A stretch of 64,000 nt of DNA, taken from the NCBI GenBank assembly GCA_021785515.1, contig JAJYEX010000001.1, positions 248,001-312,000 on the forward strand, in the 5' to 3' direction. Below the pieces are notes generated by a model, which worked only from the letters and a program-made list of their open reading frames with translations, was not told the origin of the DNA and did not search any database. The position numbers were made by a program, and so were the translations under genes. This DNA is from Pseudomonadota bacterium. Its GTDB lineage: Bacteria; Pseudomonadota; Gammaproteobacteria; Acidiferrobacterales; UBA6901. Of the stretch, positions 1-64,000 are shown in pieces (within the stretch, counting starts at the first letter, position 1; every line of letters starts with the position of its first letter).

Positions 1-2
1 AA

Positions 3-1055
3 GATCAGGACCGCATGAGCTCGATAACAGGTTCCGTATCGGCCCTTTCTGGCCTTATGGTCAATCTGGCGGTCTGGTCCGCCGCGCTGCTCGGCACGGT
101 GCTTGTGCGCCATCAGCACATCGCGGCCGTCGATCTGCCAATGCTCGTCCTGGTGGTAATGGGGAGCTTTGAGAGCGTGGCGCAGCTGCCCCAGGCCTGC
201 CAGTACCTCGGGCACACGCTCGCCGCCGCCCGGCGCATCTTTGCCGTGGTCGATGCCCCAGCATGCATCACTGACCCTGCGCAGGCATCTCCGCAGCCAC
301 GCGATACCAGACTGGAATTACGGGGAGTCGGTCTGCGCTACTCGCCTAGTGGGCCCTGGGTACTGACGGACATTGACCTTGCCCTGGCGCCGGGACGGCG
401 TGTGGCAATCCTTGGTCCCTCGGGGGCCGGCAAGAGCAGCCTGATCAGCCTGCTGGCGCGATTCCGCGAATACGAACGTGGAGACATCCGTCTCGGAGGA
501 TACCCGCTACGGGCCTACCAAGCCGAAGATCTGCGTGCGATGATCAGCGTCGTTCCGCAGCATCCTCATCTGTTCAATACCACGGTACGCGCAAACCTGC
601 TGCTCGCCGCACCCGATGCGGATCAGGGCAGAATCGAGGCGGCCGCCAGATCGGCGCGGATCCACGCAGATATCGATGCCCTGCCCGAGGGCTACGACAG
701 CTACGTGGGTGAGGCGGGCCTGAAGTTCTCCCGGGGGCAGATCCGGAGACTGGCCATCGCACGCGCACTCCTGAGGGATGCCCCAATTCTCATTCTCGAT
801 GAACCCACGGAGGGCCTGGATAGCGCCACCGAACGCGAAGTCATGGACAGCCTGATGGCGGCCTCGGACAATCGGACGCTGCTGTTCATTACCCATCGTC
901 TGGCCGGGCTGGAGCGCATGGACGAGATCGTGGTCATGGACCGAGGCCGGATAATCGAACGCGGCAGACACGCAGAACTGCTGAACGGAAATACCCGCTA
1001 CCGCCAGATGCACGCAGTGCTGGTCTTTCCGCCCGAACCTGCGGCTGTCCACTGA
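3..1055 (+). CDS. cydC: CydC, heme/thiol ABC exporter subunit (5' partial)
   Basis: C-terminal part of CydC, half of the CydDC inner-membrane ABC exporter needed to assemble cytochrome bd. The frame is open to the left edge, so the start lies upstream. The visible part begins in the last membrane segments and continues into a full nucleotide-binding domain: Walker A GPSGAGKSS, Walker B ILILDEPTEGLD and the TH switch histidine. The ABC signature reads FSRGQ rather than LSGGQ, an odd Gly-to-Arg change. It ends 24 bases from the convergent cyd operon on the other strand, which supports CydC over another ABC exporter. CydD is presumably just upstream, outside the window. Confidence 0.88.
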   Translation, partial: DQDRMSSITGSVSALSGLMVNLAVWSAALLGTVLVRHQHIAAVDLPMLVLVVMGSFESVAQLPQACQYLGHTLAAARRIFAVVDAPACITDPAQASPQPRDTRLELRGVGLRYSPSGPWVLTDIDLALAPGRRVAILGPSGAGKSSLISLLARFREYERGDIRLGGYPLRAYQAEDLRAMISVVPQHPHLFNTTVRANLLLAAPDADQGRIEAAARSARIHADIDALPEGYDSYVGEAGLKFSRGQIRRLAIARALLRDAPILILDEPTEGLDSATEREVMDSLMAASDNRTLLFITHRLAGLERMDEIVVMDRGRIIERGRHAELLNGNTRYRQMHAVLVFPPEPAAVH

Positions 1056-1079
1056 CCCGAATGGATCCCGGACAGCCAC

Positions 1080-1268
1080 TCAATCGTCAGAAGACCCAGC
1101 CTCCTCCTGCGCGTCCAGCAGCGCCCCTCCCGCGGCGGAAATCAGCACGATCATCACGGTACCCAGCACCCAGGCAAAATACCATGCCCCCCTCTCACCG
1201 AGCAGGATCACCAGGAACACCGTTACCAGGGAGATGACGGCATAGAGCAGCACACGCAACACAATCAT
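1080..1268 (-). CDS. Small two-helix membrane protein at the end of the cydAB operon
   Basis: A 62-aa protein with two predicted membrane helices (about residues 4-23 and 28-50) and an acidic C-terminus (EEAGSSDD). It starts 11 bases after the cydB stop, and a perfect AAGGAGG ribosome site overlaps the end of cydB, so it is almost certainly translated with the cyd operon. Position suggests a cytochrome bd accessory protein like CydX or YbgE. However, CydX is about 37 aa with one helix, and I do not recognise this sequence as either family. Real gene: fairly sure. Function: unknown. Confidence 0.72.
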   Translation of the reverse strand: MIVLRVLLYAVISLVTVFLVILLGERGAWYFAWVLGTVMIVLISAAGGALLDAQEEAGSSDD

Positions 1269-1279
1269 GCAAACCTCCT

Positions 1280-2413
1280 TCAGTACGCGTGGTCATCACC
1301 CTCGACCTGGGCCGGCGTGACCTTGCCGCGCATCACCCAGAATGCCCAGCTGGTATAGATCACCACAATGGGCACGAACACCACAGTCCATCCGAGCATC
1401 CACAGCAGGGTCGTCTGGCTCGACGAGGCATCCCATACCGTCAGGCTCTGCGATGGATTGCTGCTCGATGGCATCATGAAAGGAAACATCGCGGCGCCGA
1501 CGGTACCGATAGTGCCGATCCATCCCAGGGCACCCAGCCACCACCCCAGATGTGACCAGCCGCGCTGTAGAGACCAGACGCCCGCCATGATACTGACATA
1601 AACCAGCGCCGGCACCAGCCACAACACCGGATGGGCGGAAAAGTTATGCAACCAGGCCCCCTGCACGACCTCGACCGTTTTATGCAGAGGCATGGCCGGC
1701 CCCGCGGGATCGTCGCCGGCGGTCAGTACATAGCCCGGAAGCCTGGCCACCCAGAAGCCGCCTGCGGTGAACAGGATCAGTCCCGCCGGGCCCGCCCACA
1801 GCCCCAGCTTCCGCGCACGTTCCCGAATCGCCCCGTCGCCGCGATTCATGACCATGGCCGACCCCTGGTACAACGCCAGTGCCAGCGACATCAGCCCGCA
1901 GAGTATTGCAAACGGATTGAACAGGGATATGAAACTTCCGGTATACCAGGATTCGAGGTCCCAGTTGAAATGAAACGGCACCCCGCGCAGCATGTTGCCG
2001 ATGGCGGCGCCGAAGATCACCATCGGCAGCAGACCGCTTACGAACAGCCCCCAGTCCCAGACATTCCGCCATACCGGTGATGGCAGCTTGCTGCGATACT
2101 CAAAGCCCAGCGGACGTATGATCATACTCCACAACAACAACAGCATGACAACGTACAGCCCCGAAAAGGCGGTTGCATAAATCGTCGGCCAGGCTGCGAA
2201 TACGGCCCCACCGCCGAGGATGAACCAGACCTGGTTGCCATCCCAGTGCGGGCCGATCATATTGAGCACGGCCCGGCGCTCCCCGTCAGTTCGACCGAAA
2301 TAACGAAGTGCGGCACCGATCCCCATGTCCATGCCGACCATCACGGCCAGCCCGATCAAAAGCACCCCGAGAAGCAGCCACCAGATTACCTTCAGTATTG
2401 CGTAGAGCTCCAT
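1280..2413 (-). CDS. cydB: Cytochrome bd ubiquinol oxidase subunit II
   Basis: CydB, the second large membrane subunit of the cytochrome bd quinol:O2 oxidoreductase in the inner membrane. The product is 377 aa, normal for the family, and begins MELYAILKVIWWLLLG with the typical early motif GMDMGIGA and then GPHWDGNQVW. The start at 2413 was chosen because GGAGG lies just upstream and the family N-terminus begins here; the open frame runs further upstream but without CydB-like sequence. It follows cydA by 17 bases and is followed by a small membrane protein gene in the same operon. Confidence 0.95.
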   Translation of the reverse strand: MELYAILKVIWWLLLGVLLIGLAVMVGMDMGIGAALRYFGRTDGERRAVLNMIGPHWDGNQVWFILGGGAVFAAWPTIYATAFSGLYVVMLLLLWSMIIRPLGFEYRSKLPSPVWRNVWDWGLFVSGLLPMVIFGAAIGNMLRGVPFHFNWDLESWYTGSFISLFNPFAILCGLMSLALALYQGSAMVMNRGDGAIRERARKLGLWAGPAGLILFTAGGFWVARLPGYVLTAGDDPAGPAMPLHKTVEVVQGAWLHNFSAHPVLWLVPALVYVSIMAGVWSLQRGWSHLGWWLGALGWIGTIGTVGAAMFPFMMPSSSNPSQSLTVWDASSSQTTLLWMLGWTVVFVPIVVIYTSWAFWVMRGKVTPAQVEGDDHAY

Positions 2414-2430
2414 GGGCAACCTCCGTTCGC

Positions 2431-3975
2431 TTAGTGCGCCAGCATCGCCGTGGCGCCGTCGTCCGGCCCCTTGCGGATGAATTTGACCATCAGGTACATC
2501 TCTACCGCGATGAAGATCGAATATATAAGTACGAACCCCGCCAGCGAAAACACCATGTAGGCCACGCTCTGCGTCGAAGCCGACATCCACGTTGGAAACA
2601 CGCCATATACCGTCCACGGCTGCCTGCCCATTTCAGCCACAAGCCAGCCCGCCTCACAGGCAATATACGGAACCGGAATGAACCATGGTGCGAGCTTCAA
2701 CAGCCACCGGCGTTCGTGCACCTTGTTGTTCAGCGAACAGAATGCTCCGAGTCCCAGGAAAAACAGCATGGCAAACCCGGCAAGAACCATGATGCGGAAC
2801 GACCAAAATATGACTGCCACGTCCGGAATCACGCTGCGGGCCGCCCGCTCATAGTCTGTCGGCGTGGCGGCCGCCAGGTCCGGCGCGAACCGTTCGAGCA
2901 ACAACGCATACCCCATGTCCTTCTTATGTGCATCGAACTGGGCAAGCGCCGCCTGGTTGGACGGCTCGGCACTGAGCGTCTTCAGGGCAAGGACTGCCGG
3001 AATACCGTCTCTCATACGTACCATGGCATTCTGTTCGACTTCGTCTGCACCGGGTATGACGGTATTCATCGAGTGAGTTACGAGCGGCGTCAGGAGATCC
3101 GGGATCTTCAGCGCATACAGGTTCCGTTGCTGTTTCTGCGAAGGAAATGCGATCACATTGAATCCCACCGGTGGCGTCCGGGTATGCCACAGCGACTCCA
3201 TGGCCACCAACTTGGCTGGCTGCGCATGTCCATCGATGAACCCCAGCGCATCACCAAGACTGATCACGCCGACACTGGCAAAGACACCGAACAGCACCGC
3301 CATGCGGAACGAGCGCTTGGCGAGCTCCATATGGCGGTTGCGCAGCATGTACCAGCCGCTGATGCCCGCCACGAACACCGCAGCGGTGACGTAGCCGGCG
3401 ATACTGGTGTGAACGAACTTCGCCTGCGCGTCGTGATTAAAAATAAGATCGGTAAAGCTGCTCAGCTCCATGCGCATGGTAATCGGATCGAACGTCGCAC
3501 CGTGCGGTGACTGCATGAATCCGTTGGCAATCAGGATCCAGAGTGCCGACAGATTCGAACCCAGCGCAACCATATATGTAACGAGAAGGTGCTTCCCTCG
3601 ACTCATCCGGTCCCACCCGAAGAGCATCAGCCCGACAAACGTGGATTCCAGAAAGAACGCCATGAGGCCCTCGATGGCAAGCGGGGCGCCGAATACGTCG
3701 CCCACGAAGCGCGAATATTGAGCCCAGTTGGTGCCAAACTCGAACTCCATCGTCAGCCCGGTAGCCACACCGAGGGCAAAATTGATTGCAAACAGCTTGC
3801 CCCAGAATATTGCCATCTCTTTATATATCTTCCGGCCCGTAGTGACGTACACCGTCTCCATCGCCGCCAGCAGGAAGGTCAGCCCAAGAGTCAGGGGCAC
3901 GAAAAGGAAGTGATAAAGAGCAGTGGCGGCAAACTGCCAGCGCGACAGATCGACAACGGTCTGCATATTATGCAT
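2431..3975 (-). CDS. cydA: Cytochrome bd ubiquinol oxidase subunit I
   Basis: CydA carries the quinol site and hemes b558, b595 and d of the high-affinity terminal oxidase. The 514-aa product starts MHNMQTVVDLSRWQFAATAL, with the N-terminal heme-ligand histidine near residue 22 (ALYHFLFVPLT). It has the conserved GRQPW motif near residue 430 and a quinol-loop region between about 255 and 380. The start at 3975 has GGAGGG seven bases upstream. First gene of cydA-cydB-small protein. It probably uses the FNR-type promoter near 4240, giving a leader of about 255 nt. Such oxidases serve at low oxygen and help resist nitric oxide and peroxide. Confidence 0.96.
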   Translation of the reverse strand: MHNMQTVVDLSRWQFAATALYHFLFVPLTLGLTFLLAAMETVYVTTGRKIYKEMAIFWGKLFAINFALGVATGLTMEFEFGTNWAQYSRFVGDVFGAPLAIEGLMAFFLESTFVGLMLFGWDRMSRGKHLLVTYMVALGSNLSALWILIANGFMQSPHGATFDPITMRMELSSFTDLIFNHDAQAKFVHTSIAGYVTAAVFVAGISGWYMLRNRHMELAKRSFRMAVLFGVFASVGVISLGDALGFIDGHAQPAKLVAMESLWHTRTPPVGFNVIAFPSQKQQRNLYALKIPDLLTPLVTHSMNTVIPGADEVEQNAMVRMRDGIPAVLALKTLSAEPSNQAALAQFDAHKKDMGYALLLERFAPDLAAATPTDYERAARSVIPDVAVIFWSFRIMVLAGFAMLFFLGLGAFCSLNNKVHERRWLLKLAPWFIPVPYIACEAGWLVAEMGRQPWTVYGVFPTWMSASTQSVAYMVFSLAGFVLIYSIFIAVEMYLMVKFIRKGPDDGATAMLAH

Positions 3976-4236
3976 GGCACGCCCTCCGAGACATGAACCG
4001 GCCCATGCCGCACGAATGCGCGGCCGCGAACACCGACGGGTCGTGCGTCCTACCGGCCCGCCGACAGCACGATGCGGGGATCAAATCCGCCCCGGGGTGG
4101 CCCTCCTTCGACACAGGCATCATGGCGCACTCCGCTGATGTGGTTCCTGAACCGCAGATGCCCGGCGCCTCCTGCTGCCAGCACCAAGGTCATGACCTGT
4201 CTCCACTCTTATCGTCGGTACCGCCGCCTTGTTTTG

Positions 4237-4279
4237 ATTCTATGTCGTGCCCGAACGGCATATCTTTGACCTGAGTCAA
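4237..4279 (-). promoter_or_regulatory. Predicted FNR/ANR-type class II promoter for cydAB
   Basis: A palindrome TTGAC-CTGA-GTCAA lies at 4266-4279, keeping the FNR core TTGA-N6-TCAA. On the minus strand a TAGAAT -10 element lies at 4237-4242. A start site about seven bases beyond it (near 4230) would put the palindrome centre about 41.5-42.5 bases upstream, the classical class II FNR activator position. That fits oxygen control of a bd oxidase. The rest of the 329-base cydA upstream gap (3976-4304) shows no gene or clear terminator. The prediction is from sequence only. Confidence 0.6.
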
Positions 4280-4304
4280 CGATCGCCGCCGCATACCGAT
4301 CGGC

Positions 4305-6662
4305 TTAGCGACCGTCCGGAGTACGGGGCGCCGGCTCGTTCCAGCCTGGCGGCAAGTCGCGTACGTGAATATCGCGCTGCGGAAACGGCATCTCGATGCC
4401 ATGTTTGCGGAATTCCGCATCAATGGTGAAATTCATGTCGCTGATCACCTGCATGCGCTGACCGATGTGGCTGATATGGCATTGCAGTTCAAAGTTCAGC
4501 GAACTGTCTCCGAAAGAAAGAAAGAATACCTTTGCTGTCCGGTCCGGGTCGTCGCGAATCACCTGCGGATGTTCCGTCCCTATCTTCAGAAGCAGTTCTT
4601 TAACGAGCCCGGTATCGCTGCCATAGGCCACCCCTACCGGAATATGTACCCGTCCGCCCGGATCGCGCAACATCCAGTTGGTAACCTGCCCCGAAATCAA
4701 TTCCGAGTTTGGCACGATTACGTCGGCACGATCAAACGTCTGTATCTGCGTCGACCGGATGCGTATGTGCCGTACGAAACCTTCCGTACCACCCACCACA
4801 ATCCAGTCTCCCGTCTTTATGGGGCGCTCAAACAACAGTATCAGGCCGGACACAAAGTTGTTGACAATGTTCTGCATACCGAAACCGATGCCGACCGACA
4901 GGGCGCCGGCGATGATCGCCAAATTGCTAAAGCCCAGTCCCGCCACGCTCAGCGCCACGACGACTGCAATTGATGTGCCGACGTAACCGCTTATGGTAAC
5001 CATCGCCTCCAAGGCACCTGGCTCCAGATGCGGCTTTCCAAGCCAGCGCCTTCTCAGGCGTGCGCGTACCCATTCACTGCTGACAAACAGCAGCACGAAA
5101 GTAACCAGCGCAAGCAAAACGCGCACGGGAAAAATCCGCAGCGATCCCACCAAAAATCCGCCGACCACGTAGCTGCGCACTTCAGTCAGGGCCGAATTCG
5201 AAAGCCCCCAGGTCCGGACCAGAACCAGCAGCAGCGCTGCCCACAACAGGATCAGCGTAGTGACGCGCAGCCATACCAGTCCGGGTATCGGCTGTCCCGG
5301 CCCGAGGTCCAGCGATTGGCGCAGGCGCTGCCGCCAGGAACTGTGACCGGCATCCAGCTGGTCAAAAAATTCATTCACCAGGCAAATGGCGAGGACCATC
5401 AGTCCGGACACGAGCAGCGTGCCCGTTACGAAGCGCAGGACGGCAACGGAAAGGTTACGGTATCCAAGTATCTCAGCCAGAATCGCCCCGACCAGAACCA
5501 GCGCAAGCAACACCCGCAGCCCCCGCAGGCGCGACAGCCGCCCGATCTGCATTATCGGCCAGACGACCCACAGAATGTTTAGGGTCAGGCCAACAAAAAA
5601 TATCCCGCGGGCCAACAGCAGCGCCGGCGTCGGCAGGCTCTGGACCACAAGAATACCAATACCCAGAAAACCGACGTAGCCAAACAGGGCGAGCACCCGA
5701 AAACGCCTCGCCAGCGTACGGGCGGTCCGAGAAGGGAGCGTAATGAATGGACGTGCCGGAGGCGTAGGCACAAGAAACAGGCGAATGGCCACCAGCGCCA
5801 AAAAATAGGCAGGCAGGCCGTAAGCCGCCAAGGCCAGGAAGGGTAAAGGTCTGTGATCGCCCAAAGCCAGCCCGAGAATGGCAGCCACCGTTGCGCTGAC
5901 GAGCAGGTATGGCAGATACCGGGCTATCGATGCGGCCAGGGACATCGCGAAACCACCGGAAAACCCATCGGACCAGTGGCGGTCTGCGACCCAGCGAGCC
6001 AGCCTCCGGCGCAACAGGATACCGGCGGCGACGGCCACGACGCCAAGCACGCCCAGCATCCACAAGTCGTAAAACGCGAGCCGTGCGACACCACTGTGCC
6101 GGAGCAGAAAGGTTGCCGTCGACCGGGCCCAGACCTGAGGTTGCCCCCAGTTGTCCTGAAGCAGGCCCACAAACGTCGCCCCATGGGCGAAGAATCTAGC
6201 CGCCAGCAAGGCACGCTGTTTCTGGCCGATGCGGCGCAGCAGCCGGCCGGCGTGCTGGGTCAGCTGCTGACAGGCCGCAAGCCGGGCATCCTGGGTCAGA
6301 CGCTCCTGGCGCAGGATCTCGCTCCCCCCGGTCGTTCCCACCGGAAACCCACGACCAAGCTGCCCGGCGCCTGCATTGCCCTGAACAGGACTGCCTGCAA
6401 CCGGAATGAGATCGGCAAGGCAGCGGTCAGCGCGGGACTTTGCCGTGTTTGCCTGGGTCGCCCAGGCCTCAAGCTGACTGAGACTCGGGGTGACAGATGT
6501 GCGATCCAGCAGGCGCGCGATCCCGTCGAGCTGCCGGGCCGCGGCTGCGATGCCATTTCCGGATAAAGGCGCATCGGCACCGAGCGCCGGGCCGGCGCAC
6601 AGCAGAACACTGACCCATGCCGCTGCCATAAGACATGCAATGGCATGGTACCAGCGCCGCAT
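4305..6662 (-). CDS. MscS-family mechanosensitive channel, long form with periplasmic N-terminal domain
   Basis: A large MscS-superfamily protein (785 aa) that should release solutes across the inner membrane on hypo-osmotic shock. It has a signal-peptide-like start MRRWYHAIACLMAAAWVSVL ending in ALGADA, then a periplasmic region about 200 residues long with a DUF3772-like look, then many membrane segments. The C-terminal MscS core follows: SVGIGFGMQNIVNNFVSGL, ERPIKTGDWI, and the beta and alpha/beta domains. I chose the start at 6662 for the signal peptide; the open frame reaches 6743 and no strong ribosome site decides. Likely closer to YbiO/YjeP-type long channels than to small MscS. Monocistronic as far as I can see. 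Confidence 0.85.
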   Translation of the reverse strand: MRRWYHAIACLMAAAWVSVLLCAGPALGADAPLSGNGIAAAARQLDGIARLLDRTSVTPSLSQLEAWATQANTAKSRADRCLADLIPVAGSPVQGNAGAGQLGRGFPVGTTGGSEILRQERLTQDARLAACQQLTQHAGRLLRRIGQKQRALLAARFFAHGATFVGLLQDNWGQPQVWARSTATFLLRHSGVARLAFYDLWMLGVLGVVAVAAGILLRRRLARWVADRHWSDGFSGGFAMSLAASIARYLPYLLVSATVAAILGLALGDHRPLPFLALAAYGLPAYFLALVAIRLFLVPTPPARPFITLPSRTARTLARRFRVLALFGYVGFLGIGILVVQSLPTPALLLARGIFFVGLTLNILWVVWPIMQIGRLSRLRGLRVLLALVLVGAILAEILGYRNLSVAVLRFVTGTLLVSGLMVLAICLVNEFFDQLDAGHSSWRQRLRQSLDLGPGQPIPGLVWLRVTTLILLWAALLLVLVRTWGLSNSALTEVRSYVVGGFLVGSLRIFPVRVLLALVTFVLLFVSSEWVRARLRRRWLGKPHLEPGALEAMVTISGYVGTSIAVVVALSVAGLGFSNLAIIAGALSVGIGFGMQNIVNNFVSGLILLFERPIKTGDWIVVGGTEGFVRHIRIRSTQIQTFDRADVIVPNSELISGQVTNWMLRDPGGRVHIPVGVAYGSDTGLVKELLLKIGTEHPQVIRDDPDRTAKVFFLSFGDSSLNFELQCHISHIGQRMQVISDMNFTIDAEFRKHGIEMPFPQRDIHVRDLPPGWNEPAPRTPDGR

Positions 6663-6877
6663 CACAGGCGCGTGCCCGACCCGTACGACGCTGTCACAAT
6701 GTGCTCGTTCCATCAGGTCCGCTATCCCGGGCCGCACGGCCACAGCATGGTCCCGACGGCCCTGGCAACCGCGGCCAGGTTCAGGCTCATGCTCCCATGG
6801 GGCTGCCGGAGTTTAAGGGGTTTCACGCCGCTCCTCAATTGGCGGCCTCTTAACCCCTGTGCGACTATCCTGCACCA

Positions 6878-7396
6878 TTAGCTCTGGGCCGCATGTGCCC
6901 GAAGCAAGCCAATCACCGTCTTGGCATCCTCAAATTCACCGGACAGCGCGCGCCTCACCGCTTCGGCAAGGGGCAACCAATGCACTTCAATGAGCTCGAG
7001 TTCATCCGGCCGCCTTGGCCGGTGATCCAGGTCGCGGGCCATAAACAGGTGGATGACTTCGTCAAACACTCCGGGCGAACTGAGAATTCTGCCGAGCGGC
7101 TTCCAGTCGCGAGCGCCGAGTCCGGCCTCCTCCGCAAGCTCACGCCGGGCGGCAAGCAGAGGTTCCTCACCGTGGTCCAGCTTTCCCGCCGGCAACTCCC
7201 AGATCCAGCGGGCAACGACATGACGGTACTGGCGCAACAGGCATACCCGCCCATCCCGGTCTAGCGCAACTGCAGCCGCACCTCCAGGATGACGCACGAC
7301 CTCGAACTCTCCGGAACCACCGTCAGGAAGCTGCGCTAGCTCGCTACTGACCGTAATGATTTTTCCGGCGTAAACAACGGTACGACGGGTAACCAT
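6878..7396 (-). CDS. nudF: Nudix hydrolase, ADP-ribose pyrophosphatase type
   Basis: A 172-aa Nudix protein, probably hydrolysing ADP-ribose to AMP and ribose 5-phosphate. The full Nudix box is present (G-x5-E-x7-REL-x-EE-x-GL, from about residue 71). The sequence ahead of it (VVRHPGGAAAVALD, then LLRQYRHV) matches the ADP-ribose pyrophosphatase subgroup. The start has GGAAGGAGAG about six bases upstream. It stands alone on the minus strand, with rimI behind a terminator upstream. Subgroup choice is less sure than the Nudix call; other nucleoside-diphosphate-sugar substrates are possible. Confidence 0.85.
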   Translation of the reverse strand: MVTRRTVVYAGKIITVSSELAQLPDGGSGEFEVVRHPGGAAAVALDRDGRVCLLRQYRHVVARWIWELPAGKLDHGEEPLLAARRELAEEAGLGARDWKPLGRILSSPGVFDEVIHLFMARDLDHRPRRPDELELIEVHWLPLAEAVRRALSGEFEDAKTVIGLLRAHAAQS

Positions 7397-7760
7397 GGCG
7401 CTCTCCTTCCAAGCTCCTTCCAGTCATGGATCAAACCGCCGCATGCCCGCCTCGATCTGGCCTCCCGGACGGAACCGGGACAGGACTCCGCCCTACGCCG
7501 GATCGGTTCCGGCAGCAGCCTACACCCGCCAGCGCATCCGCATCGGGCGCAACCTGTCTCGCAACCGGAAAGCAGTCCGCGCTCCCGGTCGGGCACCCGA
7601 CCTGCGGCTTGAATCGCGCCCCACGGCCACAACTCAATATACCGAGAGATCTGGTCTCGGAAAGACAGCGGTAATCGGCAACCCCTGAAAGACGAAACCG
7701 GCCCTGAGGCCGGCTACCTGTCTGTTCCCGACCGCCCGGGTATCACGCCCCGGTCCGGTT
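7397..7760. other. Intergenic region between nudF and rimI
   Basis: A 364-base stretch with no convincing gene. On the minus strand it holds the rimI terminator (near 7698-7713) and, at its other end, the nudF ribosome site. Short open frames occur on both strands but lack ribosome sites and recognisable protein character. I see no riboswitch or RNA gene. The nudF promoter should lie here, but I cannot point to hexamers with confidence. Confidence 0.5.
7690..7713 (-). terminator. Rho-independent terminator after udg-rimI
   Basis: A perfect 6-bp stem CCGGCC/GGCCGG with a TCAG loop (7698-7713), followed in minus-strand direction by TTTCGTCTTT. It lies 48 bases past the rimI stop and fits as the end of the udg-rimI transcript. 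The T-run is interrupted, so efficiency is uncertain. Confidence 0.65.
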
Positions 7761-8225
7761 CTAGATATCACGCGCCAGAATGATGGCGTCCTCGCGCCCC
7801 TTGCGTGCCGGATAATAGCCACGGCGGACACCGATTTCATGGAACCCGAGCTTGCTGTAGACATGATACGCCACCGGATTCGATGCGCGCACCTCCAGCA
7901 ATGCCGTCTTCGCGTGGCGTTCACGCGCAATTTCCAGCAGCTGCGAAGCAAGTTCGGTTCCGTAGCCGTGGCCTTGGTATTGCGGGTGAATGCAGATATT
8001 CAGGAGATGACATTCCCCCGCTCCCAGCGACATGATGCCGTGGCCCATGATCCCGCTGTTACCGCTTAGCACCTTGCTGACATAACCAAAGCGAATGCAG
8101 TCGCGGAATATGCCGAAGGTCCATGGAAATTCGTAGGCTGCCATCTCCACTTCCATGACCGCCGGCAGATCTTCCTCCCGCATGTTGCGCAGCTGCACAT
8201 GGCGGTTGAAAACAACGGCATTCAT
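7761..8225 (-). CDS. rimI: Ribosomal-protein-alanine N-acetyltransferase RimI
   Basis: A 154-aa GNAT-fold acetyltransferase that acetylates the N-terminal alanine of ribosomal protein S18 with acetyl-CoA. Visible motifs are the CoA pyrophosphate loop QGHGYG, the conserved LEVRASN strand, and the C-terminal RRGYYPARKGREDA region typical of RimI, with the tyrosine used as general acid. It overlaps the upstream udg gene by four bases (ATGA), so the two are translationally coupled. A family 4 DNA glycosylase next to rimI is a common proteobacterial arrangement. Confidence 0.92.
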   Translation of the reverse strand: MNAVVFNRHVQLRNMREEDLPAVMEVEMAAYEFPWTFGIFRDCIRFGYVSKVLSGNSGIMGHGIMSLGAGECHLLNICIHPQYQGHGYGTELASQLLEIARERHAKTALLEVRASNPVAYHVYSKLGFHEIGVRRGYYPARKGREDAIILARDI

Positions 8226-8992
8226 GACGCCGCCTCGATGATACTGCGTGCGCGGCGCAGATCTTCCCAGACCTTGCGTTTGTCGGCAGGATTGCGCAGC
8301 AGGTACGCAGGATGATAAGTCACAATCAGCGGAATGCCGTGATAGTCCAGGCGCTGGCCCCGCAGCTTCCCGAGCGCGAGCTCCGTCTTGAGCAGACTGT
8401 GGGCAGCATGCCGCCCAAGAGCAATGATCAGTTGCGGCCGGATCAGCTCAATCTGACGCAACAGATACGGCTCACACTGCTCGACTTCATCGGGCTGGGG
8501 ATCACGGTTATTTGGCGGCCGGCATTTAAGCACATTCGCGATGTAGACCTCGCCGCGCCCGAGCCCCGCAGCAAACAACATGGCATCAAGCAGCTGCCCG
8601 GCACGCCCGACGAAAGGTTCACCCTGCCGGTCTTCCTCCGCCCCCGGTGCTTCTCCGACGAACATCCACCGCGCCTGACGGCTCCCGGTCCCGAAAACAG
8701 TCCGGGTCCGTCCTTCGTGCAAGCGGCACCTGGCACAGCTGCGTACCGCCTGTTCCAGCGCCTCCCAGTCCATTAATTCCGTCGCGGCCGTGGCACCACA
8801 TTCTGCTGCCTGCACTGCCATGGTCGAACGGTCCGGGACTGACGCATCGGCAAGCCCTGCAGGCAAAACCGCCTGACGATTGTTCTCCCCCACCATATTA
8901 TCCGGGGCTTGCCGCGGTCGGGCGCGCAGCTCCCAGGCCTGGATGCCCATGGCCGCCAAATACTGCCTCCTGAAGTCCTCACGCAGCGCCAT
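8222..8992 (-). CDS. Family 4 uracil-DNA glycosylase (Fe-S type)
   Basis: Removes uracil from DNA at the start of base excision repair. The 256-aa protein has an N-terminal extension of about 75 residues resembling the phage SPO1 DNA-polymerase-related form, then the UDG core. Four cysteines that would bind a [4Fe-4S] cluster are at about 86, 89, 157 and 173. The active-site motif is GEAPGAEED near 113 and the second motif is [11 protein letters not shown] near 225. The start at 8992 is the only good ATG. It is coupled to rimI by an ATGA overlap. No gene lies in the 238 bases upstream toward leuA. Confidence 0.92.
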
Positions 8993-9141
8993 AGTTCAGT
9001 AGAATAGCCCTGGCTTCAGTCGAGTTCAAAACCGTTCGGCGTCCCGGCGCCGCAGGCCGACGGCGGGGTTGCCGGCCGCCCATCATCGACGCCACCGGCA
9101 ACCACAGCTTCTCGCCGGAATGCCGCCGTGGCCAGCAACCC

Positions 9142-9180
9142 ATCCGCCACCGCCATGATCCGCCACCGCCATGATCCGCC
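9142..9180. repeat. 16-bp tandem repeat, about 2.4 copies
   Basis: The unit ATCCGCCACCGCCATG occurs twice in a row and then a third time in part, in the gap between udg and leuA. Copies are identical. No gene crosses it. It may be simple replication slippage; no function is apparent. Confidence 0.8.
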
Positions 9181-9230
9181 CAGCTCCGGTTCCGGCACAC
9201 AGATCCGAGCTTATGGGCCGAGCCCGCAGC

Positions 9231-10778
9231 TCAGATCGGCGCCCCGGCCTGCGGGTGCGCACGCTCTCCAGACAGCACCAGCTTATTCAACGCATTAAGG
9301 TAGGCCTTGGCCGATGCGATGACAATATCCGTATCGGCGCCATGGCCATTGACGATCCGCCCGGCACGCTCAAGGCGCACGGTCACCTCTCCCTGCGAAT
9401 CGGTTCCGCTCGTAATGTTGTTCACTGAGTACAGAAGCAGCTGCGCTTCGCTGGCAATCACCGATTCGATGGCCCGGAATGACGCATCGACCGGCCCCCC
9501 TCCATCAGCCACAGCGGACTTTTGCGCACCCCGCACATACAGGCTTACCGTGGCACGGGGTTTGACGCCGGTTTCCGAGCAGACCTTGAGACTGGCAAGC
9601 CGGAACTGTTCGTCAATGTTCTCCAGCCCCTCCTCGGTGACCAGCGCCTGGATATCCTCGTCGAAAATTTCGTGTTTCTTGTCTGCCAGATCCTTAAAGC
9701 GTTCGAACGCCGAATTGAATTCGTCATCCGATCGGAACCCGATCCCAAGCTCCTTCAGGCGCGTCCGGAAGGCGTTGCGCCCGGAATGCTTGCCCAGCAC
9801 CATGCGATTCGCCACCCAGCCGACATCTTCCGCTCGCATGATTTCATACGTCTCGCGTTTCTTTATCACTCCGTCCTGGTGAATGCCGGACTCATGGGCA
9901 AAGGCATTGGCTCCCACGATCGCCTTGTTCGGCTGTACGGGGAATCCGGTGATGTTCGAGACGAGGCGGCTCGCCGGAACAATCTGGGTTGTGTCGATGC
10001 GCGTATCGCAGGTGAACAAATCGCGGCGGGTACGCACTGCCATGACAACTTCCTCCAGTGCGGCATTGCCGGCGCGTTCTCCCAGACCATTGATTGTGCA
10101 TTCGACCTGACGCGCGCCGTTAAGAACCGCAGAGAGTGAATTGGCGACGGCCAAACCGAGGTCATTGTGACAATGCACCGAGAATACTGTCTTGTCGGAA
10201 TTGGGCACCCGCTCCCGCAGGGTCCTGATCAACTCGCCGAACTGGTTTGGCAAGGTATAGCCTACGGTGTCCGGAATATTAACCGTACGGGCGCCAGCAG
10301 CGATTGCGGCCTCCACCACGCGACACAGAAAATCGATGTCGGAGCGTCCGGCATCTTCCGGCGAGAACTCGACATCATCCGTGAACTGACGCGCCCGCTT
10401 GACCGCATCGACCGCATTTTTCAGGACCTGTTCCGGGTCCATGCGCAACTTCTCCTGCATGTGAATCGGCGAGGTTGCAATAAAGGTATGGATCCGCCCG
10501 GATCGTGCCGGCTTTATGGCTTCGGCGGCACGGTCAATGTCTCTGGGGATAGCGCGCGCCAGCGCGCACACGGTGCTGTCCTTGATCTCCCGCGCCACCG
10601 CCACCACCGCCTCAAAGTCACCGGGACTGGCCATGGGGAACCCCGCCTCGATAACATCGACCCGCAGACGTTCCAGATTCCGGGCAATGCGCACCTTTTC
10701 ATCGCGCGTCATGGACGCGCCGGGGCTCTGCTCCCCGTCGCGGAGGGTGGTGTCGAACACAATCAACTGGTCTTTCAT
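9231..10778 (-). CDS. leuA: 2-isopropylmalate synthase
   Basis: First committed step of leucine synthesis: condenses acetyl-CoA with 2-oxoisovalerate. The 515-aa product begins [20 protein letters not shown], the classic DRE-TIM metallolyase start, and has the metal-binding HCHNDLG motif near 200. The last 130 residues form the LeuA dimer domain used for leucine feedback, so this is the full-length regulated form. The start at 10778 is set by GAGGAGA upstream and by the family N-terminus. It is last in the ilvB-ilvN-ilvC-psd-pssA-leuA series, but a 259-base gap before it leaves room for its own promoter. Confidence 0.96.
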
Positions 10779-11037
10779 TCTGATGATCTCCTCGCAGGTG
10801 TCCCTTCCGGATCCTGCCGGCATTCATTCGCTCGGGGTACTTTACAAAGATTTGCGTGTTTTAGTCCTCGCCAGGAACGCGTGGGGGTATTATGCGCTTG
10901 CGCGCAGCAGTCGCAGGGAGAGCGGGCAGGAAAGGAGGGACGCGCGATATGCGCGGCGGAGGGAGATGAAACCGGAAATCTCTGGCCCGAAGGCACAACT
11001 ATCCATGGGAATAACTATAACCCAGGCGGGCCGATTT

Positions 11038-11814
11038 TCAAACCCTCGGACCGCGCAGCTCGCGACGACTCAGGCGACGGTAAAAACGGAATGCCGCCAG
11101 CAGCGGACCTGACACGGAATAAAACAGGAATATGATGAACAGCACCTGCGGAGGGTCGAGTGAAATCAACACGAATACGAGCACGATGGCCAGGATGGCG
11201 ACAAACGACACACGTCCCTTGAGATCAAGATATTTGAAGCTGAAGTAGCGAATATTGCTGACCATGGCGCCGGCCGCGAAAACGGTGAAGCCCAGGGCTA
11301 CGAATCTCCAGTCCTGTCCGGGAGCACCATAGCTGTGGAGCGTCCATACCAGGCCGGCCACCAGCGCGGCAGCCGAGGGGCTCGGCAGACCCTGGAAATT
11401 ATGACTGTCGGAGTGACCGAGCTGCGTATTGAACCGCGCAAGCCGCAGAGCCGCAGCCGCGGCATACAGAAAGGCGGCCAGCCAGCCAAGCTTCCCCAGA
11501 CCGGACAGCGCCCACTCATAGATCACCAGCGCGGGCGCAAGGCCAAATGACACCATGTCCGAAAGGCTGTCATACTCGGCACCGAAATCGCTCTCGGTGT
11601 GGGTCCAGCGCGCAACCCGCCCGTCCAGCCCGTCCATGATCATGGCAATGAAGATCGCGACCGGCGCGTGCCCGAACCGGCCGTTCATCGCTTGCACGAT
11701 GGCGTAGAAACCGGCAAACAGGCTGGCGGTGGTGAACAGGTTGGGCAGAATATAAATGCCCTTGCGCTCGTGCTTCTCGCTCACCCCGTCGCCCTGTGTC
11801 TGATCAAGCTTCAT
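11038..11814 (-). CDS. pssA: CDP-diacylglycerol--serine O-phosphatidyltransferase
   Basis: Membrane phosphatidylserine synthase of the CDP-alcohol phosphatidyltransferase family, 258 aa with about eight membrane segments. The catalytic motif DG-x2-AR-x8-G-x3-D-x3-D is complete (DGRVAR, then GAEYDSLSD, around 62-80). This is the integral-membrane (Bacillus-like) type rather than the E. coli phospholipase-D-like type. It follows psd by 50 bases, and the two together make phosphatidylethanolamine. Pairing with ilvC and leuA is a gene-order habit of many proteobacteria, not a pathway link. Confidence 0.93.
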   Translation of the reverse strand: MKLDQTQGDGVSEKHERKGIYILPNLFTTASLFAGFYAIVQAMNGRFGHAPVAIFIAMIMDGLDGRVARWTHTESDFGAEYDSLSDMVSFGLAPALVIYEWALSGLGKLGWLAAFLYAAAAALRLARFNTQLGHSDSHNFQGLPSPSAAALVAGLVWTLHSYGAPGQDWRFVALGFTVFAAGAMVSNIRYFSFKYLDLKGRVSFVAILAIVLVFVLISLDPPQVLFIIFLFYSVSGPLLAAFRFYRRLSRRELRGPRV

Positions 11815-11864
11815 GTCGGAAAATCTAGCACATTATACGGTGTCTGGTACCCGAACCTGCCCGG

Positions 11865-12515
11865 TCACGATGGAAGGAACCCCAGGATATCCTTCCCTCC
11901 TGCCACGCGGTCGCCAAGAGCCACCCGAATCTCGGCCGTAACAGGAAGAAAGATGTCGACGCGCGAACCGAAACGGATGAAACCGTACCGCTGGCCGCGC
12001 CCCACCCGGTCGCCTTCTCCCACGTAGCACAAAATCCGGCGCGCAATGAGCCCCGCAACCTGCACGACCACCACTTCAGCGCCTTCATCGGTATGGATCC
12101 ACAATGCATTGCGCTCGTTCTCTTGCGATGCCTTGTCGATAGCAGCGTTGAAGAAGCGGCCCGGATAATACCAGCGATGTTTGACAGTACCGGATACGGG
12201 AATGCGATTGGCGTGGACATTGAACACATTCATGAAAATGCTCACGCGCCGGGCGTTGCGCCCAAGATACGGGTCACGGACGTCGTCAACGGCAATGACC
12301 CGGCCGTCCGCCGGACAGATCACCGCACGCGGCGCCTCCGGAATGCGTCGCGGCGGATCACGGAAAAACTGGACCACAAAGAGGGCGAACAGCCACAACG
12401 GCAACGACCATAGCCAGCCGGCAAACCAGCCGGCGGCTATTGCTGCAAGCACGGCTAGCGCGACATGCCCCCAGCCCTCCCGGGCCAGAATATACTGGCG
12501 CGAACCGTCAGCCAC
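11865..12515 (-). CDS. psd: Phosphatidylserine decarboxylase, short form
   Basis: Converts phosphatidylserine to phosphatidylethanolamine at the inner membrane. The 216-aa proenzyme is the short type: two hydrophobic segments at about 17-50, the [13 protein letters not shown] block near 94, and the self-cleavage pair Gly183-Ser184 in RFGSRVD that makes the pyruvoyl group. E. coli Psd instead has LGST and is about 320 aa. Directly upstream of pssA on the same strand and 39 bases after ilvC. Confidence 0.93.
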
Positions 12516-12554
12516 GGGAAAAGCCGGTGGCGCCCGGACGATGATGGGAGCCGT

Positions 12555-13586
<1,032 letters not shown>

Positions 13587-13673
13587 CTAGGAAATTGTAA
13601 TCCCGGAACCTGGTGCCGGACCGGCCGCTCCCGATTGCCGGCCGCCGCTGCAGATCCGAAAATGGGTACGCCC

Positions 13674-14168
13674 CTACAAATGCAGGCCCTTGTCGCCCCG
13701 GGCAATGGCTGAGGGGCCGGACCGGACCACCTCTATGATGCTGGACTTGCCCAGGGCCTGGAGAAAAGCATCGAGCTTGTCGCCGTTGCCGGTTAGCTCA
13801 ATCGTATACGCCGTATCGGTCACATCAATGATGCGGCCTCGGAATATGTCGGCAAGCCGCTTGATCTCCTCGCGCGCGCCATTGCTCGCTTCGACCTTAA
13901 TCAGCAGCATTTCACGCTCGATATGCGCCCCTTCTGTCAGATCCACAAGCTTGACCACGTCCACCAGCTTGTTCAGCTGCTTTGTGATCTGCTCAATGAT
14001 CTCGTCCGATCCGCGGGTAACCAGCGTCATGCGCGACAGCGTCGGATCCTCAGTAACCGCTACGGTGAGAGACTCGATGTTGTACCCGCGCGCCGAGAAC
14101 AGTCCGGCAACACGCGACAGCGCTCCAGACTCGTTCTCCAGCAGGATCGATATGATGTGTCGCATCAC
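13674..14168 (-). CDS. ilvN: Acetolactate synthase regulatory (small) subunit
   Basis: Small subunit of acetohydroxyacid synthase, which raises activity of the large subunit and gives valine feedback inhibition. 164 aa, the length of the IlvH/IlvN type. An N-terminal ACT domain starts MRHIISILLENESGALSRVA and includes the effector-binding region SARGYNIESL; a C-terminal domain follows from about residue 85. It overlaps the ilvB stop by four bases (ATGA), so the two subunits are coupled. Confidence 0.95.
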   Translation of the reverse strand: MMRHIISILLENESGALSRVAGLFSARGYNIESLTVAVTEDPTLSRMTLVTRGSDEIIEQITKQLNKLVDVVKLVDLTEGAHIEREMLLIKVEASNGAREEIKRLADIFRGRIIDVTDTAYTIELTGNGDKLDAFLQALGKSSIIEVVRSGPSAIARGDKGLHL

Positions 14169-15898
14169 GCCAGTTCTCGCTCGGAGGTGGCGCCACGATG
14201 GCAGGGAGAGAGTTGCATCTCGTGCTGCCCTTTTCCAGCGGCAATCATCGGATAGACGTTTTCAGTCTGGTCGGTGATGAAATCCATGAAGACCAGGCGA
14301 TCCTTCAGTTTCAGCGCCTCCTTCAGGGCGCCTTCGACATCGGCAGGCTTGTCGATCTGCATTCCCACGTGGCCGTAGCTTTCCGCCAGCTTGATGAAAT
14401 CCGGCAGCGCATCCATGTACGAATGCGAGTAGCGCCGGTCATAGAAGAACTCCTGCCACTGCCGCACCATACCCATGTAACGGTTATTCAGGTTTACGAT
14501 CTTGATCGGAAGGCTGTACTGCTTGCAGGTAGACAGCTCCTGGATGCACATCTGGATGCTGGCCTCTCCGGTCACACAGACAACAGTCTCCCCTGGATGC
14601 GCAAACTGCGCCCCGATCGCCGCCGGCAGTCCGAACCCCATGGTCCCCAGGCCACCAGAGTTGATCCAGCGCCGCGGCTTGTCGAATTTATAAAACTGGG
14701 CGGTCCACATCTGATGCTGCCCGACATCGGAGGTAATGAATGCCCCCCCCGCTGTCAGCTCATGGAGTTTCTCGATCACCGCCTGAGGCTTGATCACCTT
14801 GTCGCTGTGCTCATACTTCAGGCAGCCGAGGCTGCGCCACTCGTCGATCTGTTTCCACCAGGCCTGAAGCGCCGCCTTGTCGACGCGCGTCTTGCTGTCC
14901 TTGACGAGCTTGATCATTTCCTTGAGCACGGCGGCCACCGAACCCACGATCGGAATCTCCACCGGCACATTTTTTGAGATGGAGGCGGGATCGATGTCCA
15001 CGTGGACAGTGCGTGCATGCGGACAGAACTTGGCCAGATCACCGGTGACGCGGTCGTCAAAACGCGCGCCGATGGCGACCAGCACGTCGCACTCGTGCAT
15101 CGCCATGTTGGCTTCGTAGGTGCCATGCATGCCGAGCATGCCGACGAACAGCGGGTCCGTGGCCGGAAATCCACCGAGGCCCATGAGCGTATTGGTGCAG
15201 GGATAGCCGAGCAGGCGTACCAGCTCGGTAAGCGGCTTCGATCCCTCACCAAGGATCACCCCTCCTCCGGTATAGACCATTGGACGCTTCGCCTGGACGA
15301 TGAGATCCACCGCCTTGCGGATCTGACCCGAATGACCCTTGGTCACCGGCGCATAAGACCGCAGCGCAATCTCCTTGGGGTAGTGGTACTCCGTCTTGCA
15401 CGCGGTAACATCCTTGGGAATATCCACCAGCACCGGGCCGGGACGACCGGTGGTGGCAATGTAGAACGCTTTCTTGATGGTGGCCGCCAGGTCCTTAACG
15501 TCTTTGACCAGGAAATTGTGCTTGACGCAGGGTCGCGTAATCCCGACAGCATCCACTTCCTGGAACGCGTCATTGCCGATTAGGCTGGTAGCAACCTGGC
15601 CGCTGAACACTACAATAGGGATGGAATCCATGTACGCCGTAGCGATGCCGGTGACCGTATTCGTGACTCCAGGTCCCGAAGTCACCAGCGCCACGCCCGG
15701 CTTGCCGCTCGAGCGCGCATAACCATCGGCCGCATGGGCAGCACCCTGCTCGTGGCGGGTCAGGATATGCTTTACCGCATCCTGCTTGTACAACGCGTCG
15801 TAGATGTGGAGAGAGGCCCCTCCCGGATAACCGAACACATACTCAACGCCCTCGTCCCGCAGGCAGCGGACAAAGATCTCTGCACCCGTCAATTCCAC
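14165..15898 (-). CDS. ilvB: Acetolactate synthase catalytic (large) subunit
   Basis: Thiamine-diphosphate enzyme condensing pyruvate with pyruvate or 2-oxobutyrate. 577 aa with three domains. The catalytic glutamate lies in TRHEQGAAHAADGYAR near 49. The C-terminal ThDP/Mg motif reads GEAS followed by NNRYMG, instead of GDGS. Similar GE- variants are, from memory, known in other proteobacterial enzymes, so it is probably functional. Starts with GTG at 15898, with GAGGG upstream. The 185-base leader (15899-16083) may hold the ilv promoter: TTGACC at 15994-15999 on the minus strand is the best -35, but its -10 partner is poor. I see no clear attenuator peptide. Confidence 0.95.
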   Translation of the reverse strand: MELTGAEIFVRCLRDEGVEYVFGYPGGASLHIYDALYKQDAVKHILTRHEQGAAHAADGYARSSGKPGVALVTSGPGVTNTVTGIATAYMDSIPIVVFSGQVATSLIGNDAFQEVDAVGITRPCVKHNFLVKDVKDLAATIKKAFYIATTGRPGPVLVDIPKDVTACKTEYHYPKEIALRSYAPVTKGHSGQIRKAVDLIVQAKRPMVYTGGGVILGEGSKPLTELVRLLGYPCTNTLMGLGGFPATDPLFVGMLGMHGTYEANMAMHECDVLVAIGARFDDRVTGDLAKFCPHARTVHVDIDPASISKNVPVEIPIVGSVAAVLKEMIKLVKDSKTRVDKAALQAWWKQIDEWRSLGCLKYEHSDKVIKPQAVIEKLHELTAGGAFITSDVGQHQMWTAQFYKFDKPRRWINSGGLGTMGFGLPAAIGAQFAHPGETVVCVTGEASIQMCIQELSTCKQYSLPIKIVNLNNRYMGMVRQWQEFFYDRRYSHSYMDALPDFIKLAESYGHVGMQIDKPADVEGALKEALKLKDRLVFMDFITDQTENVYPMIAAGKGQHEMQLSPCHRGATSERELA

Positions 15899-16083
15899 GG
15901 CACGCCCTCGGATGGGTCACGATGCCGGAGGAATGGGCATCAACCCGGATATTTGAAACCAGGATATAAGAAGTTACTTATAAGTGCCCTCAGGGTCAAG
16001 ACTGCCCGGGCCGGTCGCCCCCGAAATCCCGCCTGACTGCCAGCAGGCCTGCAGGGGGCGCCCGCAAGACTACCCTGCCGACC

Positions 16084-17481
16084 TCAGCCGCGACGCCATG
16101 TCGTACCACCACCTGAGTCCTCCAGGATGACGCCCCGGCCCTTCAACTCGTCGCGGATGCGGTCGGCCTCTGCCCAGTCCTTTGCCTTCCGGGCAGCCAG
16201 TCTGCGGCTGATCAGATCCTCGATTTCCGTGGTGGATGGTCCCGCACCCGGACCGCCCTGAAGGAAGACTTCAGGATCACTCTGGAGTAAACCCAGGATT
16301 GCGGCCAGCCGCCGCAGCTCGGCCGCCAGCAATGCCGCGGCAGCAGACTCAGACGCTTGCAGCCGGTTGATTTCTCTGGCTACTTCGAACAGCACAGCCA
16401 GGGCTACCGGCGTATTGAAATCATCGTCCATGGCGGCAAAAAACTGGGCGGTGTAGTCGGAGGCAGGCCGCGAGCCGTCTTTATCCGGCACCGCTGACGC
16501 CGGAATACCTTTAAGCGACAGATACATCCGGGTCAGGGCTGCCTTGGCATTTTCCAGGGATTCATTACTGTAGTTGAGCGGGCTGTGGTAGTGGCTGGCC
16601 AGAATGAAATACCGCACCACTTCTGGATCATAGCTCTTCATGATCTCCCGCAACGTGAAGAAATTGCCCAGAGACTTGGACATTTTCTCGTTGTCGACGC
16701 GCACGAATCCGTTGTGCACCCACACATTGACAAATCTCTCCCCGGTCGCCGCCTCGCTCTGGGCAATTTCGTTTTCGTGGTGCGGAAACTGAAGATCCAG
16801 ACCGCCCCCGTGGATGTCGAAGTGATGCCCGAGACAGGCGGTCGACATGGCCGAACATTCGATGTGCCAGCCGGGGCGCCCCAGCCCCCACGGCGAATCC
16901 CAGCTCGGTTCGCCCGGCTTGGCAGCCTTCCAGAGCACGAAATCCAGCGGGTCGTCCTTGACCTCCCCCGCCTCCACACGCGCCCCCACACGGAGATCCT
17001 CGACGGATTTCCCTGACAGCTGTCCATACGTGGTGAAACGGCGAACGCGATAGTAGACATCCGCATTTTCCGCAACATAGGCATATCCGCGGTCGAGCAG
17101 GGTCTGAACCATCGAAATGATTTCCGGCATGTAGACCGTCGCCCGCGGCTCAGCATCGGGGGCGCCGACGCCGAGCGCGTTCGCATCCTCGTGCATAGCG
17201 CGTATGAACCGCTCCGTCAGGGACTCGATCGGTTCATTGTTTTCACCGGCACGACGAATGATCTTGTCATCGATATCAGTGATGTTACGAACGTAGATGA
17301 CGCGATAACCGCATGTTCGCAGGTAGCGAACGATAGCGTCGAACACAACCAGAACCCGCCCGTGACCGAGGTGGCAGAAATCGTAGACGGTCATCCCGCA
17401 GACGTACATGCGCACTTCGCCCGGCACAATCGGCTGGAACGGCTCTTTTTTTCTGGTAAGGCTGTTGTAAACCTGCAGCAT
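16084..17481 (-). CDS. cysS: Cysteinyl-tRNA synthetase
   Basis: Class I aminoacyl-tRNA synthetase, 465 aa. Motifs in order: zinc and active-site region [18 protein letters not shown] (HIGH box as HLGH), CSAMS and FPHHENE zinc ligands near 209-238, then KMSKSLGNF near 266. The start at 17481 gives the family N-terminus [15 protein letters not shown]; the frame is open a little further upstream. It lies 74 bases after gltX on the same strand. Proximity to ppiB-lpxH across the divergent region recalls the cysS-ppiB-lpxH neighbourhood of E. coli. Confidence 0.96.
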
Positions 17482-17555
17482 GCTCTCGAATCCTGGGCAC
17501 AACCCCAACTACCGGAATCCGGCAAGGGGATCAGGCAATGAATCGTTCTCGGGGG

Positions 17556-19025
17556 TTACTTCGCGCCGGCCAGCCGTACCGCTTCTTCCAGGCGGGCATG
17601 AACGCGGTCGGGGCCGAGCAGATCCCAGATCCGGTCGAGCGCTGGCCCGTTCGGCCATATCCTCGGCCATTTGGAATCATACACTGCCCCGCTCAGTGCG
17701 GCACGCAGAGGCATGAACAGCGAACGGCCGCGCGCCTGGGTAGCGTGCTCGAGCGCGGTCCTGAATGCCATAAAGTCGCGCGCGGTCCTCAGGCAATCGA
17801 GCGCGGAGCCGAAAAACCGCTCTCCGGCCTTCCCGATCACCTGTTGCGCCTCGTCATCATAGTGATCACCGGCAAACAGGTTTGCTCCCCAGTAATAGGC
17901 CTCGAGCGGGGTCGTCACATTCTCCCGCACTGCCTCAACAAATCGCCCGGACAGGTCCGATGGCACCATGTCCGCTATCTGCCCATGCCGCTGGTCCGTA
18001 TCCGCAGTCATCCATACCCACAATTCGTCTGCCGTAGCATGTCGCACCGCCTCTTTCTGCCAGTGCAGCATCTGGGTTTCATCGTAGCGAGCCGGGGCAC
18101 GATGCATGCGATCCGTGCCGAATCCCCGCGCTAGGTCGTACAGCGACAGAAAATCGTTGCTCCCGTAGCTATGGCCCAGACGCGCAAGGTAGTTGCAGAT
18201 GGCGAGCGGAAGAAATCCGCCTTCGCGCAACTCCTGTACGCTGCGGCTGCCCCTGCGCTTGGACAGTGGAGACCCGTCCGAACCGACCACCATGGCAATA
18301 TGGGCATACTCCGGCGCCGGGAGACCCAAAGCCTGCAGGATCAGTATCTGGCGGGGGGTGTTGGCCAGATGATCTTCGCCACGCACCACCAGCGTGATCT
18401 CCATCACCGCATCGTCGACGGCGTTGCTGAAAAAAAATGCGGGGGTCCCGTCGGAGCGGCGAATGACAAAATCCCCGATATCCTCGGCCCGAAAGTGCTG
18501 GTGACCGCGCACCCGATCCTCGAACCCGGCCTCGGACTGTGGGCTCACATGAAAACGCAACGTGGCGGGCATTCCCGCCGTCAGGCGCTGCTGCACCTGC
18601 TTCTCCGTCAAACGCCGGCAACGGCCGGAGTAACGGGGCGGACGCCCCGCGGCAAGCTGTGTGCGGCGCTCGATTTCGAGTTCCTCCTCGGTGCAAAAAC
18701 ACCGATAAGCCAGTCCGCGCTCCTGCAGCAGCGAGAAATATCGGGCGTAGATCGACCCGCGCTGTGACTGGTAATAGGGGCCATTCGCACCCTCCTTCCC
18801 CGGGCCTTCGTCCCAGACCAGTCCGAGCCAACGGAGGTCTTCCTGGAGCGCAAACCCGTACCGCTCATGGCCCCGGGCCGCATCCGTATCCTCGATCCGC
18901 AGCAGAAATTCCCCGCCCTGACTGCGCGCGAGCAGAAAATTGAAGAGCGCGGTGCGGGCATTGCCGAGGTGAAGGAACCCCGTTGGGCTGGGCGCGAACC
19001 GGGTCTTGAAGGATGTGCCGTTCAT
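17556..19025 (-). CDS. gltX: Glutamyl-tRNA synthetase
   Basis: Charges tRNA-Glu (and possibly tRNA-Gln if nondiscriminating). The 489-aa class I enzyme has FAPSPTGFLHLGNARTALFN near residue 8 (HIGH as HLGN), a zinc-type CFC...Y...C region near 100-130, and SPLSKRRG near 245 as the KMSKS equivalent, followed by an alpha-helical anticodon-binding C-terminus. The start at 19025 is chosen by similarity; ATG at 19046 is possible and neither has a strong ribosome site. Whether this is the only GluRS of the cell cannot be seen here. Confidence 0.93.
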   Translation of the reverse strand: MNGTSFKTRFAPSPTGFLHLGNARTALFNFLLARSQGGEFLLRIEDTDAARGHERYGFALQEDLRWLGLVWDEGPGKEGANGPYYQSQRGSIYARYFSLLQERGLAYRCFCTEEELEIERRTQLAAGRPPRYSGRCRRLTEKQVQQRLTAGMPATLRFHVSPQSEAGFEDRVRGHQHFRAEDIGDFVIRRSDGTPAFFFSNAVDDAVMEITLVVRGEDHLANTPRQILILQALGLPAPEYAHIAMVVGSDGSPLSKRRGSRSVQELREGGFLPLAICNYLARLGHSYGSNDFLSLYDLARGFGTDRMHRAPARYDETQMLHWQKEAVRHATADELWVWMTADTDQRHGQIADMVPSDLSGRFVEAVRENVTTPLEAYYWGANLFAGDHYDDEAQQVIGKAGERFFGSALDCLRTARDFMAFRTALEHATQARGRSLFMPLRAALSGAVYDSKWPRIWPNGPALDRIWDLLGPDRVHARLEEAVRLAGAK

Positions 19026-19158
19026 TCTGGAAATAATGGTAACCAAGCACCGCCTAGATTAAAATACGCGTTCGCTAAGGCTGGTAGGCCTGCCCAGAAG
19101 GGACGGGTCACTGGCAGTCCGGCCAAATCCTTCGAAAATACGAGTGGTAACCAAAAAA

Positions 19159-19659
19159 ATGAAACGGGTACGCATGTTGACCAGCTATGGCACCATCATT
19201 CTCGATCTCGACGAGCAGAAGGCGCCCAAGACTGTGGAGAATTTCCTGTCCTATGTCCGCGAGGGTTTTTTCGACGGAACCCTGTTTCACCGCGTGATAG
19301 ACAATTTCATGGTCCAGGGGGGAGGATTCGCTGCCGGCATGGTTCAGAAGGCCACCCACGAGCCGATAGAGAACGAAGCCATGAACGGTCTTCGCAATGA
19401 ACGCGGCACGGTGGCGATGGCGCGCACGAGCGAACCGCACTCGGCCACCAGCCAGTTCTTCATCAATGTCGTCGATAATGATTTTCTCAACTACACAGCA
19501 CCTGCCCCCACAGGCTGGGGCTATTGCGTATTCGGAAAGGTCACCGACGGCATGACTGTTGTGGACAGAATCAGGGGCGTCCCCACCGGCAGCCGCGGTG
19601 GTCACAAAAATGTTCCGCTTACGGAAGTGATCATAGAAAGCGCGGCCGAAATCGACTAA
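19159..19659 (+). CDS. ppiB: Peptidyl-prolyl cis-trans isomerase B (cyclophilin)
   Basis: Cytoplasmic cyclophilin of 166 aa that speeds proline isomerisation during folding. The core includes [15 protein letters not shown] near 48, the [20 protein letters not shown] active-site block near 90, and [10 protein letters not shown] near 123, all close to E. coli PpiB. There is no signal peptide, so it is cytoplasmic. ATG at 19159 matches the E. coli N-terminus; a GTG five codons upstream is possible. Followed 27 bases later by lpxH on the same strand, as in E. coli. Confidence 0.95.
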
Positions 19660-19686
19660 CAGCCCGGCGCACCCGGACTCCGGCCC

Positions 19687-20409
19687 ATGGCCACTTTGTT
19701 CATTTCCGATCTGCACCTGAGCGTCGAAAGACCGACGATTGTCGAGCTGTTTCTGCGGTTTCTGCGAGAGCGGTGTGTCCGTGCCGATGCGCTCTATATC
19801 CTCGGCGATCTGTTTGAGTACTGGATCGGCGACGATGCCGCCGAAGCAAGCGGTTACCTGCCTGTCATGGAAGGCCTGCGAAAACTGACCGGAACCGGAA
19901 CACCGGTATACCTTATGCACGGCAACCGCGATTTCCTCCTGGATGGAACCTTCGAGCAGGCTACCGGCGTACGCCTGCTGCCCGACCCGTCGATCATCGA
20001 TCTCTATGGCCAACCGGTACTGTTGATGCATGGCGATACGCTATGCACGGATGACGTCGAATACCAGACATTCCGCGCTACCGTGCGTAACCCGACATGG
20101 ATTGGGAGGTTTGTCTCCAAGGGCCTGAAGGAACGCCGGACCATCGTCGAGAGTCTGCGCGAAACCAGCAAGGCCGCAACAGCCGCCAAGAAACCGGAAA
20201 TCATGGACGCCAACCAGGAAGCGATCGAGGCGGCGATGACCGCATATCGCATTCGCCGGCTGATTCACGGTCATACCCACCGGCCGGCGCAGCATGAATT
20301 TCAGCTGGGTGGGGAGACAGCGTACCGTACCGTACTGGGAGACTGGTACGACCAGGGCAGCGTGCTGATCTGCACGCCGCGGTCCTGTGCACTCGAACAG
20401 CTAGGCTGA
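19687..20409 (+). CDS. lpxH: UDP-2,3-diacylglucosamine pyrophosphatase
   Basis: Cleaves UDP-2,3-diacylglucosamine to lipid X and UMP, the fourth step of lipid A synthesis, at the inner membrane face. 240 aa, a calcineurin-like metallophosphoesterase with DLH near residue 8, GDLFEYWIGDD near 39, GNRD near 78, the HGDTLC motif near 113 and HGHTHRP near 196. Second gene of ppiB-lpxH. Shows that the organism makes lipid A; lpxC lies further along in this window. Confidence 0.95.
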   Translation: MATLFISDLHLSVERPTIVELFLRFLRERCVRADALYILGDLFEYWIGDDAAEASGYLPVMEGLRKLTGTGTPVYLMHGNRDFLLDGTFEQATGVRLLPDPSIIDLYGQPVLLMHGDTLCTDDVEYQTFRATVRNPTWIGRFVSKGLKERRTIVESLRETSKAATAAKKPEIMDANQEAIEAAMTAYRIRRLIHGHTHRPAQHEFQLGGETAYRTVLGDWYDQGSVLICTPRSCALEQLG

Positions 20410-20463
20410 GCGGCGTGCCCGCGGGCCGGACGGCAGCAGCCGCCCGGGGGCGCCACCTGCGCT

Positions 20464-21195
20464 TCAGGGGCCACCGCCGGACGACTGCGCAATGCTGTAA
20501 CGCCGGTAATGGGGCGGAAGCGTAAAGAGACCGGGTGCAACCGGAACCGCCCGATGGTAAGACAGGAGTTCGCGGGTCGCGCCCGAATTGTCGGTCTGCC
20601 TAACGGGGAATCCGTAGCGGAGATAGCGGGCCGGCCGGAATATGTAACGGGATAGGTCGCAGACCGAGCGCACCGAGGGCGGCGTCCTTGCTTCGGTGAC
20701 CGCCTGCTCGCCGACGAGCACCTGCTGGTATTCACGCAGAGCGGCGACCGCGTCGGGCAACAGTCCGGCAGCCGCGTACACGTCGAAGCATCGCTTGCCA
20801 TCAGTGAGGAAGGTGTAGTGAACAACCTTCTTCCCGGCAATTTCCGGATAGCTGCCCTTATCCCTCACGACGCGCTGCCGAAACCCGGCAGGACGCGGAA
20901 AGTGGATCTTCTGCGGCCTGATTACGAGAATCGTATGGTCCGAGCGGCTGACGCTGTACACCGTGCGTGTCGCCCGGTTCAGGAGAATGAACCCGCCCCG
21001 GTCGGATCCGTTGTCCAGCCGCAGATACTGCGGGGTGACCAGCATGCGCGCCTCGTACGGTCGGCTGCCTTCATCCTGCTGCGAGAAGACCAACACCGTT
21101 GCTTTCCCGGAAACAGCCGCCTGTGCCGCGGCAGGACCCGCCACCCCCACGAGCAGCGCAAAAGTGTGCCGGATGAAACGCCAGCCTACCGTCAT
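20464..21195 (-). CDS. Hypothetical exported protein
   Basis: A 243-aa protein I do not recognise. The N-terminus looks like a signal peptide (WRFIRHTFALLVGVAG, then PAAAQAA), so it is probably periplasmic. The middle has alternating hydrophobic strands (VLVFSQQDEG, GGFILLNRAT, VYSVSRSDHTILVIRP), suggesting a beta-rich, possibly LolA/LolB-like fold; that is a guess. Two cysteines (near 134 and 178) could form a disulfide. It starts 11 bases after the glycerate kinase stop, on the same strand, so they may share a transcript without sharing a function. It ends 54 bases from lpxH, convergently. Confidence 0.7.
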   Translation of the reverse strand: MTVGWRFIRHTFALLVGVAGPAAAQAAVSGKATVLVFSQQDEGSRPYEARMLVTPQYLRLDNGSDRGGFILLNRATRTVYSVSRSDHTILVIRPQKIHFPRPAGFRQRVVRDKGSYPEIAGKKVVHYTFLTDGKRCFDVYAAAGLLPDAVAALREYQQVLVGEQAVTEARTPPSVRSVCDLSRYIFRPARYLRYGFPVRQTDNSGATRELLSYHRAVPVAPGLFTLPPHYRRYSIAQSSGGGP

Positions 21196-21206
21196 ACTTC
21201 AGTTCC

Positions 21207-22448
21207 TCAGACCCCAGGGGTCGTTTTAAGGGCCAGCACGAGATCTGCTACGTTGGTCCCTGTCGGACCGGTGTACAGCAGATCTGCGCTGGCTTCCAGA
21301 AAGCTGCCGGCATCGGCGTTTTCGAGCGCCACGTGCGGATCGAGCCCGGCAACCCGCCCCCGTCCAACCGTGCCTCCATCCACCATCGCCCCGGCATCCT
21401 GTCCCGGACCGTCACTGCCATCAGTGCCGGCCGCGAGCAACGCCACGCCGCTCTCGCCATCCAAGCGCACTGCCGCTGCAAGCGCCAGGCTCTGGTTGCG
21501 CCCCCCGCGGCCCGGATGCTTGGGCAACCGTACCCAGGTCTCTCCGCCCCAGACGTGCAGCGTCTCCACGGGCGCGTCGAGAAGCATGCCCGCAACCCGG
21601 TATCCACTCTCGACCGCATTGCCGGCAAGGCCGGAGACATAAGGCACTGACCGGTACCCAAACCCCCTTGCCGCCTCCGCCGCCGCACGCACGGCGTCCC
21701 CGGATGTTGCGATAACGTGGGTTCTGACGCGCTCGAAGGCCGACAGTTCCGGCTGTCCGGCATCCCCAGCACCCTGAATCGCCGCGCACAGCGCGGCTGG
21801 CATGTGAGCTGGAAGCGGTGGCCGCGGGGTCCGACAGTACACCAGCGGGCCGGAGGCTATCGTCGCAACGTCGTCGCCCGGAACATCGGAAATCGCTAGA
21901 CCGGTTACCTGCCGCGGCGCCAGAAGGCCGGCAAGACCGCCACCCTTGATCCGGGACAGGCGTCTGCGTACAGCATTCATTTCCCCGATTTCGAGTCCGG
22001 TCGCAAGCAGCCATTCGTTGGCAACCCGAAGTTCATCGAGCCCGATGCCCCGTACCGGACACTCGACCAGCGTCGACGCTCCGCCCGAAAGCAGAACCAG
22101 CACGTGAGCGTCGGCTGGCAGAAGCCGGATATACTCGAGCAGGTCAACGCCGGCATCGATGCTGATCTGATCCGGCAACGGATGGCCGGCCTCGAGCACC
22201 GGCCACGGCAGCGCTTCGGCGTGACCATGCTTCGTCACAACCCACGCATTACCGATCTGCGCGCCCAAGGTATCCACCGCGCCCCGTACCATGGAACAGG
22301 CGGCCTTGCCTATCGCGATGATGTGAACCCTGCCGGACAGGGGATGCGCGCGCAGAAATGCGTTCACCCGGCTAGCACCATCGACCGCTGCCAGTGCGAC
22401 CCGAAACATGTCCAGCAACTGACCGCGCACATTACGCATCGGCGGCAT
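21207..22448 (-). CDS. Glycerate 2-kinase (MOFRL family)
   Basis: Probably phosphorylates D-glycerate to 2-phosphoglycerate, feeding glyoxylate or serine carbon into glycolysis. 413 aa with the two-domain layout of the GckA/TtuD family: N-terminal DUF4147-like region (IIAIGKAACSMVRGA near 47, VLLSGGASTLVECP near 125) and C-terminal MOFRL-type region (GGRNQSLALAAA, then AAGTDGSDGPGQDAGAMVDG). The start at 22448 has GGAGG seven bases upstream and fits the family; the frame is open to 22670 without similarity. Older annotations call this family hydroxypyruvate reductase. Confidence 0.88.
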   Translation of the reverse strand: MPPMRNVRGQLLDMFRVALAAVDGASRVNAFLRAHPLSGRVHIIAIGKAACSMVRGAVDTLGAQIGNAWVVTKHGHAEALPWPVLEAGHPLPDQISIDAGVDLLEYIRLLPADAHVLVLLSGGASTLVECPVRGIGLDELRVANEWLLATGLEIGEMNAVRRRLSRIKGGGLAGLLAPRQVTGLAISDVPGDDVATIASGPLVYCRTPRPPLPAHMPAALCAAIQGAGDAGQPELSAFERVRTHVIATSGDAVRAAAEAARGFGYRSVPYVSGLAGNAVESGYRVAGMLLDAPVETLHVWGGETWVRLPKHPGRGGRNQSLALAAAVRLDGESGVALLAAGTDGSDGPGQDAGAMVDGGTVGRGRVAGLDPHVALENADAGSFLEASADLLYTGPTGTNVADLVLALKTTPGV

Positions 22449-22644
22449 GCCGCAACCTCCAGTCGGGTATTCTAGAGACGAAACCAACGCACCAGGGCGT
22501 CCTTGCCTGGTCGACCATCTCCCCGTGAGCCCAAACGGCCCGCCCGACCACGAATTGCCGGCAAGAATCCCGACAACATGCCCACCGGTCCCGTTCCATT
22601 CATTGACCGAAGCCCCGCGCGGCAGCGTGTCGTCGCAAGTCCGG

Positions 22645-23835
22645 TCAGCGTCCTCCCAGACCCAGGGCAAGATCCTGCTTGAGATCCTCTACATCTTCGA
22701 GACCGACGGAAATGCGTACCAGCCCGTCCCTTATTCCCGCCTCTGCACGCTCCTCGGCCGTCAGTCGCCCGTGGGTCGTGGTGGCTGGATGCGTGACCGT
22801 CGACTTCGCATCGCCGAGATTTGCGGTGATAGAAATGACGCGCAGGGCATCGATTAGTTTCCAGGCAGCTTCCCTGCCACCCTTGAGTTCGAAGGAAATC
22901 AGACCGCCAAAGTCCGACTGCTGGCGCTGCGCCAGTGCGTGCTGTGCGTGTGATGGAAGCCCGGGAAAAAATACGCGCTCGACTTTGGGCTGTTCCGCGA
23001 GCCAGCGCGCCAACTCTGCTGCCCGCGTGCTGTGCGCCTTCATGCGCAGACCCAAGGTTTCGAGACCCTTGAGGAATACCCACGCGTTGAAGGGGCTCAT
23101 GCTCGGACCGGCCGTACGGATGAATCCGAAAACATCCTTGCCGACGTGCTCCGCATCCCCGACTACCGCGCCGCCGAGGCACCGGCCCTGTCCGTCTATG
23201 TATTTCGTGGCCGAATGAACCACGATATCGGCGCCGAGCAGCAATGGCTGCTGCAACGCCGGGGTACAAATACAGTTATCGACCACCAGCAGACAGTCGT
23301 GTTCGTGCGCCAGCCGCGCCAGGACTTCGATATCCGCAAGTTCCAGCAGGGGATTGGAAGGTGTCTCCAGAAAGAACATCCGGGTATTTCCCCGGATCGC
23401 CCGCTTCCACTGGTCGACGTCGGCAAGCGGCACAAAGCTCGTGTCGACACCGAACCGACCAAGATAGTTTCTCAGCAACACCACGCTCGTCCCGAAGATG
23501 CTGCGCGAAGCTACTATGTGGTCACCGGCTTTCAGCAGCGCCATGCAGGTCGACAGAATGGCGGCCATGCCGGAGGCGGTCGCAACGCACGCCTCACCCC
23601 CCTCCAGAGCGGCCAGTCGCTGCTCAAAAATGCGTACGGTAGGATTGGTGAAACGTGAGTAGATGTTACCGGGGCTCTCTCCGGAAAACCGGGCGGCCGC
23701 CTCTGCTGCACTCGCAAATACGAAACTTGATGTTGGAAAAATCGGCTCAGACTGCTCCGCCTCGCCGGTGTGCGTCTGACCGAAACGCACGGCAAGCGTA
23801 TCGAACCGCCACTGCTCGCGATCACTCTGGGACAT
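22645..23835 (-). CDS. metZ: O-succinylhomoserine sulfhydrylase
   Basis: PLP enzyme that makes homocysteine directly from O-succinylhomoserine and sulfide, bypassing cystathionine. 396 aa of the Cys/Met metabolism family: SRFTNPTV near 60, TASGMAAI near 85, aspartate in VVDNCICTPA near 187, and the PLP lysine in HSATKYIDGQG near 210. The N-terminal RFDTLAVR and position downstream of purF match the conserved folC-dedD-cvpA-purF-metZ order of proteobacteria, which favours MetZ over MetB. A 254-base gap to purF suggests separate or attenuated expression. Confidence 0.92.
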   Translation of the reverse strand: MSQSDREQWRFDTLAVRFGQTHTGEAEQSEPIFPTSSFVFASAAEAAARFSGESPGNIYSRFTNPTVRIFEQRLAALEGGEACVATASGMAAILSTCMALLKAGDHIVASRSIFGTSVVLLRNYLGRFGVDTSFVPLADVDQWKRAIRGNTRMFFLETPSNPLLELADIEVLARLAHEHDCLLVVDNCICTPALQQPLLLGADIVVHSATKYIDGQGRCLGGAVVGDAEHVGKDVFGFIRTAGPSMSPFNAWVFLKGLETLGLRMKAHSTRAAELARWLAEQPKVERVFFPGLPSHAQHALAQRQQSDFGGLISFELKGGREAAWKLIDALRVISITANLGDAKSTVTHPATTTHGRLTAEERAEAGIRDGLVRISVGLEDVEDLKQDLALGLGGR

Positions 23836-24089
23836 GCCGCACCCCTTATTCCGAGTCTGCTGGGATTGGCGGAGGCATCAGAGAGCGGGGCACAATGTAA
23901 TCGGCCTGCATGAAACTGGAGCAAGCTGATCGCTTTAGCGGTATTTTTACCGCGCCCGCAAGCTGATGCTCAAATCGGCGCCAACACCGGAACACCTTAA
24001 CCCAGGGCACAGGCTCCGTCAACCGCGCGCCGCAGCAGCACCCGCACATCGACGGACCCCATCCGGCATCCCGCCGGCACAGTCAAAGA

Positions 24090-25601
24090 TCAGCGGTAGG
24101 TATGCAGTTCCGGTGACGCAAGCACGGTTGGCGTGTCGGAAATGCGCCGAGCATCGCAACGCATGCGCTCGAGACGGTCTAGGTAGTCCTGGCTGACATC
24201 GCCGGTAACATACTCTCCGCTGAAACAGGAAGTATCGAACTGCTCGATCTTGGGGTTGCCCTCGCGTGCCGCTGCCACCAAATCCGCGAGGTCTTGGAAA
24301 ATCAACCGGTCAGCGCCGATGACCTCGGCAATTTCGGCATCGTCCCGTCCGTTTGCCACGAGCTCATGCACCGACGGCATGTCGATTCCGTAAACATTGG
24401 GGTAACGCACCGGTGGCGCGGCCGAGGCGAAATACACCTTGTTGGCCCCCGCTTCACGGGCCATCTGTATGATCTGCTTGGACGTGGTGCCACGCACAAT
24501 TGAATCATCCACAAGCAGCACGTTCTTGCCGCGAAACTCCAGATCGATCGCGTTCAACTTCTGCCGCACCGACTTCCGGCGCTGCGCCTGTCCGGGCATG
24601 ATGAACGTACGTCCGATATACCGGTTTTTGATGAATCCCTCCCGGTACTTCAGGTCCATCGCGTAGGCCATCTGCAGCGCTGCCGTGCGGCTCGTGTCCG
24701 GAATCGGAATCACCACGTCAATGTCGTGATCCGGCCACTCACGCAAGATCTTGCGTGCCAGCTTCTCGCCCATGCGCAGACGCGTGCGGTATACCGAGAT
24801 CCCGTCCATGATCGAATCGGGGCGCGCCATGTACACATGCTCGAAGATGCACGGGACGCTACGCGGGTTCTCGGCGCATTGACGAGCGTGCACAACGCCG
24901 TCGAGGTCAACGAAAAGCGCCTCCCCCGGTTCTATGTCCCGCACCAGGTCGTAACCCAGCACGTCGAGCGCGACGCTTTCGGATGCGATCAGGTGTTCCG
25001 GTCCGTGATCCGTCTCGCGTTTCCCGTAAACCAGGGGCCGGATGCCGAACGGATCGCGGAATGCAAGAATGCCGAAACCAACAATCAGCATCGTAACCGC
25101 ATAGGATCCGCGGCAACGGCGATGAACGGCCGAAACTGCCCGGAAAATGTGCTCGGGCGTGAGCTGCAGCTTGGCCTGTACCTCGAGTTCATGCGCAAAA
25201 ACGTTAAGCAGAATCTCCGAGTCGGAGCTGGTGTTGATGTGCCGCAGATCCTCGCGGAACAGTTCATCCTTGAGCTGCGCGGCATTCGTGAGATTACCGT
25301 TGTGGGCCAACGCCAAGCCGAACGGTGAGTTCACATAGAATGGCTGCGCCTCGGCTGCAGAGTCGCGACCGGCGGTGGGATAGCGCACGTGCCCGAGCCC
25401 AAGATTGCCCTTGAGGTCGCGCATGTGATGGGCCTGGAAAACATCCCGCACCAGGCCCGTATCCTTGCGCAGATGAACACGGCCATCATCGCTGGTCAGG
25501 ATCCCTGCGGCGTCCTGGCCGCGATGCTGCAGGACCATCAGGCCATCGTATATAGACTGGTTTACCTCGCCCTTGGCCAGGACGCCGATGATACCGCACA
25601 T
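24090..25601 (-). CDS. purF: Amidophosphoribosyltransferase
   Basis: First step of purine synthesis, transferring glutamine amide nitrogen to PRPP. 503 aa. The mature glutaminase nucleophile is Cys2 right after the initiator Met ([15 protein letters not shown]), so no propeptide is needed. It has [11 protein letters not shown] near 24, and the PRPP-binding loop [17 protein letters not shown] near 357 in the C-terminal phosphoribosyltransferase domain. The start has GGAGG about ten bases upstream. It lies 189 bases downstream of cvpA; I see no PurR-like operator in that gap. Confidence 0.96.
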
Positions 25602-25790
25602 AGGGAAAATCCTCCGACGTGTTAGCGGGCTGAACCGCTGCAGCGGATAAGCGGCACAGGCAGCATCTCACCAATCCTGCCTGGCAGGCCGGCACCCGCC
25701 CTGCGGACAGTCGGTACGGGCGACGCGAGGCAGGCGCATATTCTGAAGTTTCGGGCGCCAAAAGTCCATGCGCTCCCGACCCCGCACGGA

Positions 25791-26279
25791 TCAGCTGTAG
25801 CGGACCTGGCTGGCCAGTTTCGCAGGAAGCATATGACGAACCCCTAGCGCCGCGGACACAAAATAAGGCGCCAACAGAGACTGCCGCCACCACAGTGTCT
25901 GGGGGAACGCGGTCAGTCCGGCCAAAAGAACCATGACAACCACCATCACCAGCCCTCGGAATGCGCCAAGTACACCGCCGAGGACACGCCCCACTGGTCC
26001 CGGGGTGGATGCGAAAAACAGCAGGCGCAGCACCAACGCAACGATAGTCACCACGACAAAAACCACCGCAAACAGCACGATGAACGCCGCAATGTGACGC
26101 AGAATCGTGTTGCCTGGCCAGGCAAGCCAGCCGGCAATATCCGCGGAGTATAACGACGCGACAACGATCGAGATCGCCCAGGCAATGAGCGAACTGAACT
26201 CGCGCACACCGCCGCGCAGCACTCCGATCCCGGCAAAAAGCAGAACCATGATCACAATGAGAATATCCAGGCTGCTCAT
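25791..26279 (-). CDS. cvpA: CvpA family membrane protein
   Basis: A 162-aa inner-membrane protein with four predicted helices, beginning MSSLDILIVIMVLLFAGIGV. The central PVGRVLGGVLGAFRGLVMV block is typical of CvpA. In E. coli CvpA is needed for colicin V production and affects envelope/bile resistance, but its biochemical role is not settled. Between the SPOR protein and purF, the conserved position of cvpA in gammaproteobacteria. Confidence 0.93.
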   Translation of the reverse strand: MSSLDILIVIMVLLFAGIGVLRGGVREFSSLIAWAISIVVASLYSADIAGWLAWPGNTILRHIAAFIVLFAVVFVVVTIVALVLRLLFFASTPGPVGRVLGGVLGAFRGLVMVVVMVLLAGLTAFPQTLWWRQSLLAPYFVSAALGVRHMLPAKLASQVRYS

Positions 26280-26306
26280 AAAAACGAGGTCACGCCATGC
26301 TTCCGA

Positions 26307-26966
26307 TCAGGGGTAGGTCAGGACCACACCCTTGATGCCCGTGTCACGGGCAATATGGGCTTCCAGTATGCGCGCCTCGCCACGGCTTCGGACCGGACCA
26401 ACGCGCACGCGCGCGACACGCCGATATCCGACCCGCAATTCGTCAAGCTCGGCTCTGAATCCCTTGCGCTCGAGTCGCGCGCGCACACGCAGGGCATTGA
26501 CCCGCTCAGAAAACGCGCCGACCTGCACGATCCAGCCACGCGTGACCCGGCGTACCAGCACCGGGCGCCGGTGTACTGCCGCCGTCGCCGAAACATGCTT
26601 GGTCACGGGCGCCTGGGCCGCTACCGGCTGAGCAGGCGCCGGCGCCTGGGCCGGAGCAGGAGTCGGAGCCGATTCCTGAGCCGGCGCCGAAGCGGCAGAA
26701 TTGGGCGACACGGCAGCGGACGAAGATTCGGGTACTGCGGGGCCGGGCGTCATTGGCAATGCCGGTGGCGCCGCAGGCACGGTCACCGAACCGGACAGCG
26801 CACCGGCAGCCGCCGCTGGCGCAGCCTGTGACTTGGACTCCCGGTTTTTTAGAACAAGAGGGATCAGTAATACAGCCAGCGCGACAAGAACAACTGCGCC
26901 TATGATCCGGTGTTGTGGATTGAATTTATGGCCTGGGTCTTCTGGCTCGGTCAAGGCGCCTCCCAT
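26307..26966 (-). CDS. dedD: SPOR-domain membrane protein (DedD-like)
   Basis: Inner-membrane septal protein that binds denuded peptidoglycan at the division site. 219 aa: short cytoplasmic tail, one helix (about 20-41, IIGAVVLVALAVLLIPLVL), a long Ala/Pro/Gln-rich periplasmic linker (about 45-135), and a C-terminal SPOR domain (GWIVQVGAFSERVNALRVR to the end). The start lies inside the 3' end of folC (16-base overlap). The gene between folC and cvpA in E. coli is dedD, which agrees in layout. Confidence 0.9.
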   Translation of the reverse strand: MGGALTEPEDPGHKFNPQHRIIGAVVLVALAVLLIPLVLKNRESKSQAAPAAAAGALSGSVTVPAAPPALPMTPGPAVPESSSAAVSPNSAASAPAQESAPTPAPAQAPAPAQPVAAQAPVTKHVSATAAVHRRPVLVRRVTRGWIVQVGAFSERVNALRVRARLERKGFRAELDELRVGYRRVARVRVGPVRSRGEARILEAHIARDTGIKGVVLTYP

Positions 26967-28279
26967 CGGAAACCATTTGTACCATGCAGCGAGGGAACCG
27001 CGCGTAGTATAGCACTCACCGTATGGAACGATCCAAAAACCACTATCCGGTCCGCCGGGCCGGCATCATGCAGAGCCTGCGCATAGGCGGCGACCGGATC
27101 CGGAAACAGGCCGGCGGCAGTGGCAACACCCGCGGCGGCCAGGGCCATCTGCATCTGCTCGGCGCTGGCGCCACGCGGCGTCGAGAGCGTCGTCAGATAC
27201 CAGGCGTCGACAATACCTTTAAGTTCCGCAAGCACCTCGGAAATCGCCTTGTCCTTGAGCAGGCCCGCCACGGCGAGGGTCCGTCCGGATATTTTCTGTT
27301 CACTCAGGGTGGACGCCAGTGCGTGCGCTGCCTGCGGGTTGTGGGCAACATCAAGGACCCGCAGTGGCGTCCCGGGCAAGGTCTGGAACCGGCCGGGCAG
27401 AATCGCCTGCTGCAGACCTGCGCGTACCTGCGCCTGGCTGACTGTAAAGCGGGGGGCCAGCAATTCCAGCGCCATCAACGCTCCCGAGGCATTACATAGC
27501 TGATAGGCACCACGCATCGCTGGAAATGGCAAGGCCGCACGCATGTGTCCCGGTCCGCACCGCAGGCAACGCCACGTCCACGAGGCAGCATCGCGGTCAA
27601 ACGTGAAGTCCCGCCCGATCGCCCACAGATCCGCACCAATGGATGCAGCCTGTCCGGCGATCGTGGCCGGCGGCTCCGGATCGCCGCAGACAGCAGGCCG
27701 CCCCCGCCTGAAAATCCCCGCCTTCTCGCGCCCTATTGATTCGCGATCCGGCCCAAGCCAATCAGTATGGTCTATTCCGATCGAGCTGATCACCGCGACA
27801 TCGGCGTCCCAAAGGTTCACCGCATCGAGCCGCCCGCCCAGACCTACCTCAAGAACGGCAATGTCGACCTGCCGTGCGCGCAGCAGTTCGACAGCCGCGA
27901 GCGTGCCGAATTCGAAATAGGTAAGGCTGGTATGTCCTCGTTGCCGCTCCACTCGCTCGAAGGCAACACACAGTTCGGCGTCATCCGCCGGCACACCACC
28001 CACGCGAACACGCTCGTTGTAGCGCAGAAGATGCGGCGACGTATAGGCACCGACACGGTACCCCGCTTCGTGCAGAATCGCCTCCAGCATTGCGACCGTC
28101 GAACCTTTGCCGTTCGTTCCAGCAACGGTCACAACCGGGAAATGCAGGTGTTCGAGTCCCATGCGGGCGCTCACTTCTTGCGCCCGATCCAGACCGAGGT
28201 CAATCTCGCGCGGGTGAAGCGTCTCGATCCGCGTCAACCAGCCGGGGAGGGAATCCGGGATCCGGAAATGCTCAGTCAC
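26951..28279 (-). CDS. folC: Folylpolyglutamate synthase / dihydrofolate synthase
   Basis: Bifunctional ligase that adds glutamate to dihydropteroate and to folates. 442 aa of the Mur-ligase superfamily: ATP loop [13 protein letters not shown] near 53, [15 protein letters not shown] near 80, [13 protein letters not shown] near 167, and C-terminal HNPQAAHAL near 311. The GTG start overlaps the accD stop (GTGA), so it is translationally coupled. Upstream of the SPOR gene dedD, as in E. coli. Confidence 0.95.
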
Positions 28280-29154
28280 GCCGCAGGAAACTGGATTTGC
28301 GACCTGGCGTCCATGAACAGCGACAGAATCACCAGCAGTTTGTCGCGCATCTCGCGCCGGTCTACGATCATGTCGATCGCGCCGTGATCGAGCAGGAACT
28401 CGGAACGCTGGAATCCCGCCGGCAGCGTCTCACGAACAGTCTGTTCGATCACTCTTGGCCCGGCGAAACCGATAAGCGCCTTGGGCTCGGCAACAATGAC
28501 GTCCCCGAGCATCGCAAAGCTGGCAGAAACACCACCCATGGTCGGGTCAGTCAACACCGACACGAAGGGCAGGGCCCGCGCCGCCATCCGCGTAAGCGCC
28601 GCACTGGTCTTGGCCATCTGCATCAGCGACAGCAGCGCTTCCTGCATGCGCGCACCGCCGCTTGCTGCAAAACACACCAGCGGCAGATCATGTTCGACAC
28701 AGGTGTCAATTGCCTTTACAAACCGCTCGCCAACCACCGACCCCATGGAGCCACCCATAAAGCCGAATTCAAATGCCGCAGCCACCAGCGGCGAGCCAAG
28801 CAGCCTGCCATGGATCACAACCAGCGCATCCTGTTCTCCAGTGGCTTTCTGGGCCTCGTCCAGCCGGTCACGGTAGCGCTTGCTGTCCTTGAACTTGAGC
28901 ACGTCCACAGGATGGAGATTTGCTCCAATCTCGGTGCGCGGTTCCTTGTCCAGAAACAGATCCAGCCGCCTGCGGGCACCGATGCGCATGTGATGATCGC
29001 ATTTCGGGCAGACATCCATGTTGCTTTCGATCTCGGCACTGTACAGCACGGCATTGCAACCAGGACACTTGCGCCAGAGCCCTTCCGGCACCGCCTTCCT
29101 GCCCGCGCCGCTGCTCTTGATCTTGGGCGGCAACAGCTTGTCGAACCAGCTCAC
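28276..29154 (-). CDS. accD: Acetyl-CoA carboxylase carboxyltransferase subunit beta
   Basis: Beta subunit of the carboxyltransferase that makes malonyl-CoA for fatty acids. 292 aa, starting [15 protein letters not shown], with an N-terminal zinc ribbon (CPGCNAVL near 34 and CPKCDHHMR near 53) and the crotonase-like core with [19 protein letters not shown] near 165. The GTG start overlaps the trpA stop as GTGA. AccA is not in this window. Confidence 0.96.
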
Positions 29155-29975
29155 GCGCGCACCTCGGACGCCGCCGCGTCCATGGCCGAGCGCAACTGGC
29201 CGACAAACGCTGCCGCTTCGGCGATCACGCGATCGGGCTGCGCCGCGAGCGCGCCGATACGGCTAACCAGCGCGCTGCCGACGATCACGGCATCGGCAAT
29301 CCCCGCCACCCTGACGGCCGCTTCGGCGCTGCTGATTCCGAAGCCCACGCCGACCGGGAGGGTCGTCTGGGCCCGGATCGCCCGCAACTTCTGCGCCACT
29401 TCAGACAGATCCAAATTTGCGGCGCCGGTTACGCCACGCAATGAAACGTAATACACAAATCCGCCCGCCAGGCGCACGATCCGCCTGATGCGTTCGCTGT
29501 CACTGGTCGGCGCGATCAGAAACACCGGGTCAATTTCTTGTGATTTGAGCACAGCGGCAAGCTCTGCCCCTTCCTCCGGAGGCAGATCGACCGTCAGCAC
29601 TCCATCCACACCCGCTCCACGCGCCTGCGCCGCAAACCGATCGTACCCCATGGCCTCAACCGGGTTTAAATAACCCATGAGCACCACTGGCGTATCCGGG
29701 TCCTGTGTCCGGAACTCGCGCGCCATCACCAGCACGTCGGCGAGACTGACATGGTGCATCAAGGCACGCTCGCTCGCCTTCTGGATTACCGGGCCGTCGG
29801 CCATGGGATCCGAGAAAGGGACACCGAGTTCGATGACATCGGCGCCGGCAGCCGCTAGCGCCCGCATGAGCGATACCGTTATCTGCGGTTGCGGATCGCC
29901 CGCCGTGATAAAAGGAATCAGCGCAGTCCGGCCGCGGGCCTTTATGGACCGAAATCGCTCTGCCAGGCGGCTCAC
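29151..29975 (-). CDS. trpA: Tryptophan synthase alpha subunit
   Basis: Cleaves indole-3-glycerol phosphate, passing indole to TrpB. 274-aa TIM barrel. Catalytic glutamate in [16 protein letters not shown] near 48 and aspartate in [12 protein letters not shown] near 130; phosphate loop [12 protein letters not shown] near 213. GTG start overlapping the trpB stop as GTGA. Followed by accD through another GTGA overlap. Confidence 0.96.
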
Positions 29976-31168
29976 AGCGAAATGCCCTCACGTGCGGCGA
30001 TGGTATGCACATCCTTGTCGCCTCGCCCGGAGAGGTTCACGACCAAACAGGCATCCCGGCCCAACTCACGGGCAAGCTGTCCGGCATGGGCAATAGCGTG
30101 ACTCGACTCGAGTGCCGGCATGATGCCTTCGACCCGGGTGAGCAGGTGGAAAGCCTTCAAGGCATCATCGTCCGTTACCGCCACGTACCGGGCCCGGCCC
30201 GAGTCCTTGAGCCAGGCGTGCTCCGGACCAACACCCGGATAGTCCAGGCCCGCGGAAATCGAGTGTGTCTCGATGATCTGGCCATCATCGGTTTCCATCA
30301 GGTAGGTACGATTGCCATGCAGGACTCCCGGACGGCCTGCGGACAGCGGGGCCGCGTGCCGGCCGGTAGCGAGCCCGCTGCCGGCTGCCTCGACACCGAC
30401 AAGCGCTACTGCGGGTTCGTCGAGGAACGGGTAAAACAGACCCATGGCGTTCGAGCCACCGCCCACACAAGCGACCAGCGCATCCGGAAAGCGTCCTTCG
30501 AACTCCATGATCTGGTAACGCACCTCCCTTCCGATCACGGCCTGGAAGTCCCGAACCATGGCCGGATACGGATGGGGCCCGGCCACCGTACCGATGATGT
30601 AGAACGTATCTTCTATATTAGTGACCCAGTCCCGCATGGCCTCATTCAGCGCATCCTTGAGTGTGCGAGATCCAGAAGTCACCGGTACGACCTTCGCCCC
30701 GAGCAGCTTCATGCGGTACACATTGATGGCCTGGCGCTGGATGTCTTCGGAGCCCATGTAAATCACGCATTCCAGACCAAAACGTGCCGCGACCGTCGCG
30801 GTGGCCACACCGTGCTGGCCGGCACCGGTCTCGGCGATGACACGCGTCTTTCCCATGCGCTTCGCCAGCAAGGCCTGGCCCACGGCGTTATTGATCTTGT
30901 GAGCGCCGGTATGATTTAGGTCCTCTCTCTTCAGATATATCCGTGCGCCGCCAAACCGATCCGTAAGCTTCCGCGCCGGATAAAGTGGCGACGGCCGACC
31001 GACAAATAGCCGCAACTCCTCGCTGAACTCATCCTGGAATGCCCCGTCCACGCGCGCGCGTTCATAGGCCTGCTGCAGTTCGAGCAGGGGGCGCATCAGC
31101 GTCTCCGCAACAAACCTGCCGCCGTATCTGCCAAAATGCCCGCCTTCGTCGGGCAGCGCGTAACCCAT
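29972..31168 (-). CDS. trpB: Tryptophan synthase beta subunit
   Basis: PLP enzyme that joins indole to serine to give tryptophan. 398 aa. PLP lysine in [15 protein letters not shown] near 90, [16 protein letters not shown] near 112, and the phosphate-binding [12 protein letters not shown] near 234. The start at 31168 gives the usual short N-terminus [20 protein letters not shown]; the open frame extends far upstream through trpF without similarity. It follows trpF by five bases. Confidence 0.96.
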
Positions 31169-31173
31169 ATTTC

Positions 31174-31806
31174 TCAATGTGCTCCACCTGAAGCGTTCAT
31201 GACACTGCGCAGGAATGCCCCGATTTTGTCCGCATCCTTGACTCCCCGACTGCGCTCCACCCCGCTGCTCACATCCACTGCGTAGGGCCGGACTTCCCGG
31301 ATGGCCTCGCCGACATTTTCCGGGGTCAGGCCTCCGGCCAGAACGAGACGCCTTCCCATTCCCTGCGGCAGCCATCGCCAGTCGAAACGGCGCCCGCTGC
31401 CACCGGCGACTTCCGGGCTGTAGGCATCAAACACGAATCCGGCTGCATCCTCGTAGCGATGCACTAGCTGCTCCGGTTCGCTGCCGTCCCGCATGCTAAT
31501 GGCCTTGAGATAGGGTCGCCCATACCGACGGCACTGTTCCGGGTCCTCGTGGCCGTGAAATTGTAGCAAGCTCAGGGGCACAGTCGTGAGAATCCGGCTT
31601 ATGCAGTCCTCAGGCGCATCCACAAACAGCCCGACAACGGCCAGAAATGGAGGCAGGGCGAGGGCGATCTCCCGCGCCTTCCGTGGTTCGATAAATCGCG
31701 GGCTACGTTCATCAAAAACAAAGCCGATCGCATCCGCGCCGGCGTCAGCTGCCGCCAGGGCGTCTTCAAGACGGGTAATCCCGCAGACCTTTACGCGTGT
31801 ACGCAT
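31174..31806 (-). CDS. trpF: Phosphoribosylanthranilate isomerase
   Basis: Amadori rearrangement step of tryptophan synthesis. 210-aa TIM barrel with [14 protein letters not shown] at the start (catalytic cysteine), [15 protein letters not shown] near 83, and [12 protein letters not shown] plus [15 protein letters not shown] near the C-terminus. ATG at 31806 is chosen; a GTG three codons earlier is possible. Stands between truA and trpB. The remaining trp genes are not in the window. Confidence 0.95.
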
Positions 31807-31831
31807 GCTTTCCACGAATCGACCGGCGAGC

Positions 31832-32611
31832 TTACCAGAGCCCGGAGACCGGCGAAAGTCTGGGGATCCCGTAACGGTCCGGGTAATCCACGGCCGTCAG
31901 ATACAGGCCATCGGCCTGGGCGGTAATCCCGCCGAGCGTGCGGTCACGTGCGTCCAGGACTGCACGCGCCCAGCTCTCCGGCCGCTCTCCGGCTCCGATA
32001 GCCATCAGCACACCCGCGATATTTCGCACCATGTGGTGAAGAAATCCATTCGCCGCCGCCGTCATGACCACCAGGTCTCCACGACGCTCGACGTCAAGAC
32101 GCCGCAGCTCCCGCACCGGGCTGCGCGCTTGGCACTGCACGGCGCGGTACGACGAGAAATCGTGGGTGCCAAGAAGCTGACGCGCAGCGGTCTGCATGCG
32201 CGCCACGTCGAGCGGCCGGTATTCATGAGTGACTCGTCCAGCAAGATAGCTCGGCCGCACCGACCGATTCAGGATCACGTAGCGGTATTCGCGCCCCGTG
32301 GCCGAGAAACGGGCGTGAAAATCGTCGGCAACCGCCCCGACCCACAGCAGCGCGATTTCGCGGCGCAAATTGCTGTTGGTCCCGCGCAGCCACGCGTACT
32401 CGCTGCGGATTGCATCGGAATCGAAGTGAATCACCTGGGCGCAGGCATGCACACCCGCATCCGTGCGTCCGGCAACGGTAATACGGACCGGCTGATTGGC
32501 AACCTGCCCCAGCGCCTCCTCCACACAATCCTGGACGGTACGCACACCCTCCTGCCGCTGCCAGCCGCTGAAGCCGGAACCGTCGTATTCAATGACTGCC
32601 GCCATGCGCAT
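31832..32611 (-). CDS. truA: tRNA pseudouridine synthase A
   Basis: Makes pseudouridine at positions 38-40 of the tRNA anticodon arm. 259 aa with RMAAVIEYDGSGFSGWQRQ at the N-terminus, the catalytic aspartate in AGRTDAGVHACAQVIHF near 52, and the C-terminal FLHHMVRNIAGVL block near 200. The frame is open upstream to 32674, but the family begins at 32611. Head of truA-trpF-trpB-trpA-accD-folC, a widespread proteobacterial order. Confidence 0.95.
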   Translation of the reverse strand: MRMAAVIEYDGSGFSGWQRQEGVRTVQDCVEEALGQVANQPVRITVAGRTDAGVHACAQVIHFDSDAIRSEYAWLRGTNSNLRREIALLWVGAVADDFHARFSATGREYRYVILNRSVRPSYLAGRVTHEYRPLDVARMQTAARQLLGTHDFSSYRAVQCQARSPVRELRRLDVERRGDLVVMTAAANGFLHHMVRNIAGVLMAIGAGERPESWARAVLDARDRTLGGITAQADGLYLTAVDYPDRYGIPRLSPVSGLW

Positions 32612-32748
32612 GCCGGCATATTCTACAGGTATTACCGGGTATTGATTCGGGCGCCGCGGACAATCGGGCCGCACCCCCGGGTGGCAGCAAACCGCGGGCC
32701 CGCTGGCGGGCCAGACGCCGGCCGCGGATCCGCTTCCGGGACCCAGGA

Positions 32749-35073
32749 TCAGGCTGGCCGGACTTCGATCTCGGTAACGTCCTGGTGCCCGCGGGGAAGG
32801 CGGTGGCCACGCAGCGCGCGTTCACCCACATACTGATCGATATCCTTACCGGGGCGCAGCACCAACTCACCTTTGGCCGAACGCAATACCAGCGCATCAC
32901 CCTCCCGAAAAACGGCGATGCCGGCCAGATACTCCTCACGCTTGACGACCCGGGCCCCCGGAATATTGAGCAGTTTTTCACCCTTGCCCTTTTCCATCTG
33001 TGGCAGTTCGGCAACCATGAAAACCAGAATGTTTCCCGTGTTGGTCACGGCGGCCAGCCAGTCGTTCCCGGGGTCGTTGACACGCTGCGGCGGCAAGGCT
33101 CTCGACCCCTTTGGTACCTTGAGCACCGCCTTGCCCGCGCGTCGGTCGGTAACCAGGTCACCGAGCTTGCAGACGAAACCATACCCGGCATCGGACGTAA
33201 TCAGGTAAGCATCGTCCGGCGCCCCCATCAAGACCCCTGCCCACGTCGCCCCGGGTGGAGGATTCAGGTTCGATGCCAGAGGTTCTCCGTGGCCTCGAGC
33301 AGAGGGCAGCTTGTGCGCCGGCAGGGTATATGAGCGTCCGGTCGAATCCAGGAAAACGACCATCTGGTTGGATTTCCCGCGCGCGGACTGAAGAAACCGA
33401 TCCCCGGTCTTGTAGTCGAGCGCCCGAGCATCGACCTCGTGCCCCTTCCCGGCCCGCACCCACCCCTTTTCGGACAGCACCACGGTAATCGCTTCGGTCG
33501 GCAGCAGTTGCGTAACGTCGAGTGCCTTGGCCTCGCTTCGCTCGACCAGCGGCGACCGGCGCGAATCACCGAATTCCTCGGCATCGGCGATGATTTCATC
33601 GCGCACGGTGTTCCGCAGCTTCTTGCCGGACTTCAGGATCGATTCGATTTCGGTTTTCTCCTTGTCGAGCACCTTCTGCTCGTCCCGGATCTTCATCTCT
33701 TCCAGCCTGGCGAGATGCCGCAGCCGTGTTTCGAGGATCGCATCCGTCTGGATATCCGACAGCCGGAACCGTTTCATCAGCACCGGCTTGGGTTCGTCTT
33801 CGGTGCGGATGATGCGGATCACCTCGTCCAGGTTAAGGTAGGCGGCCAGCAGGCCGTCCAGAACATGGAGACGGGCCACGACCTTGTCGAGCCGGTGCTG
33901 CAGGCGGCGACGTACCGTTTCGATGCGGAAGGTCAGCCACTCCGCGAGCAGGTCCTTGAGACCGAACACGCGCGGGCGGCCGTCGAGACCGATCATGTTG
34001 AAATTCACGCGGTACGAGCGCTCCAGATCAGTCGTCGCAAACAGATGATCCATGAGCTCCGCCGGGTCAACCCGCCCGCTGCGCGGAACAATCACGAGCC
34101 GCGTGGGGTTCTCATGATCGGACTCGTCGCGCAGGCTCTCGACCATGGGCAGCTTCTTCTGCTGCATCTGCTGATCGATCTGCTCCAGAACCTTGGCCGG
34201 CGACACCTGGTACGGCAGGGCGTTGACGATGATGTCTCCGTTTTCCCGCTGCCACTTCGCGCGGGCCCTGACCGAACCCGTGCCGCTGTTGTACATCGCG
34301 CGGATCTCGCTCTTTGGCGTAACAATCTCGGCGTCGGTCGGATAGTCCGGCGCCCGGATATGCTTCATCAGCTCGCCCGTTGTGGAATCTGGATTTTCCA
34401 GCAACCGGACGCAGGCGGCCGCCACCTCCCGCACATTGTGCGGCGGTATATCCGTGGCCATCCCTACCGCGATGCCGGTCGTGCCGTTCAAAAGCACGTT
34501 CGGCAGGCGCGCTGGCATGACTTTCGGCTCCTCCAGCGTACCGTCGAAGTTGGGCTGCCAGTCGACCGTACCCTGTTCCAGTTCCGACAGAAGAGTCTGG
34601 GCAAACGGCGTCAGACGCGACTCCGTATAGCGCATGGCTGCGAACGACTTTGGATCGTCTGGCGACCCCCAGTTCCCTTGGCCATCGACCAGCGGGTAGC
34701 GGTAACTGAACGACTGCGCCATCAGCACCATCGCCTCATAGCAGGCGGTATCACCGTGGGGGTGGTACTTGCCAAGCACGTCTCCGACGGTACGGGCCGA
34801 TTTCTTGTACTTGGCGGCGGCGGACAGTCCGAGCTCCGACATCGCATACACGATCCGGCGCTGGACCGGTTTAAGTCCGTCGGCAATATTCGGCAGCGCC
34901 CGGTCCAGCACAACATACATCGAGTAGTCGAGGTACGCCTTTTCGGTAAAAGCGGCCAGAGGCAGGCGCTCTACCGTGACAGCCCGCGGCCGCGCCTCGA
35001 TGGCGGAGGTCCGGACGCGCCTGTGCGCCCTCTTTTTTTCCGAAGGGGGGTTGCCTGACGACTTTCTGGTCAT
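32749..35073 (-). CDS. parC: DNA topoisomerase IV subunit A
   Basis: Breaks and rejoins DNA in the chromosome-decatenating topoisomerase IV. 774 aa with an N-terminal extension of about 29 basic residues compared with E. coli. Catalytic tyrosine Y149 in AMRYTESRL. The quinolone-determining region reads [10 protein letters not shown]: Thr109 replaces the usual serine (E. coli Ser80), while the acidic Glu113 is kept. The length and the single-block C-terminal domain (from about 520) fit ParC rather than GyrA. It lies 126 bases downstream of parE on the same strand. Confidence 0.95.
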
Positions 35074-35199
35074 TTTTCTCCTAACCCTGTCCGGGCAATT
35101 TTAGGATAAAACGGACGCACACACGCCCGCCCGCCGCGGATCGCACCGTATCCGTCAGGCACGGCAGAAGGCTGGCGGATATCGGATGACACGTTCTGT

Positions 35200-37092
35200 T
35201 CAGCCCACATCCGCCCTGTTTCCGTTCTTTTCCAGCCATTCCTTGCGGTCGGCAGCTCTCTTCTTGGCAAGCATCATGTCCATGACCCGGTTCGTTTCAT
35301 CTCCGGTCCGCACTTCAAGCTGCACCAGGCGACGCGTGTTGGGATCCATAACGGTCTCACGCAACTGCGGAGGATTCATCTCACCCAGTCCCTTGAATCG
35401 CGTAATGACCGGTCGCGCCCGTGGATGCTCCTTCTCGATACGCTCAAGGATCTGACGGCGCTCCTCCGCATCAAGCGCGTAATACACCGACTGACCGAGA
35501 TCGATTCGGAACAGCGGCGGCATGGCGACATGAACGTGGCCGGCAGCGACAAGCGGCTTGAAGTGCCGCACAAACAGCGCGCACAGCAGCGTTGCGATGT
35601 GGGCCCCGTCACTGTCGGCGTCAGCCAGGATGCATACCTTGCCATAGCGCAGACCGCTCAGGTCGCTCGATCCGGGATCGACACCGAGGGCCACCGCTAT
35701 GTCGTGCACTTCCTGCGAGGCGAGCACTTGAGCCGAATCAACTTCCCAGGTGTTCAGGATCTTGCCGCGCAGCGGCATAATCGCCTGGAAGTTGCGGTCG
35801 CGCGCCTGCTTTGCCGACCCTCCGGCAGAGTCACCTTCGACCAGAAACAGCTCGGTCATGGCCAGGTCCGTTGAAAGGCAGTCGGCAAGCTTCCCAGGCA
35901 GGCATGGGCCGTTGCCGATCTTCTTGCGCTCGACCTTCTTGGCTACGCGTTGCCGCTCCTGCGCCGACTCCACTGCGAGATTGGCGATGCGCTCGGCATC
36001 CGCGACATGCTGCATGAGCCACTGAGCGAAGGCGTCCTTGACCACAGACCCGGTGAGGCCTGCGGCTTCGCGCGATGTCAGGCGCTCCTTGGTCTGGCCC
36101 GAGAACTGCGGGTCTCGCAGTTTGCAGGACAGCACGTAGCCGGATTTTCCCCAAACGTCTTCAGGCGTGAGCTTCACACCGCGCGGCAGCAGATTGCGGA
36201 ATTCGCAGAACTCGCGTAACGCGTCCGTCAGTCCCTGCCGGAAACCATTTACATGAGTTCCATCCTGCGGGGTTGGAATCAGGTTCACATAGCTGTCCAT
36301 GACGGGATGGTCATTTTCCGGGGCCCAAACGATCGCCCAGTCCAGTTCGGCATCGTCGTTCCGGAAGTGACCGACAAACGGCATTTCCGGAATCAGTTCC
36401 TGCCCGGACAGCTCGCCAAGCAAATAATCCTTAAGCCCGTCCTCGTAACACCATTCTTCGTCGTTTTTTGAATCTGATTCGTCCGAAAACGTAATCTTCA
36501 GGCCTGGGCACAGTACTGCCTTGGCACGCAATACATGCTTCAGTCTGGGCACATGAAACCGCGGGCTGTCAAAGTACTGCTCGTTCGGCCAGAAATGCAC
36601 GGCGGTGCCAGTTGCGCGCGCCCCGACCGACCCGACTACCTTCAGCTCCGAGGTCTTCCGGCCATCAGCAAATGTCATCCGGTACACCTTGCCGGCACGC
36701 TGCACTTCGACCTCAAGCTTCTTGGACAGAGCATTGACTACCGATACACCAACACCGTGCAGACCGCCCGAAAAGCTGTAATTCTTGTTCGAGAACTTTC
36801 CGCCGGCATGGAGACGCGTAAGGATCACCTCCACCCCCGAAACCCCCTCGCCCTTGTGCCGGTCAACCGGCATCCCCCGGCCATCGTCTGTAACGGAAAG
36901 GGACTCGTCCGCATGCAGGACTACCTTTATGTGTTTGGCATATCCCGCAATCGCCTCATCCACAGAGTTATCGACGACCTCTTGGGCGAGATGATTGGGG
37001 CGCTGCGTGTCGGTGTACATGCCTGGACGTTTACGTACGGGATCAAGGCCTGTGAGCACCTCGATTGCGGACGCGTCGTAATTCTGAGCCAT
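35200..37092 (-). CDS. parE: DNA topoisomerase IV subunit B
   Basis: ATPase subunit of topoisomerase IV. 630 aa, the same length as E. coli ParE, starting MAQNYDASAIEVLTGLDPVR. GHKL ATP site with DNSVDEAIAGYAKHI near 44, DDGRGMPVDRHKGEGVSG near 70 and GGLHGVGVSVVNAL near 110. TOPRIM acids are in LVEGDSAGGSAKQARDR near 417 and ILADADSDGAHI near 490. The start at 37092 was chosen for the family N-terminus, with AAGG close upstream. Confidence 0.96.
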   Translation of the reverse strand: MAQNYDASAIEVLTGLDPVRKRPGMYTDTQRPNHLAQEVVDNSVDEAIAGYAKHIKVVLHADESLSVTDDGRGMPVDRHKGEGVSGVEVILTRLHAGGKFSNKNYSFSGGLHGVGVSVVNALSKKLEVEVQRAGKVYRMTFADGRKTSELKVVGSVGARATGTAVHFWPNEQYFDSPRFHVPRLKHVLRAKAVLCPGLKITFSDESDSKNDEEWCYEDGLKDYLLGELSGQELIPEMPFVGHFRNDDAELDWAIVWAPENDHPVMDSYVNLIPTPQDGTHVNGFRQGLTDALREFCEFRNLLPRGVKLTPEDVWGKSGYVLSCKLRDPQFSGQTKERLTSREAAGLTGSVVKDAFAQWLMQHVADAERIANLAVESAQERQRVAKKVERKKIGNGPCLPGKLADCLSTDLAMTELFLVEGDSAGGSAKQARDRNFQAIMPLRGKILNTWEVDSAQVLASQEVHDIAVALGVDPGSSDLSGLRYGKVCILADADSDGAHIATLLCALFVRHFKPLVAAGHVHVAMPPLFRIDLGQSVYYALDAEERRQILERIEKEHPRARPVITRFKGLGEMNPPQLRETVMDPNTRRLVQLEVRTGDETNRVMDMMLAKKRAADRKEWLEKNGNRADVG

Positions 37093-37098
37093 GACCTT

Positions 37099-37129
37099 AA
37101 AAGGGAGCTGTGGAAAAAAGGGAGCTGTG
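37099..37129. repeat. 14-bp direct repeat in the parE leader
   Basis: AAAAGGGAGCTGTG (plus-strand reading) occurs at 37099-37112 and again at 37116-37129, just upstream of the parE start. On the transcript each copy carries CTCCC next to a U-run. It could pair with purine-rich ribosome sites, or it may be a chance duplication. Confidence 0.6.
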
Positions 37130-37261
37130 TAAGTGCGACGGAACCATCGCGGCACAGTGACGACCAGAAGCGCGCCGATGCACGCGCAGCAGGCCAAACC
37201 AATGCCGTGCGCATGCTTCGGGGTACATCAAAAACAGTCTGTCTCCTGCCATTGGCGGCAG

Positions 37262-37290
37262 ATTATAGCGCGCCGCTCGTCCCGTGCGAA
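37262..37290 (-). promoter_or_regulatory. Predicted sigma70 promoter for parE-parC
   Basis: Minus-strand TTCGCA (37285-37290), a 17-base spacer and a perfect TATAAT (37262-37267). It lies between the DUF3501 stop and the parE start, giving a leader of about 165 nt. It would separate parEC transcription from the rubrerythrin operon upstream. Confidence 0.55.
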
Positions 37291-37295
37291 AGGCG

Positions 37296-37907
37296 TCAGC
37301 CGATGATATCGCCGGCAAGCGCCGCGCGCACTTCCTCCGGAAGTGTCTCGACCGAATGCGAATAGGCCGGATGGTCGACACCGATGGAGATCGCAGCACC
37401 CGATTTCACGGCGCGCGTCATGGCCGGCTCGAGTTCGAACCGCAGAAAGTGGACAGATGAGGTCTTGTCGGGGCTCGCCCGGTCCAGGTCTTCGTCCGCG
37501 ATGGCCCAGACACGTCCGAATCCCGCCACGCACACCCACACCCTGGTCTCTATGCCGACCAGGCGTGTCAGCGCCGAACGGCGTTCCGTCTCCTGCTCAT
37601 ACTCGACCATCAGCGTGGCTTTCCAGTTGTGGCCATCTGGAATGAGGGGGTTGTAGGCTGCAATCTCGTCCTCGATGCCCTGCGCATCGAAAATGCGCTC
37701 GGCCCTCAGCATCTCCTGCACCTGATACCGCATCGTCAGCGCATCCTCAAAGTAGAGCGTAACGTGTGGTCCGATCGCAACCCGGCGGTGCAGCTTGTGT
37801 GCCATGACCGCCGCGCGAAATTCCGAACGCGCCTGATCGTATTGCTCCAGCGACATCAGATTCTCGCGGGTAAGTTTTCTTGTGGCCTGACTGCCGGTTT
37901 GGCTCAT
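37296..37907 (-). CDS. DUF3501 family protein
   Basis: A 203-aa protein of the DUF3501 type, function unknown. It has no signal peptide, no membrane segment, and only one cysteine (in WVCVAG), so it is probably cytoplasmic and not an Fe-S protein. The N-terminal half has KLTRENLMSLEQYDQARSEF and a conserved NPLIPDGHNWKATLMVEYE block near 85-105. The upstream gene's TGA is directly followed by an in-frame GTG (37916); I chose the ATG three codons on. Either way it is coupled to the EncFtn-like gene. Last gene of the rubrerythrin/Fe-S/ferritin-like operon, so a role with iron or peroxide is inferred from context only. Confidence 0.82.
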   Translation of the reverse strand: MSQTGSQATRKLTRENLMSLEQYDQARSEFRAAVMAHKLHRRVAIGPHVTLYFEDALTMRYQVQEMLRAERIFDAQGIEDEIAAYNPLIPDGHNWKATLMVEYEQETERRSALTRLVGIETRVWVCVAGFGRVWAIADEDLDRASPDKTSSVHFLRFELEPAMTRAVKSGAAISIGVDHPAYSHSVETLPEEVRAALAGDIIG

Positions 37908-37916
37908 GGTTCGCAC

Positions 37917-38216
37917 TCAGGTTTTATTCTTGCCTTCCAGGGCCACAATCGGCTTGTCCGTAAAGAGATAATCGCGCAGTTCCTTGTCAAAGGCGGGATC
38001 GTGGCGGCGGATCCATTCCAGGATCATCGCCGCATGCTCCTTCTCTTCGTCGCGATTATGCGCAAGGATCGCACGCAGTTCCTTGTCCTTGCAGGCATCC
38101 ACCCGCTGGTTGTACCAGTCGGCCGCCTCCAGTTCCTCCATGAGCGAGACGATCGCGCGATGCATGTCGCGCGTGTCCTCCCGCAATTCGGTCTCGTGAT
38201 ACCCCTCGTTCGCCAT
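37917..38216 (-). CDS. Encapsulated-ferritin-family (EncFtn-like) protein without targeting tail
   Basis: A 99-aa two-helix protein closely resembling encapsulated ferritins such as that of Rhodospirillum rubrum, which form a ferroxidase site at a dimer interface. By alignment from memory, the ferroxidase residues are present: Glu28, Tyr35, Glu58 and His61 in EELEAADWYNQRVDA and HNRDEEKEHAAM, with Glu27/Glu30 at the accessory site. The protein stops soon after the second helix (ALEGKNKT) and lacks the C-terminal encapsulin-targeting peptide. No encapsulin gene is in the window. Strong ribosome site GAGGAGG upstream. Probably oxidises Fe2+ in a free or alternative assembly. Confidence 0.85.
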   Translation of the reverse strand: MANEGYHETELREDTRDMHRAIVSLMEELEAADWYNQRVDACKDKELRAILAHNRDEEKEHAAMILEWIRRHDPAFDKELRDYLFTDKPIVALEGKNKT

Positions 38217-38275
38217 TCTGCCTCCTCATCCAGCCACGATGGGCTATTAAATGCCCGGCCGATACCGGCCGCTTT

Positions 38276-39622
38276 TCAGATGCCGTATGCTTCCCGCAGC
38301 AGGGTCAGCGGATGCTCCGGAGCCTTTCCGGTGCGCAGACCGTTTTCAATCTGATGACCCGCCATCGGGCAATCGCTGCTGTAATGATCCGCTTCGGACT
38401 GCCGCACGCGATCAACCACCGGCCCTGCGATCTTCATCGAGCTCTCGTGAAACTCGCTTTTCACAGCATAGGTCCCGTTATGTCCGGAACAGCGCTCGAT
38501 TGCGTCCACCTGTGTCTGCGGTATCAGCTGCAGGAGCTCGCGCGTCTTCATGCCGATGTTCTGAACTCGCAAATGACAGGCGACGTGGTAGGAAATCTTG
38601 CCTAGCGGCTTCTTGAAATCGGTGCGGAGCTTACCGTACTTATGACGCAGCATTAGATATTCGAAGGGGTCGAATATCGCCGCTCGCACCTTCGCGACCT
38701 CCGGGTCATCGGGAAACATCAGCGGCAACTCCTGCTTAAACATCAGCACGCAGGACGGTACCGGCGCAACGATGTCCCAGCCATCATCCACCAGCCGCGC
38801 CAATAGCGGAACGTTGATTTCCTTGGCACGCTCAACGGCGTCGAGATCCCCGAGTTCGAGCTTCGGCATGCCGCAGCAGCGCCCCTTCTCGGCCACCCTC
38901 ATCAGAATACCGTTGTGACGGAAGACCGCCACGAGATCATCATTGAGCTGCGGCTCATTATAGTTGCCATAGCAGGTAGCAAACAGCGCGACACGCCCGC
39001 GGGTTGGCCCTGTGACCTCGGTCTGTGCGGGCGCGTCGTCGTCACCGCGCCACTGCCTTAGGAAAGTATCGTGGTGATATTCGGGCACAGAGGCGTCCGG
39101 ATGCACATGCAGGGTCTTGTCGAGCACTTTGCGAAACAAACCGGTACGGTTCGCGGCATTAACGACCTGCACGACAATGGGTATTCCTGCCAGGCGCCCG
39201 ACGGCATCAGTGTTCGTCAGGACCCGATCCCGCAATTTTGCCCTGCCTTGGCGAAACCGGACAGCCTTGGCGCGCAACATCAGGTGCGGAAAGTCCAGAT
39301 TCCACGGATGAGGCGGCACGTAGGGGCACTTGGTCATGTAGCACATGTCGCACAGATAGCAGTGGTCGGCAACCTGCCAGAACACGGACTTTGCCACGCC
39401 ATCGAGCTCCATCGTCTCAGACGCGTCGATGGCATCGAACAGGGTCGGGAATGCCTGACACAGGCTGAAGCAGCGACGGCATCCGTGACAGATGTCAAAG
39501 ACGCGCTCCATCTCCTTGATCAGCGCATCTTCCTCGTAAAACCCGGAGTTCTTCCAGTCGAGCGGATGGCGCACCGGCGCCTCTAGATTGCCTTCCCGAT
39601 CCCCACCTGACATCCCAACCAT
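38276..39622 (-). CDS. HdrD/GlpC-like iron-sulfur oxidoreductase subunit
   Basis: A 448-aa cytoplasmic electron-transfer protein. N-terminal ferredoxin part with two [4Fe-4S] motifs: C45, C48, C51, C55 and C88, C91, C94, C99-P. Two CCG-type domains follow. The first is fairly complete (C217, CCG at 249-251, C291). The second is degenerate: CSG at 378-380 instead of CCG, and CPMA at 418 instead of CxxC. Relatives (GlpC, GlcF, HdrD) pass electrons to or from quinones, flavins or disulfides. Between rubrerythrin and the EncFtn-like gene, it may supply electrons to the di-iron proteins; that is inference. The start at 39622 has AAGGTG upstream. Confidence 0.82.
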   Translation of the reverse strand: MVGMSGGDREGNLEAPVRHPLDWKNSGFYEEDALIKEMERVFDICHGCRRCFSLCQAFPTLFDAIDASETMELDGVAKSVFWQVADHCYLCDMCYMTKCPYVPPHPWNLDFPHLMLRAKAVRFRQGRAKLRDRVLTNTDAVGRLAGIPIVVQVVNAANRTGLFRKVLDKTLHVHPDASVPEYHHDTFLRQWRGDDDAPAQTEVTGPTRGRVALFATCYGNYNEPQLNDDLVAVFRHNGILMRVAEKGRCCGMPKLELGDLDAVERAKEINVPLLARLVDDGWDIVAPVPSCVLMFKQELPLMFPDDPEVAKVRAAIFDPFEYLMLRHKYGKLRTDFKKPLGKISYHVACHLRVQNIGMKTRELLQLIPQTQVDAIERCSGHNGTYAVKSEFHESSMKIAGPVVDRVRQSEADHYSSDCPMAGHQIENGLRTGKAPEHPLTLLREAYGI

Positions 39623-39666
39623 TATTTAGGTCACCTTGTCCATCATCGAAGTGGCTGCAGAGGCGG

Positions 39667-39690
39667 CGGGTATCCCTGGCGGGATACCCG
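39667..39690. repeat. Perfect 10-bp inverted repeat after rubrerythrin
   Basis: CGGGTATCCC-TGGC-GGGATACCCG, a perfect 10-bp stem with a 4-base loop, between the rubrerythrin stop and the HdrD-like gene. No T-run follows on the minus strand, so it is not a standard intrinsic terminator. It could protect the rubrerythrin mRNA end or reduce read-through. Confidence 0.75.
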
Positions 39691-39698
39691 GGCCAACA

Positions 39699-39726
39699 CA
39701 GTCCCCGGGCACCCGCCCCGGGACTG
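39699..39726. repeat. Second strong hairpin after rubrerythrin
   Basis: CAGTCCC and GGGACTG flank an inner GGGC/GCCC stem, giving eleven pairs with one C-C mismatch and a 4-base loop. It begins 14 bases after the rubrerythrin stop and stands beside the other hairpin at 39667-39690. Together they look like an mRNA-processing or attenuation element. Confidence 0.65.
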
Positions 39727-39740
39727 CAGTGCTGACAGGG

Positions 39741-40163
39741 TTACTTACCGAGGCCGTCCAGAGCCTTCTGGAAACGGTTGGCATGGGAGCGCTCGGCCTT
39801 GGCGAGGGTCTCGAACCAGTCGGCAATCTCGCCAAAGCCCTCGGCCCGGGCGGTTTTCGCCATGCCCGGATACATATCGGTGTACTCATGGGTTTCCCCG
39901 GCGATGGCCGACTTCAGGTTATCGCTGGTGCTGCCAATGGGCAGCCCCGTGGCCGGGTCCCCCACCGCCTCCATGTACTCCAGATGCCCGTGGGCATGGC
40001 CGGTCTCGCCTTCGGCGGTGGAACGGAATACCGCTGAGACATCGTTGTAGCCCTCAACGTCGGCCTTGCCGGCAAAGTAGAGATAGCGCCGGTTCGCCTG
40101 TGACTCTCCGGCGAAGGCGGCTTTAAGGTTATCGTGGGTTTTGGTGCCATTCAGGCTCTTCAT
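39741..40163 (-). CDS. Rubrerythrin, di-iron domain only
   Basis: A 140-aa ferritin-like di-iron protein of the rubrerythrin family, expected to reduce hydrogen peroxide. Likely di-iron ligands are E20, E53-x2-H56, E90 (with E93) and E124-x2-H127 in the four-helix bundle. The C-terminal rubredoxin domain of classical rubrerythrins (two CxxC) is absent and there is no cysteine at all, so electrons must come from a partner. The start at 40163 has GGAGA seven bases upstream; an in-frame TTG two codons earlier is less likely. First gene of the operon, behind a promoter overlapping a PerR-box-like palindrome. Confidence 0.92.
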
Positions 40164-40221
40164 ACTCAAGTCTCCATGTCATTCGTCGTGGATTTCTCAA
40201 AGTAAAGGCTTCAGCTCTTAC

Positions 40222-40259
40222 TTTAGAATTATTCTAAAAATCCACTTCCACCAAGTCAA
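40222..40259 (-). promoter_or_regulatory. Sigma70 promoter with PerR-box-like operator for the rubrerythrin operon
   Basis: Minus strand: -35 TTGACT (40254-40259), 17-base spacer, -10 TAGAAT (40231-40236), about 60 nt before the rubrerythrin ATG. The -10 lies inside a 17-bp perfect palindrome TTTAGAAT-T-ATTCTAAA (40222-40238). Its core TTAGAATTATTCTAA fits the known PerR box TTANAATNATTNTAA. A repressor here would block the promoter. A Fur-family peroxide sensor is the natural candidate, but no regulator gene is in this window. Confidence 0.75.
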
Positions 40260-40609
40260 CGTGATAATGCAGTCCAGGACCTGGTCCAGCTATGACGCAG
40301 ATCAAGTTCAGCTCCGCAGCACTTTCACACATTCCGGGCTATAGTGAGCTGCGCACCCGGTATTGCCGCGCGGACACAAACCGATGCCCACCCGACGTGG
40401 GTCATAGCACAGCCGGCGGACGGCAACCACTTGGCCGACATAGCGAATATCCTGTAAGTGCTCTGCCACCCAGGACAAGTCGGGCAGGATCGGTGGCGCT
40501 GCCGCCCAAGATTGAGGATTGGCGAATGGAATTATCTCAACTAATATTCATTAGAAGACATCAATAGTTTGCCTCTAATAATACCTTTTCTAATATCGAT
40601 CAAAGGGAT
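40260..40609. other. Intergenic region upstream of pilB, with a weak candidate promoter
   Basis: About 350 bases between the rubrerythrin promoter and pilB with no convincing gene. An open frame at 40292-40567 lacks a ribosome site and protein-like composition. The best pilB promoter I can offer is TTGGCG (40519-40524), 17 bases, TAATAT (40542-40547), both imperfect. I found no sigma54-type GG/GC element. The last 70 bases are AT-rich, and AAAGGGAT precedes the pilB ATG. Confidence 0.4.
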
Positions 40610-42331
40610 ATGGCAACTCCAAATCCGGCAAACAGCTTAAGCGGTCTGGCGCTGAGGCTGGTACGTGATGGCCTGTTGAGTGCGGGGGATGCTGAACGCC
40701 TGCAAAACGAAGCGGTCGTCAAGAAGGTCCCCTTTGTTTCTCAGCTTGTCGACAGCAAAAAGCTGAGCAGCGCAGTCATCGCGCGTGCCGCCTCCGAGGA
40801 GTTCGGCATTCCGCTCTTCGAGATCAATTCGCTCGAACTGGAATTGGCACCGGTCAAGCTGGTAAGCGAAAAGATCATTCGCCGCCATCGCGCCCTCCCC
40901 ATCTACAAGCGCGGCACCAAGCTGTTCATCGCAATTGCCGATCCGACCAATCTCCAGGCGCTTGACGAAATCAAGTTCCACACCGGCCTTGGAGCCGAAC
41001 CGGTTCTGGTGGAGGAAACCAAGCTCGGGATCGCCATCGACAAGTCCCTGGAGGCGGCGGACACGACCCTGATGGACCTGGCCGGCAGCGATGATCTTGA
41101 TGGACTCGAGATCTCCTCCGAAGATGACGGCAAGGCCAAGGGGCAAGCCAGCGATGAAGCGGATGTCAATGACGCGCCCATCGTCAAGTTTGTCAACAAG
41201 GTGCTGATGGATGCGATCAATCACGGTGCATCCGACATCCACATCGAACCCTACGAGAAAACCTACCGCGTACGATTCCGTCAGGACGGCATGCTGCACG
41301 AAGTGGCCAGCCCGCCGCTGGCGCTGTCCGGACGCATTGCGGCACGCATCAAGATCCTATCCCGGCTCGACATTGCCGAACGCCGCGTCCCGCAGGATGG
41401 GCGCATGAAGCTGCGGATTTCCAAGAACCGCTCCATCGACTTTCGCGTAAGCACGCTGCCAACGCTTTTCGGGGAAAAGCTGGTAATGCGCATACTCGAT
41501 GCGGCGTCCGCCAGCATAGGAGTCGAGAAGCTGGGATTCGAGCCGGAACAGAAAAACCTGTTTCTCGAGGCAATTGAACGGCCTTATGGGATGGTGCTGG
41601 TAACGGGCCCGACAGGAAGCGGTAAGACCGTCAGCCTGTACACCGCCGTCAACATTCTGAATACACCCGACCGCAACATTTCGACAGCGGAAGATCCGGT
41701 GGAAATAAATCTTCCCGGAATCAACCAGGTCAACGTCAACGAAAAGGCAGGATTGACGTTTTCGGCCGCCTTGCGCGCATTCCTGCGCCAAGATCCGGAT
41801 GTGATTCTGGTCGGCGAAATCCGCGACCTCGAGACCGCCGAAATTGCCATTAAGGCGGCGCAGACCGGCCACATGGTGCTGTCTACGCTACACACGAACG
41901 ATGCACCGGCAACCCTGAGCCGGCTGGCTAATATGGGCGTGGCGCCGTTCAATATTGCCTCTGCTGTGAATCTGATCGTGGCCCAGCGCCTGGCGCGACG
42001 CCTGTGCCCGGTATGCAAGAAGCCACAGGACATTCCCAAGCCTGCGCTTCTGAAGGCCGGATTCAAGGAAAGCGATATTTCCGGTCTCAGGGTCTATGGT
42101 CCGACAGGCTGTGACCAGTGTACCGACGGATACAAGGGGCGTGTCGGCATTTATCAGGTCATGCCGATATCGGAAGCCATGGGTGCGATCATCATGCGTG
42201 GCGGGAACGCGCGTGATATCGAGGCGCAGGCGCAGCAGGACGGCGTTCAGGACCTGCGCGCATCGGCGCTGAACAAGGTCCGTGATGGCCTTACGAGCCT
42301 CGCGGAAATCGAACGCGTGACCAACCAGTAG
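40610..42331 (+). CDS. pilB: Type IV pilus extension ATPase PilB
   Basis: Cytoplasmic hexameric ATPase that powers pilus assembly. 573 aa: N-terminal MshEN-like domain, then the secretion ATPase core with Walker A GPTGSGKTVSLY near 333, Asp box DPVEINLPGINQ near 360, Walker B DPDVILVGEIRD near 395 and the His box THTND-like region STLHTNDAP near 425. The tetracysteine zinc motif CPVCKK...CDQC lies near 470-505, separating PilB from the retraction ATPase PilT. First of pilB-pilC-pilD-coaE. No pilin gene is adjacent. Confidence 0.95.
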   Translation: MATPNPANSLSGLALRLVRDGLLSAGDAERLQNEAVVKKVPFVSQLVDSKKLSSAVIARAASEEFGIPLFEINSLELELAPVKLVSEKIIRRHRALPIYKRGTKLFIAIADPTNLQALDEIKFHTGLGAEPVLVEETKLGIAIDKSLEAADTTLMDLAGSDDLDGLEISSEDDGKAKGQASDEADVNDAPIVKFVNKVLMDAINHGASDIHIEPYEKTYRVRFRQDGMLHEVASPPLALSGRIAARIKILSRLDIAERRVPQDGRMKLRISKNRSIDFRVSTLPTLFGEKLVMRILDAASASIGVEKLGFEPEQKNLFLEAIERPYGMVLVTGPTGSGKTVSLYTAVNILNTPDRNISTAEDPVEINLPGINQVNVNEKAGLTFSAALRAFLRQDPDVILVGEIRDLETAEIAIKAAQTGHMVLSTLHTNDAPATLSRLANMGVAPFNIASAVNLIVAQRLARRLCPVCKKPQDIPKPALLKAGFKESDISGLRVYGPTGCDQCTDGYKGRVGIYQVMPISEAMGAIIMRGGNARDIEAQAQQDGVQDLRASALNKVRDGLTSLAEIERVTNQ

Positions 42332-42338
42332 GCAGATC

Positions 42339-43571
42339 ATGGCGCAATCCGCGACACAGGCCGTTAAGGCGAAGCTCAGCATCTTCAACTGGGAAGGCAT
42401 TGACAAGAAAGGTCGGCGCCTCAAGGGTGAAACCGAGGGAATCAGCATTGCTTACGTGAATGCGGTTCTGCGTCGCCAAGGCATTAACCCCATAAAGGTG
42501 CGCAAACAGACGACATCTCTGTTCAAGCGCAAGCGCAAGATAACCGCCAAAGACGTGGCGGTGTTTACGCGCCAGTTTGCCACGATGATTCAGGCGGGCA
42601 TCCCGATCGTGCAGTCGTTCGAGATCGTCGGCAAGGGCCATGACAATCCCAGCATGCAGGATCTGCTCGCCTCCATCAGGCAGGATATAGAGTCCGGCAC
42701 CAACCTCAGCACGGCTCTCGGCAAGCACCCTCTCCAGTTCGACTCCCTCTACTGCAACCTGGTAGCGGCTGGCGAACAGGCGGGCATTCTTGACACGATC
42801 CTGCAGAAGGTGGCGACCTACAAGGAAAAAGTCGAGGCAATCAAGGGCAAGATCAAATCGGCCATGTTCTATCCGGCCTCGGTAATCGTAGTGGCATTTG
42901 TTATCACCGCGATACTGATGATTTTCGTGATTCCCGAGTTTAGCAACCTGTTCAAGAGCTTCGGCGCCCAGCTGCCTGCGCTGACCATGCTCGTCATCCA
43001 GATTTCCAACGGCTTTCGGCATTACTGGTGGGCAATCTTCGGCGGCATCGGTCTCGCTGTGGGCCTCTTTACATATTCCTACAAGCGCTCGCCCAAGATG
43101 CAATATACACTCGACCGCGCGATCCTGCGCGCGCCCGTGATCGGGCCAATTGTGAAGAAAGCCACCATCGCGCGGTTTGCCCGCACCCTTGCAACCATGT
43201 TCGCGGCCGGTGTCCCGCTGGTGGAAAGCCTCGATGCCGTGGCAGGGGCTGCCGGCAATAGGGTCTACTACGATGGCGTTATGGAAATCAGGGCCGACGT
43301 CAGCACCGGCAGCCAGTTGCAATCATCGATGGAAAAAACCGGCCTGTTTCCCAACATGGTGATCCAGATGGTGGGGATCGGCGAGGAAGCCGGAGAGATC
43401 GACACGATGCTTGGGAAGGTGGCCGACTTCTATGAAGAAGAGGTCGACAATGCTGTCGATTCGCTCAGCAGCCTGATGGAGCCCGTAATCATGGTCGTGC
43501 TGGGAGTTATCGTGGGGACCCTCGTGATCGCCATGTATCTCCCCATTTTCAAGCTTGCCTCGGTGGTGTAG
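42339..43571 (+). CDS. pilC: Type IV pilus inner-membrane platform protein PilC
   Basis: Inner-membrane core protein that couples PilB ATPase action to pilin insertion. 410 aa with two GspF/PilC repeats (about 75-195 and 275-400), each ending in membrane helices. Typical motifs FTRQFATMIQAGIPIVQSFE near 70 and FARTLATMFAAGVPLVESLD near 280 show the internal duplication. Starts seven bases after the pilB stop. Confidence 0.95.
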   Translation: MAQSATQAVKAKLSIFNWEGIDKKGRRLKGETEGISIAYVNAVLRRQGINPIKVRKQTTSLFKRKRKITAKDVAVFTRQFATMIQAGIPIVQSFEIVGKGHDNPSMQDLLASIRQDIESGTNLSTALGKHPLQFDSLYCNLVAAGEQAGILDTILQKVATYKEKVEAIKGKIKSAMFYPASVIVVAFVITAILMIFVIPEFSNLFKSFGAQLPALTMLVIQISNGFRHYWWAIFGGIGLAVGLFTYSYKRSPKMQYTLDRAILRAPVIGPIVKKATIARFARTLATMFAAGVPLVESLDAVAGAAGNRVYYDGVMEIRADVSTGSQLQSSMEKTGLFPNMVIQMVGIGEEAGEIDTMLGKVADFYEEEVDNAVDSLSSLMEPVIMVVLGVIVGTLVIAMYLPIFKLASVV

Positions 43572-43603
43572 GGTCGCTCCCGCGGCCCGCAGCCGGCGAT
43601 GCC

Positions 43604-44491
43604 ATGCTGGACACGTACCTGCATCCGTTTTTCCGTGCATATCCCGATGCAATATTTATTGTCGCGGGCCTGTTCGGCCTTGTAATCGGGAGTTTTCTCA
43701 ATGTCGTGATTCATCGGTTGCCGGTAATGCTGACGCGCAACTGGCGACGGGAGTGCCAGCAACTGCTCGGAACCGCTGACGACACAGACAAACATACGTC
43801 CTACAATCTGATGTTTCCCGGATCAACATGTCCAGGCTGCGGGCATCCGATCCGCCCGTGGGAAAACATACCGGTACTCAGCTACCTCTGGCTGCGGGGG
43901 CGATGTTCGGCCTGCCATCGGTCGATATCCCCGCGTTACCCGGCCGTCGAACTGTTGGCCGCAGCACTCGCCGTTGTAGGCGTGCTGCACTTCGGGGCTC
44001 ACCCGGCTGCAGTCGCGGCCTGTGTACTGTCATGGGCCCTCATCGTTCTGACCCTCATAGACATTGACCACCAGCTGCTGCCTGACGCCGTTACCCTGCC
44101 GCTTTTATGGGCCGGATTGGTCGTCAACAGCTTTCACCTCTTTACCTCGCTGCATGCGGCCGTCATGGGAGCCGTGGCCGGCTATCTTTCGCTGTGGCTT
44201 GTCTATCACGGCTTCCGACTTGCCACCGGCAAGGAGGGCATGGGGTACGGAGATTTCAAGCTGCTGGCAGCGTTCGGGGCGTGGGGAGGCTGGCAGGGGC
44301 TGCCACTGATCATCCTCCTGGCCTCGGCGGTCGGCGCCGTCACCGGCTTGGGACTCATTCTATTCCGGGGGCGAGACCGGGCACAGCCGATTCCCTTCGG
44401 CCCCTTCCTGTGCGTGGCCGGATGGATAGGCCTGCTGTGGGGCGGTACCCTTACAGACTATTATTTGCAATTCGCCCATTTCAAAGGCTGA
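43604..44491 (+). CDS. pilD: Prepilin peptidase / N-methyltransferase PilD
   Basis: Inner-membrane aspartyl protease that cuts prepilin leader peptides and methylates the new N-terminus. 295 aa. Cytoplasmic loop with two CxxC pairs (CPGCGHPIRPWENIPVLSYL, then CSACH) near 71-105. Catalytic aspartates in LIDIDHQLLPD near 148 and GYGDFKLLAA near 210. About seven to eight membrane segments. Coupled between pilC and coaE, a common gammaproteobacterial order. Confidence 0.96.
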   Translation: MLDTYLHPFFRAYPDAIFIVAGLFGLVIGSFLNVVIHRLPVMLTRNWRRECQQLLGTADDTDKHTSYNLMFPGSTCPGCGHPIRPWENIPVLSYLWLRGRCSACHRSISPRYPAVELLAAALAVVGVLHFGAHPAAVAACVLSWALIVLTLIDIDHQLLPDAVTLPLLWAGLVVNSFHLFTSLHAAVMGAVAGYLSLWLVYHGFRLATGKEGMGYGDFKLLAAFGAWGGWQGLPLIILLASAVGAVTGLGLILFRGRDRAQPIPFGPFLCVAGWIGLLWGGTLTDYYLQFAHFKG

Positions 44492-44502
44492 GCCAGGACA
44501 GT

Positions 44503-45123
44503 ATGCTGCACGTCGCGCTGACCGGAGGAATCGGAAGCGGAAAGTCCACCGTTGCCCGCATGTTTGCGGAACGGGGGGTACCCGTTGTCGATGCCGACGA
44601 AATCGCCCATGGTTTGATGCGCCGCGGGGAACCGGCCTTCCAGGAGATTGTGGATGCCTTCGGTCCTGAATTTCTGGGTGCAAACGGCGAGATTGACCGG
44701 CATCACCTGGGCGAACGGGTTTTTGCCGCTGCGGACGAACGCCGGCGTCTTGAGGCCATCGTGCACCCGCGGGTACGCCAGGAGATCGTCCGCCAGGTTC
44801 ACCACCTCGACGGACTCTACTGCCTGATCGTGGTACCGCTCCTCTTCGAAGCCGGCATGCAGGATCTCGCAGACCGGGTACTCGTGGTCGACTGCAGTGA
44901 ACAGCGGCGAATCGAACGGGTCCGGGCACGCAGCGGTCTGAGCGAGGACCGGATCCGCACCATCATGAAAACACAGGTCAGTTTCGCGGAACACAGACGT
45001 CTGGCTGACGACGTGATTATCAACGACAACGGCCTGAATGAACTTGAGGGGCAGGTCGAAGGGCTGCACCAGCGCTATCGCGCGCTGGCAGGCAACGATT
45101 CGCGTCCTAAGGCGGACTGCTGA
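44503..45123 (+). CDS. coaE: Dephospho-CoA kinase
   Basis: Last step of coenzyme A synthesis, phosphorylating the ribose 3'-OH of dephospho-CoA. 206 aa, starting MLHVALTGGIGSGKSTVARM with a P-loop, then VVDADEIAHGLM near 28 and the lid region. The start at 44503 follows pilD by 11 bases; the frame is open into pilD but without similarity. Its last 17 bases overlap the 3' end of the convergent Nudix/ThiE gene. Confidence 0.95.
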   Translation: MLHVALTGGIGSGKSTVARMFAERGVPVVDADEIAHGLMRRGEPAFQEIVDAFGPEFLGANGEIDRHHLGERVFAAADERRRLEAIVHPRVRQEIVRQVHHLDGLYCLIVVPLLFEAGMQDLADRVLVVDCSEQRRIERVRARSGLSEDRIRTIMKTQVSFAEHRRLADDVIINDNGLNELEGQVEGLHQRYRALAGNDSRPKADC

Positions 45124-46132
45124 CCCCTTCAGTGCCGCGGATCAGAGAGGCAACCACTGATTCCGGTTCCGTGGCAGCCCACACGCCGCTCAGCATGGCA
45201 ATTCCCTGGGCACCCGCCTGTCGGGCCTTCTCAAGATCCCCAACCTCCATGCCCCCCAGCGCATAGACCGGCAGTCCCGCAGCAGAACACAACGTTGCAA
45301 ACGCTTCCCAGCCCAGAGGCCTGGCCAGCGGGTGGGAGCGCGTAGAACGCACCGGAGACAGGACAACGAAATCGGCGCCGATCCGGCGCGCATGATTCAA
45401 CTGGGTTGTGTCATGGCAGGATGCAGCCACCCAGTAGCGACTGTCCAACGGTCGCGAGGCACACTGCTCCAGCCTGCGGCCATTGAGGTGTATGCCATCC
45501 GCACCACACTCCTGTACGATCTCGGCCGGAGCATTCAGCAGCACTCGCGCCCCGTGACGATGACAGGTTCCGACGACCGTCTCCGCCCGGGACCGGAATT
45601 CTGGCGGTGATAGCTGCGGCTCGCGCAGCTGAATCAGCTTCGCCCCGGCCACCAGCACGCTCTCCAGGTGCCGCAGGAAATCTTCCGGTCCGAAACGACC
45701 GCCATCAGAAAGGAGATACAACGGTGGCAGCCACAGGGCCCGCAACACGGGCTGATCGGCCTCGGGAAATTCATAAGCACCCAGATCTTCTGCTGCCACC
45801 CAGCGTATCGGCTGCCCCTCCCGTCCGTGCGCGGTTCCGCTAAACCGCCTGACCCGCCACACCTCCAGGTCCACCGTAACATCCGGATAGGCGTGAGTGA
45901 CGCTGGTCAACGGCTGCGCGGACTCCACCTTTATATCGAGCTCTTCCTCCAGTTCCCGCACCAGCGCCGCAAACGCGCTCTCGCCTGGATGCTTCTTACC
46001 GCCTGGAAACTCCCATTTCCCGCCCTGGTGGCTTCCGTCGTGACGCCGCGCGATTAGCACCCGGCCGGCGGCATCGGTCACCACCCCGGCCACTACGTCA
46101 ATGACCGCACCGTCACGTCCGGTACTCGGCAT
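45107..46132 (-). CDS. Nudix (MutT-like) hydrolase fused to a ThiE/TenI-like domain
   Basis: A 341-aa fusion. The N-terminal MutT-type domain (about 10-140) has the Nudix box GGKKHPGESAFAALVRELEE, probably cleaning 8-oxo-dGTP. The C-terminal domain (about 150-330) resembles thiamine phosphate synthase/TenI: LIQLREPQLSPPEF, then AASCHDTTQLNHARRIGADF and a GGM/GA phosphate loop. This fusion beside argJ-secA is seen in other gammaproteobacteria. The role of the second domain is uncertain. Its start overlaps the argJ end by 20 bases, and its end overlaps coaE convergently. Confidence 0.88.
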   Translation of the reverse strand: MPSTGRDGAVIDVVAGVVTDAAGRVLIARRHDGSHQGGKWEFPGGKKHPGESAFAALVRELEEELDIKVESAQPLTSVTHAYPDVTVDLEVWRVRRFSGTAHGREGQPIRWVAAEDLGAYEFPEADQPVLRALWLPPLYLLSDGGRFGPEDFLRHLESVLVAGAKLIQLREPQLSPPEFRSRAETVVGTCHRHGARVLLNAPAEIVQECGADGIHLNGRRLEQCASRPLDSRYWVAASCHDTTQLNHARRIGADFVVLSPVRSTRSHPLARPLGWEAFATLCSAAGLPVYALGGMEVGDLEKARQAGAQGIAMLSGVWAATEPESVVASLIRGTEGVSSPP

Positions 46133-47333
46133 TGATCTGTATGTACTCGTGCGACAGGTCGCTCGTCCACACCCTGGCAGTCGCCGGTCCGGTCCCGAGA
46201 TCGACCCGCAGCGTTATCTCGGCCTGCGCCATCGCCATCCTGCCTTGCGCCTCGGTATATTCCGGTGCCCGTGCCCCGCCACGCGCGATGCATACGCCGT
46301 TTATGTAAATTGCCACCGCCCCGACATCCAGACGCGCGATCCTGGCGCGCCCCACCGCCGCGAGGATTCGACCCCAGTTCGGATCGCTCGCGAAAAATGC
46401 AGTCTTCACTAGGGGCGAATGCGCAATGGTGCGCGCGACCTCGACGCATTCGTCCTCGTCGTGCCCCCCGCACACCTCAATCGTGATGAATTTCGTGGCG
46501 CCTTCGGCGTCGCGGATGATTGCCTGAGCGAGCTCCGTAAACACTCCGGCCACTAGGGTATGCAGCAACTCGTAGGATTCGCCTTCCGGAGCGTCAATTA
46601 CCGGGTTCCGGGCACGTCCGGTAGCCAGCAGGACGCAGGAATCATTGGTCGAGGTGTCCCCGTCGACCGTGATGCGGTTGAACGACGTCCGGGCAGCGCT
46701 GCGCACGAGCGCATCTAGCGCAGCCTGGCTGACTAACGCGTCCGTCGCAACGAAACTTAGCATCGTGGCCATGTCCGGGCAGATCATCCCGGCACCCTTC
46801 GCAATCCCGGTAACCGTGACCCCGACACCAGCGATCTGTCCACGACGCGAGCTGCCCTTGGGGCGCGTGTCGGTGGTCATGATCCCGACCGCTGCATCGG
46901 CCCATCCACTCTCGTCCAGCGTCGCGACACAGTTCGGCAAGCCTGCCGTCACGCGGTCAACAGGAAGCCGCTCACCAATCACCCCGGTCGAGAACGGCAA
47001 CACCTCGGTGGCACTCGTGCCGATCTCCTGCGCCAGCGCCTCACAGATGGCAACCGCGTCCTGCCGGCCGGCCTCTCCGGTCCCGGCATTGGCAAAGCCG
47101 GTGTTGATCACAAGGGCCCTGGGTTTCGCCGCCGCAAGATGCTCGCGTGCCACAAGAACCGGAGCCGCGCAGAACCGGTTCTGCGTAAAAACGGCCGCCG
47201 CCCGGGTTCCGCGTGCGCACTCGATGACTACGAGATCCCGCCGGTCCTTCTTGCGAATGCCGGCAACAGCTGTGCCGATCCGGATTCCCGGGACCGGCTG
47301 CAATTCCGTCGGCGGCCGCAGATTTACAGCCAT
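46113..47333 (-). CDS. argJ: Glutamate N-acetyltransferase / ornithine acetyltransferase
   Basis: Recycles the acetyl group from N-acetylornithine to glutamate in the arginine pathway. 406-aa precursor of an N-terminal-nucleophile hydrolase; self-cleavage is expected before the threonine in KGAGMICPDMATML near 190, giving alpha and beta chains. Starts MAVNLRPPTELQPVPGIRIG. ATG at 47333 fits the family; the frame is open 14 codons upstream. Downstream of secA by about 80 bases. Confidence 0.94.
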   Translation of the reverse strand: MAVNLRPPTELQPVPGIRIGTAVAGIRKKDRRDLVVIECARGTRAAAVFTQNRFCAAPVLVAREHLAAAKPRALVINTGFANAGTGEAGRQDAVAICEALAQEIGTSATEVLPFSTGVIGERLPVDRVTAGLPNCVATLDESGWADAAVGIMTTDTRPKGSSRRGQIAGVGVTVTGIAKGAGMICPDMATMLSFVATDALVSQAALDALVRSAARTSFNRITVDGDTSTNDSCVLLATGRARNPVIDAPEGESYELLHTLVAGVFTELAQAIIRDAEGATKFITIEVCGGHDEDECVEVARTIAHSPLVKTAFFASDPNWGRILAAVGRARIARLDVGAVAIYINGVCIARGGARAPEYTEAQGRMAMAQAEITLRVDLGTGPATARVWTSDLSHEYIQINAEYRT

Positions 47334-47415
47334 GGCTCGCCGCATCCGGGGGTCCGCGCCAACTTGACCCACCACCCGCTCACCGACGCGATGAATCTGA
47401 GAATGCCGAACATAA

Positions 47416-50115
<2,700 letters not shown>

Positions 50116-50240
50116 GAATCGATTCCCGAAATGCCCGCGTGATCCGTAGAGAATTTCGGATTATGGAGGAAAACCGCCGGAACTTAAATACGACGACTGC
50201 GCCCCAACCGCACCTCGCGCCGGATATCGGCCCGGAAAGC

Positions 50241-51170
50241 TTAGGAGTGAGGCGAGGAGGAACGCAGATAAGGCAGGGGATTCACAGCCTGGTTGTGTAT
50301 CAGAACCTCGAAATGCACGTGCGGACCGGTGGAGTAGCCGGTGGATCCGACAAGGGCGATTTCCTGTCCTTTATTGACCTGCTCACCTACCTGGACCAGG
50401 ATCTTGCTGGTGTGGCCGTAGAGCGTCGACAGTCCATCACCATCGTTGATCCGTACCATCTTCCCGAAACCGCCGTCCGCTCCAGCATAACTGACCACAC
50501 CGGCGGCCATGGCATAAATCGGGGTACCCATCGGAGCAGCGATGTCCACCCCGGGATGAAACTCGGGGCGACCGGTGAACGGATCCAGGCGCGGACCATA
50601 CGGCGAGGATATCCAGCCTCCGCGCGTCGGCCAGCCAGCCGGATAGACTTCCGCATGCAGATGGCGATCCATCAGCACGCTTTCCAGAGCGTGCAGACGC
50701 GGCCCCTTCTGTTCAATCTGCTTCTGCAGGTTGTCCAGGGTCTGCATGAAGTCCGGAACTGATATGCTGGGGGCCACGTCGTTTTCCGGGCCTCCGATCG
50801 GCGGATTCTTAGAGAAGTTGAATTCGCGCTTGTCCAGTCCAGCCATACTGGTCACCTGTGCGCCCAAGGCATCCAGGCGGGTGATCTGGGCCTGCATGAG
50901 CCCCAGGCGCTGGGCCAAAGCATTGAGATGCAGCCTGGCATTACGGCGCGCGTCGGCGATTTCCTGCTTCTGCCGGGCAAGTTCCTGCGCCTCGTGCGCC
51001 ACCTGGCCATCAGCGGGTCCGGCCAAGGCCGCGGCAACGTTAAAGGCCGCAAATCCGACCAGGGCCGGCAGGACGACAAGCACAACGAACACGAACGCCA
51101 CGATCTGGCGTCGGCTCAAACTGATATGTCGCCCCTTGCCAACACTTTTCGGAACGAGAATTACATTCAT
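50241..51170 (-). CDS. M23 family metallopeptidase (LytM-type)
   Basis: A 309-aa envelope peptidase or amidase activator. Basic N-terminus, one membrane helix (about 22-50), a coiled-coil-like stretch (about 55-90), and a C-terminal M23 domain with zinc ligands in FHPGVDIAAP near 200 and HVHFEV near 285. All metal ligands are present, so it may be an active endopeptidase. Between lpxC and secA, a conserved place in gammaproteobacteria. The start at 51170 was chosen for the membrane-anchor layout. Confidence 0.9.
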   Translation of the reverse strand: MNVILVPKSVGKGRHISLSRRQIVAFVFVVLVVLPALVGFAAFNVAAALAGPADGQVAHEAQELARQKQEIADARRNARLHLNALAQRLGLMQAQITRLDALGAQVTSMAGLDKREFNFSKNPPIGGPENDVAPSISVPDFMQTLDNLQKQIEQKGPRLHALESVLMDRHLHAEVYPAGWPTRGGWISSPYGPRLDPFTGRPEFHPGVDIAAPMGTPIYAMAAGVVSYAGADGGFGKMVRINDGDGLSTLYGHTSKILVQVGEQVNKGQEIALVGSTGYSTGPHVHFEVLIHNQAVNPLPYLRSSSPHS

Positions 51171-51252
51171 CAGACTTTCTCGAACTTGGAGATTGTTATC
51201 CGTCCCTGCAACCTGCCCCACCGGACCCCGTTGAAGGGGCCGGAGCTATGGG

Positions 51253-52164
51253 TCAGACGGCCGGCACGGTACGCATAAAGGCGATGGCCGCCTTGTCGGT
51301 TTCCGCGTAGGACACCAACTCCCACGCATCCTGGTCAACCATGAGCGCGCGCAATAGGCGGTTGTTGAGCGCATGGCCAGATTTGTAGGCACTGAACGCA
51401 CCGATCAACGGATGGCCGAGCAGATACAAATCGCCAATAGCGTCGAGCACCTTGTGTTTGACGAACTCATCTTCGTACCGCAACCCGTCGTCATTAAGAA
51501 TGCGGAAGCTATCCATCACGATGGCATTGTCCAGTCCGCCACCGCGCGCCAGCCCCGCCTGCCTCAAGGCCTCCAGATCACTCATGAATCCGAAGGTCCG
51601 GGCACGACTTACCTCCTTGACGAAGGAGGTAGTAGAGAAATCGACGCTGGCAACCTGTGTAGAGTTGCGAAACAGCGGATGATCGAAGTCGATCGAGAAC
51701 GAGACCTTGAACCCGTCCCAGGGCTCGAAACATACCCACTTGTCGTCGTCCTCGATCCGAATACTTTTCTTGATACGCATGAAGCGCTTCGGAGCCGGCT
51801 GCTCCTCAATCCCTGCAGACTGGATCAGAAATACAAACGGACCGGCGCTGCCATCCATGATCGGAACTTCGGCGGCCGTCACGTCCACATAGGCATTGTC
51901 GATCCCCAGTCCGGCGAAAGCCGACATCAGGTGTTCCACTGTCGAGATTTTGACTCCCTTGCTTTCCAGCGTCGTGGAAAGACGGGTGTCGCTCACGTTT
52001 TCCGGGCGGGCCCTGACTTCGACAGGCTGGGGGAGATCAGTTCTTCTAAATACTATTCCGGTTTCGACCGGTGCCGGTCTCAGTGTGAGGTAGACCTTGT
52101 CGCCTGTATGCAACCCCACACCGGTTGCCCGGATCACATTCTTAAGAGTACGTTGTTTAATCAT
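51253..52164 (-). CDS. lpxC: UDP-3-O-acyl-N-acetylglucosamine deacetylase
   Basis: Zinc deacetylase, the committed step of lipid A synthesis. 303 aa with zinc and active-site residues in [17 protein letters not shown] near 75 and [19 protein letters not shown] near 235-255. The N-terminus [21 protein letters not shown] is typical. Downstream of ftsZ after a 296-base gap with its own likely promoter. Ends with an Ala-Val-rich tail that, by analogy, could be a proteolysis signal; not tested. Confidence 0.96.
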
Positions 52165-52324
52165 TTCCGTAACTTACCGTCTGTCCTCTCCGTTTCTGAG
52201 GATGCAGCGAACCCCCTGCGTTTCCCGCAAGCTGGTGATCTGCCGGTGTAGTGATCGGACCGCCGAACGAAAACTTGGTACTTGCCGCTGATCCAGCGGC
52301 TTCCCCATGCCCTTTAGCCCGCGA

Positions 52325-52352
52325 TTTAAAATTAAACATACACCAATGTCCA
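52325..52352 (-). promoter_or_regulatory. Predicted sigma70 promoter for lpxC
   Basis: Minus-strand TGGACA (52347-52352), 16-base spacer, TTTAAA (52325-52330), in an AT-rich patch between ftsZ and lpxC. About 160 nt would precede the lpxC ATG. The rest of the 52165-52460 gap shows a short CCCAGC/GCTGGG hairpin near 52420-52440 after a T-run past ftsZ, but no gene. Confidence 0.5.
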
Positions 52353-52460
52353 GTATTTTCCATGAAACGCCAGCACTTCGGTAATCCATCCCCGACGAAC
52401 GGACGGGTCTGCGCCGACCCCAGCTGTAGCTGGGCCCAGAAAAAATATAGCAGATCAGCG

Positions 52461-53594
52461 TCAGTCTGCCTGTTTTCTCAGGAAAGCAGGGATATCAAGG
52501 TATTCGATACCGGTTTCGGCCAATGGTTTTGGCTCCACGGCACGCCGGTTACGAATCACCGTCGGCGTATCAAGGTTCTCGTAATCCATTGTTCCTGTTC
52601 CTGTTTTTATGACCTTATAGGGGGCATTCTTCTTCTGCCCCTGCCCCAGTCCGGTGGCCACGACGGTCACACGCAGATCCCCCTGCATTGCCGGATCGAT
52701 CACCGTCCCGACAATTACGGTGGCGTCCTCAGCGGCGTACTCCTTGACGGCATTGCCCACTTCTTCAAATTCGCCAATCGACAGGTCCTGCCCGGCCGTC
52801 ACGTTCACGAGGATGCCTCGCGCACCGGAGATGTTCACGTCCTCAAGCAGCGGGCTCGACACTGCTGCCCGCGCCGCCTCGCTGGCCCGCTGCTCGCCAC
52901 GGGCACTGGCGGAGCCCATCATGGCCTGCCCCATTTCCGACATGATCGTACGCACGTCCGCAAAATCGACATTTACCAGCCCGGGGCGGGTAATCAGCTC
53001 CGCAATCCCCTGGACGGCACCCTGCAGCACCTCGTTGGCCTTGCCGAAGGCATCGAGCAGGCTAGCGCCCTTTCCTACGACGGACAGCAGTTTTTCGTTA
53101 GGGATCGTGATCACAGAGTCAACAAACTCGCTGAGCTCCTTTATCCCCTGTTCGGCAACCGCCATGCGTTTCTTGCCTTCAAAAGGAAATGGCTTGGTAA
53201 TCACAGCCACCGTCAGTATGTCGAGGTCGTGCGCCACTTGCGCCACTACCGGCGCGGCACCGGTCCCGGTTCCGCCCCCCATGCCAGCTGTGATGAAGAC
53301 CATATCTGCGCCGCCGAGGGCTTCGGCAATCCGCTCCCGATCCTCGACCGCAGCCTGGCGACCCACGGCAGGATCGGCACCCGCGCCAAGACCCTTGGTA
53401 AGATTGGCGCCAAGCTGGAGAATCGTGCGGGCACCGGAGCGCTTGAGAGCCTGCGCATCGGTATTGGCGAGAATGAATTCCACGCCCTCGATATTAGCTG
53501 CCACCATGTGATCGACCGCATTACCACCACCGCCGCCGACCCCTATCACCTTGATAACTGCCTGCTGCCCGTAGGTATCCATGAGTTCAAACAT
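52461..53594 (-). CDS. ftsZ: Cell division protein FtsZ
   Basis: Tubulin-like GTPase that forms the Z ring. 377 aa, starting MFELMDTYGQQAVIKVIGVG. GTP motifs GGGGGNAVDHM near 19 and ITAGMGGGTGTGAAPV near 100; T7 loop NVDFADVRTIMSEMG near 207; C-terminal peptide EYLDIPAFLRKQAD for FtsA/ZipA binding. The linker is short (about 45 residues). The start at 53594 has AGGAGA eight bases upstream. It follows ftsA by about 60 bases. Confidence 0.97.
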   Translation of the reverse strand: MFELMDTYGQQAVIKVIGVGGGGGNAVDHMVAANIEGVEFILANTDAQALKRSGARTILQLGANLTKGLGAGADPAVGRQAAVEDRERIAEALGGADMVFITAGMGGGTGTGAAPVVAQVAHDLDILTVAVITKPFPFEGKKRMAVAEQGIKELSEFVDSVITIPNEKLLSVVGKGASLLDAFGKANEVLQGAVQGIAELITRPGLVNVDFADVRTIMSEMGQAMMGSASARGEQRASEAARAAVSSPLLEDVNISGARGILVNVTAGQDLSIGEFEEVGNAVKEYAAEDATVIVGTVIDPAMQGDLRVTVVATGLGQGQKKNAPYKVIKTGTGTMDYENLDTPTVIRNRRAVEPKPLAETGIEYLDIPAFLRKQAD

Positions 53595-53655
53595 ATATTT
53601 GTCTCCTGTGGCTGAACTGAACGAACAAATGTTGTTTCGCTTCACCGTCCCGATA

Positions 53656-54900
53656 CTAAAAATTCCCCTGAAACCAGCTTTTCATCTTGCGGAGCATCCC
53701 GCCCACACTCGGAATCTCCCGACGCGCGCGCAGATCGTAATGCTTGCCGTCACGGTCTTTCGCCCCGAAAAGCACCAGACCGACTCCGGTTGCAAAAATC
53801 GGGTTGTGTACCGCGCCGCTCAGACCGCCCACATACTGCGGCACTCCCAGGCGCACTGGCATGTGAAACACCTCTTCCGCCAGATCAACCATGCCTTCCA
53901 TCTTGGCACTGCCACCCGTCAGAACGATGCCGGAGCCAACCACATCCTCGAAGCCGCTGCGTCGCAGATCGGCAAGCACCAGACCATATAGTTCCTCCAC
54001 GCGCGGCTCGATCACTTCCGCCAGAGTCTGGCGCGCAAGCTGACGCGGCGGGCGGTCACCGACACTTGGAACCTCGATCGATTCATCCGACCGGGCGAGC
54101 TGCGTGAGAGCACACCCGTACTTATTCTTGATTTCTTCGGCATGCTGAGTGGGTGTGCGCAGCGCCACCGCGATGTCATTGGTTACCTGATCTCCGGCAA
54201 TGGGAATCACGGCTGTATGCCGGATTGCGCCTTCGGTAAAAACCGAAATATCGGTGGTACCCCCACCGATATCGACCAGACATACGCCGAGCTCCTTCTC
54301 ATCGTCCGTCAAGACCGACAGGCTTGATGCGAGCTGCTCCAGTATTATGTCATCCACCTCCAGCCCGCATCGGCGAACGCACTTGATAATGTTCTGAGCG
54401 GCACTCACCGCACCCGTCACGATGTGCACCTTGGCTTCCAGGCGGACACCAGACATACCGATGGGCTCGCGCACTCCCTCCTGCTTGTCGATGATAAATT
54501 CCTGGGGCAGGGTGTGCAGGATCTTCTGGTCAGCAGGTATGGCCAGGGCGCGCGCCGCCTCGATAACCCGATCCACGTCGCCGCGACCTACTTCCTTGTC
54601 CTTAATCGCAACAATTCCGTGGGAATTGAAGCTGCTGATGTGGCTCCCGGCGATACCGGCGTAGACCGAATGGATCTGACAGCCAGCCATCAGTTCCGCC
54701 TCCTCTACCGCCCGCTGTATCGACTGGACCGTCGACTCTATATTGACCACCACGCCCTTTTTCATTCCGCGGGAGGGGTGATGGCCAACCCCGATCACCT
54801 CCACCTCCCCGGTCTCGGATACCTCCCCCACTATCGCAAGCACCTTGGAGGTTCCGATATCAAGGCCCACGATCAGATTTCCGTCGCCTTTCCTAGCCAT
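53656..54900 (-). CDS. ftsA: Cell division protein FtsA
   Basis: Actin-like ATPase that anchors FtsZ to the membrane. 414 aa, with GLDIGTSKVLAIVGE near 13, the 1C domain region, DIGGGTTDISVF near 205 and GSGIVLTGGSAKMEGM near 320. The C-terminal amphipathic helix MLRKMKSWFQGNF serves as membrane anchor. Starts 3 bases after the ftsQ stop. Confidence 0.96.
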   Translation of the reverse strand: MARKGDGNLIVGLDIGTSKVLAIVGEVSETGEVEVIGVGHHPSRGMKKGVVVNIESTVQSIQRAVEEAELMAGCQIHSVYAGIAGSHISSFNSHGIVAIKDKEVGRGDVDRVIEAARALAIPADQKILHTLPQEFIIDKQEGVREPIGMSGVRLEAKVHIVTGAVSAAQNIIKCVRRCGLEVDDIILEQLASSLSVLTDDEKELGVCLVDIGGGTTDISVFTEGAIRHTAVIPIAGDQVTNDIAVALRTPTQHAEEIKNKYGCALTQLARSDESIEVPSVGDRPPRQLARQTLAEVIEPRVEELYGLVLADLRRSGFEDVVGSGIVLTGGSAKMEGMVDLAEEVFHMPVRLGVPQYVGGLSGAVHNPIFATGVGLVLFGAKDRDGKHYDLRARREIPSVGGMLRKMKSWFQGNF

Positions 54901-54903
54901 GTC

Positions 54904-55671
54904 TCAACCCTCTGCACCCGAAGCTGCGTCAGCACCTGTGTTACGCCACGCCACCGCGAAGCCGTTCGAGTAACGCAGGTCGACCCTGCGCATCTGTTTG
55001 CGCTGGTTCACCAGGGCATGCGTGTACACCATCACGAAACGACTCACCTTCTCGTCCAGCGCATGATGTCCAAGAACCAGAAGCAGATTGTGATCAACGA
55101 CCGCTCTCCAGGTGTGGCGCGCGGTGAGCGTTAGACTCGCAATGGGCAGGCCGGCCGGATTCAAAAGCGCACTAAGATCCCGGTATTCGCTGAACACCCT
55201 GTCTTGCATGCCGTCTGGTCCGCTGAGGCTCGGGAGCGCCTGCGGTCCCGGGCGACCCTGCAGATCCACCAGATCTCCCTCGGCGTTGATCCATTGGGCA
55301 CCGTTCCATTGCGCTGTCAGCGTCTGCTCCGTAAACCGGATATGCACACCGTCCGGCCATTGCCGACGTACCGATACCTGGTAGACCCACGGAACGGTTT
55401 CAGCGCGCGCCTTGATTGTCTCCAGATTAAGAAGCAGAAAATTTCCGGACACCGCATGCGCAACTGCACGCTCCAGGGCTTTTCTGCTGACGTGCCTGAA
55501 CGGTCCTTCGAAGGCGACTTTTCGTACCGGAAGGGTATCTGCATTCAGGAGGTAATTGATGCCAAACAACACCGGAATAGACACCGCCAGAATTGTCAGC
55601 AGGATGAGCGCGTGCTTCTGGGAGAGCACCGGTACTTGCAGATTTCCGGCCCGATCCTCAGCTGGAGGCAT
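54904..55671 (-). CDS. ftsQ: Cell division protein FtsQ
   Basis: Bitopic divisome protein linking early and late division proteins through FtsB/FtsL. 255 aa: short cytoplasmic tail, one helix (about 20-42), a POTRA domain (about 50-120, VRKVAFEGPFRHVSRKALER) and the C-terminal beta domain. Strong ribosome site AGGAGGTGA five bases before the ATG. Sits 66 bases after murB with no ddl gene between them, unlike E. coli. Confidence 0.92.
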   Translation of the reverse strand: MPPAEDRAGNLQVPVLSQKHALILLTILAVSIPVLFGINYLLNADTLPVRKVAFEGPFRHVSRKALERAVAHAVSGNFLLLNLETIKARAETVPWVYQVSVRRQWPDGVHIRFTEQTLTAQWNGAQWINAEGDLVDLQGRPGPQALPSLSGPDGMQDRVFSEYRDLSALLNPAGLPIASLTLTARHTWRAVVDHNLLLVLGHHALDEKVSRFVMVYTHALVNQRKQMRRVDLRYSNGFAVAWRNTGADAASGAEG

Positions 55672-55737
55672 TGTTCACCTCCTGACATGCGCCCCACTGG
55701 AGATGTCGCGGCAGTTTCAGCGTGCAGGATTGTCTTG

Positions 55738-56640
55738 TCATATCTCGACTCCGATGATCCGGACCTCCGGTTGAAGATCGACGCCGTGCATAGCGAGAAC
55801 ACGCTTCCTCACGACATTCATCAGCCGTTCGATCTGGGATGCGGTAGCAGCTCCACGGTTGATGATGAAATTCGCATGAATGTCTGATATGCAGGCGTCG
55901 CCTTCGCACAGACCTTTGAGGCCGGCCGTCTCTATCAGGCGTGCCGCATGATCGCCTGCAGGATTCCGAAACACGGACCCGGCGTTGGCCTGCTGCGTCG
56001 GCTGGGTAGCACCGCGTTTGGCAAGCAGCGACCTTATAAGAGATTTCCCTTCAGCCGCGATGCCGACGGGAAGCTCGAACAAACCTGCAATGAACCATTC
56101 CTGATCTGGACCTGTAACACTGCGGTAGGAGACGCGATAATCTGCCGGCAACCGCGTCCGGACCTCGCCATGGCGATCCATTGTCTCCACCGCTGCAACG
56201 ATTCTCCACGTCTCTCCACCGAAAGCTCCGGCATTCATCGCCAACGCGCCGCCAACAGTTCCTGGAATCCCTGCCAGAAACTCAGCACCGCCCAAGTCGT
56301 GGCTCACGCAAAAACGCGCAAGCTTGGCACAGGACACGCCGGCCTCTGCGCGTACACGATTGCCCGCAGTCTGCTCCAGACCGTTCAGGCGGCCAGACAC
56401 GCATACCACTGTCCCGCGGACCCCACCGTCCCGCACCAGAATATTGCTGCCCAAACCGATCCAGTGAACCGCCTCATGTTCCGGTACGGCTTTAAGAAAA
56501 TGCCCAAGGTCTTCGACGTCAGCCGGCTCATAGTAGCGGTCAGCAGGCCCGCCCACCCTCCAGCTGGTATGTCGCGCAAGCGGCTCGTCCAGCCGCAGCG
56601 TACCCCGCAGATTGGAACCGGCACGGGCCCGCGGCATCAT
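55738..56640 (-). CDS. murB: UDP-N-acetylenolpyruvoylglucosamine reductase
   Basis: FAD enzyme reducing UDP-GlcNAc-enolpyruvate to UDP-MurNAc. 300 aa, the shorter type. FAD-binding block [16 protein letters not shown] near 24 and [12 protein letters not shown] near 61; [16 protein letters not shown] near 125; the catalytic serine region [19 protein letters not shown] near 218 and a late glutamate in PEVRIIG. Overlaps murC by four bases (ATGA). In E. coli murB is elsewhere; here it fills the place next to ftsQ. Confidence 0.95.
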
Positions 56641-58031
56641 GATTCGGCTCCCAGGATGCTGGGCAGATTGGCAGCAATCTGACCGATGTTGCCCGCTCCC
56701 AGAGTGAGCAGCAGGTCGCCCGGGGCGAGCACCTCCCTCAGAACGGCTGGAAGCGCATCGACCTTTTCCAAGAAGATGGGATTGCCACCGCGCGCACGAA
56801 TCGCACGGCAGAGGGCGCGGCCGTCAGCGCCGGCAATGGGTTGCTCGCCCGCCGCATACACTTCGGAAATCAGCACAGGGTCGAGATCCGCGAGCACCAC
56901 CGAAAAGTCATCGAAGAGGTCGCGCGTACGCGTATAGCGGTGCGGCTGAAAGGCTACCACCAGCCTGCGTTGCGGCCAGCCAGCACGGGCGGCAGCGATA
57001 GTCGCCGCGAGCTCCGTCGGATGATGGCCGTAATCATCCACCAGCATCACGTCCCCGCCCCCAAACGGAATCACTCCGTTTATCTGAAACCTTCGGCCGA
57101 TCCCGGCGAATCCCGAAAGACCCTCGAGAATGGCGTGTCCTGGCACATGCAGTTCGTGCGCCACAACGATGGCGGCAAGGGCGTTCAGCACATTGTGACG
57201 TCCCGGCTGATTCAGCACGACCCGCATTCCTTCCGGAACGCCAGGCATCGTGACGTCAAAGTGCATCTGCATGCCATGCTGTATCACGTTCTGTGCGCGA
57301 ACATCGGCGTCCGGACTGAGACCATAGGTCCTCGTCGGCTTATGCACCTTCGGCAGGATGCTCCGCACCACGGGGTCGTCTATGCACAGCACGGCCAATC
57401 CGTAGAACGGCAGATTGTGCAGAAAGTCTATGAAAGCCTGCTGAAGACGGGCGAAATCGCCGCCGTAGGTCCCCATGTGATCGGCATCGATGTTAGTAAC
57501 GATGGCCAGGTACGGCTGCAGGTGCAGAAATGAAGCGTCGCTTTCATCGGCCTCAGCAACTAGATATTCTCCGCGACCCAGTCTGGCATTTGCTCCAGCA
57601 CTGTTAAGGCGGCCGCCGATCACGAACGTAGGATCAAGGCCCCCATGCGCCAGAACGCTCGCCACCAGGCTGGTGGTGGTAGTTTTGCCGTGCGTGCCCG
57701 CCACAGCGATTCCGTGCTGCAAACGCATCAGCTCGCCAAGCATTTCTGCGCGAGGAATCACCGGTATCTTGCTCGCGCGTGCCGCGGCCACTTCCAGGTT
57801 CTCGGGCCCGACTGCGGATGAAGTTACGACAACATCGACTCCGCGAATCAATGCCGCGTCGTGGCCAATATGTACCGCCACGCCCAGCTCGCTCAGATGT
57901 CGCGTGTTGGCGCTTTGATGTGCGTCCGATCCGGATACATCGAACTTCAGATTGTGTAGGACTTCGGCGATGCCGCTCATTCCGGCTCCGCCGATACCTA
58001 CAAAATGAATACGCCGCACCCAGTTACGCAT
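56637..58031 (-). CDS. murC: UDP-N-acetylmuramate--L-alanine ligase
   Basis: Adds L-Ala to UDP-MurNAc, the first peptide step of peptidoglycan. 464-aa Mur ligase with [17 protein letters not shown] near 9, ATP loop [15 protein letters not shown] near 108, DADHMGTYG near 186 and a C-terminal domain with DDYGHHPTE near 340. The start at 58031 has GGAGG eight bases upstream. It overlaps the end of murG by eight bases. Confidence 0.96.
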
Positions 58032-59100
58032 TGGCCGCCTCCAGGCACAACCGGGCAACCGTATCCGTCGCGTCGGTTACTGCACAGGCCCGGGCGTTGA
58101 TGGCCATTTTCTGCAACAACGCGCGGTTCGTCGCGAAACCGGCAAGCAGCTCGGTGACCCGCGCTACATCGAATTCACCCTGCGGGATCAGCACTGCAGC
58201 GTCCCGGTCTGATAGAAACCTGGCATTGGCCGTCTGATGATCATCAACCGCGTGCGGGTACGGAACAAGAATGGCAGCAACCCCGGAAGCGGCTATCTCC
58301 GCAATGGTCATAGCGCCCGCGCGACATATCAGAACGTCGGCCCAGCCGTAGGCCTGGGCCATATCGTCAATGAATTCCGTAACCCTGGCGTCGGCGGTTG
58401 CCATCCGGTAGGCCTGTTCCGTACGTTGACGTTCGCTACGCCCGGCCTGGTGCCAGATCTGCAGGGAAAAACGGTGCGTAAGGCCCGCGACTGCCTCCGG
58501 CACCACCTTGTTGAATACCAGCGCGCCCTGACTTCCGCCGACAACCAGAATACGCAGCGGACTGTCACGACCGGCCATGCGCGCAACCGGTTCCGGCAGC
58601 GCCAAGATCTCCGCCCGCACGGGGTTGCCGACGTGACGCGCCCCCGGCAACGTTCCAAACGCTTCGGGAAAACCGCACATCACGGTCGTGGCGAGATAGG
58701 CAAGCCAGCGGTTGGTTAGGCCGGCAACGGCATTCTGCTCGTGGATAAGCAAAGGGCAGCGTTGCAACCACGCCACGAGCCCACCGGGCGCGGACACGAA
58801 TCCGCCCATTGCCAGCACCGCGTCGGGTCGACGGCGGCGCATAATGCGCCACACCTGAAACACCGCAATCCCGAGACGCACAGGCATCAGCACCCAAGAC
58901 ATCCATCCGGTGCGACGCAACCCGCGCATGGTAATGCACTCCAGATCGAAGCCGGCGGCCGGCACGACACGCGCCTCGATTCCCCGACGCGTTCCGACCC
59001 ATACCACTGCGATACCCTGGTTGCGCAGCTCTCGGGCAACGGCAAGCGCTGGATAAACATGGCCTCCAGTTCCGCCGGCAATGACCATGACTGTGGTCAT
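58024..59100 (-). CDS. murG: UDP-GlcNAc transferase MurG (lipid II synthesis)
   Basis: Transfers GlcNAc to lipid I to give lipid II on the inner membrane's cytoplasmic face. 358 aa, GT-B fold, with [18 protein letters not shown] near 9, [14 protein letters not shown] near 97, and a donor-binding [11 protein letters not shown] near 187 and [15 protein letters not shown] near 262. Overlaps ftsW by four bases at its start and murC by eight at its end. Confidence 0.96.
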
Positions 59101-60263
59101 GCCCTGACCGCCTTACGCTGCCGTGTTTCGCTGTCCACGACCAGCAGCAGCGCCACGGCAATGCAGCTGGCCACCATACTGCTTCCTCCGTAACTCACGA
59201 ACGGAAGCGTAAGTCCCTTGGTTGGCAGCGCCCCCATGTTTACGCCCATATTAATCATCGCCTCTCCGCCGAGGAGAATGCCGATTCCCTGGGCCAGCCT
59301 GGCGCCATAGACCTGGCCCAGTCTGTCGGCTGCCCGGGAAATCACAAATGCGCGCCAGACCACGATGGCAAAGAGACAGATCGTGACCAGCACCCCGATC
59401 AGTCCCAGCTCTTCGGCCAGCACCGCGAGCAGAAAATCGGTATAGGCGGCCGGAAGGTAAAACAGCTTTTGCACACTCCCACCAAGTCCAACTCCGAACA
59501 CCCCTCCGCGCCCGAAGGCGATCAGCGCCTGGGTAAGCTGAAACCCCTTGTTGAGCGGATCTGCCCACGGGTGCAGAAACCCGGTAATGCGCGCCATGCG
59601 GTACGGCGAATAGATCGTGAGCAGGATCATGCCGCCAAGACCCGCTGCAACCACCACCATGAAATGCCAAAACCGCACGCCACCAAGAAACAACATGAGA
59701 AAGACGGTGAAGCTGATCACGACAGCTGCGCCGAGGTCCGGCTCCTGCAGAAACAGCGCTCCGATCACAGCAACGACAATGCTGACCATCAGAATTCCCT
59801 GGGTAAAATGCCGCAGCTCATCCTGCTTGCGGACCAAATACCCCGCGACGTACACGATCATGAAATCTTTCACGAGTTCGGATGGCTGCAGCTTGAACAG
59901 GCCCAGCCGCAGCCAGCGCGAGCTCCCATTAACATGCACCCCGACACCCGGCACCATAACCAGAATAAGCAGCAGGATTCCGGCAAGCAGCAGGTAGGGC
60001 CCGGCCTGCTCCCAGAACCGCATGCGGGTTCGCAGAATGACCGCGCCCGCGGCCAGTCCGATCGCGATACTTATCAGATGACGAAGAAGGAAGTAGTAGC
60101 TGCTTCCGGTATAACGCTCCGCGGTTGGAATCGACGCCGAATACACCATGACGATGCCGATCAAGATGAGAATGCCTACGCTGGCCACCAGCCAGCGATC
60201 ATACGACAGCAGCGTCGGGGCGTTGATCCTCGAATTGCGGCGGCCGGCAAAGACGGCGCTCAT
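59097..60263 (-). CDS. ftsW: Septal peptidoglycan glycosyltransferase FtsW
   Basis: SEDS-family polymerase of the divisome working with FtsI. 388 aa with about ten helices. Typical FtsW blocks: VMVYSASIPTAERY near 38, QPSELVKDFMIVYVAGYL near 125, LQEPDLGAAVVISF near 172 and the C-terminal GLTLPFVSYGGSSM near 355. Position between murD and murG separates it from RodA. Followed by murG with a four-base overlap. Confidence 0.95.
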   Translation of the reverse strand: MSAVFAGRRNSRINAPTLLSYDRWLVASVGILILIGIVMVYSASIPTAERYTGSSYYFLLRHLISIAIGLAAGAVILRTRMRFWEQAGPYLLLAGILLLILVMVPGVGVHVNGSSRWLRLGLFKLQPSELVKDFMIVYVAGYLVRKQDELRHFTQGILMVSIVVAVIGALFLQEPDLGAAVVISFTVFLMLFLGGVRFWHFMVVVAAGLGGMILLTIYSPYRMARITGFLHPWADPLNKGFQLTQALIAFGRGGVFGVGLGGSVQKLFYLPAAYTDFLLAVLAEELGLIGVLVTICLFAIVVWRAFVISRAADRLGQVYGARLAQGIGILLGGEAMINMGVNMGALPTKGLTLPFVSYGGSSMVASCIAVALLLVVDSETRQRKAVRA

Positions 60264-60342
60264 TTGGCGACTCCAGCTTCAATACAAGGCCCGTATTGCC
60301 GGTCACGCCAGGGCAACTGCCCGACTGCCTGTCCGATCCCGC

Positions 60343-61698
60343 TCATCCCACGATCCTCGCAACAGCGTCGCGGAACACATCGCCACGATGTTCATAATTG
60401 CGAAACATGTCGAAACTGGCGCAGGCCGGAGACAGCAGTACCGCATCGCCTGGACGCGCCAGGCCAGCCGCCTTTTGTACCGCGTCAGACATGTCCGTGG
60501 CCCACGTCACCGGCACGACGTCGCCGAGCGCATCAGCGAGCATCGACGCATCACGCCCGATAAGCACCAGCCCGCGCACCTGCCGCTTCACCGCGTCGCG
60601 CATAAGTGAAAAATCGGCGCCCTTTCCGTCACCGCCGGCGATCAGGATCACCGGCCGATCCATGCCGTTTAACGCTGCCACTGTTGCGCCGACATTCGTG
60701 CCCTTGGAATCGTTTATCCACAGCACGCCGTTATGCCGGCCGACCAGTTCGGTGCGATGATGCAGGCCGCCAAATTGGCCAAGTGCGCGCCTCATGGCGT
60801 CAAACGGGACATTTAGTCCATTCACCAAGGCCGCCGCGGCCAGCACGTTGGCCACATTGTGGCGGCCGGCAAGCCGAATCTCGGATACCGGCATGAGGAG
60901 GCGTGCGCCACGCGCAAGCCATTCCTCGTTTCCTTTCCGTACCAGGCCGTAATCACGATCATCACGCGGCGGCATCAGTCCAAAGCAAAGCGTCTGTCGG
61001 TCTGCTCGCGCCATGGCCATTACCCTGGAATCGTCGCGATTCAGCACCATGGTTCCATCTCCGCGAAATATCCGTTCCTTGGCAGTCGCGTACTCCTCAA
61101 TGTCGGTGTAGCGATCCATGTGGTCGGGCGTTATGTTCAGCACCGTCGCCGAACGGACATTGAGGCTATAGGTAGTTTCAAGCTGGAAACTGGACAGCTC
61201 CAATACATACACGTCCGGCTCCGGCTGCCGCAGCAGGTCGAGCGCGGGAGTCCCGATGTTTCCGCCAACGGCCGTATCGAGGCCGGCCGCGCGACACATT
61301 TCCCCTACCAGAGTGGTCACGGTACTTTTGCCGTTGGACCCGGTGATCGCGATTACCGGGGCGGTAGCAGTGCGCGCAAACAGCTCTATGTCTCCTACGG
61401 CGGTCGTACCGGCGGCCACTGCCACTGCTATGGCCGGGTTTCGCAGCGACAAACCGGGACTGACGACAAGCAGACTCTCTCCCCGGAAAAGCCCGGCATT
61501 CCACGGCCCAGTCTCAACCGGTACGCCGGGAAACTCCGTGCGCAAAGACGTCAGCATTGGCGGCACATCGCGGGTGTCTGCCACCCGCACGCGATACCCC
61601 TGCGCGCTGAGGTGACGTACGCAGGACAGCCCGGTTGCCCCCAGACCCAGCACCAGCGCCGTCTTCGGATCGTCATGTGCCATAATTGCGGCCTGCAT
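60343..61698 (-). CDS. murD: UDP-N-acetylmuramoyl-L-alanine--D-glutamate ligase
   Basis: Adds D-glutamate to UDP-MurNAc-L-Ala. About 451 aa; N-terminal Rossmann-like ALVLGLGATGLSCVRHL, ATP loop ITGSNGKSTVTTLVG near 118, NITPDHMDRY near 188 and the C-terminal NDSKGTNVGATVAAL near 325. Start uncertain: ATG at 61698 lies just after the mraY stop; ATG at 61683 better matches E. coli. A 79-base gap to ftsW is the largest between murF and murC. Confidence 0.93.
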   Translation of the reverse strand: MQAAIMAHDDPKTALVLGLGATGLSCVRHLSAQGYRVRVADTRDVPPMLTSLRTEFPGVPVETGPWNAGLFRGESLLVVSPGLSLRNPAIAVAVAAGTTAVGDIELFARTATAPVIAITGSNGKSTVTTLVGEMCRAAGLDTAVGGNIGTPALDLLRQPEPDVYVLELSSFQLETTYSLNVRSATVLNITPDHMDRYTDIEEYATAKERIFRGDGTMVLNRDDSRVMAMARADRQTLCFGLMPPRDDRDYGLVRKGNEEWLARGARLLMPVSEIRLAGRHNVANVLAAAALVNGLNVPFDAMRRALGQFGGLHHRTELVGRHNGVLWINDSKGTNVGATVAALNGMDRPVILIAGGDGKGADFSLMRDAVKRQVRGLVLIGRDASMLADALGDVVPVTWATDMSDAVQKAAGLARPGDAVLLSPACASFDMFRNYEHRGDVFRDAVARIVG

Positions 61699-61700
61699 TG

Positions 61701-62783
61701 TCAACGAATCTTCAATGTCGCGAGTCCGATCAGCACGAGAATCAGAGTGACGATCCAGAAACGCACGATTACGCGCGGCTCGGGCCAGCCCTTAAGCTCG
61801 AAGTGATGGTGCAGTGGCGCCATGCGGAAGATGCGGCGTCCAGTCAGCTTGAACGAGAGCACCTGCAGCATCACTGATACGGTTTCCATCACGAAGACCC
61901 CGCCCATAATGAACAGCACTATTTCCTGATGAACCACCACCGCTATGACTCCAAGCGCCGCTCCAAGACCAAGCGCTCCGACATCGCCCATGAAAACCAT
62001 CGCGGGATAGGTGTTAAACCACAGAAACCCGAGCCCCGCCCCGACTAGCGCTGAGCAGAACACCAGCACCTCGCCCGCGCCGGCGATGTATGGGATGCCG
62101 AGGTACTGGGAAAACTGGTAATGACCCGTGACGTAGGCGAATATTCCCAGCGCGCCTGCTACCATGACCGTAGGCATGACTGCCAGGCCATCTAGACCAT
62201 CGGTAAGATTGACGGCATTGCTCGATCCGACAATGACAAAATAGGTCAGCAGGATGAACCAGGGACCCATGGCAATCGCCACGTGCTTGAAGAATGGGAC
62301 GATCAGTTCTATTTCCACCGGAGAGCGGGCGGTGTAGTAGAGAAACAGCGCGGCAGCAAGGCCGGCCACCGACTGCCAGAAATATTTGGCCTTGGCACCA
62401 ATTCCGCGTGGGTTCTTGTTCACGAGCTTTTTGTAATCGTCCGCCCAGCCGATGGCACCAAACGCGGAGGTGGTGAACAGGACCACCCATACAAATCGGT
62501 TGGTCAAATCGGCCCACAGCAACGTCGTAATGAATACCGCCACCAGTATGAGCGCCCCACCCATCGTAGGGGTTCCAGCCTTGGTCAGATGGCTCTGCGG
62601 CCCATCATCCCGAACTGTCTGACCGATCTGGTACTGGCTGAGCTTGCGGATCATGAACGGACCCACGATGAAACAGATTCCGAGAGCGGTAAGCACACCG
62701 AGAATTCCGCGCAGCGTGAGATAGCGAAAGACATTGAAAAAGGAAATATCATGCGCCAGGCGCTTGAAGAGATAGAACAACAC
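61701..62783 (-). CDS. mraY: Phospho-N-acetylmuramoyl-pentapeptide-transferase
   Basis: Makes lipid I by moving phospho-MurNAc-pentapeptide to undecaprenyl phosphate. 360 aa, ten helices. Conserved acids in [18 protein letters not shown] near 114, [10 protein letters not shown] near 196 and [15 protein letters not shown] near 270; the C-terminal [15 protein letters not shown] loop is diagnostic. Starts with GTG sharing one base with the murF stop (TAGTG), matching the E. coli N-terminus. Confidence 0.97.
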
Positions 62784-64000
62784 TAGGCGTTCCTCCCGTG
62801 TTCCTGGCCGTTGTCGACGATGCGAGGTCCTTTCCAGTCACCGCTATTTGGTGCCACCAGACCGGCTACAATCTGCTCCATACGCATTACCCGGGAACCT
62901 TTGACCAGAATGGTCATGTCGGGATGCATCAAGTTGCGCAGGCTTTCAACGATTTCATCGTATTGATCGAAGTGCTGGCCACCTGGCCCGAAACTGCGGA
63001 CAGTCGACCAGGTCAGCGTGCCGATGGCATACAGGCGATGCACCCCGGCTTGTCGTGCCAGATCACCAGCACGGCTATGGATCTCAGGGGCGTCGTCACC
63101 GAGCTCGGCCATGTCGCCAATAACCAGTACCCGTTCACCGTCGGCGCGCCCAAGAACGTCTATGCCGGCCGCGAGGGATCCAGGATTAGCGTTGTACGTG
63201 TCATCCATCACGCGGGCGCCCCGGAATCCAAGCTTGGTTTCGAGCCTACCGGGAGCTGGCTGCAGTTTTTCCAACCCCTTCTTTATGTCCTGCAGTGTGG
63301 CGCCAGCAGCAATGGACGCAGCTGCCGCCGCGAGCGCGTTCATCACATTGTGTCGGCCGAGCAGAGCGAGATGCACGTCCACATTCCCGTCTGGAGTTCT
63401 CATGGAGATCGCGCTGCCCTGGGCATCGAGCACATAGTCGGCACTGACGTCCGCGGCGGCATTCAGCCCGAACTTGAGCTGGCGGCGCGGGCCCGCCAGT
63501 TTATGCCACAGTTCCGCATAGGAATCGTCCGCATTAATAACCGCGGTGCCATTATCGGCGAGCCCCAGAAAGATCTCGCCTTTTGCCCGCGCAATTGCAG
63601 CAACACTGCCCAGGCCGGCGAGGTGCGCCTGCGCGGCGTTTGTGATCAGCGCAATCGTGGGTCGCGCCAGGCGCGACAAATAGCTAATCTCGCCCGGATG
63701 ATTCATGCCCATCTCGATCACGGCATAGCGGTCCTGTGTGCGCAAGCGCAGCAGGGTAAGCGGTACCCCGATGTCGTTGTTGAGATTACCTTCCGTCGCC
63801 AGCCCTGGCCCGGTCTCCGCCATGATTGATGCCAGCATGCTTTTCACCGTGGTCTTTCCGTTGCTTCCAGTGACGGCAATCAGCGGCAGATTGAAAGTGC
63901 CACGCCAGTGCGCCGCCAACGTCCCAAGGCCCAGCCGCGTATCCGCTACACGCACCGCCGGCAACGGGTAATCGACAGCGCGGCTGACCAGGGCACCCGC
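62783..64000 (-). CDS. murF: UDP-MurNAc-tripeptide--D-Ala-D-Ala ligase (5' partial)
   Basis: Adds the D-Ala-D-Ala dipeptide to complete UDP-MurNAc-pentapeptide. The frame runs off the right edge, so the N-terminal substrate-binding domain is cut; 405 codons are visible. Mur-ligase motifs: [40 protein letters not shown] and a C-terminal GDMAELGD block. An internal TTG could be mistaken for a start. Coupled to mraY by a TAGTG overlap. MurE and ftsI are presumably upstream. Confidence 0.95.

What the first reader, a model, noticed from the sequence alone, without database searches (positions are those of the whole stretch)
37917..38216. EncFtn-family ferritin lacking the encapsulin-loading peptide
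Ferroxidase residues corresponding to the known EncFtn Glu32, Tyr39, Glu62 and His65 are all present (Glu28, Tyr35, Glu58, His61). The protein ends at residue 99, just after the second helix, without the usual disordered linker and C-terminal targeting peptide. No encapsulin gene is in the 64-kb window. It could be a free annular ferroxidase or could use a different shell or acceptor. EncFtn without a shell oxidises but does not store iron, so the iron would need another destination.
Basis: partly seen in the sequence, partly recalled or inferred. Interest (0 to 1): 0.66.

Follow-up and report, generated by a model that had tools for sequence, protein, structure and literature searches.

The report
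Shell-less ferroxidase in rubrerythrin operon
This is a short, already recognised type of iron-oxidising ferritin that works without the protein shell its relatives live in, and here it sits inside a hydrogen-peroxide defence operon, which suggests what these orphan ferritins do.

Summary
The gene is real: minus strand 37917-38216, 99 aa, a strong match to Pfam EncFtn-like. All four ferroxidase residues are present. There is no targeting peptide and no Family 1 encapsulin anywhere in the 99.9%-complete genome. Lacking the peptide is not unusual. The protein belongs to the known 'Non-EncFtn' or 's-FLP' class, whose type member is Nitrosomonas NE0167 (PDB 3k6c, 83-84% identical). Two things were added here.

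(1) A 2024 review calls it unclear whether s-FLPs are encapsulated. In 276 genomes of the class, all 17 encapsulin genomes carry their own adjacent ferritin; the 16 distinct sequences read end in a targeting peptide or its remnant. Of 63 genomes with a non-adjacent s-FLP, 59 have no encapsulin (odds ratio 1.04).

(2) Here the gene is the third of four in a rubrerythrin - Fe-S oxidoreductase (RFO) - s-FLP - DUF3501 operon, the 'aerobic-type rubrerythrin' cluster. That order recurs on one strand in many families. 18 of 63 s-FLPs lie beside DUF3501, against 0.1 expected. Others lie beside peroxiredoxin, thioredoxin reductase, glutathione reductase or catalase.

Best reading: a free ring-shaped ferroxidase that removes Fe2+ while its operon partners remove H2O2. 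This is inferred, not shown.

The parts
37917..38216 (-). EncFtn-like short ferritin-like protein (s-FLP), 99 aa; ferroxidase residues E28, Y35, E58, H61; entry-site residues E27/E30; W34; no targeting peptide
39741..40169 (-). aerobic-type rubrerythrin, about 140 aa, no rubredoxin domain (first gene of the cluster)
   Evidence: PF02915 104 bits and no rubredoxin match
38276..39622 (-). [quoted passage not shown]
   Evidence: PF02754; GlpC model 244 bits, below its cut-off of 278; PMC5114695
37296..37908 (-). DUF3501 protein, about 203 aa from the ATG at about 37908 (a GTG at 37916 would give 206 aa)
   Evidence: PF12007 248 bits
40231..40259 (-). promoter-like site TTGACT-17-TAGAAT upstream of rubrerythrin; possible operon promoter
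   Evidence: weak, 3 sites found against 2.0 expected by chance

Best explanation
The gene encodes a shell-less EncFtn-type ferroxidase (s-FLP class). It most likely forms the same open D5 ring of ten as NE0167, with a di-iron centre at each two-fold dimer interface, free in the cytosol. It is co-transcribed as part of an aerobic-type rubrerythrin peroxide-defence module: rubrerythrin reduces H2O2 with electrons delivered through RFO, and the s-FLP oxidises Fe2+ so that Fenton chemistry is suppressed. Shown here: sequence family, ligand conservation, absence of a targeting peptide and of a Family 1 encapsulin, operon layout and its recurrence. Inferred: ring assembly (from 83-84% identity to 3k6c), ferroxidase activity, co-transcription, division of labour with rubrerythrin. 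Unknown: the acceptor of Fe3+ and the role of DUF3501.
For: Fold and site. No shell. Across 276 genomes only 4 of 63 s-FLP genomes hold an encapsulin (13 of 213 others do; odds ratio 1.04, p=1), while all 17 encapsulin genomes have their own adjacent ferritin. The 16 distinct encapsulin-adjacent ferritins read are 116-134 aa and end in a targeting peptide (GSLGIGSLK, FTVGDLKG, STIGPLKG and similar; one ends in a shortened FTVGKP). Nearly all others are 91-105 aa and none has one. In 3 of the 4 genomes with both, the s-FLP lies in the rubrerythrin cluster while the peptide-bearing copy lies at the shell. Operon: 37 of 39 distinct cluster s-FLPs have the order (RBR) RFO s-FLP DUF3501 on one strand; 18 of 63 lie next to DUF3501 against 0.09 expected. 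Other peroxide-defence contexts: in G114 rubrerythrin, RFO, DUF3501, peroxiredoxin, s-FLP, thioredoxin reductase (L192); in L078 s-FLP, Prx5-like, glutathione reductase; among the 98 closest same-strand neighbours of solo s-FLPs, peroxiredoxin and redoxin were the commonest families (4), with 2 catalases. The genome's second rubrerythrin-DUF3501 pair follows an OxyR-like regulator.
Against: No biochemistry or expression data. About three quarters of s-FLP loci are outside the rubrerythrin cluster, so the partnership is not obligatory. Cluster loci are related to each other and the 93-column tree resolves few forks, so the number of independent associations is uncertain. The peroxidase neighbours of solo loci are few (about 4 lineages). 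The AlphaFold monomer is low confidence (pLDDT 59), so ring assembly rests on homology.
Confidence: 0.55

Rival explanations
1. The s-FLP is a general iron-homeostasis ferroxidase. Its place in the rubrerythrin operon reflects shared regulation or operon drift, with no direct partnership.
For: 120 distinct s-FLPs are solo with varied neighbours; s-FLP and DUF3501 occur in the same genomes well short of always (46 of 63).
Against: The same gene order on one strand recurs across many family-level groups, 18 adjacent against 0.09 expected; the commonest neighbours of solo copies are also peroxide-defence genes.
Confidence: 0.22
2. The s-FLP is an iron chaperone or small iron reservoir that metallates rubrerythrin and/or repairs Fe-S clusters (RFO) after peroxide damage, rather than a detoxifying ferroxidase.
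For: Operon with two iron enzymes; the open ring cannot mineralise iron on its own (PMC5012862 for the R. rubrum relative); this genome's only PF00210 match is a bacterioferritin-like gene beside an alpha-carboxysome shell gene.
Against: The ferroxidase site is fully conserved, which fits oxidation; no Fe2+-releasing partner is evident.
Confidence: 0.17
3. The s-FLP is loaded into an encapsulin through an unrecognised signal in its short tail, as left open in PMC11202242.
For: Only the theoretical argument in PMC11202242; four genomes hold both an s-FLP and an encapsulin.
Against: 59 of 63 s-FLP genomes, including this one, have no Family 1 encapsulin, and occurrence of the two is independent. 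Where both exist, a separate ferritin sits beside the shell gene. s-FLP tails show no targeting-peptide motif and vary in length and sequence.
Confidence: 0.03
4. The s-FLP is housed in a different shell (Family 2 encapsulin, carboxysome or another microcompartment).
For: The genome has an alpha-carboxysome shell gene (CsoS1) beside a bacterioferritin-like gene.
Against: The s-FLP is not linked to that locus; no Family 2a match, and Family 2b matches are weak, partial and below cut-off (2a had no ringing control).
Confidence: 0.03

Closest known systems
NE0167 of Nitrosomonas europaea (PDB 3k6c), the s-FLP type structure
   Same: 83-84% identical over the fold, 95 against 99 aa, same ferroxidase residues, no targeting peptide; decamer in the crystal (PMC11202242)
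   Different: NE0167 has a tail a few residues shorter and Leu at the Trp34 position
'Non-EncFtn' group of He et al. 2016 (PMC5012862)
   Same: EncFtn relatives lacking the encapsulin localisation sequence
   Different: that paper gives a tree position only; no genomic context or function was stated in the passages read
Encapsulated ferritin EncFtn Rru_A0973 (PDB 5da5)
   Same: same two-helix fold and ligand set Glu32/Tyr39/Glu62/His65, entry site Glu31/Glu34, Trp38
   Different: carries a linker and targeting peptide and needs the encapsulin for iron storage
Aerobic-type rubrerythrin - RFO - DUF3501 cluster (Cardenas et al. 2016, PMC5114695)
   Same: the three flanking genes are exactly this cluster
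   Different: an EncFtn-like gene is inserted between RFO and DUF3501; the word search of that paper found no mention of an encapsulated ferritin

Membership tests
EncFtn-like (PF22277) / s-FLP | profile match to EncFtn-like | tested here: met
   141 bits against cut-off 27
EncFtn-like (PF22277) / s-FLP | ferroxidase ligands Glu32/Tyr39/Glu62/His65 and entry site Glu31/34 | tested here: met
   E28, Y35, E58, H61, E27, E30; invariant in relatives
EncFtn-like (PF22277) / s-FLP | about 95-105 aa, no linker or targeting peptide | tested here: met
   99 aa, tail ALEGKNKT
EncFtn-like (PF22277) / s-FLP | annular D5 decamer with iron at dimer interfaces | not testable with these tools
   monomer model only, low confidence; best Foldseek match 3k6c, E=3.7e-07
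Encapsulin cargo ferritin (FLP-TP) | C-terminal targeting peptide | tested here: not met
   absent; present in all or nearly all encapsulin-adjacent homologues
Encapsulin cargo ferritin (FLP-TP) | encapsulin shell gene adjacent or in the genome | tested here: not met
   PF04454: 0 matches in the 99.9%-complete genome
Aerobic-type rubrerythrin cluster | rubrerythrin without rubredoxin domain, plus DUF3501 and RFO, co-located | tested here: met
Aerobic-type rubrerythrin cluster | EncFtn-like gene as a regular fourth member | tested here: inconclusive
   common but not universal: DUF3501 in 126 of 276 genomes, s-FLP next to it in 18

The most novel reading that the evidence does not exclude
s-FLPs are a distinct, shell-independent branch of EncFtn that serves as the Fe2+-removing subunit of peroxide-reducing modules (rubrerythrin/RFO/DUF3501 in many families, peroxiredoxin with thioredoxin or glutathione reductase in others). 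In the rubrerythrin cluster a tail longer by about 6 residues (99 aa or more in 30 of 39 cluster proteins against 18 of 120 solo ones) acts as the docking or iron-binding element.
Probability: 0.35. Interest if true: 0.6.

Novelty: new member of a known kind. Interest (0 to 1): 0.4.

Why it matters
The 2024 review of encapsulated ferritins leaves open whether short FLPs are encapsulated. The genome counts here argue clearly that they are not. The recurring operon also gives the class a testable physiological role and gives the uncharacterised DUF3501/RFO system an iron-oxidising partner. In practice, the curated model TIGR04535 ('encapsulin-associated ferritin-like protein') scores this shell-less protein above its cut-off (130 against 125 bits), so automatic annotation will mislabel such proteins.

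Tried and rejected
Encapsulin elsewhere in the genome: none found. Truncated or frameshifted EncFtn-TP: rejected, because close relatives end at the same place and the length class is fixed. Counting independent origins of the cluster association on a tree: not conclusive; 93 columns, 3 starred forks, and one origin is not excluded. AlphaFold monomer: low confidence, used only for helix boundaries. A classical ferritin as universal iron acceptor: 46 of 63 s-FLP genomes have a strong PF00210 match, 12 only a weak one and 5 none, so it is not obligatory. Literature joining s-FLP to the rubrerythrin cluster: none found in the held library; the library is incomplete.

Full report
What is there. 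The ORF lies on the minus strand, 38216 to 37917, with an ATG start, an AGGAGG Shine-Dalgarno sequence a few bases upstream, and 99 codons. It is an EncFtn-like protein by Pfam (141 bits, cut-off 27) and by NCBIfam TIGR04535 (130 bits, cut-off 125). The best solved relative is NE0167 of Nitrosomonas europaea, PDB 3k6c (E=3.2e-45; 83-84% identical in the Foldseek alignment). The next are the R. rubrum and H. ochraceum encapsulated ferritins. They, with the entry-site pair E27/E30 and W34, are invariant in 101 close relatives and in 175 sequences that include true encapsulin cargo. A short helix at about residues 74-85 follows the two long ones.

It is a known class. He et al. 2016 (PMC5012862) already distinguished a 'Non-EncFtn' group lacking the encapsulin sequence, and used 3k6c as their molecular replacement model.

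Testing encapsulation. The window's own genome (3.05 Mb, 99.9% complete) has no PF04454 encapsulin. It has no Family 2a match, although no control genome rang for that model, and only weak partial Family 2b matches below cut-off, as most control genomes also have. In 276 genomes of the class that are at least 90% complete, I located PF22277, PF04454 and PF12007 by coordinates (tallied). Of 81 strong EncFtn-like loci, 18 lie beside an encapsulin, in 17 genomes, and those 17 are all the encapsulin genomes. The other 63 loci lie in 63 genomes, of which only 4 have an encapsulin, against 13 of the remaining 213 (odds ratio 1.04, p=1.0). Reading the proteins, the 16 distinct encapsulin-adjacent ferritins are 116-134 aa with a targeting peptide (one, L221, has a shortened end FTVGKP), while nearly all the rest are 91-105 aa (one is 122 aa) without one. 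In G068, G230 and G272 both kinds coexist: one copy beside the shell gene and the s-FLP beside DUF3501. I conclude that s-FLPs are not encapsulin cargo.

The operon. On the same strand, upstream to downstream, are rubrerythrin (39741-40169; PF02915, no rubredoxin domain), RFO (38276-39622; CCG domain, GlpC-like), the s-FLP, and DUF3501 (PF12007, starting about 8 bp after the s-FLP stop if the ATG at about 37908 is used). This is the 'aerobic-type rubrerythrin' cluster of Cardenas et al. (PMC5114695), also found as a trio in mitochondria-targeted form in protists (PMC7050145). Neither text, as searched, mentions an EncFtn-like member. A promoter-like site lies upstream of rubrerythrin (weak). 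Among distinct sequences, 39 s-FLPs lie in this cluster. In 37 the order is (RBR) RFO, s-FLP, DUF3501 on one strand, and in 2 it is RBR, RFO, DUF3501, s-FLP. In the class sample 18 of 63 s-FLPs lie within 3 kb of DUF3501 against 0.09 expected by chance. s-FLP and DUF3501 also tend to occur in the same genomes (46 of 63 against 80 of 213; odds ratio 4.5, p=7e-7, not corrected for relatedness).

Outside the cluster. Most s-FLPs are solo (120 distinct sequences). Scanning 98 of their closest same-strand neighbours with Pfam, the commonest families were AhpC-TSA and Redoxin (4 each), then pyridine-nucleotide disulphide reductases (3) and GGDEF (3), with catalase in 2. Specific cases: in G114 (L192), rubrerythrin, RFO, DUF3501, peroxiredoxin, s-FLP and thioredoxin reductase lie in a row; in L078, s-FLP, a Prx5-like protein and glutathione reductase; in L183, s-FLP and glutathione reductase. 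The numbers are small and from about four lineages, but they point the same way as the rubrerythrin cluster.

Mechanism. I commit to a free ring-shaped ferroxidase that lowers Fe2+ while the operon partners remove H2O2. EncFtn of R. rubrum oxidises but cannot mineralise iron on its own (PMC5012862), so the Fe3+ needs an acceptor. In this genome the only PF00210 match is a bacterioferritin-like gene next to an alpha-carboxysome shell gene. Across s-FLP genomes 46 of 63 have a strong ferritin-fold match, 12 only a weak one and 5 none, so no single cage is the obligatory acceptor. Proteins in the cluster tend to have a tail longer by about 6 residues (99 aa or more in 30 of 39 cluster proteins against 18 of 120 solo ones, odds ratio 19, not corrected for relatedness), a candidate docking or metal-binding element.

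Limits. Ring assembly and activity are inferred from homology. The short protein gives a poorly resolved tree. Context counts are not independent observations. The held library lacks many subscription papers, so the operon link may have been reported elsewhere.

Noticed in passing
G000:C4 (L172:5096-6221) and window 39741-40169: The genome has a second rubrerythrin-DUF3501 pair just downstream of an OxyR-like LysR regulator, without RFO or s-FLP. The two rubrerythrin genes are 99.6% identical over 447 bp while the DUF3501 copies are only 73% identical at the DNA level, suggesting recent gene conversion or copying of rubrerythrin alone.
   Followed up: partly
L168:1474-2622 (G000:C11, near 602 kb): The only PF00210 gene of the genome is a 144-aa bacterioferritin-like protein (TIGR00754 54 bits, far below its cut-off of 125.55) beside two near-identical CsoS1-type carboxysome shell genes and a ParA-like gene.
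   Followed up: no
L153-L157 (G574, G525, G389, G341, G527) and L158-L161 (G390, G370, G437, G537): Two further groups of EncFtn-like proteins without a targeting peptide: an 'HAPRERLS/HVPREKL' type of 95-105 aa in genomes with no Family 1 encapsulin, and a divergent 104-aa 'FDQYHEPPEEL' type in large genomes, two of which have an encapsulin but not next to it.
   Followed up: partly
window 38091-38093 (residue Cys42) and neighbouring positions: s-FLP signature positions against encapsulin cargo: Cys42 (145 of 150 against 5 of 16), Ile69 (146 of 150 against 0 of 16, Leu instead), Glu79 (142 of 150 against 2 of 16).
   Followed up: no
L104/L173 (G112) and L105/L174 (G318): Two peptide-bearing encapsulin cargo ferritins are unusually close in sequence to s-FLPs (MAHEGYHEPVEELTDETRDMHRA...), suggesting a switch between the two classes.
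   Followed up: no
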